A stretch of DNA of 64,000 bases from Streptomyces aquilus (GTDB lineage Bacteria; Actinomycetota; Actinomycetes; Streptomycetales; Streptomycetaceae), in NCBI RefSeq assembly GCF_003955715.1, contig NZ_CP034463.1, positions 3,224,001 through 3,288,000 of the forward strand, read 5' to 3'. The notes below the pieces were generated by a model, which saw nothing but the letters and a program-made list of their open reading frames with translations, was not told the DNA's origin and did not search any database. Positions within the stretch are counted from its first letter, which is position 1, and each line of letters opens with the position of its first letter. Made by a program: the position numbers and the translations under genes. This document shows, piece by piece, positions 1-64,000 of the stretch.

Positions 1-126
1 TTGCTGGAGGAGATCGGCGGGACGCCCGCGCCGCACAGCGAGTTCGTGTTCATGCCGGAGCTGGTGGTGCGCGGTTCGACGGCTTCGGCGCCTGTTTCGT
101 CCCGTGGGGAGCGTTCTCGTTCCTGA
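1..126 (+). CDS. LacI-family transcriptional regulator, C-terminal end (partial)
   Basis: Only the last 41 codons are present; the reading frame is open to the left edge and ends in TGA. The visible piece contains FMPELVVRGSTA, which matches the final strand of LacI/GalR sensor domains (typically P-x-L-V-V-R-x-S-T). LacI regulators bind operators near sugar-utilisation genes and respond to a small-molecule ligand in the periplasmic-binding-protein-like domain. The DNA-binding part, the ligand and the controlled genes lie outside the window, so the target cannot be inferred. The family call rests on one short motif, in the right frame and immediately before the stop. Confidence 0.6.
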   Translation: MLEEIGGTPAPHSEFVFMPELVVRGSTASAPVSSRGERSRS

Positions 127-165
127 GACGGAGAGAACGGGGTTCCGGGCCGTGCGCTGGTAGGA

Positions 166-180
166 GACGAGGGCCTCGTC
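166..180. terminator. Weak hairpin after the LacI-type gene
   Basis: GACGAGG and CCTCGTC form a 7-bp inverted repeat with a one-base spacer, 40 bases after the regulator stop. No T-run follows, so this may be a weak terminator or chance GC-rich symmetry. Confidence 0.25.
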
Positions 181-257
181 CCGCCGTAGAACATGCGTCC
201 TGAACCCGCCCGAGGGATGATCTGGGGGCAAGGGCTTTTCTGGCAGACTCTGTGTCC

Positions 258-1112
258 ATGGGTGATTCGACCGTGACTACAGTGGAAGGCCGCGAAGAGG
301 CCGTTCTGCATCCTGTCGCGGAGAACTCGGGCAGGGGCCTTCTTCGCCGCCTGCGCACCCCGCGCCGCCCCCGCCTCTGGTTCGAGATCCTGCTGATCGC
401 GGTGAGTTACTGGACGTACTCGCTGATCCGCAACGCGGTCCCGGAGCAGAGGGCCGAGGCGCTGCGCAACGCCGACTGGATCTGGCGGGTCGAGCACGAC
501 CTGGGGATCGCGGTCGAGGAGTCGGTCAACCACGCCGTGAACTCGGTGACTTGGCTGATCGTGGGCATGAACTACTACTACGCGACGCTGCACTTCGTGG
601 TGACGCTGGGTGTCCTGGTGTGGCTGTTCCGCTACCACCCCGGCCGCTACGCGGCGACCCGCACGGCCCTCTTCGCCACGACCGCCGTCGCCCTCGTCGG
701 TTACTACCTGTATCCGCTGGCCCCGCCCCGGCTGATGAACGGCGGCGACTTCGTCGACACCGTCGTGGTCCACCAGACCTGGGGTTCGATGGCGTCCGGC
801 GACCTGAAGAGCATGTCGAACCAGTACGCCGCGATGCCGTCGATGCACATCGGCTGGTCGCTGTGGTGCGGTCTGACGATCTTCGCGCTGGCCAGGGTGC
901 CCTGGGCGCGGGTGCTGGGGCTCCTCTACCCGGCGGCCACCCTGGTCGTCATCGTCGCCACCGCCAACCACTTCTGGCTGGACGCGGTGGGCGGCATCCT
1001 GTGCCTGACCTTCGGTTTCACGGTGGCGCGGCTCTGGTACGGCGCCCTGCCGTACCGCCTGCCGCAGCTCGTGCCTACGGTCGGGCAGCCGCTTCCCGCA
1101 GCGCCGCGATGA
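258..1112 (+). CDS. PAP2 superfamily membrane protein (Aur1/Ipt1-like)
   Basis: A 284-residue polytopic membrane protein of the phosphatidic-acid-phosphatase type 2 superfamily. The catalytic signatures are visible: AMPSMHIGWS near residues 192-201 (the P-S-x-H box) and NHFWLDAVGG near 236-245 (the second histidine with the aspartate). There are about six hydrophobic segments and a short Arg-rich cytoplasmic N terminus. The W-L-D-A-V ending is typical of the branch related to inositol-phosphotransferases (Aur1/Ipt1), so the activity could be lipid phosphatase or phospho-headgroup transfer. The ATG start is preferred; a GTG two codons upstream is an equally good alternative. Its 3' end overlaps the convergent LysR gene by 38 bp. 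Substrate unknown. Confidence 0.8.
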   Translation: MGDSTVTTVEGREEAVLHPVAENSGRGLLRRLRTPRRPRLWFEILLIAVSYWTYSLIRNAVPEQRAEALRNADWIWRVEHDLGIAVEESVNHAVNSVTWLIVGMNYYYATLHFVVTLGVLVWLFRYHPGRYAATRTALFATTAVALVGYYLYPLAPPRLMNGGDFVDTVVVHQTWGSMASGDLKSMSNQYAAMPSMHIGWSLWCGLTIFALARVPWARVLGLLYPAATLVVIVATANHFWLDAVGGILCLTFGFTVARLWYGALPYRLPQLVPTVGQPLPAAPR

Positions 1113-1971
1113 ACGCCCGCAGCGCGGGCTGCGGCGGCGCCGTCTCGCGTACGGCCGCGTGGATCGAGCGCGTCGGCTCCGGCGCCCGCAACTCCCGTAC
1201 GACGACACCCGGACGGACGCCGGTGGCCAGCCCCAGCCTGGGGATCAGGCTCACGCCCAGGCCCGCCGCCACGAACCCCTGCGCGGTGACGTAGTCCTCG
1301 CTGTCGACCACGAACCCGGGCCGGAACCCGGCGGCCTCACAGGCGGTGAGCTGGGCGTCGAGACAGGGGCCGGGCCATTCGCTGCCGACCCAGGGTTCGC
1401 CGGCGAGGTCGGCGAGCTCCAGCTCGGGGGCGTCCGCGAGGCGGTGGCCCGCCGGCAGCACCGCGAGGTACGGATCGTCCAGCAGATGCAGCAGCCGTAC
1501 GCCGTCCGGGGCCGCTGCGCCTGCGCCCACCACCAGCGCCAGGTCCGCACGGCCCTCGCGGACGTCCGGCAGCGGGTCCTCGGGGTCGATCAGCCTCAGG
1601 TCGATCTGCACGCCGGGGTGTTCCGTGCGCAGCCGCGCCACCGCCGGGGCGACCAGCGAGCCGCCGGCCGTGGCGAAGTACCGCACCGCCAGCCGTCCCG
1701 TGCGGCCCGCGAGCAGGTCGGCCAGTGCCGTCTCCGCCTCGGCGACCTGGCGGCTGATGGTGTCGGCGTACTCGGTCAGCAGCAGCCCGGCGGCCGTCGG
1801 CCGCACCCCGCGCCCGACCCGCTCCAGCAGCTCGGTCCGCGCCTCCTTCTCCAGCGCGGCGATCTGCTGACTCACGGCGGACGGCGTGTACCCGAGGACC
1901 GCCGCGGCCCCCGTCACCGACCCGCTGCTCACCACGGCCCGCAGCACCTGCATCCGACGCACATCCAGCAT
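1075..1971 (-). CDS. LysR-family transcriptional regulator
   Basis: A 298-residue LysR-type regulator. It has an N-terminal winged helix-turn-helix (residues about 3-60, including AAAVLGYTPSAVSQQIAALE) and a C-terminal two-lobed effector-binding domain. The ATG beginning MLDVRRMQVL was chosen because family members start a few residues before the first helix; an in-frame ATG 12 codons upstream would add an atypical extension. It is transcribed divergently from an EamA/DMT exporter with 71 bp between the starts. In LysR systems this arrangement usually means the regulator controls the neighbour from the shared promoter region. No ligand can be assigned. Confidence 0.88.
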   Translation of the reverse strand: MLDVRRMQVLRAVVSSGSVTGAAAVLGYTPSAVSQQIAALEKEARTELLERVGRGVRPTAAGLLLTEYADTISRQVAEAETALADLLAGRTGRLAVRYFATAGGSLVAPAVARLRTEHPGVQIDLRLIDPEDPLPDVREGRADLALVVGAGAAAPDGVRLLHLLDDPYLAVLPAGHRLADAPELELADLAGEPWVGSEWPGPCLDAQLTACEAAGFRPGFVVDSEDYVTAQGFVAAGLGVSLIPRLGLATGVRPGVVVRELRAPEPTRSIHAAVRETAPPQPALRAFIAALREAAARP

Positions 1972-2042
1972 GTAGCACAGCTTAACAACCCATCCAGAAC
2001 TCTTCACTTGTCCTCACGCGTCCGCTCCCCGACCGTAGAGGC

Positions 2043-2966
2043 ATGTCTCCCGCCTCCACGCTCCGCATGGCCGCCCTAGCCCTCCTGTGGGGCTCGGGGT
2101 TCCTCTGGATCAAGCTGGCCCTGGACCACGGCCTCTCCCCCGCCCAGATCACGATCGTCCGCTGCGCGCTGGGGACGGCCACCCTGCTGGTGCTGGCCCG
2201 CTCGGCCGGCCAGCGGCTCCCCCGCTCCCGCGCGACCTGGGGGCACCTGGTGATCGCCGCGCTGTTCTGCAACGCGATCCCGTTCGCCCTGTTCGCGGTG
2301 GGCGAGCAGCACCTCGACTCGGGCATCGCGGGCGTACTGAACGCCACGACTCCCCTGTGGTCCCTGCTGATCGGCCTCCTGCTCGGCACCGACCGCGCCC
2401 TGCCTCCGCTGCGCCTGACCGGCCTGCTCCTCGGCTTCGCCGGTACGGTGCTGATCTTCGCCCCCTGGCACCGCTCGGGCCTGCTGAGCTGGGCCGCGCT
2501 GGCCCTGCTGGGGGCGGCGGCGAGCTACGCGGTGGCGTTCGCGTACATGGCCCGCAGGCTGACCGACAAACGGGCGCCGATGGCGATGTCGGCGGCGCAG
2601 ATGCTGATGGCGACGGGGTGGGCGACGCTGTCGCTCCCGGTCGCGGGCCCGGTGGACGCGGACCTGGTGGCGCTGGGCGCGGTCACGGCGCTGGGGGTGC
2701 TGGGAACGGGCGTGACCTTCTACCTCAACTACCGCCTGATAGCCGACGAGGGCCCGACGACGGCGGCGACGGTGGGCTACTTGCTGCCGGTGGTGTCGGT
2801 GACGCTGGGAGCGGTGCTGCTCGACGAGAAGGTGGGGTTGCGGGTGCTGACCGGCATGGCAGTGGTTCTGGTCGGCGTCGCCATGACGCGCCCCACAGGG
2901 GCGCGGGGAACTGCGCGAGCAACCACAACGGACCCGCGCCCGACAAAGAAGGCCTACGCCCCGTAG
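2043..2966 (+). CDS. EamA/DMT-family exporter
   Basis: A 307-residue drug/metabolite transporter with about ten membrane helices arranged as two EamA repeats; the repeat signatures are LLWGSGFLWIKLAL near the N terminus and the GTGVTFYLNYRLI and VLLDEKVG segments in the second half. Such proteins export amino acids, metabolites or toxic compounds. It is divergent from a LysR gene, the common arrangement for inducible DMT exporters. The last ~25 codons are encoded by what looks like a dispersed Streptomyces repeat (see separate entry), so the C-terminal tail (Arg/Thr/Pro-rich) is probably not part of the ancestral protein. The stop overlaps the end of convergent glnE by 13 bp. Confidence 0.85.
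   Translation: MSPASTLRMAALALLWGSGFLWIKLALDHGLSPAQITIVRCALGTATLLVLARSAGQRLPRSRATWGHLVIAALFCNAIPFALFAVGEQHLDSGIAGVLNATTPLWSLLIGLLLGTDRALPPLRLTGLLLGFAGTVLIFAPWHRSGLLSWAALALLGAAASYAVAFAYMARRLTDKRAPMAMSAAQMLMATGWATLSLPVAGPVDADLVALGAVTALGVLGTGVTFYLNYRLIADEGPTTAATVGYLLPVVSVTLGAVLLDEKVGLRVLTGMAVVLVGVAMTRPTGARGTARATTTDPRPTKKAYAP
2887..2950. repeat. Dispersed Streptomyces-type repeat with GC hairpin, inside the DMT gene 3' end
   Basis: The segment opens with a hairpin (GCGCCCC, loop ACA, GGGGCGC) followed by GGGGAACTGCGCGAGCAACC. From general familiarity with Streptomyces sequences, I recognise the hairpin-GGGGAACTGCGCGA core as a very common dispersed element found at or near gene ends. Here it lies in frame at the end of the transporter gene and supplies its C-terminal codons. 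Only one copy is visible in this window, so the multi-copy nature rests on memory rather than on this sequence. Confidence 0.6.
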
Positions 2967-5932
2967 AACAACGTCTCCACCACACTCCGCGCCCTGCGCG
3001 CCGTGCGCCGATACGCATCCAACATGTCCCCCGCATGCCCCGGCCCGTACCCCAAGTACCGTCCCACAGCGGCCAGTTCACGGGCCTCGGTCGGGAACGT
3101 GTCCCCCGCCCGTCCCCGCACCAGCATCACGGCATTGCGCACCCGAGTGGCCAACACCCAAGCCTCGTCCAGGATCTCGGCATTTTCACCCGAGATGAGC
3201 CCGGCGGCACACGCGGCCGCAAGCGCCTCCCGCGTCCGGGTCGTACGAAGCCCCGGCACGGCCCAGCCGTGCTGCAACTGGAAGAGCTGCACGGTCCACT
3301 CGACGTCGGACAGGCCACCAGGACCGAGCTTCGTGTGCAGCTTCGGGTCCGCGCCGCGCGGCATCCGCTCCGACTCCATCCGCGCCTTCAGCCGCCTGAT
3401 CTCCCGTACGGCGTCCTCCCCGAGCCCCTCCGCCGGGTACCGCAGCGGGTCGATGAGCTCGATGAAGCGCCGCCCCAGGTCCTGGTCACCGGCGACGACT
3501 TCGGCCCGTAGCAGGGCCTGCGCCTCCCAGACCAGGGACCACCGGCGGTAGTACGCCTCGTACGAGTTCAACGTCCGTACCAGCGGCCCGGACTTGCCCT
3601 CCGGGCGCAGGTCGGCGTCGATGAGGAGCGGCGGGTCGGCGCTGGGGAGCTGGAGCAGGCGGCGCATCTCGGAGACGACCTTGTTGGCGGCCTCGGCGGC
3701 GGACTGCTCGGGGACGCCGCCCCGCGCCTCGTGGACGAAGAGGACGTCCGCGTCGGAGCCGTAGCCGAGTTCGTGGCCGCCGAAGCGGCCCATGCCGATG
3801 ACGGCGAACCGGGTGGGCAGGGTGTCGCCCCAGGTGTCGCGGACGACCGCACGGAGCGTGCCCGCGAGGGTCGCGGCGTTGAGGTCGGAGACGGCGCCGC
3901 CGACGCGGTCGACGAGGGCGCCCTGGTCGGCCTCGACGGGCTGGGTCTCGGTGCCGTAGGAGCCGATGATGTCGGCGGCGGTGGTACGGAACAGTTCGCG
4001 GCGGCGGACGCCACGGGCGGCCGTGACCGCCTGCTCGGCGCCGTCGGCGCGGCTGACGGCGGCGAGGGTCTCCTGTTCCAGCGCGGCCCGCCCACGAGGG
4101 GCGAGCCCCTCCTCGTCGCCGAGGAGCGCGACCGCCTCGGGGGCGCGCATCAGCAGGTCGGGAGCGAGACGGCCGGCGGACAGGACCCGGGCGAGGTTCT
4201 CGGCGGCGGCGCCCTCGTCGCGCAACAGCCGCAGATACCAAGGGGTCTTGCCCAACGCGTCTGAGACCTTGCGGAAGTTGAGCAGTCCGGCGTCCGGGTC
4301 GGCGGAGTCGGCGAACCAACCCAGCAGCACCGGCAGGAGGGTGCGCTGGATGGCGGCCTTGCGGGTGACGCCGGAGGCGAGGGCCTCCAGGTGGCGCAAG
4401 GCGGAGGCGGGGTCGGCGTACCCCAGCGCCACCAGCCGCTCCCGGGCCGCCTCCGGGCTCAACCTGGCCTCTCCCGGCGCCAGTTGGGCGACGGCGTCGA
4501 GCAGCGGGCGGTAGAAGAGCTTCTCGTGCAGGCGTCGTACGACACTGGTGTGCCGTTTCCATTCGCGGTTCAGCTCGGCGACCGGGTCGGTGCGCAGGCC
4601 GAGGGAGCGGCCGATGCGGCGCAGGTCGGCCTCGTCCTCGGGGACGAGGTGGGTGCGGCGCAGCCGGAACAGCTGGATGCGGTGTTCCATGGAGCGCAGG
4701 AAGCGGTAGGCGTCGTCGAGTTGGACGGCGTCGTCGCGGCCGACGTAGCCGCCGGCGGCGAGGGCCTGGAGGGCGTCGAGGGTGGTGCCGCTGCGCAGTG
4801 AGGCGTCGGCGCGGCCGTGCACCAACTGGAGGAGCTGGACGGCGAATTCCACGTCCCGCAGGCCACCGGGGCCGAGCTTCAGCTCGCGCTCGATCTCCGC
4901 CACGGGGATGTTCTCGACGACCCTGCGGCGCATCTTCTGCACGTCGGCGACGAAGTTCTCGCGCTCGGCGGCCTTCCAGACGAGGGGTTCGAGGGCGGCG
5001 ACGTACTCCTCGCCGAGCTCGATGTCCCCGGCCACCGGGCGGGCCTTGAGGAGGGCCTGGAACTCCCAGGTCTTGGCCCAGCGCTGGTAGTAGGCGAGAT
5101 GGGAGGAGAGCGTGCGGACCAGCGGACCGTTTCTGCCCTCGGGGCGGAGGTTGGCGTCGACGGGCCAGATGGAGCCCTCGACGGTGGTCTCGGAGCAGAC
5201 CCGCATCATGTGCGAGGCGAGCTTGGTGGCGGCGCGCAGGGCCTTGCCCTCGTCGGCCCCGTCGACCGCCTCGCCCACGAAGATGACGTCGACGTCGGAG
5301 ACGTAATTGAGTTCGTGGCCACCGCACTTGCCCATCGCGATGACGGCGAGCCGGCACAGGGCGGCGTCCTCGGGGGCGGCGGCGCGGGCGATCGCGAGGG
5401 CGGCGCGCAGGGTCGCGGTGGCGAGGTCGGCCAGCTCGGCGGCGGTCTCGGCGATGTCGGTGGTGCCGCACACGTCACGGGCGGCGATGGACAGCAGGCA
5501 GCGGCGGTAGGCGACGCGGAGCGAGACGGGGTCGGTGGCCTCGGCGAGCCCGCGCTCGAACTCCTCCACCCCGGGGTGCAGATCGCGCGGCTCGTAGGTG
5601 ACGAGCGCCTGCCAGTCCCCGGCGTGCCGGGCGAGGTGCTCGCCGAGCGCGGCGGAGGCGCCGAGCACCCCGAGGAGACGGTCGCGCAGCGGCTTGGCCG
5701 CTATGACCGTGTCGAGCAGCTCGCGGTCGGTCTGCGCCTCCAGCAGCCGGACGAGACCGTGCAGCGCGAGATCGGGGTCGGCGGTGGCCCCGAGGGCCTC
5801 CAGCAGCACCGGGTCATTGCGTACGCCGCTCAGCTCCGGACCGTCCAGGAGCCGCTCGGCGGCGGAGGGATCGGTGAACCCGTGCCGCAGCAGCCTGCTG
5901 AACGTACTGCTCCTGCGCCCCGGCGCCGTCAT
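2954..5932 (-). CDS. glnE: Bifunctional glutamine synthetase adenylyltransferase/adenylyl-removing enzyme
   Basis: A full-length 992-residue GlnE. It transfers AMP to, and removes it from, the active-site-loop tyrosine of GSI-type glutamine synthetase, adjusting activity to nitrogen supply. The internal duplication is plain. The N-terminal half carries a nucleotidyltransferase signature GGHELNYVSDVDVIF (about residues 200-218). The C-terminal half repeats it as FGGHELGYGSDADVLF (about 711-731). Each is followed by a GlnE-type helical domain with the repeated LGPGGLxDVE(W/F) motif. The gene stands alone on its strand; no PII gene or GSI target is adjacent, although a glnA2-type paralogue lies 4.5 kb away. 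Confidence 0.97.
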   Translation of the reverse strand: MTAPGRRSSTFSRLLRHGFTDPSAAERLLDGPELSGVRNDPVLLEALGATADPDLALHGLVRLLEAQTDRELLDTVIAAKPLRDRLLGVLGASAALGEHLARHAGDWQALVTYEPRDLHPGVEEFERGLAEATDPVSLRVAYRRCLLSIAARDVCGTTDIAETAAELADLATATLRAALAIARAAAPEDAALCRLAVIAMGKCGGHELNYVSDVDVIFVGEAVDGADEGKALRAATKLASHMMRVCSETTVEGSIWPVDANLRPEGRNGPLVRTLSSHLAYYQRWAKTWEFQALLKARPVAGDIELGEEYVAALEPLVWKAAERENFVADVQKMRRRVVENIPVAEIERELKLGPGGLRDVEFAVQLLQLVHGRADASLRSGTTLDALQALAAGGYVGRDDAVQLDDAYRFLRSMEHRIQLFRLRRTHLVPEDEADLRRIGRSLGLRTDPVAELNREWKRHTSVVRRLHEKLFYRPLLDAVAQLAPGEARLSPEAARERLVALGYADPASALRHLEALASGVTRKAAIQRTLLPVLLGWFADSADPDAGLLNFRKVSDALGKTPWYLRLLRDEGAAAENLARVLSAGRLAPDLLMRAPEAVALLGDEEGLAPRGRAALEQETLAAVSRADGAEQAVTAARGVRRRELFRTTAADIIGSYGTETQPVEADQGALVDRVGGAVSDLNAATLAGTLRAVVRDTWGDTLPTRFAVIGMGRFGGHELGYGSDADVLFVHEARGGVPEQSAAEAANKVVSEMRRLLQLPSADPPLLIDADLRPEGKSGPLVRTLNSYEAYYRRWSLVWEAQALLRAEVVAGDQDLGRRFIELIDPLRYPAEGLGEDAVREIRRLKARMESERMPRGADPKLHTKLGPGGLSDVEWTVQLFQLQHGWAVPGLRTTRTREALAAACAAGLISGENAEILDEAWVLATRVRNAVMLVRGRAGDTFPTEARELAAVGRYLGYGPGHAGDMLDAYRRTARRARSVVETLFYGA

Positions 5933-6071
5933 CCCCGGCCCTCCCGTCGGATCAAGGTCGTACGCGACCCGCGTGATCTGCGCGATGTGCGTGATCTACC
6001 GCGATCGAGCCTAACCGCAGAGCCTGCGGGAAGCGCCGATGAGTTCCGGGCCGGGACGGGGTCTGCCCTGT

Positions 6072-6581
6072 ATGACTCACGACGAACCTGAGACCCGGCT
6101 GGACGAGCGTTACAGCGACCCGACCGCCACGGCGACACCGTGGTCGCGGGCCGTGGAGCTGCTGGAGTCGGCCGAACTGTTCTGGATCTCGACGGTACGG
6201 CCGGACGGGCGGCCGCATGTGACGCCGCTGCCCGCGGTCTGGTCGGAGGGCGCCCTGCACTTCTGCACCGGCCCGGAGGAGCGCAAGGCCCTGAACCTCG
6301 CGGCGAACCCGCAGGTGGTGCTGACGACCGGGACGAACACCTGGGACAAGGGGTACGACCTGGTCGTGGAGGGCGCGGCGGTGCGCGTCGCCGACGACGG
6401 CCGGCTGCGCGCGCTGGCGGCCGCGTGGGAGGCGAAGTACGGCGAGTTCTGGCACTTCGAGGTGCGTGACGGGAGCTTCCGGCACGGCGGGGGAAGCGCT
6501 CTGGTCTTTTCGGTGGCGCCCCGCACCGTTTTCGGCTTCGGTAAGGGGGAGCCGTTCAGCCAGACCCGATGGCGGTTCTGA
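6072..6581 (+). CDS. Pyridoxamine 5'-phosphate oxidase-like (split beta-barrel FDOR) protein
   Basis: A 169-residue split beta-barrel protein of the PNPOx-like / flavin- or F420-dependent oxidoreductase superfamily. The opening strands ELFWISTVRPDGRPHVTPL are the hallmark: cofactor-binding barrel with the G-x-P-H-V-T-P element. The CTGPEERKALNLAANPQV stretch fits the following helix and strand. These proteins reduce or oxidise diverse substrates; neither cofactor (FMN or F420) nor substrate can be fixed from the sequence. The start MTHDEPETR was preferred over an ATG 11 codons upstream, because family members begin shortly before the first helix. It is followed after 34 bp by a VOC protein on the same strand. 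Confidence 0.78.
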   Translation: MTHDEPETRLDERYSDPTATATPWSRAVELLESAELFWISTVRPDGRPHVTPLPAVWSEGALHFCTGPEERKALNLAANPQVVLTTGTNTWDKGYDLVVEGAAVRVADDGRLRALAAAWEAKYGEFWHFEVRDGSFRHGGGSALVFSVAPRTVFGFGKGEPFSQTRWRF

Positions 6582-6615
6582 TGACGTGGACAGACGTAGA
6601 CAAGGGAGTCACGCC

Positions 6616-7059
6616 ATGGACATGAGCCTCGAAGTGATCCTGATGCCGGTCTCCGACGTGGACCGGGCCAAGGAGTTCTACCGGGACAAGGTCGGCTTCC
6701 ACGTGGACCTCGACGGGGAGGTGATGCCGGGCGTACGGATCGTCCAGCTGACCCCGCCGGGCTCGGGCTGTTCGATCGCGCTCGTCGACGGCCTCCAGGT
6801 CCCCACGGGCACCCCGCAGCCGGGCACGTATCACGGCATGCAGCTGTGCGTGACGGACGCGAAGGCGGCGTACGAGGAGCTGACCGCGCGCGGTCTGGAC
6901 GTCACCGAGCCGCAGTCCTTCGGGCCGCAGGACGGGGCCACGTTCATGTACTTCAAGGACCCGGACGGAAACGGCTGGGCGATCCAGGAGTACCGGCGCC
7001 GGGAGACGGAGCCGCTGCACAAACTGCTGACGGAGCTGGCCTCGCGGCGACAGCAGTAG
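6616..7059 (+). CDS. VOC-family (glyoxalase/bleomycin-resistance-fold) protein
   Basis: A 147-residue vicinal-oxygen-chelate protein with two beta-alpha-beta-beta-beta modules: MPVSDVDRAKEFYRDKVGF opens the first and MQLCVTDAKAAYEELTARG the second. The end of the second module (FMYFKDPDGNGWAIQEY) supplies the usual C-terminal metal-ligand glutamate. Members act as lyases or dioxygenases, or sequester small molecules. This one is closest to stand-alone glyoxalase-like proteins of unknown substrate. The start is supported by AAGGGAG upstream of the ATG. It may be co-transcribed with the preceding split-barrel protein. Confidence 0.82.
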   Translation: MDMSLEVILMPVSDVDRAKEFYRDKVGFHVDLDGEVMPGVRIVQLTPPGSGCSIALVDGLQVPTGTPQPGTYHGMQLCVTDAKAAYEELTARGLDVTEPQSFGPQDGATFMYFKDPDGNGWAIQEYRRRETEPLHKLLTELASRRQQ

Positions 7060-7108
7060 GGGGCGGCGGTAGGCGACAGCGGTTCGGGGAGCCGCTCAGC
7101 TGACGGCT

Positions 7109-7130
7109 GTTCACTTGATCTTCATGGTCC
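7109..7130 (+). promoter_or_regulatory. Candidate PhoP box upstream of the secreted phosphatase gene
   Basis: Two adjacent 11-base units, GTTCACTTGAT and CTTCATGGTCC, start exactly 11 bases apart. The first fits the Streptomyces PHO-box direct-repeat unit (G-[G/T]-T-C-A-Y-Y-Y-R) closely; the second keeps the TTCA core. The pair ends 90 bases before the GTG start of a secreted phosphoesterase, where phosphate-starvation activation by PhoP would make sense. This was identified by eye, without scoring. Confidence 0.45.
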
Positions 7131-7220
7131 GGATTGACCGAGAGGGGATGAGGGCATCTTGGCGTGTGCATGCTCTGTCCGCACCGCCATCCTCGCTCTT
7201 CCCCCCACTCGGAGGTTGAT

Positions 7221-8114
7221 GTGTCCGGCAGTTCAGCCCCTTCGGCACTGCGCCGCGGCCGTACGGCCATGGTGTCCGCGCTCGCCGTCACGGCGGCGGC
7301 CGTCGGTCTGTGGACCGGCCTCGGCGGTTCCTCGGCCGCGGCGTCCGGTGTACCGACCCCGGACCACGTGGTCGTCGTGGTCATGGAGAACCACGCGTAC
7401 AGCCAGGTGATCGGCTCCTCCAGCGCCCCGTACATCAACTCGCTGCGGACGGGCGGTGCCACCCTGACCCAGTCCTACGCCCAGACCCACCCCAGCCAGC
7501 CCAACTACTACGCGCTGTTCTCGGGCTCCACCCAGGGCGTCACCGACGACAGCTGCGTCACGCCCGGCTTCTCCTCGGCCGCCAACCTGGCCTCCGAGCT
7601 GACCGCCGCCGGCAGGACCTGGGCCAGCTACAACGAGTCGCTGCCCAGCCAGGGCTCGACGACCTGCGGCAGCGGCAAGTACGCGCAGAAGCACAACCCC
7701 TGGTTCGGCTTCAGCAATGTCTCCACGTCCAGCGCGAAGACGTTCGCCCAGTTCCCGACGGACTACGCCACCCTCCCCGACGTCTCCTTCGTCGTGCCGA
7801 ACCTGTGCAACGACATGCACGACTGCTCGGTGTCGACCGGTGACACCTGGATCAAGAGCAACCTCGGCGCCTACGCGACCTGGGCGGCCACCCACAACAG
7901 CCTCCTCGTCATCACCTTCGACGAGGACAACCGCCTCTCCGGCAACCGCATCCCGACGGTCCTGTACGGGCAGCCGGTGGCGGCCGGGTCGTCCAGCTCG
8001 ACGACGTACAACCACTACAGCCTCCTGCGCACCCTGGAGGACATGAAGGGCCTGACGACCCACGCCGGCAACGCGGCCTCGGCGTCCGACATCACGGGGA
8101 TCTGGGCCTCCTGA
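7221..8114 (+). CDS. Secreted alkaline-phosphatase-superfamily phosphoesterase (acid phosphatase-like)
   Basis: A 297-residue secreted enzyme. A signal peptide is visible: Arg-rich n-region, hydrophobic core VSALAVTAAAVGLW, Ala-rich cleavage region. The mature part opens with DHVVVVVMENHAYSQVIG, the metal/nucleophile entry motif of the phosphoesterase (phospholipase C/acid phosphatase) family. Further on are QTHPSQPNYYALFSG and a late LVITFDEDN metal-binding segment. It should hydrolyse phosphomonoesters or phospholipid headgroups outside the cell. The GTG start has GGAGG five bases upstream. The candidate PhoP box suggests phosphate control. The stop is one base before the ATG of an MFS gene, so the genes are probably co-transcribed. 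Confidence 0.85.
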   Translation: MSGSSAPSALRRGRTAMVSALAVTAAAVGLWTGLGGSSAAASGVPTPDHVVVVVMENHAYSQVIGSSSAPYINSLRTGGATLTQSYAQTHPSQPNYYALFSGSTQGVTDDSCVTPGFSSAANLASELTAAGRTWASYNESLPSQGSTTCGSGKYAQKHNPWFGFSNVSTSSAKTFAQFPTDYATLPDVSFVVPNLCNDMHDCSVSTGDTWIKSNLGAYATWAATHNSLLVITFDEDNRLSGNRIPTVLYGQPVAAGSSSSTTYNHYSLLRTLEDMKGLTTHAGNAASASDITGIWAS

Positions 8115-8115
8115 G

Positions 8116-9360
8116 ATGTACGTAGCGGAAACCCGCGCCGCCCGGGCCACCACGGCCGGGCGGCGTCGCGGCGGCACGGTCGCCCCGACGGTTCTCGCCC
8201 TCGGCACCGTCAGCCTGATCACCGATGTCTCCTCGGAGATGGTGACGGCCGTGCTCCCCCTGTACCTGGTGGCCGGCCTGGGCCTGTCCCCGCTGGGCTT
8301 CGGGCTCCTCGACGGTGTCTACAACGGCTTCTCGGCGGTCGTACGACTGGTGGGCGGGCATCTCGCCGACCGCGGCGGCGGACGCCACAAGTGGGTGGCC
8401 GGGTTCGGCTACGCGCTGTCGGCGCTCTGCAAGCCCCTGTTGCTGCTGGCCCACTCCCTCACCCCCATCGGCCTGGTCCTGGCCGCCGACCGCACCGGCA
8501 AAGGACTGCGCACGGCCCCGCGCGACGCGCTGATCTCCCTGTCGTCGACGCCCGAGACCCGGGGCCGTGCCTTCGGCGTGCACCGGGCCATGGACACGGC
8601 GGGCGCGCTCCTCGGCCCGCTGGCGGCGTTCCTGATCCTGCGGGCCACGGTGGACGGCTACGACGCGGTGTTCACGGTCAGCTTCTGCGTGGCGGTGCTG
8701 GGGGTGCTGGTCCTGGTGCTGTTCGTGCCGGGCGGCCGGGCAGAGCCCCGGGCGGAGCCCGCTTCCGACGACGCCCGCCCCACCCTGCGCGCCGCCCTGA
8801 GTCTCCTGCGCCGTCGCGACCTGCGCCGCGTCACGGTCTGCGCCCTGCTGCTCGGCCTCGCCACGGTCAGCGACTCGTTCGTCTACCTCCTGCTGCAACG
8901 CCGGCTCGACGTCCCCGACCGCTGGTTCGCCCTGCTCCCGCTGGGTACGGCGGCGGCGTTCCTGCTGCTCGCGGTGCCCTTGGGCAGGCTCGCGGACCGG
9001 GTCGGCAGATGGCGGGTCTTCCTGGCCGGCCACGGGGCGCTGCTGGCGGCGTACGCCCTGCTGCTGGCCTCCGCGCACAGCGTGGCGCTCGTCCTGCTGC
9101 TGCACGGCGCCTTCTACGCGGCGACCGACGGTGTGCTGATGGCGGCGGCCTCGGACAGCGTTCCCGAGAGCCTGCGCTCGTCGGGTCTCGCGGTGGTCCA
9201 GACGGGACAGGCGCTGGCCCGTTTCGCCTGCTCCCTCGGGTTCGGTGCCGCGTGGACCCTGTGGGGCGACCGTACGGCGCTGTGGGCGTCGACGGCGGCG
9301 CTGGCCCTGTGCGCGGTCCTGTCCCTGACGATCCTGCGTCCTTTGGAGTCCTCCGCGTGA
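8116..9360 (+). CDS. MFS transporter
   Basis: A 414-residue major facilitator with about 12 helices. The motif-A-like loop GGHLADRGGGRHKWVAGFGY follows helix 2, and DRTGKGLRTAPRDALIS follows helix 4. That second motif is characteristic of a distinct MFS subgroup in bacteria whose substrates are poorly known. It starts one base after the phosphatase stop and ends in GTGA overlapping the next gene, so the three genes look like one operon. Translational coupling is likely at both ends. Export of a metabolite linked to the secreted partners is possible but unproven. Confidence 0.85.
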   Translation: MYVAETRAARATTAGRRRGGTVAPTVLALGTVSLITDVSSEMVTAVLPLYLVAGLGLSPLGFGLLDGVYNGFSAVVRLVGGHLADRGGGRHKWVAGFGYALSALCKPLLLLAHSLTPIGLVLAADRTGKGLRTAPRDALISLSSTPETRGRAFGVHRAMDTAGALLGPLAAFLILRATVDGYDAVFTVSFCVAVLGVLVLVLFVPGGRAEPRAEPASDDARPTLRAALSLLRRRDLRRVTVCALLLGLATVSDSFVYLLLQRRLDVPDRWFALLPLGTAAAFLLLAVPLGRLADRVGRWRVFLAGHGALLAAYALLLASAHSVALVLLLHGAFYAATDGVLMAAASDSVPESLRSSGLAVVQTGQALARFACSLGFGAAWTLWGDRTALWASTAALALCAVLSLTILRPLESSA

Positions 9361-10391
9361 CCGTACGCAACCGCCTCCTCGTCCTGCTCGCGGCCGTACT
9401 CGCCCTGGCCACGGTCGCCGTGCTGTCGGTCCTGCACGCCTCCGCGCGGGCGGACCGCCGCAACGAGACCCAGCCCGGCGGCCCCCGCGTGAGCGCGGGC
9501 CGCGTCGCGCTCACGACCCCCGGCCGCATGGTCTTCCGCAACATGGCGTGGGGCCCGCACCGCGACGAACTGACGTCGGTACCGGCATCCGATCCCTCCG
9601 GGCCACGGACCGCCTCGGGCGTGAAATGCCTGCGCTTCTACGCCGCCGCGGGCACCGGCGTGTGCCTCCAGGCCGTCCACGGCGCGGTCTCCGACTCCTA
9701 CCGCGCCCTGGTCCTGGACGCGCGGCTGAAGGAGAAGGACCACTACGACGTCCCCGGCATCCCGTCCCGCGCCCGCGTCTCCCCCACCGGTCACTTCGCC
9801 GCGTGGACGGCCTTCGTGGGCGGCGACTCCTACGCGGGCACCGACTTCTCGACCCGCGCGGCCATCGTGGACGTACGGACGGGCGAACTGACGCCGAGCC
9901 TGGAGGCCTACCGCGTCATCAAGGACGGCCACGCCTACCGCTCGGCGGACGTGAACTTCTGGGGCGTGACCTTCGCGTCGGACGACCGCACCTTCTACGC
10001 GACCCTGGCCACGCAGCGGAAGACCTACCTGGTCAGGGGCGACCTGCGGGCCCGCACGGTCACGACCCTCCACACCAACGTGGAATGCCCGTCCCTCTCC
10101 CCCGACGGCACGCGCATCGCGTACAAGAAGCGGGCGAAGGGCCTTCCCAAGGACGCCCCCTGGCGGCTGTACGTCCTCGACCTGCGCACGATGCACGAGA
10201 CCGCGCTCGCCGAGCCCCGCAGCGTCGACGACCAGGCGGTGTGGAAGGACCCGCGGACGCTGGTCTACGCGCTGCCGGGCGACTACGGGGCGGACCTGTA
10301 CACCCTCCCGGCGGACGGCACGGGAAAGCCGCGGCGCATCAGCACCGCGGCTGTGTCCCCCGCGTACGTGAACCAGACAACCGGCGGCTGA
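9357..10391 (+). CDS. Secreted or membrane-anchored TolB-like beta-propeller protein
   Basis: A 344-residue protein that starts at the GTG within the GTGA overlap with the MFS gene. One N-terminal hydrophobic segment (LLVLLAAVLALATVAVLSVL) acts as signal or anchor. The rest is rich in TolB/PD40-type blades: SRARVSPTGHFAAW, NVECPSLSPDGTRIAYKK, DDQAVWKDPRTLVYAL. This suggests an extracellular six-bladed propeller for protein or ligand interaction. Its function is unknown. Co-occurrence with an MFS transporter and a secreted phosphatase suggests a small envelope-associated operon. The stop lies one base from the convergent glnA2-type gene. Confidence 0.78.
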   Translation: MTVRNRLLVLLAAVLALATVAVLSVLHASARADRRNETQPGGPRVSAGRVALTTPGRMVFRNMAWGPHRDELTSVPASDPSGPRTASGVKCLRFYAAAGTGVCLQAVHGAVSDSYRALVLDARLKEKDHYDVPGIPSRARVSPTGHFAAWTAFVGGDSYAGTDFSTRAAIVDVRTGELTPSLEAYRVIKDGHAYRSADVNFWGVTFASDDRTFYATLATQRKTYLVRGDLRARTVTTLHTNVECPSLSPDGTRIAYKKRAKGLPKDAPWRLYVLDLRTMHETALAEPRSVDDQAVWKDPRTLVYALPGDYGADLYTLPADGTGKPRRISTAAVSPAYVNQTTGG

Positions 10392-10392
10392 A

Positions 10393-11754
10393 CTAGAGAA
10401 CCGGCAGGTTCTTCCGCAGCTCGAAGGCCGTCACCTCGGAGCGGTACTCCTCCCACTCCTGGCGCTTGTTGCGCAGGAAGAAGTCGAAGACGTGCTCGCC
10501 GAGCGTCTCGGCGACCAGGTCGCTGCGCTCCATCAGGGTCAGGGCCTCGCCGAGGTTCTGCGGGAGGGGCTCGATGCCCATCGCGCGGCGCTCGGCGTCC
10601 GAGAGCGCCCAGACGTCGTCCTCGGCGCCCGGCGGGAGCTCGTAGCCCTCCTCGATGCCCTTGAGGCCGGCCGCCAGCAGGACGGCGTAGGCCAGGTAGG
10701 GGTTGGCGCCGGAGTCGATCGAGCGGACCTCGATACGGGCCGAGCCGGTCTTGCCGGGCTTGTACATCGGGACGCGGACCAGGGCGCTGCGGTTGTTGTG
10801 GCCCCAGCAGATGTACGAGGGGGCCTCGCCGCCCGCGCCGGCCGTGCGCTCCGAGCCGCCCCAGATGCGCTTGTACGAGTTCACCCACTGGTTGGTGACC
10901 GCGGAGATCTCGGCCGAGTGCTTCAGCAGGCCCGCGATGAAGGAGCGGCCGACCTTGGAGAGCTGGTACTCGGCGCCCGACTCGTAGAACGCGTTACGGT
11001 CGCCCTCGAAGAGGGAGAGGTGGGTGTGCATGCCGCTGCCCGGGTGCTCCGAGAACGGCTTCGGCATGAACGTCGCCTGGACGCCCTGCTCCAGCGCCAC
11101 CTGCTTCATGACCAGGCGGAACGTCATGATGTTGTCCGCCGTGGACAGGGCGTCCGCATACCTCAGATCGATTTCCTGCTGGCCCGGCGCGCCCTCGTGG
11201 TGGGAGAACTCCACCGAGATGCCCATCGACTCCAGCATGGTGATCGCCTGGCGGCGGAAGTCCATGCCGATGTTCTGCGGGGTGTGGTCGAAGTAGCCGG
11301 AGTTGTCGGCCGGGGTGGGGCGCGAGCCGTCGAGCGGCTTGTCCTTCAGGAGGAAGAACTCGATCTCGGGGTGCGTGTAGAAGGTGAAGCCCAGGTCGGA
11401 GGTGCGGGCCAGGGCGCGCTTGAGGACGTAGCGCGGGTCCGCGAAGGACGGCGAGCCGTCCGGCATCAGGATGTCGCAGAACATCCGGGCCGTGCCGGGG
11501 GCCTCGGCACGCCAGGGCAGGACCTGGAACGTCGACGGGTCCGGCTTGGCGATCATGTCGGACTCGTAGACCCGGGCGAAGCCCTCGATCGCGGAGCCGT
11601 CGAAGCCGATGCCCTCGTCGAAGGCCTGCTCCAGCTCGGCCGGGGCCACGGCGACGGACTTGAGGAAGCCCAGCACGTCCGTGAACCACAGGCGTACGAA
11701 CCGGATGTCGCGCTCCTCCAACGTCCGGAGCACGAACTCCTGCTGCTTGTCCAT
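10393..11754 (-). CDS. glnA2: Glutamine-synthetase-family ligase, GlnA2 type (gamma-glutamylpolyamine synthetase candidate)
   Basis: A 453-residue member of the GSI fold with its usual boxes: THPEIEFFLLKD, HHEGAPGQQEIDLRYADAL, GSGMHTHLSLFEG, the ATP/glutamate region and SGANPYLAYA. It is very close to Streptomyces coelicolor GlnA2 (SCO2241), established as a gamma-glutamylpolyamine synthetase rather than an ammonia-assimilating enzyme. The C-terminal segment reads PLPQNLGEALTLM where GlnA has N-L-Y-D-L, so the tyrosine modified by GlnE is absent. Expected role: ATP-dependent coupling of glutamate to putrescine, spermidine or similar amines for detoxification and use as a nitrogen source. The substrate inference comes from homology and the missing tyrosine. 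Confidence 0.88.
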   Translation of the reverse strand: MDKQQEFVLRTLEERDIRFVRLWFTDVLGFLKSVAVAPAELEQAFDEGIGFDGSAIEGFARVYESDMIAKPDPSTFQVLPWRAEAPGTARMFCDILMPDGSPSFADPRYVLKRALARTSDLGFTFYTHPEIEFFLLKDKPLDGSRPTPADNSGYFDHTPQNIGMDFRRQAITMLESMGISVEFSHHEGAPGQQEIDLRYADALSTADNIMTFRLVMKQVALEQGVQATFMPKPFSEHPGSGMHTHLSLFEGDRNAFYESGAEYQLSKVGRSFIAGLLKHSAEISAVTNQWVNSYKRIWGGSERTAGAGGEAPSYICWGHNNRSALVRVPMYKPGKTGSARIEVRSIDSGANPYLAYAVLLAAGLKGIEEGYELPPGAEDDVWALSDAERRAMGIEPLPQNLGEALTLMERSDLVAETLGEHVFDFFLRNKRQEWEEYRSEVTAFELRKNLPVL

Positions 11755-12102
11755 CTAGCTTCCCCATCCTTGCTGGTCAGGCCGCCTGCCTCCGGTCCCG
11801 CGAGAGACGGTCGGGCACCTGAGCATCCCACCACAACACCATTTCATCCGTGTTGCGGACCATGATCGGCAGGCCGACGCCCGATTGAACGCCTCACGTC
11901 CGACAGGTGTACTGTTCTGCCGCCCATCTTGCCTGCTCGGACCCGTATACGTAATGCCGGGCAGGCCGTGAGCTGCCACGCCCCGGCGGCCGGCGGAACC
12001 CGATCTTCGGCCATTCCTGTGCCCGCCCTACGAGAGACCACGCCTTCCCCATTACGATCAGCGGACCCGACCGGCCCCCATTCCCCAGAAGGACACAACC
12101 CC
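11755..12102. other. Divergent intergenic region, glnA2-type gene / DUF3105 gene
   Basis: About 350 bases separate two divergent starts and must hold both promoters. I see no convincing GlnR-type GTnAC/GAAAC boxes, no strong inverted repeat and no RNA gene. A GTATACGTAAT stretch near 11,945 is the only A/T-rich candidate for a -10 region on the plus strand. Confidence 0.4.
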
Positions 12103-12765
12103 ATGGGCTCCGCCAAGAAGAAGGAATCCGCTGAGCGGAAGGCGCGCATAGCCGAGATGCGGCGTGCCGAGCAGGCTCGCGAGCGCCGCAACCGGATCCT
12201 CACGATCGGTGCGAGCGTGGCGGTCGTGACCGCTCTCGTCGTCGGCGCCGTCGTGCTCGTCCAGTCGCAGGGCGACGACAGCAGCACCGCCTCCGACTCG
12301 AAGAACCCGGGCCACTGGACCACGGGCAAGGACGGCGTGAAGACGTGGTCGGCCAAGCTCAGCCAGACCCACGTCACCAAGACGGTGAAGTACCCGATGA
12401 CGCCCCCGGCCGGCGGTGACCACAACGCGGTCTGGCAGAACTGCAACGGCGACGTCTACACCAAGGCCCTCGACGACATGAACGCGGTGCACTCGCTGGA
12501 GCACGGCGCGGTCTGGGTGACGTACACCAGCAAGGCCAAGAAGTCCGACGTGGACGCGCTCGCGGCGAAGGTGAAGGCGACGCCGTACACGCTGATGAGC
12601 CCGTACGAGGGCCAGGCGGACCCGATCATGCTGACGGCGTGGGGCCACCAGCGGACGGTGACGAGCGCGAGCGACCCGAACGTCGCGAAGTTCTTCGAGA
12701 AGTACGTCCAGGGCGAGCAGACGCCCGAGAAGGGCGCGGTCTGCACGGGCGGTAAGGCGCAGTGA
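12103..12765 (+). CDS. DUF3105 membrane-anchored protein
   Basis: A 220-residue protein with a charged cytoplasmic N terminus (KKKESAERKARIAEM, probably helical), one membrane helix (ILTIGASVAVVTALVVGAVVLV), then an extracytoplasmic DUF3105 domain. Conserved features include PPAGGDHNAVWQNCNGDVY, AVHSLEHGAVWVTY and the late ILTAWGHQ-like segment (IMLTAWGHQRTV). The His, Cys and Asp residues are consistent with metal binding, but no function is established. The TGA overlaps the GTG of a DUF305 gene (GTGA), so the two are translationally coupled. DUF3105-DUF305 pairs are a recurring actinobacterial arrangement, which points to a shared envelope role, possibly metal-related. Confidence 0.85.
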   Translation: MGSAKKKESAERKARIAEMRRAEQARERRNRILTIGASVAVVTALVVGAVVLVQSQGDDSSTASDSKNPGHWTTGKDGVKTWSAKLSQTHVTKTVKYPMTPPAGGDHNAVWQNCNGDVYTKALDDMNAVHSLEHGAVWVTYTSKAKKSDVDALAAKVKATPYTLMSPYEGQADPIMLTAWGHQRTVTSASDPNVAKFFEKYVQGEQTPEKGAVCTGGKAQ

Positions 12766-13382
12766 GGCAGGTCGGCTGGATCGCGGGGACCGCGGCGGCC
12801 GTGCTGGTCGCGGCCGGCGCGGTCACCTACGCGGTCGCGGACGGCGACGACTCCACGGCCACGCCCACCGCCGACTCCGCGGACGCGGGCTTCGCGCGGG
12901 ACATGGCGGTGCACCACCAGCAGGCGGTGGAGATGTCGTTCATCGTGCGCGACCGCACCAAGAACGAGGAGGTGCGCCGGCTCGCCTTCGACATCGCGCA
13001 GACGCAGGCCAACCAGCGCGGCATGCTGCTGGGCTGGCTCGATCTGTGGGAGCTGCCGAAGGTGTCGTCGGACCCGCCGATGACCTGGATGGACATGGGC
13101 GGCATGGCCGACGGCAAGGACGGCGCGCTGATGCCGGGCATGGCGACCAACACCGAGCTGAGGAAACTCCAGAAGCTCAGCGGCAAGCAGGCCGAGATCT
13201 TCTATCTCCAGCTGATGACCGACCACCACAAGGGCGGCATCCACATGGCCGAGGGCTGTGTGACGCGCTGCACGGTGAAGGTGGAGAAGGACATCGCGCA
13301 GGGCATGGTGAACGCGCAGGAGTCCGAGATCGAGCTGATGACGGACATGCTCAAGGAGCGGGGCGCGAAACCGCGTTCCTAG
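12762..13382 (+). CDS. DUF305 (ferritin-like, His/Met-rich) secreted protein
   Basis: A 206-residue protein with an N-terminal hydrophobic anchor or signal and a DUF305 four-helix domain. The defining motif FARDMAVHHQQAVEMS recurs as YLQLMTDHHKGGIHMAEGC in the second half. A Met-rich segment (MTWMDMGGMADG, MPGMA) lies between. His/Met clusters of this kind suggest copper or other metal binding at the cell surface. It is translationally coupled to the DUF3105 gene. A second DUF305 protein is encoded at 54,841-55,497, paired with a different small gene, so the strain has at least two DUF305 modules in this region. Confidence 0.85.
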   Translation: MRQVGWIAGTAAAVLVAAGAVTYAVADGDDSTATPTADSADAGFARDMAVHHQQAVEMSFIVRDRTKNEEVRRLAFDIAQTQANQRGMLLGWLDLWELPKVSSDPPMTWMDMGGMADGKDGALMPGMATNTELRKLQKLSGKQAEIFYLQLMTDHHKGGIHMAEGCVTRCTVKVEKDIAQGMVNAQESEIELMTDMLKERGAKPRS

Positions 13383-13522
13383 GGAGTCCGTAGGGAGTTC
13401 CCAGGCAACCGCGGCGGTCCATAGAGGGTTTCCCCTCGGTCCTCATAGCGCGTTCACGCTCAAATGGCCTTGGCATTAGGTTAATTGGGCTCTTCTTGGG
13501 TTTTGCATTCCCCTGGCATGAA

Positions 13523-13571
13523 CGGTTCGTCGAAAGAGTTGCCCGGCGAGTGATCTACTCGCGACGAACCG
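13523..13571 (+). promoter_or_regulatory. Nested hairpins in the leader of the S53 peptidase gene
   Basis: CGGTTCGTCG at the left end and CGACGAACCG at the right end form a perfect 10-bp inverted repeat. Between them lies a second stem, CGAGT-GATCT-ACTCG. The structure ends just before the CAGGGGG ribosome-binding region and 15 bases before the ATG, so folding or protein binding here could affect translation or transcription. There is no T-run, so a terminator is less likely. Confidence 0.4.
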
Positions 13572-13586
13572 CAACCAGGGGGTTCC

Positions 13587-15533
13587 ATGAGATCCAACCG
13601 CGCCAGAACGCGCGCCGGAGTGAGCATGGCAGCGACACTGCCCATGATCGCCGGCGCGCTGGCGCTCGGCATACCCGCGGCGCACGCCTCGGACTCCCCG
13701 GCCCGTGACACGCTGGCCGGGACCAGGCCCGCGTGGGCCACCGCGAAGGCCGACAAGGGCGCCGCCGCCGACAGTTCGCGGGTCTCGGCCCGTGTCTATC
13801 TGGCGGGCAAGGACGCCGCCGGCCTCGCCGGGTACGCGAAGGCCGTGTCCGACCCGTCGTCGGCCTCGTACGGCAAGTACCTGAGCGCCGGCCAGGCGCA
13901 GTCCCGCTTCGGCGCGACGAAGGCCCAGGTCGCCGCCGTGAAGTCCTGGCTGACGTCGGCCGGTCTGAAGGTCACCGGTGTCACGCAGCACTACGTCTCC
14001 GTCACCGGTGACGTGGCCGCCGCCGAGAAGGCGTTCGGCACCCAGCTGCACAACTACGCCAAGGGCACGAAGACTTACCGCGCTCCGTCGAAGGCGGCGT
14101 CCGCGCCGGAGAGCCTGAACGGCGCCGTCCTGACCGTCACCGGCCTGGACACCGCCCCGCACAAGGCCGACCACGCGGACCAACTGCCGGGTCCCGGTGC
14201 CGTGTTCAAGAACTCCGGGCCGTTCTCCTCGTACTACGGCTCCAACATCGCGAGCACGCTGCCGGACGCGTACGGCACGAAGATCCCGTACGCCGTGAAG
14301 GGGTACACCGGCAAGCAGCTGCGTGCCGCCTACGGTGCCGGCACGTACACGGGCAAGAAGGTGCGCGTCGCCATCACGGACGCGTTCGCCTCCCCGACCA
14401 TCGCCTACGACGCGGCCACCTACGCCAAGAAGCACGGCGACGCGGCCTACAACACGGGCCAGTTGAAGCAGGTCCTGCCCAAGAACTACACCCACACCGG
14501 CGCCGACGAGTGCGACGCCTCCGGGTGGTACGGCGAGGAGACCCTCGACGTCGAGGCCGTGCACGCGGTCGCGCCGGACGCGCAGATCACGTACGTGGGC
14601 GCCGCGTCCTGCTTCGACGACGACCTGCTGGACTCGCTCAGCAAGATCGTCGACAACCACCTCGCCGACATCGTCTCCAACTCCTGGGGCGACATCGAGG
14701 CCAACCAGACGCCGGACCTCGCGGCCGCCTACGACCAGGTCTTCCAGTTCGGCGCGGTCGAGGGCATCGGCTTCTACTTCTCCTCCGGTGACAACGGCGA
14801 CGAGGTCGCCCACACCGGTACGAAGCAGGTCGACACCCCGGCCAACTCGGCGTGGGTGACGGCGGTCGGCGGTACCTCGCTGGCGGTCGGCAAGGGCGAC
14901 AAGTACCTGTGGGAGACCGGCTGGGGCACCGAGAAGGCCACGCTGTCCGCGGACGGCAAGAGCTGGACCAACTTCCCCGGCGCGTTCACCTCCGGTGCGG
15001 GCGGCGGCACCAGCAAGACGGTCGCCGAGCCCTTCTACCAGAAGGGTGTCGTCCCGGACGCGCTGGCGAAGGCCAACAACGCGGCCGGCAACCGGGTGGT
15101 CCCGGACATCTCCGCGATCGCCGACCCGAACACCGGTTTCAAGGTCGGCCAGACGCAGACCTTCCCGGACGGCTCGGAGAAGTACAGCGAGTACCGGATC
15201 GGCGGCACGTCGCTGGCGGCGCCGGTGATCGCGGCGGTGCAGGCGCTCGCCACGGAGGCGCGCGGCGGCAAGGCGATCGGTTTCGCCAACCCGTCGATCT
15301 ACGCGAAGTACGGGTCGAAGGTCTACCACGACGTCACCGACACCCCGACGGGGTCGGAGCTCGCGGTGGCTCGCGTGGACTTCGTGAACGGGGTCGACGC
15401 GACGGACGGTCTGGCCACTTCGGTGCGGTCGCTGGGCAAGGACAGCTCGCTGATCGCGGTGAAGGGGTATGACCCGGTGACCGGTGTGGGTACGCCCGCA
15501 GGCGGTTACGTGGAGTCGTACAAGCGGCGCTAG
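13587..15533 (+). CDS. Secreted S53-family (sedolisin/kumamolisin-like) serine-carboxyl peptidase
   Basis: A 648-residue secreted protease precursor. It starts with an Arg-rich signal peptide ending near PAAHA. A pro-kumamolisin activation domain follows (YGKYLSAGQAQSRFG region, about residues 60-195), then the S53 catalytic domain. Catalytic residues can be placed: Glu317 and Asp321 in GEETLDVEAV, Asp369 in SNSWGD, and Ser542 in GGTSLAAPV. The family cleaves proteins, usually best at acidic pH, after autocatalytic removal of the propeptide. The gene is preceded by a nested hairpin leader and followed by a 17-bp-stem hairpin, so it is probably monocistronic. Confidence 0.92.
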   Translation: MRSNRARTRAGVSMAATLPMIAGALALGIPAAHASDSPARDTLAGTRPAWATAKADKGAAADSSRVSARVYLAGKDAAGLAGYAKAVSDPSSASYGKYLSAGQAQSRFGATKAQVAAVKSWLTSAGLKVTGVTQHYVSVTGDVAAAEKAFGTQLHNYAKGTKTYRAPSKAASAPESLNGAVLTVTGLDTAPHKADHADQLPGPGAVFKNSGPFSSYYGSNIASTLPDAYGTKIPYAVKGYTGKQLRAAYGAGTYTGKKVRVAITDAFASPTIAYDAATYAKKHGDAAYNTGQLKQVLPKNYTHTGADECDASGWYGEETLDVEAVHAVAPDAQITYVGAASCFDDDLLDSLSKIVDNHLADIVSNSWGDIEANQTPDLAAAYDQVFQFGAVEGIGFYFSSGDNGDEVAHTGTKQVDTPANSAWVTAVGGTSLAVGKGDKYLWETGWGTEKATLSADGKSWTNFPGAFTSGAGGGTSKTVAEPFYQKGVVPDALAKANNAAGNRVVPDISAIADPNTGFKVGQTQTFPDGSEKYSEYRIGGTSLAAPVIAAVQALATEARGGKAIGFANPSIYAKYGSKVYHDVTDTPTGSELAVARVDFVNGVDATDGLATSVRSLGKDSSLIAVKGYDPVTGVGTPAGGYVESYKRR

Positions 15534-15542
15534 CAAGGCAGC

Positions 15543-15580
15543 CGATGGGGCGCGGGACGATCACGTCCCGCGCCCCATCG
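15543..15580 (+). terminator. Strong hairpin after the S53 peptidase gene
   Basis: A perfect 17-bp stem (left arm begins CGATGGGGCGCGGG) with loop ATCA starts nine bases after the peptidase stop. It lacks a U-tract, as is common for Streptomyces terminators, and it separates the peptidase from nadE. Confidence 0.7.
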
Positions 15581-15617
15581 CGTCGCTTTGACGATTACAC
15601 GGATTACACTGGGCGCC

Positions 15618-17675
15618 GTGCCTCCGACTCCGTTGAACTTCCGGTCGATCTACCAGCACGGCTTCGCGCGTGTCGCCGCCTGTACGGGCCACACCGTCAT
15701 CGCCGATCCGCCCGCCAACGCCGAAGCCGTCCTGCGGCACGCACGGCGGTGTGCGGACGAAGGGGTCGCGGTCGCGGTCTTTCCCGAGATGGTGCTGTGC
15801 GGGTACTCGATCGAGGACCTGCTGCTCCAGGACACGCTGCTCGACGAGGTCGAGGCGGCGCTCGCGACCGTGGTGGAGGGGTCCGCCGGGCTCCTGCCGG
15901 TGCTGGTCGTCGGGGCGCCGCTGCGGCATCGCAACCGGGTCTACAACTGCGCGGTCATCGTGCACCGCGGCCGCATCCTCGGCGTGGTGCCGAAGTCGTA
16001 CCCGCCGAACTACCGCGAGTTCTACGAGCGCCGGCAGATCGGCGACGGCGCCGACGAGCGCGGCGGTGCGATCCGGGTGGGCGGTTCTGAGATTCCCTTC
16101 GGCGTGGACCTGCTCTTCGAGGCTTCGGACGTGCCCGGTCTCGTGCTGCATGCCGAGATCTGCGAGGACATGTGGGTGCCGGTGCCGCCGAGCGCGGAGG
16201 CGGCCCTCGCCGGGGCGACCGTGCTGGTCAACCTGTCCGGCAGCCCGATCACGGTCGGGCGGGCCGAGGACCGCAAGCTGCTGTGCCGTTCGGCGTCCTC
16301 GCGCTGTCTCGCGGCGTACGTCTACGCGGCGGCCGGTCTGGGCGAGTCGACGACCGACCTGTCCTGGGACGGGCAGACGATGATCTACGAGAACGGCGTG
16401 CTGCTCGCCGAGACCGAGCGGTTCCCGCTCGGGGACGAGTACGCCGTCGCCGACGTCGACCTCGACCTGCTGCGGCAGGAGCGGCTGCGGATGGGCACGT
16501 TCGACGACAACCGCCGTACCCACGCGGCCCGCACGGGCGGCTTCCGCACGGTCGGCTTCGAGCTGGACCCGCCGCTGACGGACCTGGGGCTGCGGCGGCG
16601 CCTGGAGCGCTTCCCGTTCGTGCCGGCCGACGCGGACCGGCTCGCCCAGGACTGCTTCGAGGCGTACAACATCCAGGTCCAGGGCCTCCAGCAGCGGCTC
16701 GCGTCCATCGGCGGGGCGAAGGTCGTCATCGGTGTCTCCGGCGGCCTCGACTCCACCCACGCGCTCATCGTCGCCGCCCGCGCGATGGACCGCGCCGGGC
16801 GCCCGCGCAGCGACATCCTCGCCTGGACGCTGCCCGGCTTCGCGACCAGCGACCACACCAAGGACAACGCGCACGCCCTCATGCGGTCCCTCGGCGTCAC
16901 CGCGGCCGAGCTGGACATCACGCCGACCGCGCGGCTGATGCTGGCGGAGATGGGGCATCCGTTCGCGTCCGGCGAGCCGGTGTACGACGTCACCTTCGAG
17001 AACGTCCAGGCGGGCCTGCGCACCGACTACCTCTTCCGGCTGGCCAACCAGCGCGGTGGCATCGTGCTCGGCACCGGTGACCTCTCCGAGCTGGCGCTCG
17101 GCTGGTCGACGTACGGCGTGGGCGACCAGATGAGCCACTACAACGTCAACGGCGGCGTCCCGAAGACCCTGATCCAGCACCTCATCCGCTGGGTCGTCAG
17201 CAGCGGCCAGTTCGGCGACGAGACCGGCAAGACGCTCACCGCGATCCTCGACACGGAGATCAGCCCGGAGCTGGTGCCCGGCGAGGAGATGCAGTCGACG
17301 GAGTCGAAGATCGGCCCGTACGCGCTGCACGACTTCACGCTCTTCCACGTCCTGCGCTACGGCTTCCGCCCCTCGAAGATCGCCTTCCTCGCCTGGCACG
17401 CCTGGCGGGACGCGGAGGCCGGCGCGTGGCCGCCGGGGTTCCCGGAGGCCAAGCGGGTGGCGTACGACCTGCCGGAGATCGCCCGGTGGCTGGGGGTCTT
17501 CTGCCGCCGCTACTTCGGCTTCGCCCAGTTCAAGCGCTCGGCCATGCCGAACGGCCCGAAGGTGTCGGCGGGCGGCTCGCTGTCGCCCCGCGGCGACTGG
17601 CGTGCGCCGTCGGACAGTTCGGCGCGGGCGTGGCTGCGGGATCTGGAGCGGTTCGAGGAGCTCTCGGGGAACTGA
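15618..17675 (+). CDS. nadE: NAD+ synthetase, glutamine-dependent
   Basis: A 685-residue two-domain enzyme for the last step of NAD biosynthesis: deamido-NAD + ATP + glutamine to NAD. The N-terminal nitrilase-type glutaminase domain shows the catalytic triad contexts [10 protein letters not shown] (Glu), [17 protein letters not shown] (Lys) and [11 protein letters not shown] (Cys). The C-terminal ATP-pyrophosphatase domain carries [14 protein letters not shown] and [13 protein letters not shown]. The length matches the long glutamine-dependent (tubercular-type) NadE class. The GTG beginning [16 protein letters not shown] was chosen; a TTG ten codons upstream lies close to the preceding hairpin. 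A hairpin follows the stop. Confidence 0.95.
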
Positions 17676-17705
17676 GGACGGGGACGACGGGGCGCCCTCG
17701 TCGTG

Positions 17706-17756
17706 GGCCGGCGCGTCGGGAAGTGTGGAGGCGCGGGTGTTTCCCGCGCGCCGGCC
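17706..17756 (+). terminator. Two-tier hairpin downstream of nadE
   Basis: An outer 10-bp inverted repeat (GGCCGGCGCG / CGCGCCGGCC) overlaps an inner one (GCGCGGG-TGTTT-CCCGCGC). The two stems share bases and are mutually exclusive folds. Their place 30 bases after nadE suggests transcript termination. Confidence 0.55.
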
Positions 17757-17869
17757 TTCCCGGCGTACGGAACAGCTCGACCGCCGGCCCGCTGCTGTGA
17801 CCCGCCGAGGAGCCCTGGCCGGTGATTCCCGACGCGGGGCACGGCGCCAGGGTGCCAGTCGTACGGCTC

Positions 17870-18150
17870 GCGACGGACTCCCCGAGCTGCTCTTCCCGGC
17901 GGGCACCGACCTGCCACAGCGTCCGGTGCCCGCGTCTTCACGACGCCCACGAGGACCGGGTCGCGCTACTGCGGCTGTACTGGCGGGACGCGGCGGGCGT
18001 GAGCGAGACCGGCCGGCTCCCCGAGCCACCGCCCCCGTCCGCTGAGCATCACCGCGACGGAACCGGCCCACGGCCGTCGGGCTGCCGTACGACGACCATG
18101 CCGCCGACCGCGACCGGCCGGTGTGGACACGCCGTACGCGTATCGCTACG
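17870..18150 (+). pseudogene. Decayed coding remnant between nadE and an MFS gene
   Basis: No intact gene covers the 515 bases between nadE and the next gene. Two stretches look like former protein. LPELLFPAGTDLPQ lies in one frame, and about 70 bases further HEDRVALLRLYWRDAAGVSE lies in a second frame. A third piece, GLPYDDHAADRDRPVW, returns to the first frame. The order and spacing resemble a widespread actinobacterial hypothetical family (LPFPxGTDLLQVLWCP...LRWR), broken by at least two frameshifts. The family resemblance is from memory. The remainder of the gap holds only the hairpin listed separately. Confidence 0.35.
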
Positions 18151-18190
18151 ACTGCTGAGCCGGGCCCGCGGCGTTCGGCAGTGCGAGGTC

Positions 18191-19417
18191 TCAGCGGGTG
18201 AGGCTCGCGTCCAGCGCGTCGGGTACGTGCGCGGCGACGACACGTTCCCGTCCGGCCGTCGGCACGGTCGCGCGCCGCCGGTCCACCACGGCCGCCGTGC
18301 CCGCCATGCCGAGGCCGAGCACGGCGAGTGCCGCCCCCGCCAGGGCCGGGGAGGTGGCCCCGAAGCCCGCGGCCAGCGCCAGGCCGCCGATCCACGCGCC
18401 CCCGGCGTTCGCCAGGTTGAAGGCGGCCTGGTTGGCGGAGGAGGCCAGCGAGGGGGCCGAGGAGGCCTTCTCCATGACCATCAGCTGGAGCGGCGAGCCG
18501 GTGACGAAGGCCGCGACACCGAGCAGGACGACCGCCACGGCCGCGCTCACCGGCGTGCTCATCAGCAGCGGGAACGCGCCGAGGACCACGACCAGCGAGA
18601 CCAGGCCGCCGAACAGGGTCGCCCGCATCGCGTGGTCGGCCAGCCGCCCGCCGACCAGGTTGCCGACCGTCGCGCCCACGCCGAACAGCGCGAGCAGCAG
18701 CGTGACGCTGGTGTCGGCGTACCCGGCGGAGTCGGTGAGCATCGGCGTGATGTAGCTGTACGCGGCGAAGAGCGCGCCGAACCCGGCGACGGTCGTGCCG
18801 AGGGCGAGCCAGACGGGGAGGGACTTCAGGGCCGCGAGCTCGCCGCGCAGCCCGCCGTGGGCCGGCGCCACCCGGTCGTGCGGGATCAGCGCGGCCAGGG
18901 CCGCGATCGCGGCGAGGCCGATGGCGCTCACCCCGAGGAAGGTGGCCCGCCAGCCCAGGTGCTGGCCCATGAGCGTGGCGACCGGCACGCCGGCGATGTT
19001 GGCGACGGTCAGTCCGAGGAACATCAGCGACACCGACCGGGCCTTGCGCTCGGGCGCGACCATGGTCGTGGCGACGACCGCGCCGACGCCGAAGAAGGCG
19101 CCGTGCGGCAGGCCGCTGAGGAAGCGGGCGGCCAGCAGCCAGTGGTGGTCCGGCGCGAAGGCGGAGGCCGCGTTGCCGGCCACGAACAGCGCCATCAGCG
19201 CGATGAGGACCGTACGGCGGGACATGCGCGCGGTGACCGCGGCGAGCAGCGGGGCGCCGATGACGACGCCGAGCGCGTACGCCGAGACCAGGTGGCCGGC
19301 GGTGGGGAGGGAGACGTGCAGGTCGTCCGCGACCTCGGGCAGCAGGCCCATCATGACGAACTCGGTGGTGCCGATGCCGAATGCGCCCACGGCGAGGGCG
19401 AGCAGGGCGAGGGGCAT
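18191..19417 (-). CDS. MFS exporter, DHA1-type (AraJ/YdhP-like)
   Basis: A 408-residue, 12-helix drug:H+ antiporter-1 type transporter. The opening segment GIGTTEFVMMGLLPEVADDL is the hallmark of the AraJ/YdhP/Cml branch, and PHGAFFGVGAVVATTMVAPE is its conserved loop after helix 4. Members export sugars, nucleosides, chloramphenicol-like drugs or amino acids. No regulator gene is adjacent, but an inverted repeat lies just upstream (separate entry). It is followed on the opposite side by the decayed remnant, and preceded on the same strand by an endonuclease/phosphatase-fold gene 79 bp away. Confidence 0.88.
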   Translation of the reverse strand: MPLALLALAVGAFGIGTTEFVMMGLLPEVADDLHVSLPTAGHLVSAYALGVVIGAPLLAAVTARMSRRTVLIALMALFVAGNAASAFAPDHHWLLAARFLSGLPHGAFFGVGAVVATTMVAPERKARSVSLMFLGLTVANIAGVPVATLMGQHLGWRATFLGVSAIGLAAIAALAALIPHDRVAPAHGGLRGELAALKSLPVWLALGTTVAGFGALFAAYSYITPMLTDSAGYADTSVTLLLALFGVGATVGNLVGGRLADHAMRATLFGGLVSLVVVLGAFPLLMSTPVSAAVAVVLLGVAAFVTGSPLQLMVMEKASSAPSLASSANQAAFNLANAGGAWIGGLALAAGFGATSPALAGAALAVLGLGMAGTAAVVDRRRATVPTAGRERVVAAHVPDALDASLTR

Positions 19418-19435
19418 GAAGGGCCTTTCGGGGTT

Positions 19436-19466
19436 GTTCCGGGGTGCTTATGTTCACCTACGGAAC
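19436..19466 (-). promoter_or_regulatory. Inverted repeat upstream of the DHA1 exporter
   Basis: GTTCCG and CGGAAC flank a 19-base spacer, 19 bases before the exporter ATG. It could be an operator or part of the leader. The arms are short, so chance cannot be excluded. Confidence 0.25.
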
Positions 19467-19496
19467 AAAGCCTTGCAGGCCCAGTATTCCAGACGG

Positions 19497-20546
19497 TTAC
19501 GACGACGTGTCCACCTTCAGACGGGCGGCTACGGGGAGGTGGTCGCTGCCCGTCTCCGGCAGCGTCCACGAGCTCTCCGGCTCGACGCCCTTGACCAGGA
19601 TCTGGTCGATCCGCGCCATCGGGAACGAGGCCGGCCAGCTGAACCCGAACCCGCTGCCGGCCGCGCCCTGTGTGGAGCGCAGCTGGGAGGTGACGGCGTT
19701 GAGGGCGCGGTCGTTCATGGTGCCGTTGAGGTCGCCCAGCAGCACGACCCGCTCCAGCGGCTCGTGGGCGATGGCCTCGCCCAGCGCGTCGGCGCTCTTG
19801 TCGCGCTGCCGGGCGGTGAAACCGGCCTCCATCTTCACGCGGACCGAGGGCAGGTGGGCGACGTAGAAGGCGACCTGCCCCTCGGGCGTGGTCACCGTGG
19901 CCCGCATGGCGCGGGTCCAGCCCAGCTTGATGTCGACGGGCCCGACCCCGCTCAGCGGGTACTTGCTCCACAGCCCGACGGTGCCCTGCACCGAGTGGTA
20001 CTCGTACGTCCCCGCCAGCGCCTTCTCGTACGTCGGCACCGCCGCGGAGGTCAGCTCCTCCAGGGCGACGACGTCCGCGCCGGAGGCCGCCACGTCACGG
20101 GCGGTCTCGGACGGGTCGGGGTTGTCGGCGTTCACGTTGTGCGTGGCCACGGTGAGGTCGCCGCCGGCGCCGGCCTTGTCGGTGAGCAGCCCGCCGAAGA
20201 GGTTGAGCCAGACGACCGCCGGGAGGATCACCGCGATCAGGGCGGTCGCCGACTTCCGTACGAAGGCGAGGACCAGCAGCACCGGGACGAGGAGGCCCAG
20301 CCAGGGCAGGAAGGTCTCCGTGAGGCTGCCGAGGTTGCCGATGGCGTTGGGGATGCGGGAGTGCATCAGCATGATCAGCGCGAGGACCAGGGCCAGGGCG
20401 GCGAGGACGAGGCCGCGCCGCCAGATCCGCGGGTCGCCGCGCCAGGGGCCGGTCAGTCTGTCCAGCAGGCGTCGGAACCTGGAGCCCCGGCGCTCGGGCC
20501 CCGAGCCGCCGTTGTCCGTCTCCTCCAAGTACGCCTGCTGCGCCAT
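19497..20546 (-). CDS. Endonuclease/exonuclease/phosphatase-family membrane-anchored protein
   Basis: A 349-residue protein. A cytoplasmic N terminus is followed by three hydrophobic segments (LVLAALALVLALIML; FLPWLGLLVPVLLVLAFV; ALIAVILPAVVWLNLF) and then an extracytoplasmic EEP domain. Catalytic landmarks are VATHNVNADN, VVALEELTS, VVLLGDLNGTMNDRA and a final GSDHLPVAARL, i.e. the Asn/Glu/Asp-Asn/Asp-His set of Mg-dependent phosphodiesterases. Such membrane-tethered EEP proteins are common in Streptomyces. They might act on extracellular nucleic acids or phospholipids; the substrate is not known. The start at MAQQAYLEETD was preferred over an upstream ATG that would add 31 low-complexity residues. 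Confidence 0.85.
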   Translation of the reverse strand: MAQQAYLEETDNGGSGPERRGSRFRRLLDRLTGPWRGDPRIWRRGLVLAALALVLALIMLMHSRIPNAIGNLGSLTETFLPWLGLLVPVLLVLAFVRKSATALIAVILPAVVWLNLFGGLLTDKAGAGGDLTVATHNVNADNPDPSETARDVAASGADVVALEELTSAAVPTYEKALAGTYEYHSVQGTVGLWSKYPLSGVGPVDIKLGWTRAMRATVTTPEGQVAFYVAHLPSVRVKMEAGFTARQRDKSADALGEAIAHEPLERVVLLGDLNGTMNDRALNAVTSQLRSTQGAAGSGFGFSWPASFPMARIDQILVKGVEPESSWTLPETGSDHLPVAARLKVDTSS

Positions 20547-20735
20547 ACCGCGTCGCCTCACTGCCTGCCGTGCATCCGTCCGTCCCCCGGCGTAACTCAA
20601 GACCCTAGGGGATGATCGGTTCCGATCCTGCCGTCCCATGACGGCCGTACCCGCACGAGGACGTACAAGTCGCCGTTCGGGGTTCCGGACACGGCCGCGG
20701 AAAGCGCCGTCTGTGACGAAACGCGCACATCGGGG

Positions 20736-21389
20736 TTACGGGGTCGGCGAACTGACGGAAGGTGAACTGACGGGCCGTAGACCCTCCAGGACGGTGTCGA
20801 CTATCTGCTCGGAGAGCCCCTCGGGCAGGTCGGCGTCCGGGCGCATGATGGCGCGCACCAGCATCGGGCCGACGAACAGGTCGTTGACGAGTTCCAGGTC
20901 GAGGTCGGCGCGGAGTTCGCCGTTGTCCCGGCCGCGGCGCAGGACGTCGAGGCCGACGCGGCGCCGGGGGGCGACCACGGCGTCGTGGTAGGCGGCCCAG
21001 ATCTTCGGGCTCTGCTTCATCTGGGCGTAGACGTTGTGCAGGATCGCCGAGGTCCGGGTGACCAGCCCGCGCTGCCGCAACGACTCCAGCAGGACGACGA
21101 TGTCGTCGCGCATGGAGGTGCCGGGCAGCGGCGGGTCCGGCGGCTCGGCGGTCCGGACGACGTCGACGAAGAGCTCCTCCTTGCCGCTCCACCGCCGGTA
21201 GATGGCGGCCTTGCCGACGCCGGCGGTACGGGCGATCCGCTCGATGGACAGCTCCGCGAGCGGGACGCCGTCCTCCAGCAGCTTCATCACCCCTTCGACG
21301 ATGGCCCGCTCGACGGCTTCGCTGCGGGGGCGCCCGCGGGCGGGGGCGGTGGGGCGGAGGGTGCCTCCGGCTTCGGCGAGGCTGGTCAC
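20736..21389 (-). CDS. TetR-family repressor of the adjacent MFS exporter
   Basis: A 217-residue TetR regulator. The N-terminal HTH (LSIERIARTAGVGKAAIYRR) lies at about residues 40-70, followed by an all-helical ligand-binding domain. It lies 59 bp downstream of a 14-helix MFS exporter on the same strand, so the two probably form an operon read from the promoter at ~23,060-23,100, which holds a perfect inverted repeat suited to TetR dimers. The GTG start was inferred from the protein frame and an AAGGGA upstream. The likely job is self-repression and repression of the exporter, relieved by its drug substrate. Confidence 0.85.
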   Translation of the reverse strand: MTSLAEAGGTLRPTAPARGRPRSEAVERAIVEGVMKLLEDGVPLAELSIERIARTAGVGKAAIYRRWSGKEELFVDVVRTAEPPDPPLPGTSMRDDIVVLLESLRQRGLVTRTSAILHNVYAQMKQSPKIWAAYHDAVVAPRRRVGLDVLRRGRDNGELRADLDLELVNDLFVGPMLVRAIMRPDADLPEGLSEQIVDTVLEGLRPVSSPSVSSPTP

Positions 21390-21448
21390 GTCGCTGCGTC
21401 CCTTTCTGTGGTCCGAGGTGATTGTCCCCCGCCTGGGCCGGCGCCCGG

Positions 21449-23047
21449 CTACTCCGCCGCCGTCACCAACTCCCGCCCCTGCTCGTCCTTCTCGTCGGCC
21501 GGCGGCCGGCCCGGCAGGAACACGGCGCACACGACCGCGCCGACCACCGCGACGCCCGCGCCCCACAGTGCGGTGGTGTGCATGGCGTGCAGGAAGGCGT
21601 CGTGGGCCGGGGCGATGAGCGCCTTGCCCTGGGGGCCGAGCTTCTCGGCGACGCCGAGGGTGGCCTCGATGGACTCGCCCGCGGTGTGGCGGGCGCCGGG
21701 CGGAAGCAGGCCGAGCTTGTCCTCGATGCCGTTGCGGTAGGCCGTGGAGAGGACCGAGCCGAGGACGGCGATGCCGAGGGCGCCGCCGACCTGCCGGAAG
21801 GTGTTGCTCAGCGCGGACGCGGAACCGGCCTTCTCGCGCGGCAGCGCCTGCATGATGACGACGCTGACCGGGGTCATGATGTGCGCCATGCCGGCACCCA
21901 TGAGGAAGAACACAACCTCCAGGAGCCAGATCGGGGTGTCCGCCTCGAACCCGGCGAACGCGGCCAGGGTCGCGGCGATGACCAGCAGCCCGGCCGTGGT
22001 GGTGGCCTTGTTGCCGAACCGGTCGACCACCAGCCGGGCCCGCGGCGCGAAGATCATCTGCGCGGCGGCGAGCGGCAGCATCAGCAGACCGGTCTGGAGC
22101 GGCGAGTACCCGCGCACGCTCTGGGTGTAGAAGACGGAGAAGAACGTCACGCCCATCAGCGCGAAGAAGACCAGCGCGATGGCGCCGATCGCGGCCGAGA
22201 AGACCTTGTTCTTGAAGTAGGTGACGTCGATGGAGGGGTGGTCGCTGCGCTTCTCGAACACCACGAACGCGACGAGTACGGCGAGACCGGCGCCGATGGT
22301 CGACAGCACCTTCGGGTCCGTGAAGTCGGCGAGCTGGCCGCCCTTGATGATGCCGTAGACCAGCAGGACCAGTCCGACGACCGACAGGACGACACCCACG
22401 GGGTCGATGCGCCCCGGGTTGGGGTCGCGGGAGTCCGGCACCAGCCACAGCATCAGCGCGAGGGCCAGCAGCACGATCGGCACGTTGATGAGGAAGACCG
22501 AACCCCACCAGAAGTGGTCGAGGAGCACACCGCCGGTGATCGGCCCGATGGCGATCGCGAGGCCGACGCCGCCGGCCCAGATGCCGATGGCCTTGGGCTG
22601 CTCGTCGCGCTCGAAGACGTTCATGAGGACGGCGAGGGTGGCGGGCATCACGAAGGCGGCGCCGAGCCCCATCAGCGCACGGAAGGCGATGAGCTGCTCC
22701 GGCGACCCGGAGGAGGCGGCGAGCGCGGAGCCGATGCCGAACACGGCGAGCCCGCCGAGCAGCACCCGCTTGCGGCCGAGCCGGTCACCGAGGAGCCCGG
22801 CGCTGAACAGCAGACCCGCGAAGACGAGGGTGTAGGCGTTGATCGCCCATTCCAGCTCACTCTGGGTGGCGCCCAGGCCGGTCGGGGCGGGGGTCGAGAT
22901 CGTCTTGATCGCGACGTTCAGGATCGAGTTGTCGAGCACCACGATCAGCAGGCTCAGCATCAGCACGCCGAGGATCGCCCAGCGGCGCCGGTGCACGGCC
23001 TCAGGTATACGGGAGCCGGTGAGGGCGGGATCGGCAGGAGAAGTCAT
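21449..23047 (-). CDS. EmrB/QacA-type 14-helix MFS multidrug exporter
   Basis: A 532-residue DHA2-family transporter. Landmarks: [17 protein letters not shown] in helix 1 (the DHA2 D-x-S-I-x-N-V-A-x-x-x-I motif), [16 protein letters not shown] after helix 2 (motif A), and [24 protein letters not shown] segments in helix 5 (motif C). It exports drugs, antiseptics or natural products by proton antiport. The start [11 protein letters not shown] lies 18 bases from the palindromic operator, and an upstream ATG inside the operator region was rejected. It is the first gene of an apparent operon with the TetR gene. Confidence 0.92.
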
Positions 23048-23065
23048 ACGGCCGAGCCTAGACCC

Positions 23066-23096
23066 ATTCCGATACGGCACCGTCTCGTATCGGAAT
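23066..23096 (-). promoter_or_regulatory. Perfect inverted-repeat operator for the TetR/MFS operon
   Basis: ATTCCGATACG and CGTATCGGAAT are exact reverse complements, 11 bp each, separated by nine bases, and end 19 bases before the MFS start. Size, symmetry and position match TetR-family operators. No other gene start is near enough to compete, apart from panB 168 bp away on the other strand. Confidence 0.75.
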
Positions 23097-23263
23097 TCTT
23101 TACGGAGACCTTAAGAACGGACCTAGGGAGACGGACGTACGTCGCTCGACGCGTGACCCACGTCCCGTCACCCGGTCTGGCCGCGCGTGAGACGAGGTGC
23201 CACCATGGAGGTGATCCGGGGACGCCGTCAGGGCGCCTCGAGATGACTGAAGGAGCCGTTGCC

Positions 23264-24130
23264 ATGACGCAGCTTTCGGCTGCCCCGACGAAGCCCTCCG
23301 ACGGCAGCAAAGCGCTGTACGGGGGGAAGGGCACCCGCCGCATCACCGTCCGCGACATCGCCCTCGCCAAGGAACGCGGCGAGAAGTGGCCCATGCTCAC
23401 CGCCTACGACTCGTCCACGGCGGCCGTCTTCGACGAGGCCGGCATCCCGGTCCTGCTCGTCGGTGACTCCGCGGGCAACACCCACCTCGGCTACGAGTCG
23501 ACCGTGCCGGTCACCCTCGACGAGATGACCATGCTCTCGGCCGCCGTCGTCCGCGGTACGTCCCGCGCGCTCATCGTCGGCGACCTGCCCTTCGGCACCT
23601 ACCAGGAGGGCCCGGTGCAGGCGCTGCGCTCGGCGACCCGGATGGTCAAGGAGGCCGGGGTCGGGGCGGTCAAGCTGGAGGGCGGTGAGCGGTCGTACGA
23701 CCAGATCCGGCTGCTCGTCGAGTCCGGCATCCCGGTGATGGCCCACATCGGCCTCACCCCGCAGTCCGTCAACGCCATGGGCTACCGCGTCCAGGGCCGC
23801 GGCGAGGAGGCGGCGGCGCAGCTGCTGCGCGACGCGAAGGCCGTGCAGGACGCCGGTGCCTTCGCGGTCGTCCTGGAGCTGGTCCCGGCGGAGCTCGCGG
23901 CCGAGGTCACGCGCACGCTGCACATCCCGACGGTCGGCATCGGCGCGGGTGCGGAGACGGACGCGCAGGTCCTGGTGTGGACCGACATGCTCGGCCTCAC
24001 CGGCGGGCGGGTGCCGAAGTTCGTCAAGCAGTACGCCGACCTCCGCACGGTCATGGGCGACGCGGTGAAGGCGTTCGCGGAGGACGTGGTCGGCGGGACG
24101 TTCCCGCAGGAGGAGCACAGCGTCCACTAG
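23264..24130 (+). CDS. panB: 3-methyl-2-oxobutanoate hydroxymethyltransferase
   Basis: A 288-residue PanB, first enzyme of pantothenate (CoA) synthesis: alpha-ketoisovalerate + methylene-tetrahydrofolate to ketopantoate. It is a TIM-barrel enzyme with clear signatures: MLTAYDSSTAAVFDEAGI, LLVGDSAGNTHLGYESTVPV with the Mg-binding Asp, VKLEGGERSYDQI, and MAHIGLTPQSVNAMGYRVQG. The catalytic Glu lies in VVLELVPAELA. AAGGAG precedes the chosen ATG by eight bases. There is a short actinobacterial N-terminal extension (KALYGGKGTRRITVRDIALAK). A strong hairpin closes the transcript; no other pan gene is in the window. Confidence 0.96.
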   Translation: MTQLSAAPTKPSDGSKALYGGKGTRRITVRDIALAKERGEKWPMLTAYDSSTAAVFDEAGIPVLLVGDSAGNTHLGYESTVPVTLDEMTMLSAAVVRGTSRALIVGDLPFGTYQEGPVQALRSATRMVKEAGVGAVKLEGGERSYDQIRLLVESGIPVMAHIGLTPQSVNAMGYRVQGRGEEAAAQLLRDAKAVQDAGAFAVVLELVPAELAAEVTRTLHIPTVGIGAGAETDAQVLVWTDMLGLTGGRVPKFVKQYADLRTVMGDAVKAFAEDVVGGTFPQEEHSVH

Positions 24131-24147
24131 AGCCACAGCGGCACAGA

Positions 24148-24182
24148 GGCAGCCCGCCGACTTCCCCCATCGGCGGGCTGCC
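24148..24182 (+). terminator. panB terminator hairpin
   Basis: A perfect 13-bp stem (GGCAGCCCGCCGA / TCGGCGGGCTGCC) with a nine-base C-rich loop starts 17 bases after the panB stop. There is no long U-tract. It isolates panB from the ABC exporter genes. Confidence 0.75.
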
Positions 24183-24187
24183 GGCTT

Positions 24188-24243
24188 GTCGGCGGTCTGT
24201 AGGCGGCTGTCGGTGGGCTGTAGGTCGTTTGTCGGTGGCGGCT
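24188..24243. repeat. Imperfect ~21-bp tandem repeat before the DrrA-like gene
   Basis: GTCGGCGGTCTGTAGGCGGC, GTCGGTGGGCTGTAGGTCGT and a partial GTCGGTGGCGGCT follow one another at 21- to 22-base spacing. The array fills the space between the panB terminator and the ABC gene start, so it overlaps that gene's promoter or leader. Confidence 0.5.
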
Positions 24244-24258
24244 GGCACCGTTCTCGGC

Positions 24259-25284
24259 ATGACGCGAATCGACAACAACCGCAGCGGCGCCGACATCGCC
24301 GTGTCCGTGCGGGGACTGGTCAAGCACTACGGCGAGACCAAGGCGCTGGACGGCGTCGACCTGGACGTGCGCGAGGGCACCGTGATGGGTGTGCTCGGGC
24401 CGAACGGCGCCGGCAAGACCACCCTCGTACGGATCCTGTCCACCCTTCTCTCCCCCGACTCCGGCCTCGCGACGGTCGCCGGGTACGACGTCGTCCGGCA
24501 GCCGCGGCAGCTGCGCCGGGTGATCGGGCTCACCGGGCAGTACGCCTCCGTCGACGAGAAGCTCCCCGGCTGGGAGAACCTCTACATGATCGGCCGGCTG
24601 CTGGACCTGCCCCGCAAGGAGGCCCGCCGCCGCGCCGACGAGCTGCTGGAGCGGTTCTCGCTCACCGAGGCCGCCAAGCGCCCGGCGAGCACCTACTCCG
24701 GCGGTATGCGCCGCCGCCTCGACCTGGCCGCCTCCATGATCGGGCACCCGGCGGTGCTCTTCCTGGACGAGCCGACCACCGGCCTCGACCCGCGCACCCG
24801 CAACGAGGTGTGGGACGAGGTCAAGCGGATGGTCGGCGACGGGGTCACCGTCCTGCTCACCACCCAGTACATGGAGGAGGCCGAGCAGCTCGCCTCCGAG
24901 CTGACCGTCGTGGACCGCGGCAAGGTCATCGCGGGCGGCGGCATCGAGGAGCTGAAGGCGAAGGTCGGCGGCCGGACCCTGCGGGTGCGCCCCGCCGATC
25001 CGTTGCAGCTGCGCCCGCTCGCCGGACACCTCGACGGCCTCGGCATCACCGGCCTGGCCACCACCACCGTCGACCCGGAGTCCGGCTCCCTGCTGGTGCC
25101 GATCCTCAGCGACGAACAGCTCACCGCCGTGGTCGGCGCGGTCACCGCGCGCGGCATCACGGTCTCCAGCATCACCACCGAACTGCCCAGCCTGGACGAG
25201 GTGTTCCTGTCCCTCACCGGCCACCGCGCCAGTGTCCCGCAGGACACCGTGCCCACCGAGACCCGCGAGGAGGTCGCCGTATGA
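24259..25284 (+). CDS. ABC exporter ATPase, DrrA type
   Basis: A 341-residue ATP-binding protein of the daunorubicin-resistance (DrrA) subfamily. Walker A VLGPNGAGKTTL, Q-loop within GLTGQYASVDEKL, signature STYSGGMRRRLDLAASM, Walker B AVLFLDEPTTGLDP and the switch-like LLTTQYMEEAEQL are all present. The C-terminal extension with LPSLDEVFLSLTGH is the regulatory domain typical of DrrA. It forms a dimer that powers the adjacent permease, exporting a hydrophobic drug or lipid. The stop overlaps the permease ATG (ATGA), indicating coupling. An imperfect tandem repeat lies directly upstream. Confidence 0.93.
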   Translation: MTRIDNNRSGADIAVSVRGLVKHYGETKALDGVDLDVREGTVMGVLGPNGAGKTTLVRILSTLLSPDSGLATVAGYDVVRQPRQLRRVIGLTGQYASVDEKLPGWENLYMIGRLLDLPRKEARRRADELLERFSLTEAAKRPASTYSGGMRRRLDLAASMIGHPAVLFLDEPTTGLDPRTRNEVWDEVKRMVGDGVTVLLTTQYMEEAEQLASELTVVDRGKVIAGGGIEELKAKVGGRTLRVRPADPLQLRPLAGHLDGLGITGLATTTVDPESGSLLVPILSDEQLTAVVGAVTARGITVSSITTELPSLDEVFLSLTGHRASVPQDTVPTETREEVAV

Positions 25285-26111
25285 GCGCCGCCACCCTTAC
25301 CGCCGACAGCGCCGCCAAGTCCGTCGACGACGTCCGTATCCCGCTGCGCGGGCATCTGCGGCACACCGGCGCGCTGATCCGCCGCAACCTGCTGTGGATC
25401 CGCCAGGACCCCGAGTCGATGGCCGACGCGCTGCTGATGCCGGTCATCTTCACCCTGCTGTTCGTGTTCGTCTTCGGCGGCTCGATCGGGCAGGCGCTGG
25501 GCGGCGGCCAGGACCAGTACGTCCAGTACGTCATCCCCGGCATGATCGCGATGATGAGCATGACGCTCTCCCAGGGCGTCGGCACCGGGTTCAGCCAGGA
25601 CTTCAACTCCGGTGTCATGGACCGGTTCCGGTCGCTGCCGATCGGGCGCGGCTCGGTGCTGTTCGCGAAGATCTCCGTCGAGCTGATGCGGATGCTGTTC
25701 GCGACGACCGTGCTGATGCTGGTCTCCGTCGCCGTCGGCTTCGACATCACCAACTGGCCGGGCCTGTTCGCGACCGTCGCGCTGGCCACCGCGTTCGCCT
25801 CGTCGATCATGTGGGTGTTCCTCACCCTGGGCGTGGTCATGAAGAGCGCGCAGTCCGTGCAGGCGATGGGCTTCCTGGTGCTGTTCCCGCTCCAGTTCGG
25901 TTCGTCGATCTTCGCGCCGACGACCTCGATGCCGGGCTGGCTCCAGACCTTCACCGACTACAACCCGCTGTCCACGCTGGCGGACGCCGCGCGCGGACTG
26001 ATGGTGGGCGGTCCCGTCGCCCACGACCTGTGGGTGACGATCGGCTGGTCGGTGGCGATCACCGCGGTGATGGCACCGGTGGCGATCCACAAGTTCCGTA
26101 CGAAGAGCTGA
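25281..26111 (+). CDS. ABC exporter permease, DrrB type
   Basis: A 276-residue ABC-2 permease with a soluble N terminus and six membrane helices. The DrrB/NodJ-type features are visible: LMPVIFTLLFVFVFGGSI, an FNSGVMDRFRSLPI loop, and FLVLFPLQFGSSIFAPTTSM followed by FTDYNPLSTLADAARGL. It is the membrane half of the exporter with the overlapping ATPase gene. It ends 19 bp from the convergent large AfsR-like regulator. Nearby biosynthetic genes that could supply a substrate are absent, so it may serve intrinsic drug resistance. Confidence 0.92.
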   Translation: MSAATLTADSAAKSVDDVRIPLRGHLRHTGALIRRNLLWIRQDPESMADALLMPVIFTLLFVFVFGGSIGQALGGGQDQYVQYVIPGMIAMMSMTLSQGVGTGFSQDFNSGVMDRFRSLPIGRGSVLFAKISVELMRMLFATTVLMLVSVAVGFDITNWPGLFATVALATAFASSIMWVFLTLGVVMKSAQSVQAMGFLVLFPLQFGSSIFAPTTSMPGWLQTFTDYNPLSTLADAARGLMVGGPVAHDLWVTIGWSVAITAVMAPVAIHKFRTKS

Positions 26112-26130
26112 CGTCGACCGGTGGCGCGGT

Positions 26131-29100
26131 TCAGACGAGGGCGGCGGCCTCCCCGGGGGAGAGACCGGCGCCCTCGTCGTACGCCGTGGCGTAGGCCGCG
26201 TCGCCGAGCAGGGCACGCAGCTGCCGCTCGGCCCGCTCGCGGGGCTCCCGCTCGTAGGCCGGCATGACACGGCCGGCCGGCAGCAGCGCGTCGCCGGCCG
26301 CGAGGCAGCGGGCCCCGTCCGCGGCGCGGCCGCCGGCACCGGCCAGGCCGAGCGCGGCGATGTGCAGGTACTGGGCGCGCATGTGCGGGGCGATGGCCTG
26401 GGACAGCGGGTCCTCGGCCCGGCCCAGCGCCTGGCGGACCTTGTCGAGGCAGGCTTCGAAGGCGCCGGCGGCCGCTTCCACGTGGGCCTCCGCGCCGAGG
26501 ATGAAGGCGTCGAAGATGATGAAGTGGGAGATGCCGAACTCCTCGCGCAGCAGCCGGACCTGCTCGCGCGCCTCGGCCACCCGGCCGGTCTGGGCGAGCC
26601 GGGCGGAGAGGAAGAGCCGGGCGGCGGGCAGCGCTTCGTTGTGGCCGCCGTCGTGGGAGGCGAGCACCTCGCGCAGCAGCAACTCCCCCCGCTCGGGCTC
26701 CGACTCCATCAGTACGCTGCCGAGCCGGGCCTTGAGAACGGCCTGCTGGGCGCGGGCGCCGAGCCGGCCGGCGAGGTCGATCCCGGCCTCGTAGTCGGCC
26801 GCGGCCTCGCCCCAACGGCCCTTGCGCTCATGGGACTCGGCCCGCGCGGCGAGCGCCTCGGCGGTGCCCCACAGGTCACCGAGGCGCTCGTAGATCTCCA
26901 GTGCCTCGTCGGCGTCCGCGAGGGCGTCTCCCTCCCAGTCGATCCGGTGGGCGAACAGGTTGGCCCGCCATTGCAGGCTCGCGGCGAGCTCCCAGTCGTA
27001 TCCGGGTGTCTCGCGGGAGGTGCGCACGGTCTCGTCGAGGATCAGCCGCAGCCGCTCCATGTCCCCGGTGAGCATGACGGCGAAGAGCCACAGGGAGCCG
27101 GGGATGCGGCAGGTCTGCGGCATGCCGGGCTCGTACGTCTGGGCGATGGACCGCAGTTTCGCCTGCGCCGCCGGGTTCTGCCACGCCTCCAACTCGGTGT
27201 CCATACAGGCGAGATGGGTCAGATGCAGCCCGCGCCGGGCCTCTTCGAGCACCTCTCCGGTCCAGGGCGGCGGCGTGTCCGTGCAGCGCTGCCACACCGG
27301 CCGCGCGGGGCGGACGGGCTCGGGGAACGGGTCGGGGCCGAGCGCCATGATCTCCCGGGACCAGGTGCGGGCCTCGATCTTCAGATCGCGCATCTGCCAG
27401 TACCAGCCCAGCGACAGGACCAGGCAGAGCCCCTCCTGCTCGTCGCGTTCGGCGACGGCGAGCCGCAGGGCGGTGCGCAGGTTCTCGTACTCGCGCTCCA
27501 GCAGGCCGATGGCGGCGAGCTGGCCCGGGCCGCGGAGCAACTGGTCGGTGGTGCGGGCGAGTTCGCGGTAGTACGTGAGGTGCGCGCGCCCGGCCTCGGC
27601 CCGTCGGCCGCTCTCGTCGAGCCGTTCGGCCGCGTACTCGGCGACGGTCTCCAGGAGCCGGTAGCGCATCTCACCGCTCTCCGAAGGGGCGGCCACCACA
27701 AGGGACTTGTCGACGAGCGAGCCGAGCGCGTCCAGCGCGACCGGACCGCACACGGCCTCGGCGGCGGCGAGGTCGCAGCCGCCGGCGAACACCGACAGCC
27801 GCCGCAGCACCTCCCGCTCCCCCTCGTCCAGCAGCTCCCAGGACCAGTCGACGACGGCCCGCAGCGTCTGCTGGCGGGGCAGCAGGGTGCGGCTGCCGGA
27901 GGTGAGCAGCCGGAACCGGTCGTCTAGCCGGTCGGCGATCTGACGTGGCGTCAACATCCTTAGCCGGGCGGCCGCGAGCTCGATACCGAGCGGGAGCCCG
28001 TCGAGGCGTCGGCAGATCTCGGCGCAGGCCGCGGCGGTCTCCTCGTCGGCCTCGACCCGGAAGCCGGGCCGGGCGGCGGCCCCGCGGTCGGCGAGCAGCC
28101 GCAGCGCGACCGGCTCGGGCAGCGGGTCGACCGGCCGCAGCAACTCCCCTGGTACGCCGAGGGATTCACGGCTGGTGGCCAGCACCGTCAGCTGCGGGCA
28201 CCGCTCCAGCAGCGCCTCCGTCAGCCGGGCGGCGGCCTCGACGACGTGCTCGCAGTTGTCGAGGATCAGCAGCATCCGCCGCCTGCCGCAGTGCTCGACG
28301 AGCCGCTCGACCGGGTCGTCGTGCCGCTCGTTCCCGGCCCGCATCGCCTCGGCGCCGGCCCCGTACAGCACGGTCTCGCGGGCGCCGACGGCGGTGAGCA
28401 CGGCCTGCGGCACGTCGTCGGGGTCGTCGACGGGAGCGAGCTCGACCAGCCACACCCCGTCCGGCGCGACGTCCCGCACGGTCTCGGCGGCCTCCTGCGA
28501 CAACCGCGTCTTCCCGGCCCCACCGGGCCCGAGCAACGTGACGAGCCGAGCCGCGGCGAGATCCCCGCGGATGGCCTCGATGTCGGCTTCGCGGCCCACG
28601 AAGGAGGTGAGCCGGGCACGGAGGTTGCCGAGGCCGGGGAGGCCTCCGGCGGCGCGCCCGGACACGTCGGCCGAGGCGACGGACGGCGACGGGGCGACCG
28701 GGTCGTGGGGTGCCGCAGGCCACTGCCCTGCCACCGGACCCTGCGCTGCCGCGGGCCACCGCCCGGCCGCCGCTGCCCCCTGGCCAGCCACCGGGCCCTG
28801 GCCCGCCCCCGGGCCCTGGCCTGCCGCCACCCCGTCGTCACCCACCGAGCCCCGGCCCGCAGCCGCCCCGTGGTCACCCACCGGGCCCTGGCCCGCAGCC
28901 GGCCCCCAGCCTGCCGCCACCCCGTCGTTACCCACGGAGCCCCGGCCCGCCGCCGGACCCCAGCCCGCCGTCGGCCCCGCGCTCGCCGTGCCCCCATGCC
29001 CCACCGGCGGCCTCCGCCCCGCGGCCGGGCCCCGTCCCGCCGATCCGTTGGCCAGCAACTCCCCGTGCAGTGCCCGGAGTTCCGGGCCCGGGTCCGCTCC

Positions 29101-29772
29101 CAAACGGTCCGCCAGCGACTGGCGTACGTCCTCGTAGGCGGCCAGCGCCTCCGCCGTGCGGCCCGCGTCGCGGAGGGCGCGTAGGCGGAGGGCCTGGAGG
29201 GGTTCGTCGAGGGGGTGGCTGTCGCAGAGGGCGGTCAGTTCGGGGAGGGACTGTTCGGCGTGGCCGAGAGCGAGCGCGGCGGTGTGGCGGGCCCGCAGGG
29301 CGTCCAGCCGCCGGGCCTCCCAACGGGCCGACTCGGCGGTGTGGTCGGGCAGGTCGGCGAGGGCGGGGCCGCGCCACAGGGCCAGGGCGTCGTCGAGGAC
29401 GCCGGCCGCCTTGGTCGCGTCGCCGTCGGCCAGTGCGCGGGCGCCCTCACCGGTGAGCCGGTCGAAGCGGTGCAGGTCGATGTCGTCGGGCGCGGCGACG
29501 AGCCGGTAGCCGCCGTCCACGGAGGCGACGGCGTCCGCGCCGAGGGCCCTGCGCAGCCGCCCCACCAGCGCCTGGAGGGCGGCGGGCGCGTCGGCGGGCG
29601 GGTCGCCGCCCCACACCTCGGCGACCAGCAGCCCCACGGTCACGGTGCGGCCGGGCCGCAGCGCCAGCACGGTCAGCAGGGCACGCAGCCGCGCCCCGCC
29701 GACCGGAAGGGGGGTGCCGTCGGAACGGAGTGCCTGGGTGGTGCCGAGGATGCGATAGCGCACGGGGTCCAT
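26131..29772 (-). CDS. Large AfsR/SARP-like regulator (OmpR-type wHTH-BTAD, NTPase, TPR)
   Basis: A 1213-residue regulator. Residues ~1-95 form an OmpR-type winged helix (RLRALLTVLALRPGRTVTVG). Residues ~95-240 are the bacterial transcriptional activation domain. Residues ~245-370 form a Gly/Ala/Gln/Trp-rich repetitive linker. An AfsR-type STAND NTPase follows, with Walker A LLGPGGAGKTRLS (about 405-417) and Walker B MLLILDNCEHVVEAA. The C-terminal ~450 residues are helical and TPR-like (AEALAARAESHERKGRWGEA). Such proteins activate antibiotic or developmental genes after sensing a signal or nucleotide state. It faces the DrrAB genes tail to tail, so direct control of them is possible but not shown. 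Confidence 0.9.
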   Translation of the reverse strand: MDPVRYRILGTTQALRSDGTPLPVGGARLRALLTVLALRPGRTVTVGLLVAEVWGGDPPADAPAALQALVGRLRRALGADAVASVDGGYRLVAAPDDIDLHRFDRLTGEGARALADGDATKAAGVLDDALALWRGPALADLPDHTAESARWEARRLDALRARHTAALALGHAEQSLPELTALCDSHPLDEPLQALRLRALRDAGRTAEALAAYEDVRQSLADRLGADPGPELRALHGELLANGSAGRGPAAGRRPPVGHGGTASAGPTAGWGPAAGRGSVGNDGVAAGWGPAAGQGPVGDHGAAAGRGSVGDDGVAAGQGPGAGQGPVAGQGAAAAGRWPAAAQGPVAGQWPAAPHDPVAPSPSVASADVSGRAAGGLPGLGNLRARLTSFVGREADIEAIRGDLAAARLVTLLGPGGAGKTRLSQEAAETVRDVAPDGVWLVELAPVDDPDDVPQAVLTAVGARETVLYGAGAEAMRAGNERHDDPVERLVEHCGRRRMLLILDNCEHVVEAAARLTEALLERCPQLTVLATSRESLGVPGELLRPVDPLPEPVALRLLADRGAAARPGFRVEADEETAAACAEICRRLDGLPLGIELAAARLRMLTPRQIADRLDDRFRLLTSGSRTLLPRQQTLRAVVDWSWELLDEGEREVLRRLSVFAGGCDLAAAEAVCGPVALDALGSLVDKSLVVAAPSESGEMRYRLLETVAEYAAERLDESGRRAEAGRAHLTYYRELARTTDQLLRGPGQLAAIGLLEREYENLRTALRLAVAERDEQEGLCLVLSLGWYWQMRDLKIEARTWSREIMALGPDPFPEPVRPARPVWQRCTDTPPPWTGEVLEEARRGLHLTHLACMDTELEAWQNPAAQAKLRSIAQTYEPGMPQTCRIPGSLWLFAVMLTGDMERLRLILDETVRTSRETPGYDWELAASLQWRANLFAHRIDWEGDALADADEALEIYERLGDLWGTAEALAARAESHERKGRWGEAAADYEAGIDLAGRLGARAQQAVLKARLGSVLMESEPERGELLLREVLASHDGGHNEALPAARLFLSARLAQTGRVAEAREQVRLLREEFGISHFIIFDAFILGAEAHVEAAAGAFEACLDKVRQALGRAEDPLSQAIAPHMRAQYLHIAALGLAGAGGRAADGARCLAAGDALLPAGRVMPAYEREPRERAERQLRALLGDAAYATAYDEGAGLSPGEAAALV
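28730..29020. repeat. In-frame 90-bp minisatellite inside the AfsR-like gene
   Basis: The block GCCGCCACCCCGTCGT recurs at exactly 90-base spacing (28,823 and 28,913), with a third, shorter degenerate unit to the left. In protein this is a 30-residue period: AAGRGSVGNDGVAAGWGP then AAGRGSVGDDGVAAGQGP. The unit length is a multiple of three, so copy-number changes keep the frame. Confidence 0.75.
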
Positions 29773-30095
29773 TGTCTCTGGTAGCTCGGGGGCCGGTCAC
29801 GGGGTTACGAAGTCGGGCGGGGCTGTGTCGGGGGCGACGGTCCGCGACGGATGCGGGCCTCACTGAGGCCCCGGTCTCAACCCCGCACCGGCCGCACCGT
29901 ACTGAACGTCTCCAGCACAGCCGCCGCCGAGAACGGCGGCCCGCAGCACTCCGTCTGCCGGCCCTCGTCATACACATGCCACAACCCCATGTCCCCCACC
30001 TTCTACGGAACCGATGACCGACCGCGAGACGTTTTCGTCGTACGCCCGGTACGGTCGGGCAGTCCCAGCGCGTGTACGAGAGTCGGGGGAACCCC
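29773..30095. other. Divergent intergenic region, AfsR-like gene / site-2 protease gene
   Basis: About 320 bases without a convincing gene. It holds two hairpins: GGGCCTC-ACT-GAGGCCC (29,855-29,871) and GCCGCCG-AGAA-CGGCGGC (29,933-29,950). Promoters for both flanking genes should lie here; I recognise no regulator consensus. Confidence 0.4.
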
Positions 30096-30893
30096 ATGAC
30101 AGCCACTGCCGCCCGCCGCAGCGACCGGCGGATCAGCCCCGTCTTCGTCGGGATCCTCGCCGTGACGGCGGTGACCGGGTGGGCGACCTGGACCGGGTTC
30201 GCGGAGCAGCCCGGGGTGGCGGTGTTCCTGTTCGTGACGGCCGCGTGGATCGTCTCCCTGTGTCTGCACGAGTACGCACACGCGCGGACGGCCCTGCACA
30301 GCGGTGACATCTCGGTCGGCTCGAAGGGCTATCTGACCCTGAACCCGCTGAAGTACACCCACGCCCTGCTCAGCATCGTCCTGCCCGTCCTCTTCGTCAT
30401 CATGGGCGGGATCGGCCTGCCGGGTGGCGCGGTGTTCATCGAGCGCGGGCGCATCCGGGGCCGCTGGCGGCACAGTCTCATCTCGGCGGCCGGCCCGCTG
30501 ACGAACGTGCTGTTCGCGGCCGTGTGCACGGCCCCGTTCTGGCTGGACGCCCTGGACGGCGTGCCGGCCGACTTCCGGTTCGCGCTCGCCTTCCTCGCGC
30601 TGCTCCAGGTGACGGCGGCGATCCTGAACTTCCTGCCGGTCCCGGGCCTGGACGGCTACGGCGTCATCGAGCCCTGGCTGTCGTACAACATCAAGCGCCA
30701 GGTGGAGCCGTTCGCGCCGTTCGGCCTGCTGTTCGTCTTCGCGCTGCTGTGGGTGCCGTCGGTCAACCACGCGTTCTTCGACCTGGTCGACTCGATCCTG
30801 GCGGGCCTCGGGATCAGCGACATGGAGACGTACTGCGGCCAGGACCTCTACCGGTTCTGGCAGACCAGCGACTTCTGCACGGTCAGCCCGTGA
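30096..30893 (+). CDS. Site-2 protease-family (M50) membrane metalloprotease
   Basis: A 265-residue membrane protein with about six helices and the hallmarks of intramembrane site-2 proteases. The zinc-binding HExxH appears as SLCLHEYAHARTA near residue 55. The second metal-ligand region is NFLPVPGLDGYGVIEPWL near residues 180-200. Between them lie GGAVFIERGRIRG and ISAAGPLTNVLFA. The family cleaves membrane-anchored anti-sigma factors or other proteins; compact forms like this have no PDZ domain and unknown targets. The start has GGGGGA upstream. Its last codons overlap the convergent small gene by 11 bp. Confidence 0.88.
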   Translation: MTATAARRSDRRISPVFVGILAVTAVTGWATWTGFAEQPGVAVFLFVTAAWIVSLCLHEYAHARTALHSGDISVGSKGYLTLNPLKYTHALLSIVLPVLFVIMGGIGLPGGAVFIERGRIRGRWRHSLISAAGPLTNVLFAAVCTAPFWLDALDGVPADFRFALAFLALLQVTAAILNFLPVPGLDGYGVIEPWLSYNIKRQVEPFAPFGLLFVFALLWVPSVNHAFFDLVDSILAGLGISDMETYCGQDLYRFWQTSDFCTVSP

Positions 30894-31050
30894 CCTTGCG
30901 CCGCTTCACGTAGTACCAGCACATGTTGCTGGACAGCCCCGCGATCAGCACCCAGACGATCCCCAGGAAGCTGCCCCGCGCGAAGGAGACGACCGCCGCG
31001 GCGATGGCGAGCAGGCAGACGATCAGGGCGTAGAGGGCGAGGCGGGGCAT
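30883..31050 (-). CDS. Small two-helix membrane protein
   Basis: A 55-residue protein made almost entirely of two membrane helices (LALYALIVCLLAIAAAVVSF and FLGIVWVLIAGLSSNMCWYY) with a basic C-terminal tail (KRRKVTG). The ATG is preceded at some distance by AGGAG. The amphipathic layout and codon use support it being real, but I recognise no family beyond similar small Streptomyces membrane proteins. It overlaps the end of the site-2 protease gene by 11 bp and lies downstream of npdG on the same strand. Confidence 0.65.
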   Translation of the reverse strand: MPRLALYALIVCLLAIAAAVVSFARGSFLGIVWVLIAGLSSNMCWYYVKRRKVTG

Positions 31051-31121
31051 GGGGGCGATTCTCCTGTCGAGACCGGTCGGGGGACACTGCTGCGCTACGG
31101 CGTCCAGTGTCCCCCATCCCG

Positions 31122-31838
31122 TCACACGTCCGTGACGCGCAGTCCCGCGTGTGCCTTGTAGCGGCGGTTCACGGAGATCAGGTTGGCGACCAGCGACTCG
31201 ACCTGGTGGGCGTTGCGCAGCCGGCCCGCGAAGACGCCGCGCATGCCGGGGATGCGGCCGGCGAGGGCCTGGACGATCTCGACGTCGGCGCGCTCCTCGC
31301 CCAGCACCATGACGTCGGTGTCGATCTCGTCGATCTCCGGGTCCTGGAGCAGGACGGCCGACAGGTGGTGGAAGGCGGCGGCGACCCGGGAGTCGGGCAG
31401 CAGGGCGGCGGCCTGCTCGGCGGCGCTGCCCTCCTCGGGCTTGAGGGCGTAGGCGCCCTTCTTGTCGAAGCCGAGCGGGTTGACGCAGTCGACGACCAGC
31501 TTCCCGGCGAGTTCCTCGCGCAGCGACTCCAGCGTCTTGCCGTGCCCGTCCCACGGCACGGCGACGATCACGATGTCGCTGCGCCGCGCGGTCTCGGCGT
31601 TGTCGGCGCCCTCGACCCCGTGCCCGAGCTCGGCGGCGGCGGCCTGCGCGCGGTCGGCGGCCCGCGAGCCGATGATCACCTTCTGGCCGGCCTTGGCGAG
31701 CCGGTAGGCGAGGCCCTTGCCCTGGGGGCCGGTCCCGCCGAGCACGCCGACGACCAGTCCGGAGACGTCGGGGAGGTCCCAGGGGTCCTTGGCGGGCGCC
31801 TTCGCGGGGGTCTGAGCAGCACTGTCCGTAGAGGTCAT
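31122..31838 (-). CDS. npdG: F420H2:NADP+ oxidoreductase (NADPH-dependent F420 reductase)
   Basis: A 238-residue Rossmann-fold enzyme that passes hydride between coenzyme F420 and NADP. The NADP-binding loop VVGVLGGTGPQGKGLAYRLA with following VIIGSRAADRA, the DIVIVAVPWDGH strand and VVDCVNPLGFDKKGAYAL are typical of the Fno/NpdG family. In Streptomyces it supplies F420H2 for F420-dependent reductases in redox metabolism and antibiotic pathways. It has a ~20-residue Pro/Ala-rich N-terminal extension, common in actinobacterial homologues. It may share a transcript with the small membrane protein gene downstream (71 bp). Confidence 0.92.
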   Translation of the reverse strand: MTSTDSAAQTPAKAPAKDPWDLPDVSGLVVGVLGGTGPQGKGLAYRLAKAGQKVIIGSRAADRAQAAAAELGHGVEGADNAETARRSDIVIVAVPWDGHGKTLESLREELAGKLVVDCVNPLGFDKKGAYALKPEEGSAAEQAAALLPDSRVAAAFHHLSAVLLQDPEIDEIDTDVMVLGEERADVEIVQALAGRIPGMRGVFAGRLRNAHQVESLVANLISVNRRYKAHAGLRVTDV

Positions 31839-31972
31839 GGGCTGACTTTACGTGCGCCTCCCGCACCCCGGCCGATCAGGTGAGCGCGGGGGCACGCTCC
31901 CCCGGACCGATACGGGCGAATTCGAAGGGAACCCGGGGTCACGGGCGACCGGTTGCGGCAGGATGCGGTCGC

Positions 31973-32575
31973 ATGGACGCCGTACGGGTCGCGTTGCTGC
32001 GCGAAGTGCTCGCCGGGACCGAGTGGCTGGGGACGACCCGGCGGTTCGCGGGGGTGCTGCGCGGGTCGGTCGTCTCGCACGGGGGCGGGCTGCTGCTGGT
32101 CGGCACCCCGGAGTACGAGCCCTGGCATCTCGCGGCCCATCTGGTGGACGAGGCGGCCTGGTCCGGCACCCCGGAGCTGGCCCCCACCCTCGTACGGCAT
32201 GACGCGCGCCCCTCCGACCCGGCCCATCTGGCCGTCGGCCCCGGCCGGCTGGCGGCGGCGCGGCGTGGCGAGACGCTGCTGGTGGTGGCGCCGGAGGAGC
32301 CGGACGCCCCGCTGCTGGAGCGGGTGCACGACGCCCGGCGGGCCGGTGCCACCGTTCTCGCCCTCGGCCCCGGCGAGGGCGGCCTGGCGGCGATGGCGCA
32401 CGAGTCGCTGGCGGTGCCGGAGGGCACGGACCTCGATCTGGACACCGTGCAGCATCTGGTGAGCGCGGCGGCCGGGGAGAACGCCCTGCCCGCGCCGCGC
32501 GGCCCGCGCCGCTTCCGGGACCGGCTCTCCCGGCTGACGGAACAGCTGACGGCACCGCCGCCGACGCGCTGGTAG
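31973..32575 (+). CDS. Hypothetical protein with a possible SIS-like (sugar-isomerase) fold
   Basis: A 200-residue soluble protein with no signal peptide or membrane segment. I do not firmly recognise the family. The middle (VVSHGGGLLLVGTPEYEPWH), the strand-turn GETLLVVAPEEPD and the later GATVLALGPGEGGLAAMAHE resemble an SIS-type Rossmann-like domain that binds phosphosugars. If so it is a degenerate member without the usual serine-rich loops. It stands alone between the divergent npdG gene and an MFS gene 49 bp downstream. Codon usage supports a real gene. Confidence 0.6.
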   Translation: MDAVRVALLREVLAGTEWLGTTRRFAGVLRGSVVSHGGGLLLVGTPEYEPWHLAAHLVDEAAWSGTPELAPTLVRHDARPSDPAHLAVGPGRLAAARRGETLLVVAPEEPDAPLLERVHDARRAGATVLALGPGEGGLAAMAHESLAVPEGTDLDLDTVQHLVSAAAGENALPAPRGPRRFRDRLSRLTEQLTAPPPTRW

Positions 32576-32624
32576 CGGGAAATTCGGTTGCCGGGGCGGG
32601 CGGGCCGCCCGAGCATGACCGGTC

Positions 32625-33950
32625 GTGACCGACACCGACACCGACGCCGATCCGGCGCCCTCCCGCCTGCGTTCCGTCCTCCCCGACCTCGCTCCCTGGC
32701 GGGCGTCGGCCGACTTCCGGCGGCTGTGGGTGTCGGGGCTGGTCTCGTACTTCGGCAGCTTTCTGACGTTCGTCGCGCTGCCGGTGCAGATCAAGGAGCT
32801 GACGGGGTCGGCGGCGGCGGTCGGGGCCATCGGCGCGGTGGAACTCGTCCCGCTGATCGTTTTCGGGCTGTACGGCGGTGCCCTCGCCGACGCGCTCGAC
32901 AAGCGCGGCCTGATCATCTGGACGGAGGCCGGGCAGGGCCTGCTGAGCGCGGTGCTGCTGCTCAACGCGCTGCTGCCGCGGCCCGCCGTGTGGCCGCTGT
33001 ATGCCGTGGCCGCCGTCTCCTCGGCGCTGACGTCGGTGCAGCGGCCCGCGCTCGACTCGCTGTGGCCGCGGATCGTGGCCCATGAGCATCTGCCGGCCGC
33101 GGCCTCCCTCAACACCTTCCGCTGGACGGTCGGCGGGGTCGCGGGCCCGGCGCTGGCGGGTGTGGTCGTCGCGTACGCGGGCCTCGGCTGGGCCTACGCC
33201 GCCGACCTGGCGACCTTCGTGGTCTCCGTGGCCCTGATGATCCCGATCGCGGCCTCCCCCGCCGCGCACGAGGCGGCGAAGCCGTCGCTGAAGGCGATCG
33301 CCGAGGGGGCCAGGTACGCGTGGGGCCGCAAGGAGTTGCTCGGCACCTATGCCGTCGACGTGGTCGCGATGCTGCTGGCGATGCCGCTGGCCGTACTGCC
33401 GTTCCTCGCGGACGAGCTGGACGCCGAGTGGGCGCTGGGCCTGATGTACGCGACGGTGCCGCTGGGCGCGATGCTGGTGAGCGTGACGAGCGGCTGGACG
33501 GCGCGCGTCCACCGGCACGGCCGGATGGTCGTGCTGTCGGCGGCGCTGTGGGGCGTGGCGATCGCGGCGGCCGGCGTCGTGGGGAACGTATGGCTGGTGC
33601 TGCTGTTCCTGACCGTGGCCGGGGGGTGCGACATGGTCAGCGGGATCTTCCGCGGGGTGATGTGGAACCAGACGATCCCGGACGAGCTGCGGGGCCGGCT
33701 CGCCGGGATCGAGCTGTTGTCCTACTCGGTCGGCCCGACCCTCGGCCAGGTCAGGTCGGGCGGTTTCGCCGCCTGGTGGGGGGTGCGGGCGTCGGTGTGG
33801 TCGGGCGGGCTGCTGTGCGCGGGCGCGGTGGGACTGCTGGCCCTGTGCCTGCCGAAGCTGATGACGTACGACGCCCGCACCGACGACCACGCGGCGCGGG
33901 TACGGGCCCAGCGCGAGACCGCCGCACGGGTGAGCCCCGCCGAGGCCTGA
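32625..33950 (+). CDS. MFS transporter, EntS-like (MFS_3) family
   Basis: A 441-residue, 12-helix transporter of the enterobactin-exporter-like MFS_3 group. Typical features: FRRLWVSGLVSYFGSFLTFV near the start, the charged YGGALADALDKRGLIIWTE loop after helix 2, and SSALTSVQRPALDSLWPRIV. Members export siderophores or other small molecules. It lies a few genes from iron-regulated loci, but it has no visible iron box and its substrate is open. GTG start. The stop codons of this gene and the convergent small gene abut with no spacer. Confidence 0.88.
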   Translation: MTDTDTDADPAPSRLRSVLPDLAPWRASADFRRLWVSGLVSYFGSFLTFVALPVQIKELTGSAAAVGAIGAVELVPLIVFGLYGGALADALDKRGLIIWTEAGQGLLSAVLLLNALLPRPAVWPLYAVAAVSSALTSVQRPALDSLWPRIVAHEHLPAAASLNTFRWTVGGVAGPALAGVVVAYAGLGWAYAADLATFVVSVALMIPIAASPAAHEAAKPSLKAIAEGARYAWGRKELLGTYAVDVVAMLLAMPLAVLPFLADELDAEWALGLMYATVPLGAMLVSVTSGWTARVHRHGRMVVLSAALWGVAIAAAGVVGNVWLVLLFLTVAGGCDMVSGIFRGVMWNQTIPDELRGRLAGIELLSYSVGPTLGQVRSGGFAAWWGVRASVWSGGLLCAGAVGLLALCLPKLMTYDARTDDHAARVRAQRETAARVSPAEA

Positions 33951-34178
33951 TCAGTCGTCCTCGGCACCCTTCGCGGCGTCGTGCCACTTGGGGTCGTTCT
34001 CCCACTGGAGGTTGCGCTCGCGGGCGGTCTCCATCGCGTGTTCGGCCTCCTGCCGGGAGGCGTACGGGCCGAAGCGGTCCTTGGCGGGGCAGTCCGGCCC
34101 CTCCTCGACCTTCTTGTGCTCCAGGCAGTAGTACCACTCGCCCGGCTTGCCGACCGTGCGCTTCTTGAACAAGGCCAT
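33951..34178 (-). CDS. Small conserved actinobacterial protein
   Basis: A 75-residue soluble protein that opens with a basic [18 protein letters not shown]. It has two cysteines (in EWYYCLEH and [11 protein letters not shown]) and a segment [20 protein letters not shown] resembling the helix of SPOR/DRBM-like small domains. GGAG lies just before the ATG. The W-Y-Y-C...C-P spacing suggests a small metal or disulfide site, but no function is known to me. It is divergent from map with 58 bp between the starts. Confidence 0.7.
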
Positions 34179-34236
34179 GACCTGCTCCTCTCGCCAGGGA
34201 CATGTTCCCCCACCGCGGCTCGTTAGACTCGCTGGC

Positions 34237-35094
34237 ATGTCTGGCCAGTCGCTGCTCGTCCCAGGGGAGCTGTCCCCCACCCGTTCCGTGCCCGGAAACA
34301 TCCGTCGCCCCGAGTACGTCGGCAAGCCCGCGCCGACGCCGTACACCGGTCCGGAGGTGCAGACGCCCGAGACGATCGAGGCGATGCGGATCGCCGGCCG
34401 TGTCGCGGCCCGGGCGATGGCCGAGGCGGCCAAGAAGATCGCACCCGGTGTCACGACCGACGAACTGGACAAGGTGGCGCACGAGTACATGTGCGACCAC
34501 GGCGCCTACCCCTCGACGCTCGGCTACCGCGGCTTCCCCAAGTCGCTGTGCACGAGCGTCAACGAGGTGATCTGCCACGGCATCCCGGACTCGACGGTCC
34601 TCAAGGACGGCGACATCGTCAACCTCGACGTGACGGCGTACATCGGCGGGGTGCACGGCGACAACAACGCCACCTATCTGGTCGGGGAGGTCGACGAGGA
34701 GAGCCGCCTGCTGGTGGAGCGGACGCGCGAGTCCCTCGACCGCGCGATCAAGGCGGTCAAGCCGGGCCGCCAGATCAACATCATCGGCCGGGTCATCGAG
34801 TCGTACGCCAAGCGCTTCGGCTACGGCGTCGTCCGTGACTTCACCGGGCACGGCATCAACTCGTCCTTCCACAGCGGCCTGATCATCCCGCACTACGACA
34901 GCCCGCACGCGACGACGGTCATCCAGCCCGGCATGACGTTCACGATCGAGCCGATGCTGACGCTGGGCACCCACGACTACGACATGTGGGACGACGGCTG
35001 GACAGTCGTCACGAAGGACCGCAAGCGGACGGCACAGTTCGAGCACACGCTGGTGGTGACGGAGAGCGGCGCCGAGATCCTGACGCTGCCGTAG
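34237..35094 (+). CDS. map: Methionine aminopeptidase, type I
   Basis: A 285-residue type I MetAP, which removes the initiator methionine from nascent proteins when the second residue is small. Metal ligands sit in their usual contexts: [20 protein letters not shown] (two Asp), [11 protein letters not shown] (His), [10 protein letters not shown] (Glu) and [12 protein letters not shown] (Glu). The ~40-residue N-terminal extension ([18 protein letters not shown]) carries the P-x-R-x-V-P-x-x-I-x-R-P motif of mycobacterial/actinobacterial MetAP1c, thought to contact the ribosome. A canonical terminator follows. Confidence 0.96.
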
Positions 35095-35102
35095 CCCGCC
35101 GA

Positions 35103-35137
35103 GACCCGCCCCCCCTGCTGGGGGCGGGTCTTTTCTT
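35103..35137 (+). terminator. Rho-independent terminator of map
   Basis: An 11-bp GC-rich stem beginning GACCCGCCCC and closing GGGGCGGGTC is followed by TTTTCTT. It is the clearest intrinsic terminator in the window and separates map from the iron-regulated heme oxygenase. Confidence 0.9.
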
Positions 35138-35145
35138 GTACGGTT

Positions 35146-35166
35146 TTACCGACAGGCTGTCGGCAA
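35146..35166. promoter_or_regulatory. Palindrome upstream of the heme oxygenase promoter
   Basis: TTACCGACAG-G-CTGTCGGCAA is a near-perfect 21-base palindrome (one mismatched pair) ending 11 bases before the iron box. Its size fits a dimeric repressor or activator site. No regulator gene is adjacent to name the protein. Confidence 0.5.
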
Positions 35167-35176
35167 ACCTATTGAC

Positions 35177-35195
35177 TTAGGTAAGCCTTACCTTA
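35177..35195 (+). promoter_or_regulatory. DmdR/IdeR-type iron box upstream of heme oxygenase
   Basis: TTAGGTAAGCCTTACCTTA matches the actinobacterial iron-box consensus TTAGGTTAGGCTAACCTAA at most positions and is itself nearly palindromic. It overlaps a TTGACT hexamer (35,172-35,177) and lies just before the AGAGGA ribosome-binding site, where iron-loaded DmdR would block transcription. Confidence 0.85.
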
Positions 35196-35208
35196 GAGGA
35201 TATGGCGC

Positions 35209-35856
35209 ATGGACTCCTTCTCGACAGTCATCCGCACCGCGTCCCACGAACAGCACGTCGAAGCGGAGACCTCGACGTTCATGAGCGACCTGCTCGGCGG
35301 CCGGCTGGGCGTCGACGCGTACGCGCGCTACACCGAGCAACTGTGGTTCGTGTACGAGGCACTGGAGTCCGGCGCGGACCGGCTGGCGTCGGACCCGGTG
35401 GCCGGGCCCTTCATCCAGCCGGAGCTGTACCGGCTGGCCGCGCTGGAGCGGGACCTGGAGCATCTGCGGGGCCCCGGATGGCGTACGGGACTGTCGGCGC
35501 TGCCCGCCACCCGGGCGTACGCGGACCGGGTGCGCGAGTGCGCCGAGCGCTGGCCCGCGGGATACATCGCCCACCACTACACGCGCTACCTCGGCGACCT
35601 GTCCGGCGGCCAGCTCATCCGCGACAAGGCGGAGCGGACGTGGGGCTTCGCGCGCAAGGGCGACGGCGTGCGGTTCTACGTGTTCGAGGGGATCGCCAAC
35701 CCGGCCGCGTTCAAGCGGGGTTACCGCGCACTGCTGGACGCGGTCCGGGCGGACGACCTGGAGAAGCAGCGGATCGTGGCGGAGTGCAGGCGGGCGTTCG
35801 CGCTGAACACGGCGGTGTTCCGGGCGCTGGGCGAGGAATTCCCGCTCAGCGCCTGA
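35209..35856 (+). CDS. hmuO: Biliverdin-producing heme oxygenase (HmuO family)
   Basis: A 215-residue soluble heme oxygenase, which opens heme to biliverdin, CO and Fe2+ using O2 and reducing equivalents. It aligns with Corynebacterium diphtheriae HmuO around the proximal helix (STFMSDLLGGRLGVDAYAR), which places the axial ligand at His16. The distal helix motif HHYTRYLGDLSGGQLIR holds the flexible glycines, and FYVFEGIANPAAFKRGYR closes the pocket. The ATG chosen has AGAGGA eight bases upstream; an out-of-frame ATG lies just before it. The iron box indicates expression under iron starvation, to recover iron from heme. Confidence 0.93.
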   Translation: MDSFSTVIRTASHEQHVEAETSTFMSDLLGGRLGVDAYARYTEQLWFVYEALESGADRLASDPVAGPFIQPELYRLAALERDLEHLRGPGWRTGLSALPATRAYADRVRECAERWPAGYIAHHYTRYLGDLSGGQLIRDKAERTWGFARKGDGVRFYVFEGIANPAAFKRGYRALLDAVRADDLEKQRIVAECRRAFALNTAVFRALGEEFPLSA

Positions 35857-35871
35857 GGCCGGCCGAGAGGT

Positions 35872-36528
35872 CTACCGCTCGGGCTCGCGCTCCAGCACCA
35901 CCCGGCCGCCGATCTCCACCCAGCCGTAGGGCTGCGGAGCGGTGAGGATCTGGGAGCCCGCGCCCTGGGTGATGTTCAGGGCGCGGCCGAGCAGGTCGGT
36001 GAGCAGGATCGCCGCGGCGCCCGTCGCCTCGTCCTCGTCGACGCCGTCGTCGCGGCCGGGGAAGGCACGGGCCCTGACCCGGCCGGCGGGTTCGTCCTCC
36101 CAGGCCCAGGCGTAGATCCACTCCCCCTTGGGCGGTACGGGGAGATCGTCGACCTCGGCGGCGGAGGCGTACTGGCGCAGTGTGCGCGGCGGGACCCACT
36201 CCGCCCGCGCCTCGATCCAGCTGAACTCCCCGTCCAGCCGGGCGCCGACGGGCCCCGCGGGCGTGACCAGTTCGGGCACGTCCAGCAGCCAGGCCGTGCC
36301 GACGCAGGGGTGGCCGGCGAAGGGCAGGCGCAGGGTGGGGGTGTAGATGTCGATGACGCCGCGCTCGGGGTCGTCGACGAACACGGTCTCACTGAAGCCG
36401 AGCTTGCCCGCGAACGCCTGGCGTTCGTCCCTGCCGGGCATCACGGAGCCCTCACGGACGACGCCGAGTTCGTTGCCGTATCCGCCGTTGGGCGCACAGA
36501 AGACGCGGAGGACGTCGTAGTCAGTCAC
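35872..36528 (-). CDS. PhzF-family (phenazine biosynthesis-like) isomerase
   Basis: A 218-residue member of the PhzF/YddE superfamily, which shares the diaminopimelate-epimerase fold. The N-terminal half carries YDVLRVFCAPNGGYGNELGV and LRLPFAGHPCVGTAWLL, with the G-H-P-x-x-G-T motif. The C-terminal half has DEATGAAAILLTDLLGR. It is shorter than typical PhzF proteins (~260-300 residues), so some loops are reduced. The catalytic glutamate of PhzF is usually in the N-terminal P-x-x-G-N region; here the sequence is N-G-G-Y-G-N-E. Substrate unknown; a role in phenazine synthesis is not implied. The start overlaps the upstream hypothetical gene by 8 bp. Confidence 0.82.
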   Translation of the reverse strand: MTDYDVLRVFCAPNGGYGNELGVVREGSVMPGRDERQAFAGKLGFSETVFVDDPERGVIDIYTPTLRLPFAGHPCVGTAWLLDVPELVTPAGPVGARLDGEFSWIEARAEWVPPRTLRQYASAAEVDDLPVPPKGEWIYAWAWEDEPAGRVRARAFPGRDDGVDEDEATGAAAILLTDLLGRALNITQGAGSQILTAPQPYGWVEIGGRVVLEREPER

Positions 36529-37393
36529 GGGGGCATTGAAACATTGCGCGGGCGGCGAGAGCTTCCCAGGTGGCGGCTCCGCCGGGGAGGGCTTGTACGG
36601 TCGTGGGCTCGACGGCGTACGGGAGCGAGGCGATCGTCTCGGCGTATCCGCGTTCCAGGGCGGCCCGTTGCCGTGCCGGGCGGGTCGCGAGGTCGCCCAT
36701 GCGGTGCTCGTGGTCGTGCGTGAACCGCTCGGCCGCCTCGCGCCAGACCTTGTCGTCGGGCACCTGGCCGAGCACCACGGACGGCGGGGTCCGGCCCTCC
36801 GCGAGCGCCGCCACGGCCCGGTCGTGCCCGTCGAGGATGACGAAACCGTCGAGGAAGGTCACCCACCACAGCAGGACGGGCGCGAGGGTGCCCTCGCGGG
36901 CGTGCTTGCGGTACGCCTTCACCCGCCCGGCGTCCGGTGCGGAGAGCCGCCGCAGCGGCAGAACGCCGTTCCAGCCGCCCCCGCAGTACAGCTCCAAGCG
37001 GCCGCCCGGCCAGTCCCGTACGAAGTCCGCGGTCCAGACGCAGGGCGGGAACCCGGTCCGCAGGGCCAGCTCCCAGCGGCCGTCCCGCAACGGCGTTGCG
37101 TCCGCCTCCTCCAGCCAACGCGTGTACTGATGCGTCCAGTCGAGCGGCGAGCGCTGGTCGGCCGACCGCAGGGGCGGCAGCGGGGAGCGGTAGCCCCCGA
37201 GCCGGTGGAGGTGGAAATCCGGACAGCAGCCCGTACCCACCGACCTCCCCAGCAGCAGAGGCTGTTCGCCCTGCCGCAGCAACAGCCGGCGACCGTCCGC
37301 CCGTTCCCAGCGCAACGCGGCCGGGCCGGGGCGGCCGTGCATGTTCAGTACCAGCCGTCCCGGCCCCAGCAGTTCTCTGTGCCCCCTGTTCAT
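36521..37393 (-). CDS. Hypothetical protein, ParB/Srx-like possibility
   Basis: A 290-residue soluble protein I do not recognise firmly. The segment FVILDGHDRAVAALAEGRTPPSVVLG resembles the D-G-H/N-H-R motif of ParB/sulfiredoxin-type nucleotide-binding domains. The N-terminal half is rich in Arg, Gly and Leu ([19 protein letters not shown]), and Trp-containing motifs run through the centre (ELYCGGGWNGVLPLRRL). There is no signal peptide. The overlap with the PhzF-like gene suggests one transcript. It is divergent from efeO with 243 bp between the starts. Confidence 0.6.
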   Translation of the reverse strand: MNRGHRELLGPGRLVLNMHGRPGPAALRWERADGRRLLLRQGEQPLLLGRSVGTGCCPDFHLHRLGGYRSPLPPLRSADQRSPLDWTHQYTRWLEEADATPLRDGRWELALRTGFPPCVWTADFVRDWPGGRLELYCGGGWNGVLPLRRLSAPDAGRVKAYRKHAREGTLAPVLLWWVTFLDGFVILDGHDRAVAALAEGRTPPSVVLGQVPDDKVWREAAERFTHDHEHRMGDLATRPARQRAALERGYAETIASLPYAVEPTTVQALPGGAATWEALAARAMFQCPRD

Positions 37394-37554
37394 GGGGACC
37401 AGTTCCCCCCGGCCTGGAATCTGTGAGACCTCTTTGAGCTTCCCTTGACGCTTCCTTGGGGTCCGTTTTAGGTCACCGTGATCGTGACGTGCCCTTACAG
37501 CGTCTATGAGAGGTGAATCACGGCACGGCCGGGTATCACGCAGGTAAGCCTCGG

Positions 37555-37573
37555 TTAAGTTAGGGCAGCCTCA
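37555..37573 (+). promoter_or_regulatory. Iron box upstream of the efeOBU operon
   Basis: TTAAGTTAGGGCAGCCTCA agrees with the iron-box consensus at about 14 of 19 positions by hand count. An overlapping weaker half-match, AGGTAAGCCTCGGTTAA, precedes it, so two DmdR dimers could bind. It ends 63 bases before efeO. Confidence 0.7.
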
Positions 37574-37636
37574 CCAATCCGTGTGAGCGCTGTCACGTGA
37601 TTTTTCGGCCACCCATAGCCACCCACGGGAGCCTGC

Positions 37637-38791
37637 ATGCGAGCCGTCCGTCTGTCCGCCGTCACCGCCACCGCCACCGTGGCGGCTCTGACCGCCCTCA
37701 CCGGATGCACCGAGAAGGGCGGCGACGCGAGCAGTGATCGGGTGATCAACGTGACCGCCACCGACAGCAAGTGCGAGGTGTCCACCAAGGAGTTCCCGGC
37801 CGGGCACGTCGAGCTCGCCATCGAGAACAAGGGCTCCAAGGTCACCGAGGTCTACCTCCTCTTCCCCGACGACCGCATCGTCACCGAGCGGGAGAACATC
37901 GGCGCCGGCACCAAGCAGCGCGTCACCGCCGAGGTGAAGGCCGGCGACTACACCATCGCCTGCAAGCCCGGCATGAAGGGCGACGGCATCCGCCAGGACG
38001 TCAAGGCCACCGGCGGCACCGCCGCCAAGCGCGACCCGCGCCTCGACAAGGCCGTCGCCGCCTACCGCACCTATGTGCAGGAGCAGGCCGACGCGACCCT
38101 GCCGCTCGCCGAGACCTTCGCCAAGGCGGTCAAGGACGGCGACCTCAAGGCGGCCCAGAAGGCCTACGCCCCCTCCCGGATCGGCTGGGAGCGCACCGAG
38201 CCGGTCGCCGAGTCGTTCGGTGACATCGACCCCAAGGTCGACGTCCGTGAGGACGGCCTGGAGGAGGGGCAGGACCCGGCGAAGGACTGGACCGGCTGGC
38301 ACCGGCTGGAGAAGTCCCTCTGGAAGGACAAGAAGCTCACCGCGCGCGAGTCCGAGCTCGCCGACCAGCTGATCACCGACCTCAAGAACTGGCAGACGCG
38401 GGTCGGCAAGGCGAACATCACCCCGACCTCCATGGCCAACGGCGCCAAGGAGCTCCTCGACGAGGTCGCCACCGGCAAGGTCACCGGCGAGGAGGAGCGC
38501 TACTCGCACACCGACCTCGTCGACTTCAAGGCCAATGTCGAGGGCGCCGAGAAGTCGTACGAGCTGCTGAAGGCCGTCGCCAAGGAGAACGACCCCGCCC
38601 TGGTGACCGAGCTGGACAAGCAGTTCGCCGCGATCGACACGCTGCTCGACAAGTACCGGGCCGACAAGACGTCGTACGACTTCACCTCGTACGACAAGGT
38701 CGGCGACGCCGACCGCAAGGAGCTGTCGGACGCGGTGAACGCGCTCGCGGAGCCGCTGTCCAAGCTCGCCGCCGCCGTCGTCGTGAAGTGA
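37637..38791 (+). CDS. efeO: EfeO: periplasmic-type iron-binding lipoprotein of the EfeUOB system
   Basis: A 384-residue lipoprotein: signal peptide with lipobox LTALTGC, then an N-terminal cupredoxin-like domain (residues ~30-125, EVSTKEFPAGHVELAIENKG), then a C-terminal imelysin/peptidase-M75 helical domain. The M75 metal motif H-x-x-E is present as TGWHRLEKSLW. A second conserved segment is GWERTEPVAESFGD. EfeO captures ferrous or ferric iron and hands it to EfeB and EfeU. An iron box lies upstream. It is the first gene here (order O-B-U rather than the enterobacterial U-O-B), followed within 14 bp by efeB. Confidence 0.95.
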   Translation: MRAVRLSAVTATATVAALTALTGCTEKGGDASSDRVINVTATDSKCEVSTKEFPAGHVELAIENKGSKVTEVYLLFPDDRIVTERENIGAGTKQRVTAEVKAGDYTIACKPGMKGDGIRQDVKATGGTAAKRDPRLDKAVAAYRTYVQEQADATLPLAETFAKAVKDGDLKAAQKAYAPSRIGWERTEPVAESFGDIDPKVDVREDGLEEGQDPAKDWTGWHRLEKSLWKDKKLTARESELADQLITDLKNWQTRVGKANITPTSMANGAKELLDEVATGKVTGEEERYSHTDLVDFKANVEGAEKSYELLKAVAKENDPALVTELDKQFAAIDTLLDKYRADKTSYDFTSYDKVGDADRKELSDAVNALAEPLSKLAAAVVVK

Positions 38792-38805
38792 GTGGGGGGC
38801 ACCCG

Positions 38806-40065
38806 ATGAGCGAGAACCCGCAGACCGACAACTCACCGGCCCCGTCCCGGCGTTCGCTCATCGGCTGGGGCGGTGCCGGGCTCGCGCTCGGTGCCGTCGC
38901 GGCCGGTGGCGCGGTCGCGATGACCCGTGGCGGCGACGACGTCGACACCGTCGCCGCCGAGGCGGGCGCCGCGATCGAGTTCCACGGCCCCCATCAGGCC
39001 GGTATCTCCACGCCGGTGCAGGACCGGCTGCACTTCGCCGCGTTCGACGTGAAGACCGAGGACCGCGCCGAGTTCGTGCAGATGCTGAAGGACTGGACGG
39101 CCGCGGCCCGCCGGATGACCGGTGGACAGGCCGTCGGGGACGGGGCCTTCGGCGGGCTGGCGGAGGCCCCGCCGGACGACACCGGCGAGGCCGTGGGGCT
39201 CAAGCCGTCACGGCTGACGCTCACCATCGGGTTCGGGCCCTCGCTGTTCCAGAAGTTCGGCCTCGCGGACCAACAGCCCGACGCGCTCGTCGAGTTGCCG
39301 CACTTCGCCGGGGACGCCCTGGACAGGAACCGCAGCGGCGGCGACCTGTGCGTCCAGGCCTGCGCCGACGATCCGCAGGTCGCCGTGCACGCGATCCGCA
39401 ACCTCGCCCGCATCGGCTTCGGCAAGGTCGTCATCAAGTGGTCGCAGCTCGGCTTCGGCAAGACGTCGTCGACCACGCCCGAGGAGCAGACCCCGCGCAA
39501 CCTCATGGGCTTCAAGGACGGCACCCGCAACATCGCGGGCACGGAGACGGACCGTCTGAAGAAGTTCGTGTGGGTCGACGAGAAGGCCGGGCCGGACTGG
39601 ATGGTCGGCGGGTCCTATCTCGTCGCCCGGCGCATCCGGATGCACATCGAGACCTGGGACCGCACCTCCTTGCAGGAGCAGGAGGACATCTTCGGCCGTG
39701 ACAAGGGCGAGGGCGCCCCGGTCGGCAAGGCCAAGGAACGCGACGAGCCGTTCCTGAAGGCGATGAAGCCCGACGCGCACGTCCGGCTCGCGCACCCGAC
39801 CGCCAACCACGGGTCGACGATCCTGCGCCGCGGCTACTCCTTCACCGACGGCACGGACGGCCTCGGCCGTCTGGAGGCGGGCCTGTTCTTCCTGGCGTAC
39901 CAGAAGGACGTCCGCGAGGGCTTCATCCGCATCCAGCGCAATCTGGCCACGGACGCCCTCAACGAGTACATCCAGCACGTGGGTTCGGCGGTCTTCGCCG
40001 TCCCGCCCGGCGTCCGGGACAAGGACGACTGGTGGGGCCGGACGCTGTTCTCCAAGGAGGCGTGA
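38806..40065 (+). CDS. efeB: EfeB: Tat-exported DyP-type peroxidase/deferrochelatase
   Basis: A 419-residue heme peroxidase with an N-terminal Tat signal (PSRRSLIGWGGAGLALG). The DyP-type landmarks are visible: LTIGFGPSLFQKFGL, the distal GFKDGTRNI (G-x-x-D-G-T-R) with catalytic Asp, proximal-side HVRLAHPTANHGS with the heme-ligand histidine, and ILRRGYSFTDG. In EfeUOB systems it oxidises ferrous iron, or takes iron from heme, before import. The ATG at MSENPQ has GGGGGG upstream; a GTG overlapping the efeO stop is an alternative. It is closely followed by efeU. Confidence 0.95.
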   Translation: MSENPQTDNSPAPSRRSLIGWGGAGLALGAVAAGGAVAMTRGGDDVDTVAAEAGAAIEFHGPHQAGISTPVQDRLHFAAFDVKTEDRAEFVQMLKDWTAAARRMTGGQAVGDGAFGGLAEAPPDDTGEAVGLKPSRLTLTIGFGPSLFQKFGLADQQPDALVELPHFAGDALDRNRSGGDLCVQACADDPQVAVHAIRNLARIGFGKVVIKWSQLGFGKTSSTTPEEQTPRNLMGFKDGTRNIAGTETDRLKKFVWVDEKAGPDWMVGGSYLVARRIRMHIETWDRTSLQEQEDIFGRDKGEGAPVGKAKERDEPFLKAMKPDAHVRLAHPTANHGSTILRRGYSFTDGTDGLGRLEAGLFFLAYQKDVREGFIRIQRNLATDALNEYIQHVGSAVFAVPPGVRDKDDWWGRTLFSKEA

Positions 40066-40071
40066 GCGACC

Positions 40072-40953
40072 GTGTTCTCCAACTACCTGATCGGTCTGCG
40101 CGAGGGCCTGGAGGCGTCCCTCGTCGTCTGCATCCTCATCGCCTACCTGGTGAAGACGGAGCGCAAGGACGCGCTGAGGCCCGTCTGGACCGGCATCGGC
40201 GTCGCCGTCGCGCTCGCGCTCGGTTTCGGCTGCGCGCTCGAATTCGGCTCCCAGGAGCTGACGTTCGAGGCGCAGGAGGCGCTCGGCGGCTCCCTGTCGA
40301 TCCTCGCGGTCGGCCTGGTGACGTGGATGGTCTTCTGGATGCGGCGCACCGCCCGGCACTTGAAGGCGGAGTTGCACGGAAAGCTGGACGCCGCCCTCCG
40401 GATGGGCACCGGCGCACTGGTCGCCACCGCGTTCCTCGCCGTCGGCCGGGAGGGCCTGGAGACGTCCCTGTTCGTGTGGACGTCGGTACACGCGGCCGGT
40501 GACGGCACCCCGCGTCCGGTCATCGGCGCCGGGCTCGGCATCGCCACGGCGGTCGTGCTGGGCTGGCTGTTCTACCGGGGCGCGCTGAAGATCAACCTCG
40601 CCAAGTTCTTCACCTGGACCGGCGGCATGCTGGTCGTCGTGGCCGCGGGTGTGCTGGCGTACGGCTTCCACGACCTCCAGGAGGCCGGCTGGCTGCCGGG
40701 GCTCACGAACCGGGCCTTCGACATCAGCGACACCATCCCGCCGGACAGCTGGTACGGCACCCTGCTCAAGGGCATCCTCAACTTCCAGCCGGACCCGACG
40801 GTCCTCCAGGTCACGGTGTGGCTGCTGTACTTGATCCCGACGCTCGCCCTGTTCCTCGCCCCGGTAGGGTTCGCCTCCGGGAAGGGGAAGGTGAAGATAC
40901 CCGATGAGCAGGGATCGCAGCCCTCGAAGGCTACGTCTTCTTCGGCGGATTGA
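40072..40953 (+). CDS. efeU: EfeU: FTR1-family ferrous/ferric iron permease
   Basis: A 293-residue, seven-helix iron permease of the FTR1/OFeT family. The two iron-binding R-E-G-x-E motifs appear as GLREGLEASLVV near the N terminus and AVGREGLETSLFVW in helix 4. The C-terminal tail is cytoplasmic and polar. It imports iron delivered by EfeO/EfeB. GTG start with AAGGAGG upstream. Its last 50 bases overlap the start of the next lipoprotein gene in another frame, so the two are likely coupled. Confidence 0.95.
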   Translation: MFSNYLIGLREGLEASLVVCILIAYLVKTERKDALRPVWTGIGVAVALALGFGCALEFGSQELTFEAQEALGGSLSILAVGLVTWMVFWMRRTARHLKAELHGKLDAALRMGTGALVATAFLAVGREGLETSLFVWTSVHAAGDGTPRPVIGAGLGIATAVVLGWLFYRGALKINLAKFFTWTGGMLVVVAAGVLAYGFHDLQEAGWLPGLTNRAFDISDTIPPDSWYGTLLKGILNFQPDPTVLQVTVWLLYLIPTLALFLAPVGFASGKGKVKIPDEQGSQPSKATSSSAD

Positions 40954-41917
40954 CCGGAGGGCGCTGATAGCGGCCTCGGTGACCGCTTTGTCGCTGACGG
41001 CGAGCGGATGCGTGGTGGTGCACGGGGAACGCGAAGTACTCCCCGCGACGACCAAGGCCGAGGCCGCGAAGGCGCTTCAGGAGTTCACGACCGCGTACAA
41101 CGACGCGGACAAGGCGTACGACAGTTCACTGGACGCGGACCATGTCACCGGGCCCCTCGGCGACATCGACGCCGCGCGTCTGAAGGCCGGTTCGGTCACC
41201 AGCCCGGACGGCAACCCCTCGCACACGCCGCTGAAGCTGACCGACGTGAAGTACACGATCACCGAGAAGGCGGGCTGGCCGCGCTGGTTCGTCGCGGACG
41301 CGGCCGCCAACAAGGGCGGCAGCGCGCGCTGGCTGTTCGTGTTCACCCGGGGCGGCCTCGACGAGCCGTTCCAGGCGGCGTATCTGACGCTGGTCGCCCC
41401 GGACGAGGTACCGGAGTTCAAGACGGACGCGGACGGCTGGGCCGAGGCGGTCCCCGTGAACTCCACCGAACTGACCGTCGCGCCCGGGGACTTGAGCCAG
41501 GACTACGCGACCTACCTCCAGGACGGCAAGGGCAAGGTCTTCGCGGACGGCACGCACACCAGCGGGTGGCGTACCGACCGGCAGAAGGACGCCAAGAAGC
41601 CGGGCCTGGTCAAGCAGTACATCGACGAGCCCCTCACCAGCGGCGCGTACGCCCCGCTCGCGCTGCGGACGAAGGACGGCGGCGCGGCGGTGTTCTTCAC
41701 CACGCGCCACTACGTGAAGCAGACCGCCGCACCCGGCACCTCGGTGCCCGCCCAGACGGCGGCCGTGCGGGCGCTGACGACCGGCGAGGTCAAGCAGTCG
41801 CTGACGCTGGAGTCGATCTCCAACGAGATCGCCCTGGACCCGCCGAAGAGCACGGCCGGCGGCCAGGTGAAGCTGCTGGGCCGCATCCAGGGCCTGACGG
41901 CCGGCAAGGGCGAGTAG
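40904..41917 (+). CDS. Lipoprotein appended to the efe operon
   Basis: A 337-residue predicted lipoprotein. A basic n-region (RRLRLLRRIDRR) precedes a hydrophobic core and the lipobox LTASGC. The mature part has no recognised enzymatic motif; segments such as ALQEFTTAYNDADKAYD and ARWLFVFTRGGLDEPFQAAY suggest an alpha/beta substrate-binding or NTF2-like domain. The ATG is preceded by AGGTGAAG and lies 50 bases inside efeU in a different frame; a later start would remove the signal peptide. Position alone suggests a role in iron uptake or envelope metal handling. Confidence 0.8.
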   Translation: MSRDRSPRRLRLLRRIDRRALIAASVTALSLTASGCVVVHGEREVLPATTKAEAAKALQEFTTAYNDADKAYDSSLDADHVTGPLGDIDAARLKAGSVTSPDGNPSHTPLKLTDVKYTITEKAGWPRWFVADAAANKGGSARWLFVFTRGGLDEPFQAAYLTLVAPDEVPEFKTDADGWAEAVPVNSTELTVAPGDLSQDYATYLQDGKGKVFADGTHTSGWRTDRQKDAKKPGLVKQYIDEPLTSGAYAPLALRTKDGGAAVFFTTRHYVKQTAAPGTSVPAQTAAVRALTTGEVKQSLTLESISNEIALDPPKSTAGGQVKLLGRIQGLTAGKGE

Positions 41918-41930
41918 CCGCTACGGCGTC

Positions 41931-42665
41931 TCAGCCGCGCAGGGGCCAGGCCGCGGAGGCGTGGTCGGGCTCCGCGCCGGCGTAGCGGGCGCAGGCGTCG
42001 GTGAGGACCTCGAGGAGGCTCAGCGGGTCGGGCAGCGGGTGTTCGAGGCCGCGGACCCAGTGCACGGACTGGCCCTCACCCGGCAGTTGCGCGGGCGGTA
42101 CGAGGACGTACGACCCCCGGCAGTGCCAGCGCAGTCCGGGGTGCTCGTCCATGGTCTCGGGGTGGCAGTCCAGCTCGCACGGCCACCACTCGTCCTCGTC
42201 CTCGGGGGTACCGCGGGTGAGGGTGAAGAACAGGAGGCGGCCGTCGCTGCTCTCGGCGACCGGCCCGACCTCGATGCCGGAGGCGAGCAGCCGCTCCATG
42301 GCCTCCAGGCCCGCGTCCAGGGGGACGTCCAGGACGTCGTGGACCATGCCGGTGGCGGTGATGAAGTTGGCCTGCGGCTGATGCCGGGCCCAGCGCTCGA
42401 TCTGGCCGCGGTCGGTGGTGGACTGCGTCTGCCACGCGAAGGAGACGGGGTGCCGGGCGGGGGTGGGACAGCCGACCCGGTCGCAGGAGCAGCGGTAGCC
42501 GGGAGCCGGGTGCGCGGCGGGCGCGAGCGGCAGTCCCGCTCCGGCGGCGGCCAGCAGCAGGGCCTCACGGCCGCCGTCGTCGGCGGCCTCCTTGGGGCGG
42601 CGTCCGCGCAGCCACTGGGTGAGTTTGCCCTGAAGGCCGGTCCGGCCGCCGAACTCCTGGCTCAT
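41931..42665 (-). CDS. Bifunctional DNA primase/polymerase-like (prim-pol) domain protein
   Basis: A 244-residue protein resembling the prim-pol-type N-terminal domain found in phage and plasmid replication proteins and as short stand-alone Streptomyces proteins. Visible signs: the Cys pair in YRCSCDRVGCPTPARHP, the segment HQPQANFITATGMVHDVLDV and FTLTRGTPEDEDEWWPC. Full enzymes carry acidic catalytic residues after the 'TG...DVLD' strand; VLDVPLDAG keeps these only partly, so activity is doubtful. Many Streptomyces encode such short paralogues with no known function. No mobile-element genes are adjacent. Confidence 0.65.
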   Translation of the reverse strand: MSQEFGGRTGLQGKLTQWLRGRRPKEAADDGGREALLLAAAGAGLPLAPAAHPAPGYRCSCDRVGCPTPARHPVSFAWQTQSTTDRGQIERWARHQPQANFITATGMVHDVLDVPLDAGLEAMERLLASGIEVGPVAESSDGRLLFFTLTRGTPEDEDEWWPCELDCHPETMDEHPGLRWHCRGSYVLVPPAQLPGEGQSVHWVRGLEHPLPDPLSLLEVLTDACARYAGAEPDHASAAWPLRG

Positions 42666-42837
42666 CTATCCCCTCGCCTCGCTGTGTGCGGACAGCATGC
42701 CCTATGGTCCCACCATCCTGCGCTCCGGGGGGCCGGAGCCGACAACCGGGGTAGGTGGGACAGGGCGTACCGGGGCTGCCGATCGCGCGCCATGGCCCGC
42801 TTTGCCGGGATTTAGCCCCTCCTCGCAAGGTTCCGGC

Positions 42838-43458
42838 TCAGCGGGGCGCGAGGCCGTGGAGGGCGTAGTCGACGAGGGTGTCGGTGTACTCGTACGAGAT
42901 CGGGCCGGTGTGCTGGAGCCAGCGCTGGGCCAGCGGGGAGATGAAGAACTCCAGGGCGATGCGCGGGTCGATGTCCGGGCGCACCTCACCGGCTCGCTGC
43001 GCGGCGCGCAGCCGGTCGGCGTAGAGCTGGAGGGACGGCTCCATGAGTGTGGCCGCGCACCTGCGGCCGAGTTCCTCGTCGACCAGCCCTTCGGCCGCCA
43101 GGGCCCGTGACGGCGCCGCGTACCGGGGGTCCTTGAGCTGGTCGACGGTGGCCCGCAGCACGGCCTTGATGTCGGCGGCGAGGTCACCGGTGTCCGGGAT
43201 GACGTACGGCTCCTCGCCCGCCTCCCGCGACGCCTGGGCGAAGAGGTCCAGGAACGCCTCCAGGAGGACGTCCGCCTTCGACGACCACCACCGGTAGATC
43301 GTCTGCTTGCCGACGCCGGCGCGGGCGGCGATGCCCTCGATGGTGGTCTTGGGGTAGCCGACCTCGACGACGAGCGCGAGGGCGGCGTCGTAGATGGCGC
43401 GGCGGGACTTCTCGCTGCGGCGGCTGGAGTCGGGGGCAGGGGGTCGCTGCTTGGGCAT
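42838..43458 (-). CDS. TetR-family transcriptional regulator
   Basis: A 206-residue TetR regulator with HTH TTIEGIAARAGVGKQTIYRW (about residues 37-57) and a helical effector domain of the AcrR/TetR_C33-like type. The basic N terminus (KQRPPAPDSSRRSEKSRR) is typical. It lies 38 bp downstream of the Rsm22-like gene on the same strand. No exporter or oxidoreductase adjoins it as an obvious target. No clear palindromic operator was seen in the 43,459-43,500 spacer, so its regulon is unknown. Confidence 0.85.
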   Translation of the reverse strand: MPKQRPPAPDSSRRSEKSRRAIYDAALALVVEVGYPKTTIEGIAARAGVGKQTIYRWWSSKADVLLEAFLDLFAQASREAGEEPYVIPDTGDLAADIKAVLRATVDQLKDPRYAAPSRALAAEGLVDEELGRRCAATLMEPSLQLYADRLRAAQRAGEVRPDIDPRIALEFFISPLAQRWLQHTGPISYEYTDTLVDYALHGLAPR

Positions 43459-43496
43459 GGGGTGACGGTACCAAGGGGGTGAGACGGGGCGTCTCG

Positions 43497-44486
43497 TCAC
43501 GGTGTCCGGGGCGGCCATGCGTCGCCCCAGTCCGCGTCGCGTGCGGCCTTGTACAGGTCGCCGTGGCGTTTGGTGACCGTCGTCCGGGTCAGGCGCTCGT
43601 CCGGCTCGCACAGGTCGAGGAGGACCTGGCCCTTGCGGATCTGGGGACGGCGGACGGCACGGGCGGCGGCCGGGGTGACGGGGAAGCGGGTGGCGGCGAC
43701 GTAGCTGAACTTCTCGTCCTCGTAGGCGAGGGAGCCGCCCTTGACCTTGCGGTGCAGGGAGGAGCGGCTGACCCGGGCGGAGAAGTGGCACCAGTCCTCG
43801 CCGGGGACGATCGGGCAGCGGGCACTGTGCGGGCAGGGGGCGGCGACGTGGAAGCCGGCGGCGATGAGCCGGTCCCTGGCCTCGATCACGCGGGCGTAGC
43901 CGGCCGGGGTGCCGGCCTCGACGATCACCACGGCCTGCGCGGCGGTCGCGGCGGCGTCGACGAGGGCGGTGCGGTCGGCGGGGGTGAGTTCGTTGAGGAC
44001 GTAGGAGACGGTGACGAGATCGGTGCTCTCGATGGTGAGCGCCGCTCCGATACGGGAGCGCTGCCATGTCGCCGCGCCGAGCGCGGGGTTGGCGGCGGCG
44101 ATCTCGCGGCCCAGGGCCAGCGCGGGTTCCGCCCAGTCGAGGACGGTGACCGGGCGGGTGCCGTCCCAGGTGGCGGTGACGGCCCAGGTCGCGGCGCCGG
44201 TGCCGCCGCCGACGTCGACGTGGCTCTGCGGGGACCAGTCGGGGGCGGCCGCCGCGAACTCCGCCAGGGCCGACCGCACGGCCTCGAAGGTGGCGGGCAT
44301 CCGGTAGGCGGCGTACGCGGCGACGTCCGCGCGGTCACGGAGGATCGGGGCGTCGGTCGGGGTGGCCCCGCGGTAGGTGGCGATCAGCCGCTCCACGGCC
44401 TGGGCGGCCTGCCGGGGCGGGAGACCGTCGAGGAGACCGGCGAGGGTGGCGCGGAGGGACTCGGCCGGGGGTACGGGGACGTTCAC
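43497..44486 (-). CDS. Rsm22-family methyltransferase (small ribosomal subunit)
   Basis: A 329-residue SAM-dependent methyltransferase of the Rsm22 family, whose mitochondrial members act in small-subunit ribosome assembly. The SAM-binding motif is HVDVGGGTGAATWAV, with the acidic VTVLDWAEPALALG after strand 2 and VSYVLNELTPADR as motif IV. A Cys-rich segment (APCPHSARCPI and EDWCHFSARV) matches the metal-binding cysteines of Rsm22 proteins. The enzyme's bacterial substrate is unproven. TetR gene downstream; convergent or overlapping neighbours are absent. Confidence 0.85.
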   Translation of the reverse strand: MNVPVPPAESLRATLAGLLDGLPPRQAAQAVERLIATYRGATPTDAPILRDRADVAAYAAYRMPATFEAVRSALAEFAAAAPDWSPQSHVDVGGGTGAATWAVTATWDGTRPVTVLDWAEPALALGREIAAANPALGAATWQRSRIGAALTIESTDLVTVSYVLNELTPADRTALVDAAATAAQAVVIVEAGTPAGYARVIEARDRLIAAGFHVAAPCPHSARCPIVPGEDWCHFSARVSRSSLHRKVKGGSLAYEDEKFSYVAATRFPVTPAAARAVRRPQIRKGQVLLDLCEPDERLTRTTVTKRHGDLYKAARDADWGDAWPPRTP

Positions 44487-44524
44487 CCGGTGATTCTACG
44501 GTTGCCGACCCGACCCCGAAGAGG

Positions 44525-45655
44525 TCACTTCTCCCGTACCGCCCGCGCCACCCGCGTCGCCGCGTCCGCCCTCGGCCCGTTGTCCGCCGGGCGGCGTCTC
44601 GGGTGGACCGTGTTCGCCAGCAGGACCAGGAACGTGTCCGTCGCCCGGTCCAGGACCAGGGACGTGCCCGTGAAGCCCGTGTGGCCTGCGGCGCCCCGGC
44701 CCGCCAGTTCGCCCATGAACCACGGCTGGTCCAGGGCGAAACCCAGGCCCGGTGGGGTCAGCAGCAGTTCCACGAAGTCGGGGCCCAGGATGCGGGCCGG
44801 GCCGTACGAGCCGCCCGCCAGGATCGTGCGGCAGAACACCGCGAGGTCGTGGGCCGTGGAGAAGAGGCCCGCGTGGCCGGCCACACCGCCCAGCGCCCAC
44901 GCGTTCTCGTCGTGGACGACACCCCGCAGCATCCCCCGGTCCACCTTCGCCCAGGGCCGGCGCTGGTCCTCCGTGGCCGCCGCCCCGGGGCAGGGCCCGA
45001 AGGCCGTGGACGTCATGCCCAGGGGGCGCGTGATGCCGTCGTGGATCAGGACGTCGAGGGTGCGGCCGGTGATGCGTTCCAGGACGTGCTGGAGGAGCAG
45101 GAGGTTGAGGTCGGAGTAGCAGTACGTGCCCGGCACACCGATCGGCGGCTCCGCCTGGAGGGCCGCGAGGCGGGCCGTGTCGTCCGGGTGGTCGTACAGC
45201 GGGAGTTCGGGGCGCAGGCCCGAGGTGTGGGTGAGGAGTTCGCGGACGGTGATGCCGTGCGCGGCCGCCGCCCGGAAGTCCGGGAGGTACGCGCCCACCC
45301 TGGCGTCGATGCCGAGCGTGCCCCGCTCGATCTGCTGGATCGTGGCGACCGCCGTGAACAGCTTGGTGAGGGAGGCCAGATCGAAGGGGGTGTCCGTCGT
45401 CATCGGGACGCGGCTCCGGCGCGGCAGCTCCACGCCCGCGTCCGCCTCCGGGTCGTACGACGCGTATCGGACCGCCCAGCCCGCCGCCTCCTCCACGGCG
45501 ACGACCGGCCCCCGGCCGGCCACGACGACCGCGCCCGCGGCCCAGGGGCGTTCGCCGGTGGTGAGGTCGTGGACGTCCTGGGCGAGGAGCCGCAGTTCCC
45601 CGGGGTCCAGTCCGGCCCGTTCCGGTGTGTCGCTGCGCAGTCTCGGCGCGCTCAG
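44525..45655 (-). CDS. Serine hydrolase of the beta-lactamase/PBP-like family, probable CTG start
   Basis: A ~376-residue class-C-beta-lactamase-like serine hydrolase. The catalytic motifs are FDLASLTKLF (S-x-x-K), YCYSDLNLL (Y-x-N-like) and GHTGFTGTSL (K/H-T-G). There is no signal peptide, and the substrate is likely a peptide or ester rather than a beta-lactam. No ATG or GTG lies close to the first conserved residues (APRLRSDTPERAGLDP). A CTG that shares four bases with the MFS stop (CTGA) and follows GGAG is the best start by position; a GTG 15 codons upstream is the alternative. It is coupled to the upstream MFS gene. Confidence 0.8.
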   Translation of the reverse strand: MSAPRLRSDTPERAGLDPGELRLLAQDVHDLTTGERPWAAGAVVVAGRGPVVAVEEAAGWAVRYASYDPEADAGVELPRRSRVPMTTDTPFDLASLTKLFTAVATIQQIERGTLGIDARVGAYLPDFRAAAAHGITVRELLTHTSGLRPELPLYDHPDDTARLAALQAEPPIGVPGTYCYSDLNLLLLQHVLERITGRTLDVLIHDGITRPLGMTSTAFGPCPGAAATEDQRRPWAKVDRGMLRGVVHDENAWALGGVAGHAGLFSTAHDLAVFCRTILAGGSYGPARILGPDFVELLLTPPGLGFALDQPWFMGELAGRGAAGHTGFTGTSLVLDRATDTFLVLLANTVHPRRRPADNGPRADAATRVARAVREK

Positions 45656-46947
45656 CTCTCCGCTCCCTCCACACTCGCACGTCTGTTCCAAGGACGGCAC
45701 ATTCCCATGAAACAGGTAAGCGCTACCAGTGCTGCCGACAACTGGACGACGGCCATCGGGACCGCGGTTCCCTCCCCGGCGATCCCGACCAGCGGGGAGG
45801 CGATCGCGCCGATGAGGAAGGAGGACGTGCCGAGCAGGGCGGACGCGGAGCCCGCCGCGTGCTTGGTGCGCAGCAGGGCGAGGGACTGGGCGTTGGGGAG
45901 GGTCAGGCCCATCGCCGACATCAGGACGAAGAGCGCCGCCGCCACCGGGGCCAGGCCGACCTCGCCGAACACGCCCAGGGACATCAGCAGCAGCGCCGCC
46001 GCGGCCGCGGTCACGATCGCGAGGCCCGCACCGAGCACCACCTCCAGGCTGACCCGCCCGACCAGCAGCTTGCCGTTGATCTGGCCCACGGCCACCAGGC
46101 CGACCGAGTTGACGCCGAACAGCAGGCTGAAGGTCTGCGGGGAGGCGCCGTAGATCTCCTGGACCACGAACGGCGAGGCCGAGATGTAGGCGAACAGCGC
46201 GGCGAAGGCGAAGCCGCCGGTCAGCATGTACCCGGCGAAGGGCAGGTCGGCGAGGAGGGCGCGCATCGAGCGCAGGGCCTCGCCGACGCCGCCGACGTGC
46301 CGGACCTCCACGGGGAGGGTCTCCGGGAGCCGTGCCCACACCAGCCCGGCGAGCAGCGCCCCGATGACCGTGAGGACGACGAACACGCCCCGCCAGTCCG
46401 TCACCGTCAGGATCTGGCCGCCGATGAGCGGCGCCACGATCGGGGCGACGCCGCCGATCAGCATGAGGGTGGAGAAGAAGCGGGCCATGGCGACCCCGTC
46501 GTAGAGGTCGCGTACGACGGCCCGGGCGATGACGATTCCGGCCGCGCCCGCGAGGCCCTGCGTCAGCCGGAACGCGACCAGCGTCTCGACGGTCGGGGCG
46601 AGGGCGCACAGGGCGGTGGCGAGGACGTAGACGACCAGCCCGATGAGCAGCGGGCGGCGGCGGCCCCAGCGGTCGCTCATCGGGCCGACCACCAGCTGCC
46701 CGAGGGCCATGCCGGCGAGGCAGGCGGTGAGGGTGAGCTGGACGGTCGCCGCGGGCGCGTGCAGGGACGTCGTGACCTCGGGGAGCGAGGGGAGGTACAT
46801 GTCCATCGCCAGCGGGGGCGTCGCGGTCAGGCCGCCGAGGATGAAGGTGACGAGCAGTCCGGTGCGGCGCACAGCGGGGGCGGCCGCCTCCGTCTCCGGT
46901 GCGGCCGCCTGGTTCAGGTCCGGTGTGGATGGCCCGCGCTCGGGCAT
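45652..46947 (-). CDS. Bcr/CflA-type MFS multidrug exporter
   Basis: A 431-residue, 12-helix transporter of the bicyclomycin-resistance (Bcr/CflA) group. The opening LTATPPLAMDMYLPSLPEVT is the family signature, and QLVVGPMSDRWGRRRPLLIG is motif A after helix 2. It exports drugs such as bicyclomycin or sulfonamides in other species. The last bases overlap the start of the serine hydrolase, suggesting co-expression. It is divergent from the Gfo/Idh/MocA gene with 90 bp between the starts. Confidence 0.9.
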   Translation of the reverse strand: MPERGPSTPDLNQAAAPETEAAAPAVRRTGLLVTFILGGLTATPPLAMDMYLPSLPEVTTSLHAPAATVQLTLTACLAGMALGQLVVGPMSDRWGRRRPLLIGLVVYVLATALCALAPTVETLVAFRLTQGLAGAAGIVIARAVVRDLYDGVAMARFFSTLMLIGGVAPIVAPLIGGQILTVTDWRGVFVVLTVIGALLAGLVWARLPETLPVEVRHVGGVGEALRSMRALLADLPFAGYMLTGGFAFAALFAYISASPFVVQEIYGASPQTFSLLFGVNSVGLVAVGQINGKLLVGRVSLEVVLGAGLAIVTAAAAALLLMSLGVFGEVGLAPVAAALFVLMSAMGLTLPNAQSLALLRTKHAAGSASALLGTSSFLIGAIASPLVGIAGEGTAVPMAVVQLSAALVALTCFMGMCRPWNRRASVEGAES

Positions 46948-47037
46948 GTGCCCCTCCCTCTCGATGTACTGCGCCGCCTATGCTCTCAGCTCGTACACAG
47001 TGGCGAGCGTCACGAACAGGGGCGGGTGCGTACCGGC

Positions 47038-48060
47038 ATGGCGGAACAGAGCGTGCGCTGGGGAATTCTGGCGACCGGCGGGATAGCGGCGGCGTTCACG
47101 GCGGATCTCGTCGATCTGCCGGACGCGGAGGTCGTGGCGGTGGCCTCGCGCAGCGAGGAGTCGGCGCGGGCGTTCGCGGAGCGGTTCGGGATCGAGCGGG
47201 CGTACGGGCACTGGGGCGCGCTGGCCGAGGACGCGGACATCGATGTCGTGTACGTCGCCACACCGCACTCGGCGCACCGGGCCGCCGCCGGGCTGTGTCT
47301 GGAGGCCGGGCGGAACGTGCTGTGCGAGAAGGCGTTCACGCTGAACGCGCGCGAGGCGGAGGAGCTCGTCGGGCTGGCGCGGGAGCGCGGGAGCTTCCTG
47401 ATGGAAGCGATGTGGATGTACTGCAACCCGCTGATCCGGCAGCTGAAGGCGCTGGTGGACGACGGTGCGATCGGTGAAGTACGCAGCGTCCAGGCCGACT
47501 TCGGACTGGCCGGCCCCTTCCCGCCCTCGCACCGGCTGCGCGACCCCGCGCAGGGCGGCGGCGCGCTCCTGGACCTCGGCGTGTACCCGGTGTCGTTCGC
47601 CCAGCTGCTGCTCGGAGAGCCGTCCGATGTGGTGGCGAGAGCGGTGCTCTCCGACGAGGGCGTCGATCTCCAGACGGGCGCCCTTCTCTCCTTCGAGAGC
47701 GGCGCTCTCGCTTCGGTGCACTGCTCCATCATCGGCGGTACGGCGACCTCGGCCTCGATCACCGGCTCCCAGGGCCGCATCGACGTGCCGTACGGCTTCT
47801 TCTTCCCGGACCGGTTCGTGCTGCACCGGGACGGCCGTGACCCCGAGGAGTTCAAGGCCGACGCGGCCGCCGGTCCGCGCAACAGCCTCAAGCACGAGGC
47901 CACCGAGGTCATGCGGGCCCTGCGGGCCGGCGAGACCGAGTCACCGCTCGTCCCGCTCGACGGCACCCTGGCCGTGATGCGGACGCTCGACGCGATCAGG
48001 GACCGCGTCGGCGTCCGCTACCCGGGAGAGCTCGCCGAGGAGGCCGTCACGCCGGCGTGA
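47038..48060 (+). CDS. Gfo/Idh/MocA-family NAD(P)-dependent oxidoreductase
   Basis: A 340-residue sugar- or cyclitol-type dehydrogenase. The N-terminal Rossmann fold has [17 protein letters not shown] with the G-x-G-x-I/A loop. The catalytic-lysine motif [14 protein letters not shown] follows (E-K-P in most members, here E-K-A). The C-terminal alpha/beta domain includes [19 protein letters not shown], with the D-x-G-x-Y active-site region. It resembles trans-1,2-dihydrobenzene-diol/1,5-anhydrofructose-type members; the substrate is not assignable. The 3' end overlaps convergent phoD by 14 bp. Confidence 0.88.
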
Positions 48061-49690
48061 ACCCGTGGTTGCCCACCTCCGTCACGAAGGAGGCGGCCGT
48101 GGTCAACGGTGCTCCGGGCGTGGTGACGTACGGCAGGGTCTTGAAGTCGGCGCGGGCCCCGGCCCCGTCGAGGGTGACGGTCGTGTAGCCGCGCCGGCCG
48201 TCGTAGAACTTCAGGTGCGGGTTGGCGGCCGTGTAGGTGGCCCAGTTCGAGGGTTTCTCCTCGCCGTCCTTGCCGCTGCTGACCGAGGTGGCGACGAGCT
48301 CGGTGCCGAGGGTGCGGGAGAACGGGTCGTCGAAGTCGTCCTTGATGTCGAAGGCGTACCCCCGGTGGAGGTCGCCGGTGAGCACCATCAGGTTCTCGAT
48401 CCCGGCCGCCTTGACGCCGTCGAGGATGCGGCGGCGGGCGGCCGGGTAGCCGTCCCAGGCGTCCATGGAGACCGCGGGCTCGGGGGTGAGGTCCAGTCGG
48501 CGCCGCGCGAAGCAGACCTGCTGGGGCACCACGTTCCACAGGGCCCGCGAGGTGCTCCAGCCGTCGAGCAGCCACTGCTCCTGGGCCGCCCCCGTCATCG
48601 TCCGGGTGGGGTCCTCCGACTCGGGTCCGGGGGCGTGCTTGGCGCCGCCGTAGGCCTGGTCGGAGCGGTACTGGCGGGTGTCGAGGACGTCGAACTGGGC
48701 CAGCGGGCCCCACTGGAGCCGTCGGTAGAGCTGCATGTCGGGGCCTACGGGCAGCTGCGCCAGGCGCAGCGGCTGGTTCTCCCAGTAGGCGCGGTAGGCG
48801 GCGGCGCGGCGCAGCAGGAACTGCTCCGCCGGGACGTCGTCCTCGGAGACGGAACCGGCGTAGTTGTTCTCGGTCTCGTGGTCGTCGAAGGTGACGACGA
48901 AGGGGTGCATGGCGTGCGCGGCCCGCAGGTCCGGGTCGCTCTTGTAGAGGGAGTACCGCAGCCGGTAGTCCTCCAGCGTCTCGGTCTCGTGGTCGAAGAG
49001 GGCCGGAAGCGACCGGTCGGTGTAGTCGCGGGCGCCGCCCGCCGGGCCGACGGCGTACTCGTAGAGGTAGTCGCCGAGGTGCAGGACCAGGTCGACGTCG
49101 TCCTCGGCGAGGTGGCGGTAGGCCGTGAAGTAGCCGTCGTGGTAGGCCTGGCAGGAGACGGCGGCCAGGGTCATGGCGGAGACCTGGCTGTCGGCGGCGG
49201 GCGCGGTGCGGGTGCGGCCGGTCTCGCTGAGCCAGTCGCCGACCCGGAAGCGGTAGAAGTAGACGCGGCCGGGGGCCAGGCCCTCGGCCTCGACGTGCAC
49301 GCTGTGGTGGAACTCCGGGTGCGCGACGGCCGTGCCCCTGGCGGCGACCGTCGCGAACGTCTCGTCCTCGGCGATCTCCCAGTCGACGTCGACGCGTTCG
49401 GCCGGCAGGCCGCTGTCGGGCTGGTAGGGGGCGGGCGCCAGCCGGGTCCACAGGACGACCGAGCCGGGCAGCGGGTCCCCGGAGGCGACGCCGAGCGTGA
49501 AGGGGAAGTCGGTGATGCGTCTCGCGTCGAGTTCGGCGGCGGCCGCGGTCCCGGTCGCGGGCAGGTCCATGGCGAAGGCGAGGGCGGCGGCCGCGGTGGT
49601 CAGGCCCAGGAAGCGGCGGCGGCCGACAAGGCGGGAGGCGGCGCGCAGTTCACGGCTGCGCCCGCCCGACCGGCCCGGTGTGATGGTCAT
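48047..49690 (-). CDS. phoD: PhoD-family alkaline phosphatase/phosphodiesterase, Tat-exported
   Basis: A 547-residue secreted PhoD enzyme. A Tat signal ([18 protein letters not shown]) is followed by the N-terminal Fn3-like domain ([20 protein letters not shown]). The metallophosphoesterase-like core follows, with [24 protein letters not shown] and [13 protein letters not shown] supplying the Ca/Fe ligands. It releases phosphate from extracellular esters and is usually expressed during phosphate starvation. The upstream region shows a good ribosome-binding site (GGGAGGA), but I found no clear PhoP box, unlike the secreted phosphatase at 7,221. Confidence 0.93.
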
Positions 49691-49822
49691 TCATTCCTCC
49701 CGTCACAGTTGAGGGAGGGGAAGGGCGCGGGCCCGGCGCCGACACACGGTCACGGGGGTGGCAGTACCCGGATGGCGGACAGTGGCTTCCGTATCGCGGA
49801 GGCTCACCTACGCTGCGCGCTC

Positions 49823-50581
49823 ATGGACACCAAACATGTGAGGATCGCCGTGGTGACCGGAGCGGGCTCCGGGATCGGTCGCGCCGTCGCCGTGGAACTG
49901 CTGCGCACGGGCTGGTCGGTGGCGCTGGCGGGGCGGCGGACCGAGACGCTTCAGGAGACGGCGGCACTCGCGCCCGAGGGCGCCTGTCTCGCCGTACGGA
50001 CGGATGTCTCACGCCCCGACGAGGTGGCCGCGCTGTTCGGCGCGACCGTGGACCGGTTCGGGCGGGTGGACCTGCTCTTCAACAACGCGGGGACGTTCGG
50101 GCCCGGTGGCGTGCCGGTCGAGGAACTGCCGTACGACGCCTGGCGGCATGTCGTCGACACCAACCTCAACGGGGCGTTCCTGTGCGCGCAGGCGGCGTAC
50201 CGGCAGATGAAGGAGCAGGACCCGCAGGGCGGCCGGATCATCAACAACGGGTCGATCTCCGCCCACACCCCGCGCCCGCACTCCGTCGCCTACACGGCGA
50301 CCAAGCACGCCCTGACCGGGCTCACCAAGTCACTGTCCCTGGACGGGCGGCCGTACGGCATCGCGGTCGGGCAGATCGACATCGGCAACGCGGCCACCGA
50401 CATGACGGCACGGATGCAGACGGGTGCCTTGCAGGCCAACGGCGAGATCGCGCCCGAACCCGTGATGGACGTCGCCGACGTGGCGCGCACGGTGCGGCAC
50501 ATGGCGGAGCTGCCGCTCGCGGCGAACGTGCAGTTCGCGACGGTACTGGCGACGGCGATGCCGTACGTGGGGCGCGGCTGA
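49823..50581 (+). CDS. Short-chain dehydrogenase/reductase (SDR)
   Basis: A 252-residue classical SDR. The dinucleotide loop is [18 protein letters not shown], the structural motif [13 protein letters not shown], and the catalytic triad lies in [10 protein letters not shown] (Ser) and [13 protein letters not shown] (Tyr-x-x-x-Lys). NADP preference is suggested by the Arg-Arg in [10 protein letters not shown]. It oxidises or reduces an alcohol/ketone whose identity is unknown. It is divergent from phoD and ends before a 395-bp gap with a large hairpin. Confidence 0.9.
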
Positions 50582-50976
50582 ACCTCACCCGGTGCCATCG
50601 CCGGCTGACAATTTGCACAACCGGAATCGTTCACTCCGCACCATCACGGCCGGTCGCGGACTTATGCTCAACTCCTCTCCACAAGAGCTTCACAGTTGGA
50701 GTGGAGACATTCCGGCCAAACCGAGGGGGGAGACGGCAGCCGTTCCACCACGCCGGTTGGGGGTGGGCTCCGCGTGGGACCGCGGGGTGCACACCGGCGG
50801 GTGGAACGGCTGCCGTGCAATGTCCGGCCGGGCGGTTTCGGGCCGGTGCGCGGATTCTCAGCTCACGCACATCGCCTCTCAGGTCCCCCACATCCCATCC
50901 TCACGGCCGCTCAACCTTTCGTCCCTAACTTGAGGCCGCGCCCACCACGCGGGCGCCACGAACCTCGAGGAACGGG
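50582..50976. other. Structured intergenic region before the MacB/FtsX-type ABC genes
   Basis: About 395 bases without a credible gene. It contains the large 84-base hairpin listed separately, a second stem CCGGCC/GGCCGG (50,824-50,846) and an A/T-rich leader-like stretch near 50,600-50,700. The ABC permease promoter and leader should lie here. No known riboswitch class is recognised. Confidence 0.5.
50733..50816 (+). promoter_or_regulatory. 84-base hairpin with 17-bp perfect stem
   Basis: ACGGCAGCCGTTCCACC (50,733-50,749) pairs exactly with GGTGGAACGGCTGCCGT (50,800-50,816). After one bulged A, an inner CGCCGG/CCGGCG stem extends it, leaving a ~37-base G-rich loop. It ends 160 bases before the permease start and 150 after the SDR stop. 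The absence of a U-tract argues for a leader or attenuator element rather than a simple terminator, but the latter is possible. Confidence 0.6.
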
Positions 50977-52449
50977 ATGTTTGGCATCTATCTCAAGCGC
51001 GAGCTGGGCCGGCGCAAGAAGGCGGCTCTGGTCATCGCACTGGGTCTGGCGCTCGGTATCGCGCTGGTCATCACCGTCAACTCGGTGTCGGCCGGCATGA
51101 CGCAGGCTCAGGACAAGGTCCTGAAGTCGCTGTACGGCCTCGGCACCGACATGACCGTCACCAAGGCCCGGTCGGCGCCCACCGGCAACAGCTCCGGCAG
51201 ACCGAACTTCGAGTTCGACGCCAAGGCGAACGACAGTGACGAGGAGCAGAGTTCCGACCGGGTGATGACCCAGGGCGGCCAGGCCCTCAAGGCCGCGCTC
51301 GTCGCCGAGGTGGCCGAGCAGGACGGTGTCGCGAACGCCGTCGGCGCGATCACCCTCAACGTCACCAAGGTCAACGGCTCCTTCACCCAGGGCAAGGCGC
51401 AGTCCACGACCGGGAACAGCCAGTCGCAGGGCCAGGGCGGCCCCGGGGGTGGCAGCGGCGGCAACAGCACGGCCGCGCCGCAGGTGCAGGGCGGCGGCGC
51501 CTCGTTCGACGTGAACTCCTACTCGGTCGCCGGCGTGGACGTCACGGACCAGACCCTCGGCCCGCTGGCCGGCATGGAGATCACCTCCGGCAAGACGTTC
51601 ACGGCCGCGCAGACCGACGCGAAGGTCGCGGTGCTCAGTAAGTCGTACGCCAAGGAGAACAAGTACAAGGTCGGCAAGACCCTGAAGATCTCCGGCACCA
51701 AGTACACGGTCATCGGCATCGCCACGGCCTCCAGCAGCGAGTCCACCACCGACGTCTACCTGCCGCTGAAGCAGGCCCAGACGCTCGCCGACGCCAAGAA
51801 CCAGGTCACCACGATCTACGTCAAGGCGACCGACTCGAAGCAGATCGACACCGTCAAGTCGACCATCCAGAAGAACATCTCCGGTACGACGGTGACGACC
51901 TCCGCCGACCTCGCCGACACCGTCTCCGGCTCCCTCTCCACCGCCTCCGACCTCGCCACCAGCGTGGGCAAGTGGCTGTCGATCGCGGTGCTCGCCGCGG
52001 CCTTCCTGGTCGCCGCGCTGCTCACCTCGTCCGCCGTGTCCCGTCGCGTGCGTGAGTTCGGCACCCTGAAGGCGCTGGGCTGGCCGAGCCGCCGGGTGAC
52101 CCGGCAGGTCGTCGGCGAGTCGATGGTCAACGGTCTGCTCGGCGGCGCCCTCGGCATCGGCCTGGGCCTCGCGGCGGCCTACGCGGTGACCGCGATCAGC
52201 CCGAAGCTGACCGCGCAGCTCGGCAACGCCGGTGGCGGTGGCGGCATGGGCGGCGGCCCCGGCGGTGGCGGTCCGGGCCAGCAGTCCACGCAGAACACCA
52301 TGGAGATCGCGCTCTCCGCGCCCGTCTCGCCGACCACCATCGCCCTCGCGGTCGGCCTCGCGGTGACCGGCGGTCTGATCGCCGGCGCGATGGGCGGCTG
52401 GCGGGCCTCGCGGATGCGGCCGGCGGACGCGCTGCGCAGCGTGTCGTGA
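50977..52449 (+). CDS. MacB/FtsX-type ABC transporter permease
   Basis: A 490-residue permease with the MacB/LolC layout: one N-terminal membrane helix (LVIALGLALGIALVITVN), a large extracytoplasmic MacB-PCD domain, then three C-terminal helices (LSIAVLAAAFLVAALLTS and two more). The cytoplasmic loop VSRRVREFGTLKALGWPSRRV is the FtsX-family coupling motif. Two low-complexity inserts are unusual: a Gln/Gly/Ser-rich stretch near residue 150 and a poly-Gly/Gln stretch near residues 415-440 between the last helices. With the ATPase it probably mediates peptide or drug export, or mechanotransmission, in the envelope. Confidence 0.9.
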   Translation: MFGIYLKRELGRRKKAALVIALGLALGIALVITVNSVSAGMTQAQDKVLKSLYGLGTDMTVTKARSAPTGNSSGRPNFEFDAKANDSDEEQSSDRVMTQGGQALKAALVAEVAEQDGVANAVGAITLNVTKVNGSFTQGKAQSTTGNSQSQGQGGPGGGSGGNSTAAPQVQGGGASFDVNSYSVAGVDVTDQTLGPLAGMEITSGKTFTAAQTDAKVAVLSKSYAKENKYKVGKTLKISGTKYTVIGIATASSSESTTDVYLPLKQAQTLADAKNQVTTIYVKATDSKQIDTVKSTIQKNISGTTVTTSADLADTVSGSLSTASDLATSVGKWLSIAVLAAAFLVAALLTSSAVSRRVREFGTLKALGWPSRRVTRQVVGESMVNGLLGGALGIGLGLAAAYAVTAISPKLTAQLGNAGGGGGMGGGPGGGGPGQQSTQNTMEIALSAPVSPTTIALAVGLAVTGGLIAGAMGGWRASRMRPADALRSVS

Positions 52450-52499
52450 CGGCGCCCGCGCTGCCGTACCACCCCACTCTTCCTCACCACGGAGTTCAC

Positions 52500-53201
52500 A
52501 TGTACAGACTCACGAGCGTCACGAAGCGCTACACGCGCGGCAAGGAGACGGTCGAGGCGCTGCGCGGCATCGACCTGACCATCGAGGACGGCGACCAGCT
52601 GGTCATCCAGGGCCCGACCGGCGGCGGCAAGTCCACGCTGCTCCAGATGATCGGCGGACTGGACCGCCCCACCGAGGGCAGCGTCGAACTGGACGGTGTC
52701 GACCTGGCGAAGATCAGCGAAGCCAGGCTGACCCGGCTGCGGGCAGAGAAGATCGGCATCATCTTCCAGTCGTTCAACCTCATCCCGACGCTGACCGCGC
52801 AGGAGAACGTGGAGACGGCGCTGGTCCCGCTCGGCGTCAAGCCCGCCGAACGCCGCGAGCGGGCGGCCGAGGTGCTGCGCTCGGTCGGTCTCGGCGAACG
52901 GCTCACCCACGCACCGGCCGAGCTGTCAGGTGGACAGCAGCAGCGAGTGGCCATCGCGCGGGCCCTGGTCAAGAAGCCGAAGGTGCTGCTTGCCGACGAG
53001 CCGACCGGCAACCTCGACGAGTCGATGCGGGACGAGATCATGGCGTTGCTGGAACGGCTGTGGCACGAGTACGGGTTGACGTTCGTCATGGTCACCCACG
53101 ACTCCTCGATCGCACGGCGAGCGCCTCGGCTGGCGACGATCAAGGCAGGGCAGATCACCCTGACCGAACAACGGCAGCAGCAGTCGTACGCGCAGTACTA
53201 G
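52500..53201 (+). CDS. ABC transporter ATPase, LolD/MacB type
   Basis: A 233-residue ATPase pairing with the preceding permease. Walker A VIQGPTGGGKSTLLQMI (with T-G-G-G-K-S), Q-loop IGIIFQSFNLIPTLTAQENV, signature ELSGGQQQRVAIARAL, Walker B KVLLADEPTGNLD and H-switch MVTHDSSIARR are all present, as in LolD/MacB/FtsE. The ATG has GGAG upstream; a GTG overlapping the permease stop would add 18 residues and is less likely. It is convergent with an NTF2-like gene. Confidence 0.93.
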   Translation: MYRLTSVTKRYTRGKETVEALRGIDLTIEDGDQLVIQGPTGGGKSTLLQMIGGLDRPTEGSVELDGVDLAKISEARLTRLRAEKIGIIFQSFNLIPTLTAQENVETALVPLGVKPAERRERAAEVLRSVGLGERLTHAPAELSGGQQQRVAIARALVKKPKVLLADEPTGNLDESMRDEIMALLERLWHEYGLTFVMVTHDSSIARRAPRLATIKAGQITLTEQRQQQSYAQY

Positions 53202-53223
53202 AAGTGCCGCCCCCGGCGGGCCG

Positions 53224-53550
53224 TCACGCCTGGCCGGTCTCGAAGCGGGAGATCCTGCCGTCGTCCTCGACCTCGAAGTGCCACTTGGTGCGCATCTCGC
53301 CCCAAGTGTCGTTGCTGTAGCGGGCGATCAGGTCGCGGCCGCCGCGGGACTCGTTGTCGACCTCCATGTGACCGTGGGAAGTGAAGATCTCGCGGTCGAT
53401 CCAGTCGGTGAGGTCGCGGTCGGAACCGTCGTCCGACATGGTCGCGCCGGGGGCGAGGAGGGCCATGAACCCGTCGCGGTCGTGCGCGTTGACGGCATCG
53501 ACGAAGGCGCGGACGGCCGGGTCGCTGAGTTTGGACGTCTGAATCGTCAT
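53224..53550 (-). CDS. SnoaL/NTF2-like small protein
   Basis: A 108-residue protein of the NTF2-like/SnoaL superfamily. The helix-strand pattern VRAFVDAVNAHDRDGFMALLAPGA is the typical opening. Later strands include HMEVDNESRGGRDLIARY and TKWHFEVEDDGRISRFETG. These cone-shaped domains act as cyclases, isomerases, or ligand-binding or regulatory modules; no catalytic residues can be assigned. It stands alone, convergent with the ABC ATPase gene and divergent from the DoxX-family gene. Confidence 0.78.
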   Translation of the reverse strand: MTIQTSKLSDPAVRAFVDAVNAHDRDGFMALLAPGATMSDDGSDRDLTDWIDREIFTSHGHMEVDNESRGGRDLIARYSNDTWGEMRTKWHFEVEDDGRISRFETGQA

Positions 53551-53682
53551 GCCAGTCAGACTCACACCACCGTTCCGGGCCCGCCACCCGAACGGCGGCC
53601 CTGGGCGGACCCGGGAGGTGTCAGGGGTGCGACGGTGGAAACGCGGGAGGGGTTGTTCTTGCCGTCTTCTCCAGGAGTCATC

Positions 53683-54252
<570 letters not shown>

Positions 54253-54358
54253 CTCCTGTCTCACCTGTGCTCGTCCGCGACCCGCGGACCAGCCGTCTCA
54301 CCTGCCTCTTCCGTCCCCACCCGGAACCGCCCTCGCACTTGCCCCTAGGCTGTGCCCC

Positions 54359-54763
54359 GTGAACCGTCCCGAGCACCTCCGCCTGCGACCGCCTCTGCGG
54401 CGGTGGCGCGGGCTGCTCGTGCTGGCGGTGCTGGCCGGGGTCATGGGGATGCACGCCCTGGCGCCCGGCGCGGCCCTCCCGGGCGATCATCCGCACTCCT
54501 CCCCGATGGCCGGCGTCGTCTCCGTGTCGGCGGCTCACGACGACTGCGGTGGCGAGGGCCACTGCGGCTCCGGACATGTGACCCATGCCGACGCCGCCTG
54601 TTCCGCGGCCGCGGTGGGCGGGGGGCCGGCGCTGCCCGCCCTGGTGGCCGACCCGGTCGCCGGCGTCGTACGGGACGACGTACTGCGGGCGTGTGCGGTC
54701 GCGGACCCGGACGGGGCCCGCGCTCCCCCGTCCCTGGCGGAACTCCAACTCCTGCGGATCTAG
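54359..54763 (+). CDS. DUF6153-like His/Cys-rich membrane protein
   Basis: A 134-residue protein with an N-terminal hydrophobic helix (LLVLAVLAGVMGMHALAPG) followed by a His/Cys-rich extracytoplasmic region (DHPHSSPMAG, HDDCGGEGHCGSGHVTHADAAC). The family is found next to DUF305 or copper-handling genes in actinomycetes, which suggests metal binding at the cell surface. GTG start. The C-terminal half (PDGARAPPSLAELQLLRI) ends in the conserved L-x-x-L-Q-L-L-R-x tail. A DUF305 gene follows after 77 bp and is probably co-transcribed. Confidence 0.75.
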   Translation: MNRPEHLRLRPPLRRWRGLLVLAVLAGVMGMHALAPGAALPGDHPHSSPMAGVVSVSAAHDDCGGEGHCGSGHVTHADAACSAAAVGGGPALPALVADPVAGVVRDDVLRACAVADPDGARAPPSLAELQLLRI

Positions 54764-54840
54764 ACACGACTGCCGCGCGCACGTCGTGCGCCTCGGCATG
54801 CCCGGAGTCCAGATCCCTTTCATCCAGCAGGAGTTCCAGC

Positions 54841-55497
54841 ATGAGCACCATCCGTACGCGCCGCGCTGCCGTCATGGCCGTGGCGACCGTCACCGCCGCC
54901 CTCGTCCTCGCCGCGTGCGGGGGCGACGACAGCGGTCACGCGGCCGGCCACGGCACGTCGGCCGCCGCGTCCGCCTCCCCCTCGGCGTCCGCGTCCACCG
55001 CCCACAACGCGCAGGACGTCTCCTTCGCGCAGGGCATGATCCCGCACCACCGTCAGGCGCTGGAGATGGCCGGACTCGCCGCCGACCGGGCCTCGTCCGC
55101 GGACGTCAAGGACCTCGCCGCGCGTATCGAGAAGGCGCAGGACCCGGAGATCGAGACCATGTCCGGCTGGCTGAAGGCGTGGGGCGAGGACGTCCCGGCC
55201 GCGACCGGGTCGGCGGAGTCGATGCCGGGCATGGACCACGGTGCGGACTCCGGGATGTCCGGGATGCCCGGCATGATGGGCGACGCGGACATGGAGAAGC
55301 TGGAGAAGGCGTCCGGCGAGGCCTTCGACACGATGTTCCTGACCATGATGGTCGAACACCACGAGGGCGCGGTCGCGATGGCGAAGACGGAGAAGGCGAA
55401 GGGCGCCTATGACCCCGCCACCGCCATGGCCGACGACATCGTCACCGGGCAGAGCGCGGAGATCGAGGAGATGAACAAGCTCCTCGGCAAGAGCTGA
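54841..55497 (+). CDS. DUF305 His/Met-rich lipoprotein
   Basis: A 218-residue lipoprotein: signal peptide with lipobox ALVLAAC, a low-complexity Ala/Ser linker, then a DUF305 domain. The defining repeats are FAQGMIPHHRQALEMAGLA and MFLTMMVEHHEGAVAMAKTE, with a Met-rich bridge (MPGMDHGADSGMSGMPGMMG) between them. This pattern is typical of copper-binding, surface-exposed DUF305 proteins. It has a CAGGAG ribosome-binding site and is paired with the DUF6153-like gene. It is clearly distinct from the DUF305 protein at 12,762, which lacks the lipobox. Confidence 0.9.
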   Translation: MSTIRTRRAAVMAVATVTAALVLAACGGDDSGHAAGHGTSAAASASPSASASTAHNAQDVSFAQGMIPHHRQALEMAGLAADRASSADVKDLAARIEKAQDPEIETMSGWLKAWGEDVPAATGSAESMPGMDHGADSGMSGMPGMMGDADMEKLEKASGEAFDTMFLTMMVEHHEGAVAMAKTEKAKGAYDPATAMADDIVTGQSAEIEEMNKLLGKS

Positions 55498-55520
55498 ACC
55501 CAGCGTGCCAAGCTGCGTCC

Positions 55521-55865
55521 ATGAGTGATCAGGACCCCGGCATCTGGTCGGGCATCGACGACTTGTGGACGTGGCTCGACTCGCACCGCCCGTCCGACAG
55601 CCAACTCCCTGACGGGCGACAGAGCCTCCTCCTGCGGGTGTTGAAGCTGTCGGAGGAGGTCGGCGAGGTGGCCGAGGCGGTGATCGGGGCGATGAACCGC
55701 AACCCGCGCAAGGGCAACTCCCATACCTGGGAGGACGTCGAGAGCGAGTTGTGCGACGTCGTGATCACCGCCTTGATCGCCCTGCGCACGCTGACGCCGG
55801 ACGCCCGCGAGGTCTTCGCCGGGCATCTGGAGCGGGTGCGGGAACGGTCGCTGGGCCCGCGTTAG
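55521..55865 (+). CDS. MazG-like nucleotide pyrophosphohydrolase-fold protein
   Basis: A 114-residue all-helical MazG/dUTPase-like protein. The Mg-binding motif E-E-x-x-E appears in LKLSEEVGEVAEAVIG, and the second acidic pair in ESELCDVVITALIALR (E-x-x-D). Such single-domain proteins hydrolyse (d)NTPs to monophosphates and diphosphate, often clearing aberrant nucleotides. The chain matches the short 'MazG-like' actinobacterial group. It starts 24 bp after the DUF305 gene. It is convergent with the truncated dipeptidase. Confidence 0.85.
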   Translation: MSDQDPGIWSGIDDLWTWLDSHRPSDSQLPDGRQSLLLRVLKLSEEVGEVAEAVIGAMNRNPRKGNSHTWEDVESELCDVVITALIALRTLTPDAREVFAGHLERVRERSLGPR

Positions 55866-55872
55866 GACTCTG

Positions 55873-56605
55873 TCAACGGCCGTGCGCGGCCGCGTACTCG
55901 TGCAGGAACAGGGCCTCCACGTGTGCCATGTGCTCGATCTCGGACGGGTCGACGCTCTCGTTGGGCGCGTGGATGAGGCAGCGCGGCTCCTCGACGCCCA
56001 TCAGGACGATCTCGGCGCGGGGGTAGGTGGTGGCGAGGACGTTGCACAGCGGGATCGAGCCGCCCTGGCCGAGGAAGGCGAGGGGTTTGCCGTAGACCTG
56101 CCGCATGGCCTTGCCGAGGGCCGTGTAGGCGGGGCCGTCGGTGGCGGCCCGGAACGGGGAGCCGGTGCCCTCGGTCTCGACCGTCACCCGGGCGCCCCAG
56201 GGCGCCGCGTCCGTGAGGTGCTGGGTGAGTGCCTTGAGCGCGGCCTGGGCGTCGGTGCCGGGCGGCACGCGCAGGCTGACGCGGGCGCGGGCGGTCGGCG
56301 GCACGGCGGCGGCGGAGCCGACGACCGGCGGGCAGTCGACGCCGAGCACGGTGACGGCGGGGCGGGCCCAGAGGCGGTCGGCGACCGTGCCGGTACCGGT
56401 CAGCCGTACGCCGTCCAACACGCCGGCGTCGGCGCGGAACTGGGCCTCGTCGTAGCCGACGCCGTCCCAAGTACCGTCACAGTCCAGGCCGTTGATGCGG
56501 GTGGCGCCCGTCTCGGGGTCGCGGAGCGTGGCCAGCATCTGGATGAGGGCGGCGAGGGCGTCTGGGGCCGGGCCGCCGAACATCCCCGAGTGGACGCCAT
56601 GAAGC
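55873..56605 (-). pseudogene. M20-family dipeptidase, C-terminal remnant (5' end missing)
   Basis: The frame encodes about 240 residues that match the second half of M20/M25/M40 dipeptidases: HSGMFGGPAPDALAALIQML (start of the dimerisation domain), GGSIPLCNVLATTYPRAEI and LIHAPNESVDPSEIEHMAHV with the late metal-ligand histidine. The first half, with the D-x-D/E metal sites and catalytic residues, is absent. Upstream of HSGMFGG the frame turns into unrelated Pro/Gly-rich sequence and then runs antisense to the thrE-like gene. A deletion or rearrangement with its breakpoint near 56,600 is the simplest explanation. The product cannot be an active peptidase. Confidence 0.8.
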
Positions 56606-56854
56606 CCTCCCGGGGCCGGGCAGTTGGGGTGCTGCCAGGGTCGGCTCGAATCCAGGTGCCCGCATGGCGGCTTAGGCCGTTGGGGTGACGACGGGAGGCG
56701 GCCCTCTCCTGCGCTCGCGTCGCCCGTACGGCCCAACCGCCTGGCCGTTCCGGTCGGCGGAGCAGCAGGCTGGAGGAGGCCGTTTGCCGTAAGAGCCGTC
56801 GGCGGGGCGCTCTGTGGGGCCGTCGATCGCATCGGAGTCCGGAGGAGGCCGTGG

Positions 56855-58141
56855 GTGGAGTCGTCCCGTGCGATCACCCCCGGCCTCGACGAGCTCGCCG
56901 GCTTCCTCACCCGGCTGACCCGGCTGCTGCTGAACACCAGCGGCGAGGGGGCGGAGGGCATCGAGGAGGCGGTGACGACGACGGCCAGGGCGCTGGGCGG
57001 CGAGGCGTCGCTGCTCCTCGTCCCGGACACGGCGACGCTCACGGTCACCGCCGCGGACGGCGCCGCGCGGACCGTCATCGTGCGGGGCGTTCCGGAGGTC
57101 TTCCGGCTGGACCAGGTCACCGCGCTGAAGCCGCTGCTGGCGGACGTGCGGGCCGGTCGTACGGACGTGACGCGGGCGGGCGCGCGGCTGGCGGCGATCG
57201 AGGAGTCGGGGCCGCCGTATCCCTGGTGGGCGAAGCTCATCGGCATCGTGCTGTTCGCGCTGGGGTTCGCGCCGCTGATGCAGTCGACCTCGTACGAGGT
57301 GGCGAGCACGGCGGTGCTCGCCACGATCGCGGCGAGTCTGGCGGTCGTCGCGGACCGTGTGCCGCGCCTCGCGGCCGTCCTGCCGCTGGTCGCCGCCACG
57401 GTGATCTCGATCGTCACGATCGAGGTGTTCGCCCGCACCCCCTCCCACGGCGGTCCGGTCCTGCTGATGCTCCCGGCGCTCTTCTACTTCGTGCCCGGCG
57501 ACTACCTGAGCGCGGCGACGGCCGAGCCGGCCGCCGGGTGGATGACGACCGGCGCGATCCGCCTGGTCAACTCGGTTTTCCTGCTCGTGCAGTTGTATCT
57601 CGGCGTCCTGCTGGGCGTGTACGCGACGGGCACCTCCACCCGCGCCCTCTTCGACGTCGCCGCGGACGCCGATCTGCCGCGCTGGGCGCTGTTCCTGTCG
57701 TGGATCGTGTTCACCGTCGGCACCGTGCTCGCGTTCGCGGTGCCGTACCGCCTTTTCTGGCCACTTCTGGCACTGGTGTACCTGACGGTCGCGGTGCAGT
57801 CGCTGGTCACCAAGCTGATCGGCGAGACGGGCGGCACGTTCGTGGCCGCGGTGGTGCTGACGGCGACGGCCACGGTGCTGGCCCGGGCCCCGCGGCGGCC
57901 GCCCCGGCTGGTGCTCCTCCTGCCCGGATTCTTCACGCTGACCGTGGGTTCTCTGGGCATGCGGGGGCTGACGACATGGGCGGGCGGCTATGTCATCAAG
58001 GGCTTCGAGGACTTGCTGAAGCTGGTGACGGTCGTGACGGCGATCGCGGTGCATGGTGGTCGGCGCGACGCTCGTGCGCCGCGAGTGACCCCCCTCGCCC
58101 CCTCCCCCTCTTACCTGCTTCTTACCTGCTCAGAGCGCTGA
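56855..58141 (+). CDS. thrE: ThrE-family threonine/serine exporter
   Basis: A 428-residue membrane protein of the ThrE/YjjP-YjjB (DUF1212/DUF3815) family. The soluble N-terminal part (LDELAGFLTRLTRLLLNTSGEGAEGIEEAV) is followed by about ten helices in two blocks. Conserved features include FALGFAPLMQSTSYEVAST and MLPALFYFVPGDYLSAATAE (the P-G family motif). It exports threonine or serine by proton motive force. The GTG start has GGAGGAGG six bases upstream. The nearby seryl-tRNA synthetase and permease make serine handling a recurrent theme, though this gene faces away from that cluster. Confidence 0.82.
   Translation: MESSRAITPGLDELAGFLTRLTRLLLNTSGEGAEGIEEAVTTTARALGGEASLLLVPDTATLTVTAADGAARTVIVRGVPEVFRLDQVTALKPLLADVRAGRTDVTRAGARLAAIEESGPPYPWWAKLIGIVLFALGFAPLMQSTSYEVASTAVLATIAASLAVVADRVPRLAAVLPLVAATVISIVTIEVFARTPSHGGPVLLMLPALFYFVPGDYLSAATAEPAAGWMTTGAIRLVNSVFLLVQLYLGVLLGVYATGTSTRALFDVAADADLPRWALFLSWIVFTVGTVLAFAVPYRLFWPLLALVYLTVAVQSLVTKLIGETGGTFVAAVVLTATATVLARAPRRPPRLVLLLPGFFTLTVGSLGMRGLTTWAGGYVIKGFEDLLKLVTVVTAIAVHGGRRDARAPRVTPLAPSPSYLLLTCSER
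58110..58131 (+). promoter_or_regulatory. 11-bp tandem repeat upstream of the SARP gene
   Basis: CTTACCTGCTT is immediately followed by CTTACCTGCTC, i.e. two copies at exactly 11-base spacing, with a hint of a third (CTCCCCCTCTT) to the left. SARP activators bind direct repeats spaced by 11 bases (one DNA turn). The repeat lies within the last codons of the thrE-like gene, 130 bases before the SARP start, so it may be autoregulatory. It is off the usual TCGAG-like heptamer, so the reading is tentative. Confidence 0.45.
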
Positions 58142-58197
58142 AGAGCACCCCTCCGGCATCGAGTCGAACTCCAGAGCGGGCCTGCACACTTCTAGCC

Positions 58198-58278
58198 ATG
58201 GCAGAACAAACGCCGGGAGTCAGAGAAGATCCAATATTAGTCCCATACGGGGGTTTCTCATGCGGTTCCGCATCCTAG
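58198..58278 (+). CDS. Short TTA-containing upstream ORF overlapping the SARP start
   Basis: An ATG opens a 26-codon frame ending in TAG inside the SARP coding region; the peptide ends YGGFSCGSAS. Codon 14 is TTA, the rare leucine codon read by the bldA tRNA. No ribosome-binding site is obvious before its ATG, but the SARP ATG lies within this frame, 19 bases before its stop. It could be a regulatory uORF that makes SARP translation bldA-dependent, or chance. A tiny peptide product with Ser/Cys at its end is another possibility. Confidence 0.35.
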   Translation: MAEQTPGVREDPILVPYGGFSCGSAS

Positions 58279-59051
58279 GCACGATCGCCGTGGGCGACCA
58301 CGGCGCGTTCCACACCGTCCCGGGACTCCGGCAGCGTTCGCTGCTGGCGAGCCTGCTCATCCAGGCCCCGGCCGTCGTCCCGGTCTCGACGCTGTACAGC
58401 GAGCTGTGGGGGGAGAACCCCCCGGCCACCGTCGAGAACGCGCTCCAGGCCCATGTGTCCCGGCTGCGCCGCACCCTCGCGCAGCTCGCCGGCAAGTCGG
58501 CCGCGGGCGCGCTGCTCAGCCGGACCTCCGGCTACAGCCTGGACGTGGCGCCGGAGGACATCGACCTCAACCTGTTCCGCACGTACATCCGCGAGGCCCA
58601 CCGGGCGATGGCGGACGCCGATCTGTGCACCGCACAGAAGCAGCTGGAGGAAGGCCTGCGGCTCTGGCAGGGCCGCCCGCTGGGAGACGCGGCCCTCGGA
58701 CCGCTCTGCCAGAGCGCGGTCACCGAGTGGGAGGAGGAGCATCTGTCCGCGCAGGAGGACCTCCTGTGGCTGCGGATCCGTGCGGGCGAACCGATGGGCG
58801 CGGTGGGCGAGTTGAAACGGATGAGCATCACCCACCCGTGGCGGGAACGGATCACCGAGCTGCTCATGCTGGCGCTCTACCAGAGCGGCCGGCAGGCCGA
58901 GGCGATCACCGTCTACAACGCGGCCCGGCTGCGGCTCGACGACGAGCTGGGGATGGAGCCGTCCCCGAAGCTGCGTCTGCTGTTCCAGCAGATGCTCAAC
59001 CAGGACCCCGCGCTGCACGGCACCGGTACCTTCCTGCGCCAGCCCGCCTGA
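58260..59051 (+). CDS. Small SARP-family pathway regulator
   Basis: A 263-residue Streptomyces antibiotic regulatory protein: an OmpR-type winged helix (residues ~1-95, NALQAHVSRLRRTLAQLAG) followed by the BTAD helical domain (~95-245, DIDLNLFRTYIREAHRAMAD; LDDELGMEPSPKLRLLFQQM). Without NTPase or TPR domains it is the compact type that activates one biosynthetic cluster, as ActII-ORF4 and VlmI do. GGGGG precedes the ATG. It faces, tail to tail, the SerRS/permease/KAS genes, so it is the natural candidate for their activator. The 11-bp tandem repeat and the TTA-bearing short ORF lie upstream. Confidence 0.9.
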   Translation: MRFRILGTIAVGDHGAFHTVPGLRQRSLLASLLIQAPAVVPVSTLYSELWGENPPATVENALQAHVSRLRRTLAQLAGKSAAGALLSRTSGYSLDVAPEDIDLNLFRTYIREAHRAMADADLCTAQKQLEEGLRLWQGRPLGDAALGPLCQSAVTEWEEEHLSAQEDLLWLRIRAGEPMGAVGELKRMSITHPWRERITELLMLALYQSGRQAEAITVYNAARLRLDDELGMEPSPKLRLLFQQMLNQDPALHGTGTFLRQPA

Positions 59052-59088
59052 CCCGCACCCGCCTGACCCGCACCCGTCGGTGGCCGGC

Positions 59089-60384
59089 CTACTCGGTGGC
59101 ACCGCCGGGTAGCAGTCGGCGGAAGCCGATGTAGGGCGTCAGCGCTTCCGGCAGCAGGACCGAGCCGTCCGGCTGCTGTCCCTGTTCCAGCAGGGCGGCG
59201 ACGGTCCGCCCGATCGGCAGACCGGAGCCGTTGAGCGTGGCGGCGATGCGCCGGGCGCCGCCCGCCCGGTGGCGGATGCCCGCCCGACGGGCCTGGAAGG
59301 TGCCGCAGTCCGACACCGAGGAGATCTCCCGGTAGGTGTCGCTGCCTGGCAGCCACACCTCGACGTCGTAGGTCCGGCGGGCCGAGAACCCGATGTCCCC
59401 GGCCGGCAACAGCACGACCCGGTACGACAGTTCCAGCCGCCGCAAGCACTCCTCGACGTGGCCGAGCATCAGCTCCAGCTGCTCCCCCGCGTCCTCCTCC
59501 CGGCAGACCCGCACGAGCTCCACCTTCTCGAACTGGTGCAGCCGCAGCACGCCCCGCGTGTCGCGGCCGTACGAGCCCGCCTCCGCGCGGTAGCAGGGGG
59601 TGCGGGCGGTCATCGCCAGCGGCAGCGCGCGCTCGTCGAGCAGCTCCCGCGCCACGAGGTTCGTCAGCGGAACCTCGGCGGTCGGGATCAGGAACATCTC
59701 CCGGCCGCCGACCGAGGTGGCGAACAGCTCCTCCTCGAACTTGGGCAGCTGTCCGGTGCCGGTCATCGTCTCCCGGCTGACCAGGTGCGGCACCGCGTAC
59801 TCGGTGTATCCGTGCTCCCGGGTGTGCAGGTCGAGGAGGAGGGAGGCCAGGGCCCGTTCCAGGACGGCACCGGGACCCCGGCTGACGCTGAAGCGCGCCC
59901 CGGACAGTTTCGCCGCCGCGCCCGCGTCCAACACGCCCAGCCGCTCGCCGAGTTCGGCGTGGTGCCGGCCGAGGCCGGGGCCCGAGCCGCGCTGCGGGCC
60001 GACCCGGCGTACCTCCAGCGCCTCCTTCTCGCCGAAGCCGTCGGGCAGGTCGTCCGCCGGCAGGTTCGGCACCGTCAACAGCATTGCCTTAAGGGCTTGT
60101 TCGGCGTCCCTGGCCTCGGCCTCGGCAGCCTGCACCCGCGCCCGCAGCCGCCGGCTCCGCTCCCGTGCCTCCTCCGCGCCCTCCGCGCCCTCCGCGCCGG
60201 GCGCCCCGTGCGGGCCGCGGGAGGCCTTCTTCATCTCGGCCCGCAGCCCGCTCACCGCCTCCTGCGCGCCGGCGCGCCGCGTCTGCGCGGCCCGCAGGGC
60301 GTCGAGGTCGAGCAGATAGCCACGCCGGGCGAGCCGCCGTTCCGCCTCCGCCCCGCTCTCGATCAACTCGCGTACGTCATGCAT
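59089..60384 (-). CDS. serS: Seryl-tRNA synthetase, cluster-associated paralogue
   Basis: A 431-residue class II seryl-tRNA synthetase. The N-terminal coiled-coil tRNA-binding arm (about residues 20-110) is followed by the catalytic core: motif 2 TPCYRAEAGSYGRDTRGVLR, HQFEKVELVRV, and motif 3 NGSGLPIGRTVAALLE. The loop usually reading EISSCSN-x-x-DFQARR is EISSVSDCGTFQARR, so it diverges from housekeeping SerRS. GGAGGG precedes the ATG. It lies in a run with permease, KAS II, ACP and KAS III genes. It might charge tRNA-Ser for a serine-donating biosynthetic step (as VlmL does for valanimycin) or protect against a SerRS inhibitor. Confidence 0.93.
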   Translation of the reverse strand: MHDVRELIESGAEAERRLARRGYLLDLDALRAAQTRRAGAQEAVSGLRAEMKKASRGPHGAPGAEGAEGAEEARERSRRLRARVQAAEAEARDAEQALKAMLLTVPNLPADDLPDGFGEKEALEVRRVGPQRGSGPGLGRHHAELGERLGVLDAGAAAKLSGARFSVSRGPGAVLERALASLLLDLHTREHGYTEYAVPHLVSRETMTGTGQLPKFEEELFATSVGGREMFLIPTAEVPLTNLVARELLDERALPLAMTARTPCYRAEAGSYGRDTRGVLRLHQFEKVELVRVCREEDAGEQLELMLGHVEECLRRLELSYRVVLLPAGDIGFSARRTYDVEVWLPGSDTYREISSVSDCGTFQARRAGIRHRAGGARRIAATLNGSGLPIGRTVAALLEQGQQPDGSVLLPEALTPYIGFRRLLPGGATE

Positions 60385-60453
60385 GTCGTTCCCTCCGGGT
60401 CGCGTGGACGGCGGTTGCGGTGCGGGATGTCGCGGCCGAGCCGCGTGAACCGG

Positions 60454-61956
60454 TCAGGCCGCTTCCGTGACCGTCGTGGGGGTGTGCGGTTCCGCCACTG
60501 GGGTGGGGGAACCGTCCGGGGCGGGGGCGATGTGGGTGGTGGCCAGGGCGCGGTAGCGGGCGGGGGCGACGGCACGCAGCCGCAGCGCCCACAGCGCGCC
60601 CAGCACGCCCACCGCCGGGATCACCCAGGGCAGTTGGACGACGATGCCGCCGGTCGCGCCGGTCAGCACGTCGAAGTTGCCGACCACGAGATACACCGTG
60701 GCGGCCAGGCCGGCGAAGCCCAGCAGCGGCGCGACCGTGCCGGTCCACCCCAGCCGGACGCCCTTGCGGCGCAGGGCGAGCGTGGAGAGCGCGGCCAGCG
60801 CCTGGAGGACGATGATCCCCAGGGTGCCGAGGCCCAGCATGCTGGTGGTCAGGTTGGCGTACGGGTCGAGGCCGGCGAGCGCGAACACCGTCACGGCGAC
60901 CGCGCTCACGACCACCTGGAGGACGCTCGCGAGGTGCGGGGAGCCGTGCCGGGGGTGCAGCCTGCCCAGGGCGGCGGGCAGCAGCTTGTCGTCGGCCAGC
61001 ACCTGGGAGTACCGGTTGGCGGCGCTGTGCAGGGCGAGGGTCGCGGCGAACAGGCTGGAGCAGAGCATGATCTGGAGGAGCGTGCTGCCGGCCGAGCCCA
61101 GGTAGTCGTCGCCGAGGACGAAGAAGAGGTCGCCGAGGTGCGTCCCGGCGGTCTCCCGCACCCGGCCCGCGCCGATCGCGCCGACCGCGGCCCAGCTGGT
61201 CAGGGCGTAGAACCCGGAGATCAGCACGGCGGCGGCGTAGGTGGCGCGCGGCACGCTGCGGCGCGGGTCGCGCGCCTCCTTGCCGTAGAGGGCGGCCGAC
61301 TCGAAGCCGATGAAGGACACGAAGGCGAACATCAGCGAGACGCCGACGCCGGGGCCGGTGGCGGCGTGCCAGGAGAACGAGTCGCCGGGCAGCGCGTGCA
61401 GCCCGTGCCGGAGGAGGACGGCCACGTCCAGGGCGGCGAGGATGCCGATCTCGGCGACCATCAGGACCGCGAGGACGCGGGCGCTGACGGCGATGTCCCG
61501 GTAGCCGAGGACGGCGACGAGCGCCAGGACGATCGCGCAGCACCACTGCCACGACACGGTGATCCCGTGGTCGGCGAGCACCAGGCTGGTGAAGTAGCCG
61601 GAGGCGCCGACCAGTCCGATGGTCGCGCAGTTGTAGGAGACGACCGCCACCCAGCCGCTGCCGACCGCGGCGGGCCGGCCGAGGCCGTCGGCGACGGAGG
61701 CGTAGAAGCCTCCGGAGCCGCCGGTGCGGCGGGCGCTGATCGCGTACCCGACGGAGAAGCAGACCAGGGTGACGCCGGCGAAGACGAACGCGGCCGGTAC
61801 GCCCTCGGCCGTGCCGATGGCGAACGCCAGGGGGACGGTGCCGACCATCGCGGAGAGCGGGGCCGCCGCGGCGACGATCATGAAGACGATGTAGCTGGTG
61901 GTCAGGGTGCGGGTGGGGGCCGGGGAGGAAGAGGAGGATGGTGGTCCGGCGGTCAT
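60454..61956 (-). CDS. APC-family amino-acid permease
   Basis: A 500-residue, 12-helix amino acid-polyamine-organocation transporter. The first helix pair (IVFMIVAAAAPLSAMVGTVP) holds the unwound substrate-binding segment. Later motifs include GGSGGFYASVADGLG and SFIGFESAALYGKEARDPRRSVPRA, the conserved F-x-G-F-E-x-x-x-x-x-x-E-E/A-x-x-P-x-R loop. It takes up or exchanges an amino acid or amine. AGGAG precedes the ATG. Inside the presumed cluster it may supply the serine or amine precursor; the direction is not determined. Confidence 0.88.
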   Translation of the reverse strand: MTAGPPSSSSSPAPTRTLTTSYIVFMIVAAAAPLSAMVGTVPLAFAIGTAEGVPAAFVFAGVTLVCFSVGYAISARRTGGSGGFYASVADGLGRPAAVGSGWVAVVSYNCATIGLVGASGYFTSLVLADHGITVSWQWCCAIVLALVAVLGYRDIAVSARVLAVLMVAEIGILAALDVAVLLRHGLHALPGDSFSWHAATGPGVGVSLMFAFVSFIGFESAALYGKEARDPRRSVPRATYAAAVLISGFYALTSWAAVGAIGAGRVRETAGTHLGDLFFVLGDDYLGSAGSTLLQIMLCSSLFAATLALHSAANRYSQVLADDKLLPAALGRLHPRHGSPHLASVLQVVVSAVAVTVFALAGLDPYANLTTSMLGLGTLGIIVLQALAALSTLALRRKGVRLGWTGTVAPLLGFAGLAATVYLVVGNFDVLTGATGGIVVQLPWVIPAVGVLGALWALRLRAVAPARYRALATTHIAPAPDGSPTPVAEPHTPTTVTEAA

Positions 61957-62012
61957 CGCGGGCTCCTGGGGAGGGAGTTGAGGGGACGGGAGGACGGGGG
62001 GTGGCGGACGGT

Positions 62013-63230
62013 TCAGGCGGTAGCCAGGGCCAGCACCGCGTTCTGGCCGCCGAAGCCCAGGGAATTGCTCAGGGCCAGGTCGAAGCGGGTGCCGGTGAGC
62101 GTGGCGGCGACCTTGATCTCGCAGTCGGGGTCGGGGGTGTCGAGGTTGGCGGTCGGCGGCACGGTCTGTTCCTGGAGGGCGAGCACCGTGAACGCGGCCT
62201 CCACCGCGCCGGCCGCGCCCAGCAGATGACCGGTGACGCCCTTGGTGGAGGTGACCAGCGGGTCGCCGAGGACGCGGTGCACGACCCTGGCCTCGGCGAG
62301 GTCGTTGAGCCGGGTCGCCGTGCCGTGCGCGTTGACGTGTCCGACGTCCGAGGCCTGCGCCCCGGCGTCGGCCAGCGCGCCGCGCATCGCCGCCTCCAGG
62401 CCCACGCCGTCGGGGTGCGGGGAGGTGACGTGGTGGGCGTCGGCGGAGGCGCCGTACCCGGTCACCCGGGCGCGGACCCGGGCGCCGCGGGCCCGGGCGT
62501 CGGCGGGCCGCTCCAGGACCAGCACCCCGGCGCCCTCGCCGGCCACGAACCCGTCGCGGTCCAGGTCGAACGGGCGGGAGGCGGCGGCCGGGTCGTCGGT
62601 GCGCCGGGACAGCGTGCCCATGCGGGCGAAGCCGGCCATCACCAGGGGCGTGATCATGGCCTCGCTGCCGCCGGCCAGCACCACGTCGCACCGGTCGAGG
62701 AGCAGCAGGTCGCGGGCGGTGCCGATGGCGGTCGTACCGGAGGCGCAGGCGGTGGCCACCACCAGGTTCGGGCCGGTGGCGCCGAACTCGATGGCGGTCT
62801 GCCCGGCCAGCATGTTGGGCAGCTGCATCGGCAGCAGCAGCGGGGAGACCCGGTCCGGCGAGTGCTCCACCAGCGTCCGGTGCTGTGCCTCGACCGTGCC
62901 GGGGCCGCCGTCGGCGCAGCCGAGGACGACACCGACGCGGGCGCCGTCCCAGGTGGCGGGGTCGAGGCCGGCGTCGGCGAGTGCCTCGCGGGCCGCGACG
63001 AGCGCGAACTGGCTGAAGCGGTCGAGGCGGTGGGCCCGGCGGGCGCCGAGCAGGGTGTCGGCGTCCCAGTCGGGCACCCGGCAGGAGATCCGGACGGGGT
63101 TGTCGGCGAGTACGGGGTCGTAGGCCGCGGCCGGGCGCCCGGCGCGGACGCCCGACCAGCTCGCGGCCGTCCCGATCCCGGCCGGGGTGACCAGGCCGAG
63201 ACCGGTGACGGCGATGTCGTGTGCGGCCAT
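62013..63230 (-). CDS. Beta-ketoacyl-ACP synthase II (KAS II/FabF-like), cluster-associated
   Basis: A 405-residue thiolase-fold condensing enzyme. The Cys-His-His triad is complete: Cys162 in VATACASGTTAIG, His in VNAHGTATRLND, and His in STKGVTGHLLGAAGAVEA. The chain ends with NSLGFGGQNAVLALA. It condenses malonyl-ACP onto an acyl-ACP to lengthen a fatty or polyketide chain. It is not a chain-length factor, since the active-site cysteine is retained. The ATG overlaps the ACP stop (TGATG), so the two are translationally coupled. RedR of prodiginine clusters is a functional analogue. Confidence 0.93.
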   Translation of the reverse strand: MAAHDIAVTGLGLVTPAGIGTAASWSGVRAGRPAAAYDPVLADNPVRISCRVPDWDADTLLGARRAHRLDRFSQFALVAAREALADAGLDPATWDGARVGVVLGCADGGPGTVEAQHRTLVEHSPDRVSPLLLPMQLPNMLAGQTAIEFGATGPNLVVATACASGTTAIGTARDLLLLDRCDVVLAGGSEAMITPLVMAGFARMGTLSRRTDDPAAASRPFDLDRDGFVAGEGAGVLVLERPADARARGARVRARVTGYGASADAHHVTSPHPDGVGLEAAMRGALADAGAQASDVGHVNAHGTATRLNDLAEARVVHRVLGDPLVTSTKGVTGHLLGAAGAVEAAFTVLALQEQTVPPTANLDTPDPDCEIKVAATLTGTRFDLALSNSLGFGGQNAVLALATA

Positions 63231-63460
63231 CACACCCGCGCGCTCCGCGACTCGATGAGCTCGACCATCTCGCCGACGGTGTGCGTGTCCAGGAGTTCGT
63301 CGTCGGAGACGGACACCCCGAGTTCCGTCTCCAGGACGAGGGACAGCTCGACGACGGCCAGCGAGTCCAGCTCGATGTCCTCGAAGGTGGCGTCGAGGGT
63401 GATCTGCTCGGGGGTGACCTTGAGCTTGTTGACGAGTATTTCCTTCAGGCTCTCGAACAT
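63230..63460 (-). CDS. Acyl carrier protein, cluster-associated
   Basis: A 76-residue acidic ACP. Ser33 in DIELDSLAVVELSLVLE (the D-S-L motif) is the 4'-phosphopantetheine attachment site. The four-helix pattern and charge fit type II FAS/PKS carriers. It lies between the KAS III and KAS II genes and overlaps the KAS II start. It is presumably the dedicated carrier for the acyl chain built by this cluster, separate from the primary fatty-acid ACP. Confidence 0.95.
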   Translation of the reverse strand: MFESLKEILVNKLKVTPEQITLDATFEDIELDSLAVVELSLVLETELGVSVSDDELLDTHTVGEMVELIESRSARV

Positions 63461-63509
63461 GGGTGATCGACCTCCGGTTGACGGTGTGGGTGGGTGGGCA
63501 CGGGCCCGG

Positions 63510-64000
63510 TCACAGCTCGGGCCAGGTGAGGGTGGCCGCGCCCCAGGCGAGGCCGCCGCCGAACGCGGTCAGCAGGACCCGGTCGCCGGCCTTCAGCTCG
63601 CCGTCGGCCGACTTCTGGGCCAGCAGCAGCGGGATGGAGGCGCCGCCGGTGTTGCCGACGTGCTCGATGTTGGACAGCCGCCGCTCGGGTCCGATGCCGA
63701 GCCGTTCGGCGACGGCTTCGAGGATGCGGGCGTTGGCCTGGTGGGAGGCGAACCGGTCGACGTCCTCGGGGGCCCAGCCGGTGCCGGCGAGGGACTGTCG
63801 CGCGGCCGCGGTCATGCGTTCCACGGCGTGCCGGTAGGTGGCGCGCCCGGCCATGTGGAAGTACTCGTCGCCGGGCTCGGGCGGCAGTCCCGTGGAACGC
63901 TGGCGCGAGCCGCCGGCCGGGACCGAGATGAGGTCGCTGAGCTCGCCGTCGCTGCCGAGCACGACGGAGTTGAGCGCGCCGGGCTCGTCCGCGTCGCCGG
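63510..64000 (-). CDS. Beta-ketoacyl-ACP synthase III (FabH-like), partial at the right edge
   Basis: The last ~163 codons are present; the 5' part lies beyond the window. The C-terminal catalytic residues are visible: His in DRFASHQANARILEAVAERL and Asn in NIEHVGNTGGASIPLLLA. The protein ends LTAFGGGLAWGAATLTWPEL, as in FabH-type enzymes. KAS III starts a chain by condensing a short acyl-CoA with malonyl-ACP. With the ACP and KAS II it forms a RedP/RedQ/RedR-like initiation and elongation set. The substrate (acetyl-, branched-chain or other acyl-CoA) cannot be told from this part. Confidence 0.92.
   Translation of the reverse strand, partial: GDADEPGALNSVVLGSDGELSDLISVPAGGSRQRSTGLPPEPGDEYFHMAGRATYRHAVERMTAAARQSLAGTGWAPEDVDRFASHQANARILEAVAERLGIGPERRLSNIEHVGNTGGASIPLLLAQKSADGELKAGDRVLLTAFGGGLAWGAATLTWPEL

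Follow-up and report, generated by a model that had tools for sequence, protein, structure and literature searches.

What would a Streptomyces make from a regulator, a small set of acyl-chain genes and a seryl-tRNA synthetase (SerRS) placed side by side, and which RNA would carry the serine? Such genes close the stretch of Streptomyces aquilus DNA analysed here, 64,000 nucleotides long (the window). The first-pass annotation described a SARP gene facing KAS III, ACP, KAS II, APC permease and SerRS genes with short spacers or overlaps, and the coordinates and domains agree with it. The SARP-family regulator (58260..59051, plus strand, 263 aa) is counted with the cluster content by its domains (BTAD at 129 bits, Trans_reg_C) and has homologues in the equivalent place in S. 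geranii and Actinacidiphila guanduensis (74% and 70% identity). It converges, across a gap of 37 bp, on the gene for a VlmL-like SerRS paralogue of 431 aa (59089..60384), which ends a minus-strand run extending from 71374 to 59089. The same strand carries an APC-family amino acid permease (60454..61956; PF13520), a FabF-like KAS II (62013..63233; PF00109/PF02801), an acyl carrier protein (63230..63460; PF00550) and a FabH-like KAS III (63510..64535, its window part being 63510..64000; PF08545/PF08541, and TIGR00747 above the cut-off). KAS II may start at the GTG at 63233 or at the ATG at 63230, a choice that sets its overlap with the ACP gene at 1-4 bp; it scores above the cut-off of PRK07314 (448 against 387 bits) and under that of TIGR03150 (462 against 493.75 bits). 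The residues singled out earlier are all present, namely the KAS II triad (C/H/H, by eye), Ser33 of the ACP within a DSL motif, and motifs 2 and 3 and the EISSVSDCG loop of the SerRS.

The SerRS matches the serS model TIGR00414 at 398 bits (cut-off 301.65), with YRAEAGSYGRDTRG as motif 2 and TLNGSGLPIGRT as motif 3. A second serS had been proposed as a check, and the genome holds three SerRS genes, the cluster copy and two others, so that the cluster copy is not the sole serS. The gene at C1:5319365-5320642 (446 bits against serS, 39% identity to the cluster copy) looks like the housekeeping copy. The one at C1:4552505-4553791 (45% identity) stands alone among ordinary genes; we considered whether it belongs to another azoxy cluster and rejected this, as its neighbours are ordinary by eye and the genome has a single VlmO match. 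In the manner of a VlmL-type enzyme, the cluster SerRS is thus a second copy beside a housekeeping serS and keeps its active-site motifs. Its EISSVSDCG loop is no local oddity, for 41 of the 45 SerRS genes in related azoxy loci have SSVSDCG or SSCSDCG, and the search pattern did not match the remaining 4. SerRS and VlmO share a strand in all 45 of these loci.

From the acyl set and the SerRS, the annotation had suggested an azoxy product, and the DNA beyond 64000 bears this out. The 22 kb after the window hold VlmA-, VlmB- and VlmO-like genes and a VlmH/VlmR-like pair, and the homologues found there include a flavin reductase, an aminotransferase, a VlmH-type flavin enzyme and an aldehyde dehydrogenase besides a type I PKS and VlmA, a tRNA-dependent transferase; thioesterase II, also looked for there, is present. 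Overlaps of 4 bp join VlmO to the flavin reductase, the flavin reductase to VlmB and VlmB to KAS III. The four VlmO residues given as essential in the account drawn from PMC11705231 (D51, H82, H110 and D114) are invariant in 23 of 23 aligned sequences, the query and 22 picked by hand among 120 matches listed. The VlmB homologue matches PDB 6d9f/8wvr, "Putative VlmB homolog" (E 3e-119), and the VlmA homologue scores 220.6 bits against PF09924, the model that PMC9379638 applies to VlmA. The putative two-component flavin pair was judged by family and gene place, both of which fit VlmH and VlmR. Synteny runs end to end with S. geranii and A. guanduensis. For s57 there are only 4 matches in the protein database, although with a local profile it turns up next to 61 of 68 VlmA genes. 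KAS III, ACP and KAS II would also be in place in an ordinary fatty-acid locus carrying the housekeeping serS, yet with two further SerRS genes present and VlmA, VlmB and VlmO homologues and a VlmH/VlmR-like pair following, that explanation is hardly credible and we rejected it.

The protein part of the cluster is a further example of a known azoxy cluster type. As outlined in PMC9379638, PMC11705231, PMC4052509 and PMC7040171, the valanimycin (vlm) core comprises a seryl-tRNA transferase, a two-component N-hydroxylase, VlmO and VlmB. Compared by description, the vlm cluster and ours have in common the azoxy core, a cluster SerRS and a SARP (VlmI in vlm); they differ in that the valanimycin amine comes from valine, whereas here it apparently comes from the KAS, ACP, aldehyde dehydrogenase and aminotransferase set, with a type I PKS in addition. 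The KA57-A cluster of S. rochei, again compared by description, combines an azoxyalkene with a type I PKS in the outline given by PMC6662830, and in this it is like the present cluster. A run of aldehyde dehydrogenase, ACAD, AT3, Cyc, VlmO, flavin reductase, VlmB, KAS III, ACP, KAS II and SerRS genes is common to many Streptomyces loci. In three loci possibly of KA57-A type (S. griseofuscus, S. coeruleorubidus and G039), VlmA has a fatty-acid desaturase gene next to it, whereas our cluster encodes no desaturase domain; AMP ligase, thioesterase II and SnoaL-like genes are added here, in S. geranii and in A. guanduensis, and our cluster also has a second ACP (ACP2). The likeness to azodyrecin (ady/azd) lies in VlmO, VlmA, VlmH-like, aminotransferase and flavin reductase homologues. 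For azodyrecin the authors inferred Ala-tRNA and reported no aminoacyl-tRNA synthetase gene (PMC9379638). One azodyrecin-like locus that was checked has a PF04072 methyltransferase.

A candidate answer to the RNA question lies upstream of VlmA, outside the sequence available to the first-pass annotation, whose cluster stood and which could not include this element. Between ACP2 and VlmA, on the minus strand, lie three tandem tRNA(Ser)-like genes with an intact acceptor stem, G73, D arm, T arm and long variable arm, and with the anticodon arm replaced by a variable, small-looped hairpin that has no anticodon. The class II cloverleaf, the long variable arm, G73, G1-C72 and G2-C71 are features of ordinary tRNA(Ser); the element differs in having no anticodon and, in 76 of 79 cases, a predicted loop of 3-5 nt. 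The predicted loop measures 4 nt in 41 elements, 5 in 20, 3 in 15, 8 in 2 and 7 in 1, counted on 79 of 84 distinct elements (4 unparsed and 1 with Ns dropped) that were drawn from 97 hits after repeats and cut-off hits were left out. Among the 79, a 7-nt loop with U33 occurs once (L075), where it would read GCG, not serine, and none combines such a loop with a serine anticodon. The discriminator is G in all 83 elements in which it was read. ARAGORN reports the three cluster copies as tRNA-??? and returns either no assignment or a range of amino acids for other elements. One cluster copy reaches 29.7 bits against RF00005 (gathering score 29), the other two being unlisted at E <= 0.01, and the scores against tRNA-Sec RF01852 (33.2, 27.8 and 25.5 bits) stay under its gathering score of 47; with same-clan lower-scoring matches left out, the element matched no Rfam family of its own. 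A scan for sigma-70-type promoters, which is weak for Streptomyces, gave no match near the copies. The tRNA(Ser)-like RNA looks new, and literature searches returned no earlier description of an anticodon-less element of this kind.

Could these be decaying tRNA genes, either relics of attachment sites left by island integration or a small repeat derived from a tRNA, that play no part in the pathway? The scrambled anticodon arms would suit this, as would the scattered copies outside the cluster in some genomes, up to 15. The conservation argues the other way, for all 37 aligned rows have the acceptor and T arms unchanged or almost unchanged, and the other helices covary (alignment A2, with 17 of 54 elements, near-copies and partial calls, left out by hand). 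Pairing holds in 97.2% of 970 cells and 10 of 27 pairs show both-sided changes, values that 0 of 500 shuffles reach for either, on a structure drawn from the same sequences; on one of the five measures, further pair types, shuffles equal or exceed the alignment in 299 of 500. RNAalifold, run without a supplied structure, returned the same five arms with 26 pairs. The elements are only 53-66% identical to the five tRNA-Ser genes of the genome. Around 21 scattered elements, the 42 nearest genes share no Pfam family in more than three cases, and the 25 families displayed, of 69 in all, include no mobile-element family, which speaks against mobile elements or parts of other clusters. Adding to this the near restriction of the element to genomes with VlmA, and its invariable divergence from an adjacent VlmA, we consider decay improbable.

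The distribution was followed with a covariance model for the element (R1), taking 70 bits as the positive line because E <= 1e-7 also catches apparent ordinary tRNA-Ser; at that E value 65 of 396 genomes of the phylum match at 56-64 bits, and the four inspected were all ordinary tRNA-Ser. The cluster copies score 94-100 bits, and the next-best place in the 10.4-Mb genome, among 150 candidates scored, is a tRNA-Tyr at 49.4 bits, with tRNA-Ser(GCT) at 37.6. VlmA fragments that stop at a locus end (5, of <=250 aa) were dropped first, followed by the 4 of 68 genes with <700 bp upstream; the element was found 159-399 bp upstream of VlmA in 43 of 64 genes and divergent from it in all 43, with 1-5 tandem copies beside VlmA. 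Four more VlmA genes have it elsewhere in the locus, and 13 of 16 further genomes searched (L102 stood outside this search for unlinked copies) have it elsewhere in the genome, so that, copies elsewhere included, it is present in 60 of 63 resolved VlmA cases. The VlmA genomes L084, L085 and L096 show no element at >=70 bits; with filters off, a divergent element was sought in these three and in L202, and nothing exceeded 16.3 bits. An ARAGORN match in L204 was rejected, being by eye a GC-rich stretch unlike the element family. The element was absent from all 8 azodyrecin-like loci examined of 13 such loci in all. Within the genus it occurs in 29 of 246 genomes, 28 of them with VlmA, which itself occurs in 50 of 246 (Fisher p 4e-22, ignoring kinship); the 29th has a VlmA-like gene (35%) 2.3 kb from the element. 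Of the 22 genomes in the genus that have VlmA but lack the element, 15 were examined, and the remaining 7 have VlmA at 41-44%. Across the phylum, at 70 bits, 2 of 396 genomes have the element, both with VlmA, and 3 of 396 have VlmA. Some surveyed genomes supplied sequences to R1, and for these the counts are not independent of the model. SerRS and element are not always found together: 12 of 37 element-bearing loci of known SerRS state show no SerRS in the available sequence, and 10 SerRS-bearing loci have no adjacent element, although copies were found elsewhere for these.

The divergent intergenic position, often ~175 bp from VlmA, might also suggest a regulatory RNA, that is, a charging sensor, leader or decoy controlling VlmA, SerRS or SARP and not an amino-acid carrier, and a Bacillus cereus pseudo-tRNA is reported to lie within a larger regulatory RNA (PMC3399842). 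We regard this as quite improbable, since the complete acceptor stem and G73, the 1-5 tandem copies on the strand opposite VlmA and the unlinked copies better fit a charged RNA acting in trans.

Our preferred reading is that the window-based region 58260-86589 is a single aliphatic azoxy biosynthetic gene cluster that uses its own tRNA(Ser)-like serine donor, to which we assign a probability of about 0.76. In the proposed pathway, KAS III, ACP and KAS II with host reductases would build an acyl chain, which the aldehyde-dehydrogenase-type enzyme and the aminotransferase would turn into an alkylamine for N-hydroxylation by the two-component flavin enzyme. VlmA would then pass serine from an aminoacylated RNA to the hydroxylamine oxygen, VlmO would rearrange the ester to a hydrazine and VlmB would oxidise the hydrazine to the azoxy group. 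The type I PKS, the AMP ligase and the second ACP probably extend one half of the product, and an elaiomycin- or maniwamycin-type product is possible. The serine donor would be the tRNA(Ser)-like RNA, in three copies here, charged by the cluster SerRS or, where a cluster has none, by the housekeeping SerRS. As the RNA keeps the parts read by SerRS (G1-C72, G2-C71, G73 and the long variable arm) and a normal elbow, it could be charged; as it has no anticodon, it could not decode. Once charged, it would keep a biosynthetic serine pool apart from translation. We infer from sequence that the element is transcribed, charged and used by VlmA, and likewise the product. A special RNA is not strictly needed, because VlmA was characterised with labelled Ser-tRNA(Ser), according to PMC12945691.

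Alternatively, the cluster SerRS could serve chiefly self-resistance or have a dual role, with a product or intermediate inhibiting the housekeeping SerRS and the cluster copy being insensitive. Its divergence from the two other SerRS of the genome (39-45%) and its altered SSVSDCG loop would fit, and so would AbmK of albomycin, likewise a natural-product cluster SerRS supplying activated serine: the portion of PMC9032320 drawn on here describes it as supplying seryl-adenylate and conferring resistance, and in that portion it differs from our case in that no VlmA-like transfer is described. We hold self-resistance to be unlikely, however, as the SerRS is co-operonic with the serine-using pathway enzymes and, among 68 loci with enough sequence, 25 keep VlmO without a SerRS beside it. 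In addition, SerRS presence tracks the VlmA tree, needing 4 changes where shuffles need 18.9 on average and none of 500 gets down to 4 (kinship inflates the contrast, and 7 of 68 VlmA rows of unknown SerRS state were left out), and VlmL forms seryl-tRNA for the valanimycin pathway in the account taken from PMC4052509.

Returning to the RNA as a serine carrier, tRNA-shaped RNAs working outside translation, as proposed here, have counterparts in the staphylococcal cell-wall tRNA-Gly, which keeps its anticodon, and in the B. cereus tRNA-Other. To our knowledge, no non-translational tRNA has been tied to a natural-product gene cluster, and we know of no earlier tRNA gene family serving a natural-product pathway, so that the element would be the first. 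We think it likely that the serine-using azoxy pathways of actinobacteria depend on a private tRNA(Ser) closed to translation, from an RNA gene family widespread beside VlmA that has kept all the parts for seryl charging and transfer and lost its anticodon; a private serine carrier would also explain the unassigned or varied amino-acid calls of ARAGORN. An RNA open to charging by SerRS but unreadable to the ribosome would, if true, be a simple and directly testable answer, R1 would serve genome mining for azoxy clusters and perhaps for others that depend on tRNA, and the RNA would offer a natural orthogonal carrier for engineering.

The small SARP gene on the plus strand and the opposing minus-strand genes for KAS III, ACP, KAS II, an APC permease and SerRS, from which the first-pass annotation had proposed an azoxy-type product, were confirmed at their places. 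The sequence past 64000, where further azoxy genes had been anticipated, holds homologues of VlmA, VlmB and VlmO, a flavin enzyme with a flavin reductase, an aminotransferase and a thioesterase II (contig position = window position + 3224000 on G000:C1, the 10.39-Mb contig of which the window is 3224001-3288000). On the minus strand, the operon starts with an aldehyde dehydrogenase gene (69773-71374, PF00171) and continues with an acyl-CoA-dehydrogenase-fold flavin enzyme (68580-69719, PF02771; closest solved relative DszC), a fold whose monooxygenases include VlmH. A class III aminotransferase (67283-68566, PF00202; closest solved relative putrescine aminotransferase), an SRPBCC protein (66807-67280, PF03364), the VlmO homologue (66120-66680), the flavin reductase (65509-66123, PF01613), the VlmB homologue (64532-65512) and KAS III, whose end at 64535 lies beyond the window, follow, and the SerRS is the final gene. 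The VlmB homologue matches PDB 6d9f/8wvr ('Putative VlmB homolog', E 3e-119) and retains both DExRH motifs; the VlmO homologue retains, with identical numbering, D51, H82, H110 and D114, which are reported as essential for VlmO (PMC11705231).

On the plus strand lie genes for an MFS exporter (71751-73214), a SnoaL-like protein (73337-74038, weak match) and an MmyB-like regulator (74184-75050), and on the minus strand those for another SnoaL-like protein (75064-75474), thioesterase II (75528-76310), an AMP ligase (76351-77910), a type I PKS (78040-84324; KS-AT-DH-ER-KR-ACP) and ACP2 (84359-84667). The VlmA homologue (85378-86382, +; PF09924, 220.6 bits), whose solved relatives are Ala- and Lys-tRNA-dependent, is followed directly 3' by an unannotated plus-strand gene (86416-86589; L010:5416-5589) for a 57-aa protein with a conserved LMxxIGAPDD motif and no match in Pfam or NCBIfam. 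We surveyed 80 named loci, the best of 214 found around VlmO homologues, which contain 68 VlmA genes for products longer than 250 aa; a homologue of the 57-aa protein, perhaps a VlmA partner, lies within 800 bp of VlmA in 61 of the 68, by a local profile search whose profile was built from 26 of these same loci and the window's copy. Because end-to-end synteny with S. geranii A301 and Actinacidiphila guanduensis spans 58260-86589, the cluster limits were placed there. A ThrE-family threonine/serine exporter gene (56855-58141, +) ends 118 bp ahead of the SARP gene, and downstream of the cluster is a gene for a GmrSD-type restriction protein with an extra alkyltransferase-like DNA-binding domain (90663-93233; L010:9663-12233).

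RedP/Q/R is a KAS III/ACP/KAS II-type set for dedicated acyl chains, and the set found here, together with the aldehyde dehydrogenase and the aminotransferase, probably leads to an alkylamine. The alkylamine set and the PKS module are separable, since four loci (L098, L101, L102 and L103) lack the KAS, aldehyde dehydrogenase and aminotransferase genes of that set and join the azoxy core to genes for a PKS, an AMP ligase, thioesterase II and SnoaL. In three related loci a PF00487 desaturase (Pfam) adjoins VlmA, whereas the window's cluster lacks it; because domain scans of the cluster's genes found no desaturase domain, the alkyl side is expected to be saturated. The protein cluster is a further example of an azoxy cluster kind already described; certain groups of VlmA are on record as having SerRS and KAS III genes nearby (PMC9379638).

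An alignment of the region between ACP2 and VlmA from the three syntenic clusters showed repeated tRNA-like sequences, in three copies in the window's genome (84892-84978, 85002-85088 and 85103-85189, all minus strand; ARAGORN), two in S. geranii and one in A. guanduensis. ARAGORN labelled the window genome's copies 'tRNA-???'; in Rfam, which has no family of its own for this RNA, their top listed matches were to tRNA-Sec, under its gathering score, and the general tRNA model listed one copy (29.7 bits, gathering 29) and not the other two. Folding gives the three copies a class II tRNA shape, long variable arm included (z -3.1, -2.6 and -2.7 vs shuffles), and ten elements gave z values of -1.95 to -5.39. 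In an alignment of 37 elements, hardly any change is seen in the acceptor, D and T arms, and the anticodon and variable arms vary with compensation: 97.2% of 970 cells were paired and 10 pairs changed on both sides, either measure being reached in 0/500 shuffles, while further pair types did not rise above shuffles (299/500 as high). Slid controls had 36-60% of cells paired, and RNAalifold without structure input recovered the same five arms. Literature searches found no report of this RNA, subscription papers on azoxy biosynthesis being outside reach, and it is mentioned neither in the main text of PMC9379638 nor in the accessible part of PMC11705231.

With R1, a covariance model of the element, the cluster's own three copies reached 94-100 bits, followed by a tRNA-Tyr at 49.4 among the 150 candidates scored in the window's genome. 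Upstream sequence of 700 bp or more was available for 64 VlmA genes, and 43 of these are preceded by an element at a distance of 159-399 bp, always in divergent orientation (43/43). Were the RNA required, unlinked copies would be expected in any genome that has no linked one. Four of the other 21 genes have an element elsewhere in the locus (L058, L060, L065 and L100), and whole genomes were searched for 16 of the remaining 17: 13 contain unlinked elements of at least 70 bits (S. griseofuscus has 15, for example, and S. diastatochromogenes has 8), and R1 found none at that line in 3. Adding 7 further genomes searched likewise gives 20/23, and when the prediction was put to the previously unsearched genomes of four SerRS-bearing loci (L026, L030, L035 and L036), unlinked elements were found in 4/4. 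In S. anulatus JCM 4721, two elements (L052:4954-5042 and L052:19145-19233) lie on either side of the azoxy locus, one of them about 14 kb off VlmA.

Across 246 genomes of the genus, the element occurs in 29, VlmA at E <= 1e-30 in 50, and both together in 28 (Fisher p 4e-22, ignoring kinship). Of the 29 element-bearing genomes, 11 have their closest copy no more than 400 bp from VlmA, 21 no more than 20 kb away and 22 on the VlmA contig; the rest have it on another contig, three being fragmented drafts, apart from G204 (L196). There, a diverged PF09924 gene (35% identity to VlmA) is 2.3 kb away from the element and adjoins a SARP gene and one for a class III aminotransferase, possibly a different tRNA-dependent pathway employing the same RNA family. 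Genome G153 carries four elements on a 343-kb second contig (L191 and L192; G153:C2) and VlmA on an 8.7-Mb contig; the RNA may here be encoded on a plasmid and serve a cluster on the chromosome. Among the 22 VlmA genomes without the element, 13 have a VlmA of 52-58% identity, 7 have one of 41-44%, and two are those of L085 and L096. A layout check, which covered 8 of the 13, found in 8/8 a compact order (VlmO-VlmA-flavin enzyme-x-aminotransferase-cyclase-flavin reductase) with no SerRS and no tRNA called within 20 kb. L198, the one of these loci that was checked for it, has a PF04072 methyltransferase, and a reductase, like azodyrecin clusters, for which alanyl-tRNA was inferred by the authors (PMC9379638). 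In a phylum survey, 2/396 genomes had an element of at least 70 bits, the line used against ordinary tRNA-Ser, both VlmA-positive; 65 others scored 56-64 bits, with ordinary tRNA-Ser in 4/4 inspected.

Some genomes hold up to 15 copies at unrelated intergenic sites, in the manner of ordinary tRNA genes (L159-L177 from G039, G069 and G182; likewise G010, G002 and G282), a scatter that might point to a mobile tRNA relic; however, the 42 nearest genes of 21 scattered copies include no family with more than 3 members, and the element sequences retain the full fold.

As to the synthetase, the search for a second serS returned three SerRS genes in the genome, so the cluster copy is not the sole one. 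That at C1:5319365-5320642, with the top serS score among them (446 bits), looks like the housekeeping enzyme, and the third (G000:C1:4552505-4553791; L020:14505-15791) shares 45% identity with the cluster copy and is isolated amid ordinary genes. SerRS is present in 45/80 named loci (43/68 among loci whose sequence extends 8.5 kb or further on the downstream side of VlmO), on the VlmO strand in all 45, and its presence tracks the VlmA tree (for the window and 61 loci, 4 changes vs a shuffled mean of 18.9, a number that 0/500 shuffles came down to), a result inflated by kinship. On these grounds the cluster SerRS more likely serves to supply VlmA, and self-resistance, the alternative raised at first, may be a second role. 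Pairing of adjacent element and SerRS is not strict: the 64 VlmA genes divide into 25 with both, 12 with the element only, 10 with SerRS only, 11 with neither, and 6 with the element and SerRS unscored.

In place of the anticodon loop, the elements have a predicted hairpin loop of 4 nt in 41, 5 nt in 20, 3 nt in 15, 8 nt in 2 and 7 nt in 1 of the 79 with a parsable arm among 84 distinct elements (one N-containing element was dropped). The tetraloops are GNRA in 15 and UNCG in 6; the window genome's copies have GCTC, GTGA and GCAA, and the sole 7-nt loop (L075) has U33 and would read GCG. All 83 elements whose discriminator was read have G there, and 18 of the 83 encode CCA. Ten class II-sized tRNA genes, picked from 76 general-tRNA model matches in the window's genome, comprise five tRNA-Leu and five tRNA-Ser (GCT twice, TGA, CGA and GGA), and the latter share 53-66% identity with the elements. 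The staphylococcal cell-wall tRNA-Gly is a tRNA-shaped RNA outside translation. Serine identity is reported to lie chiefly in the variable arm, independently of the anticodon, and most bacterial tRNA-Ser to keep G1-C72 and G2-C71 (PMC9976931). Since the elements retain these identity features, namely the long variable arm, G1-C72 and G2-C71, they would plausibly be SerRS substrates incapable of decoding.
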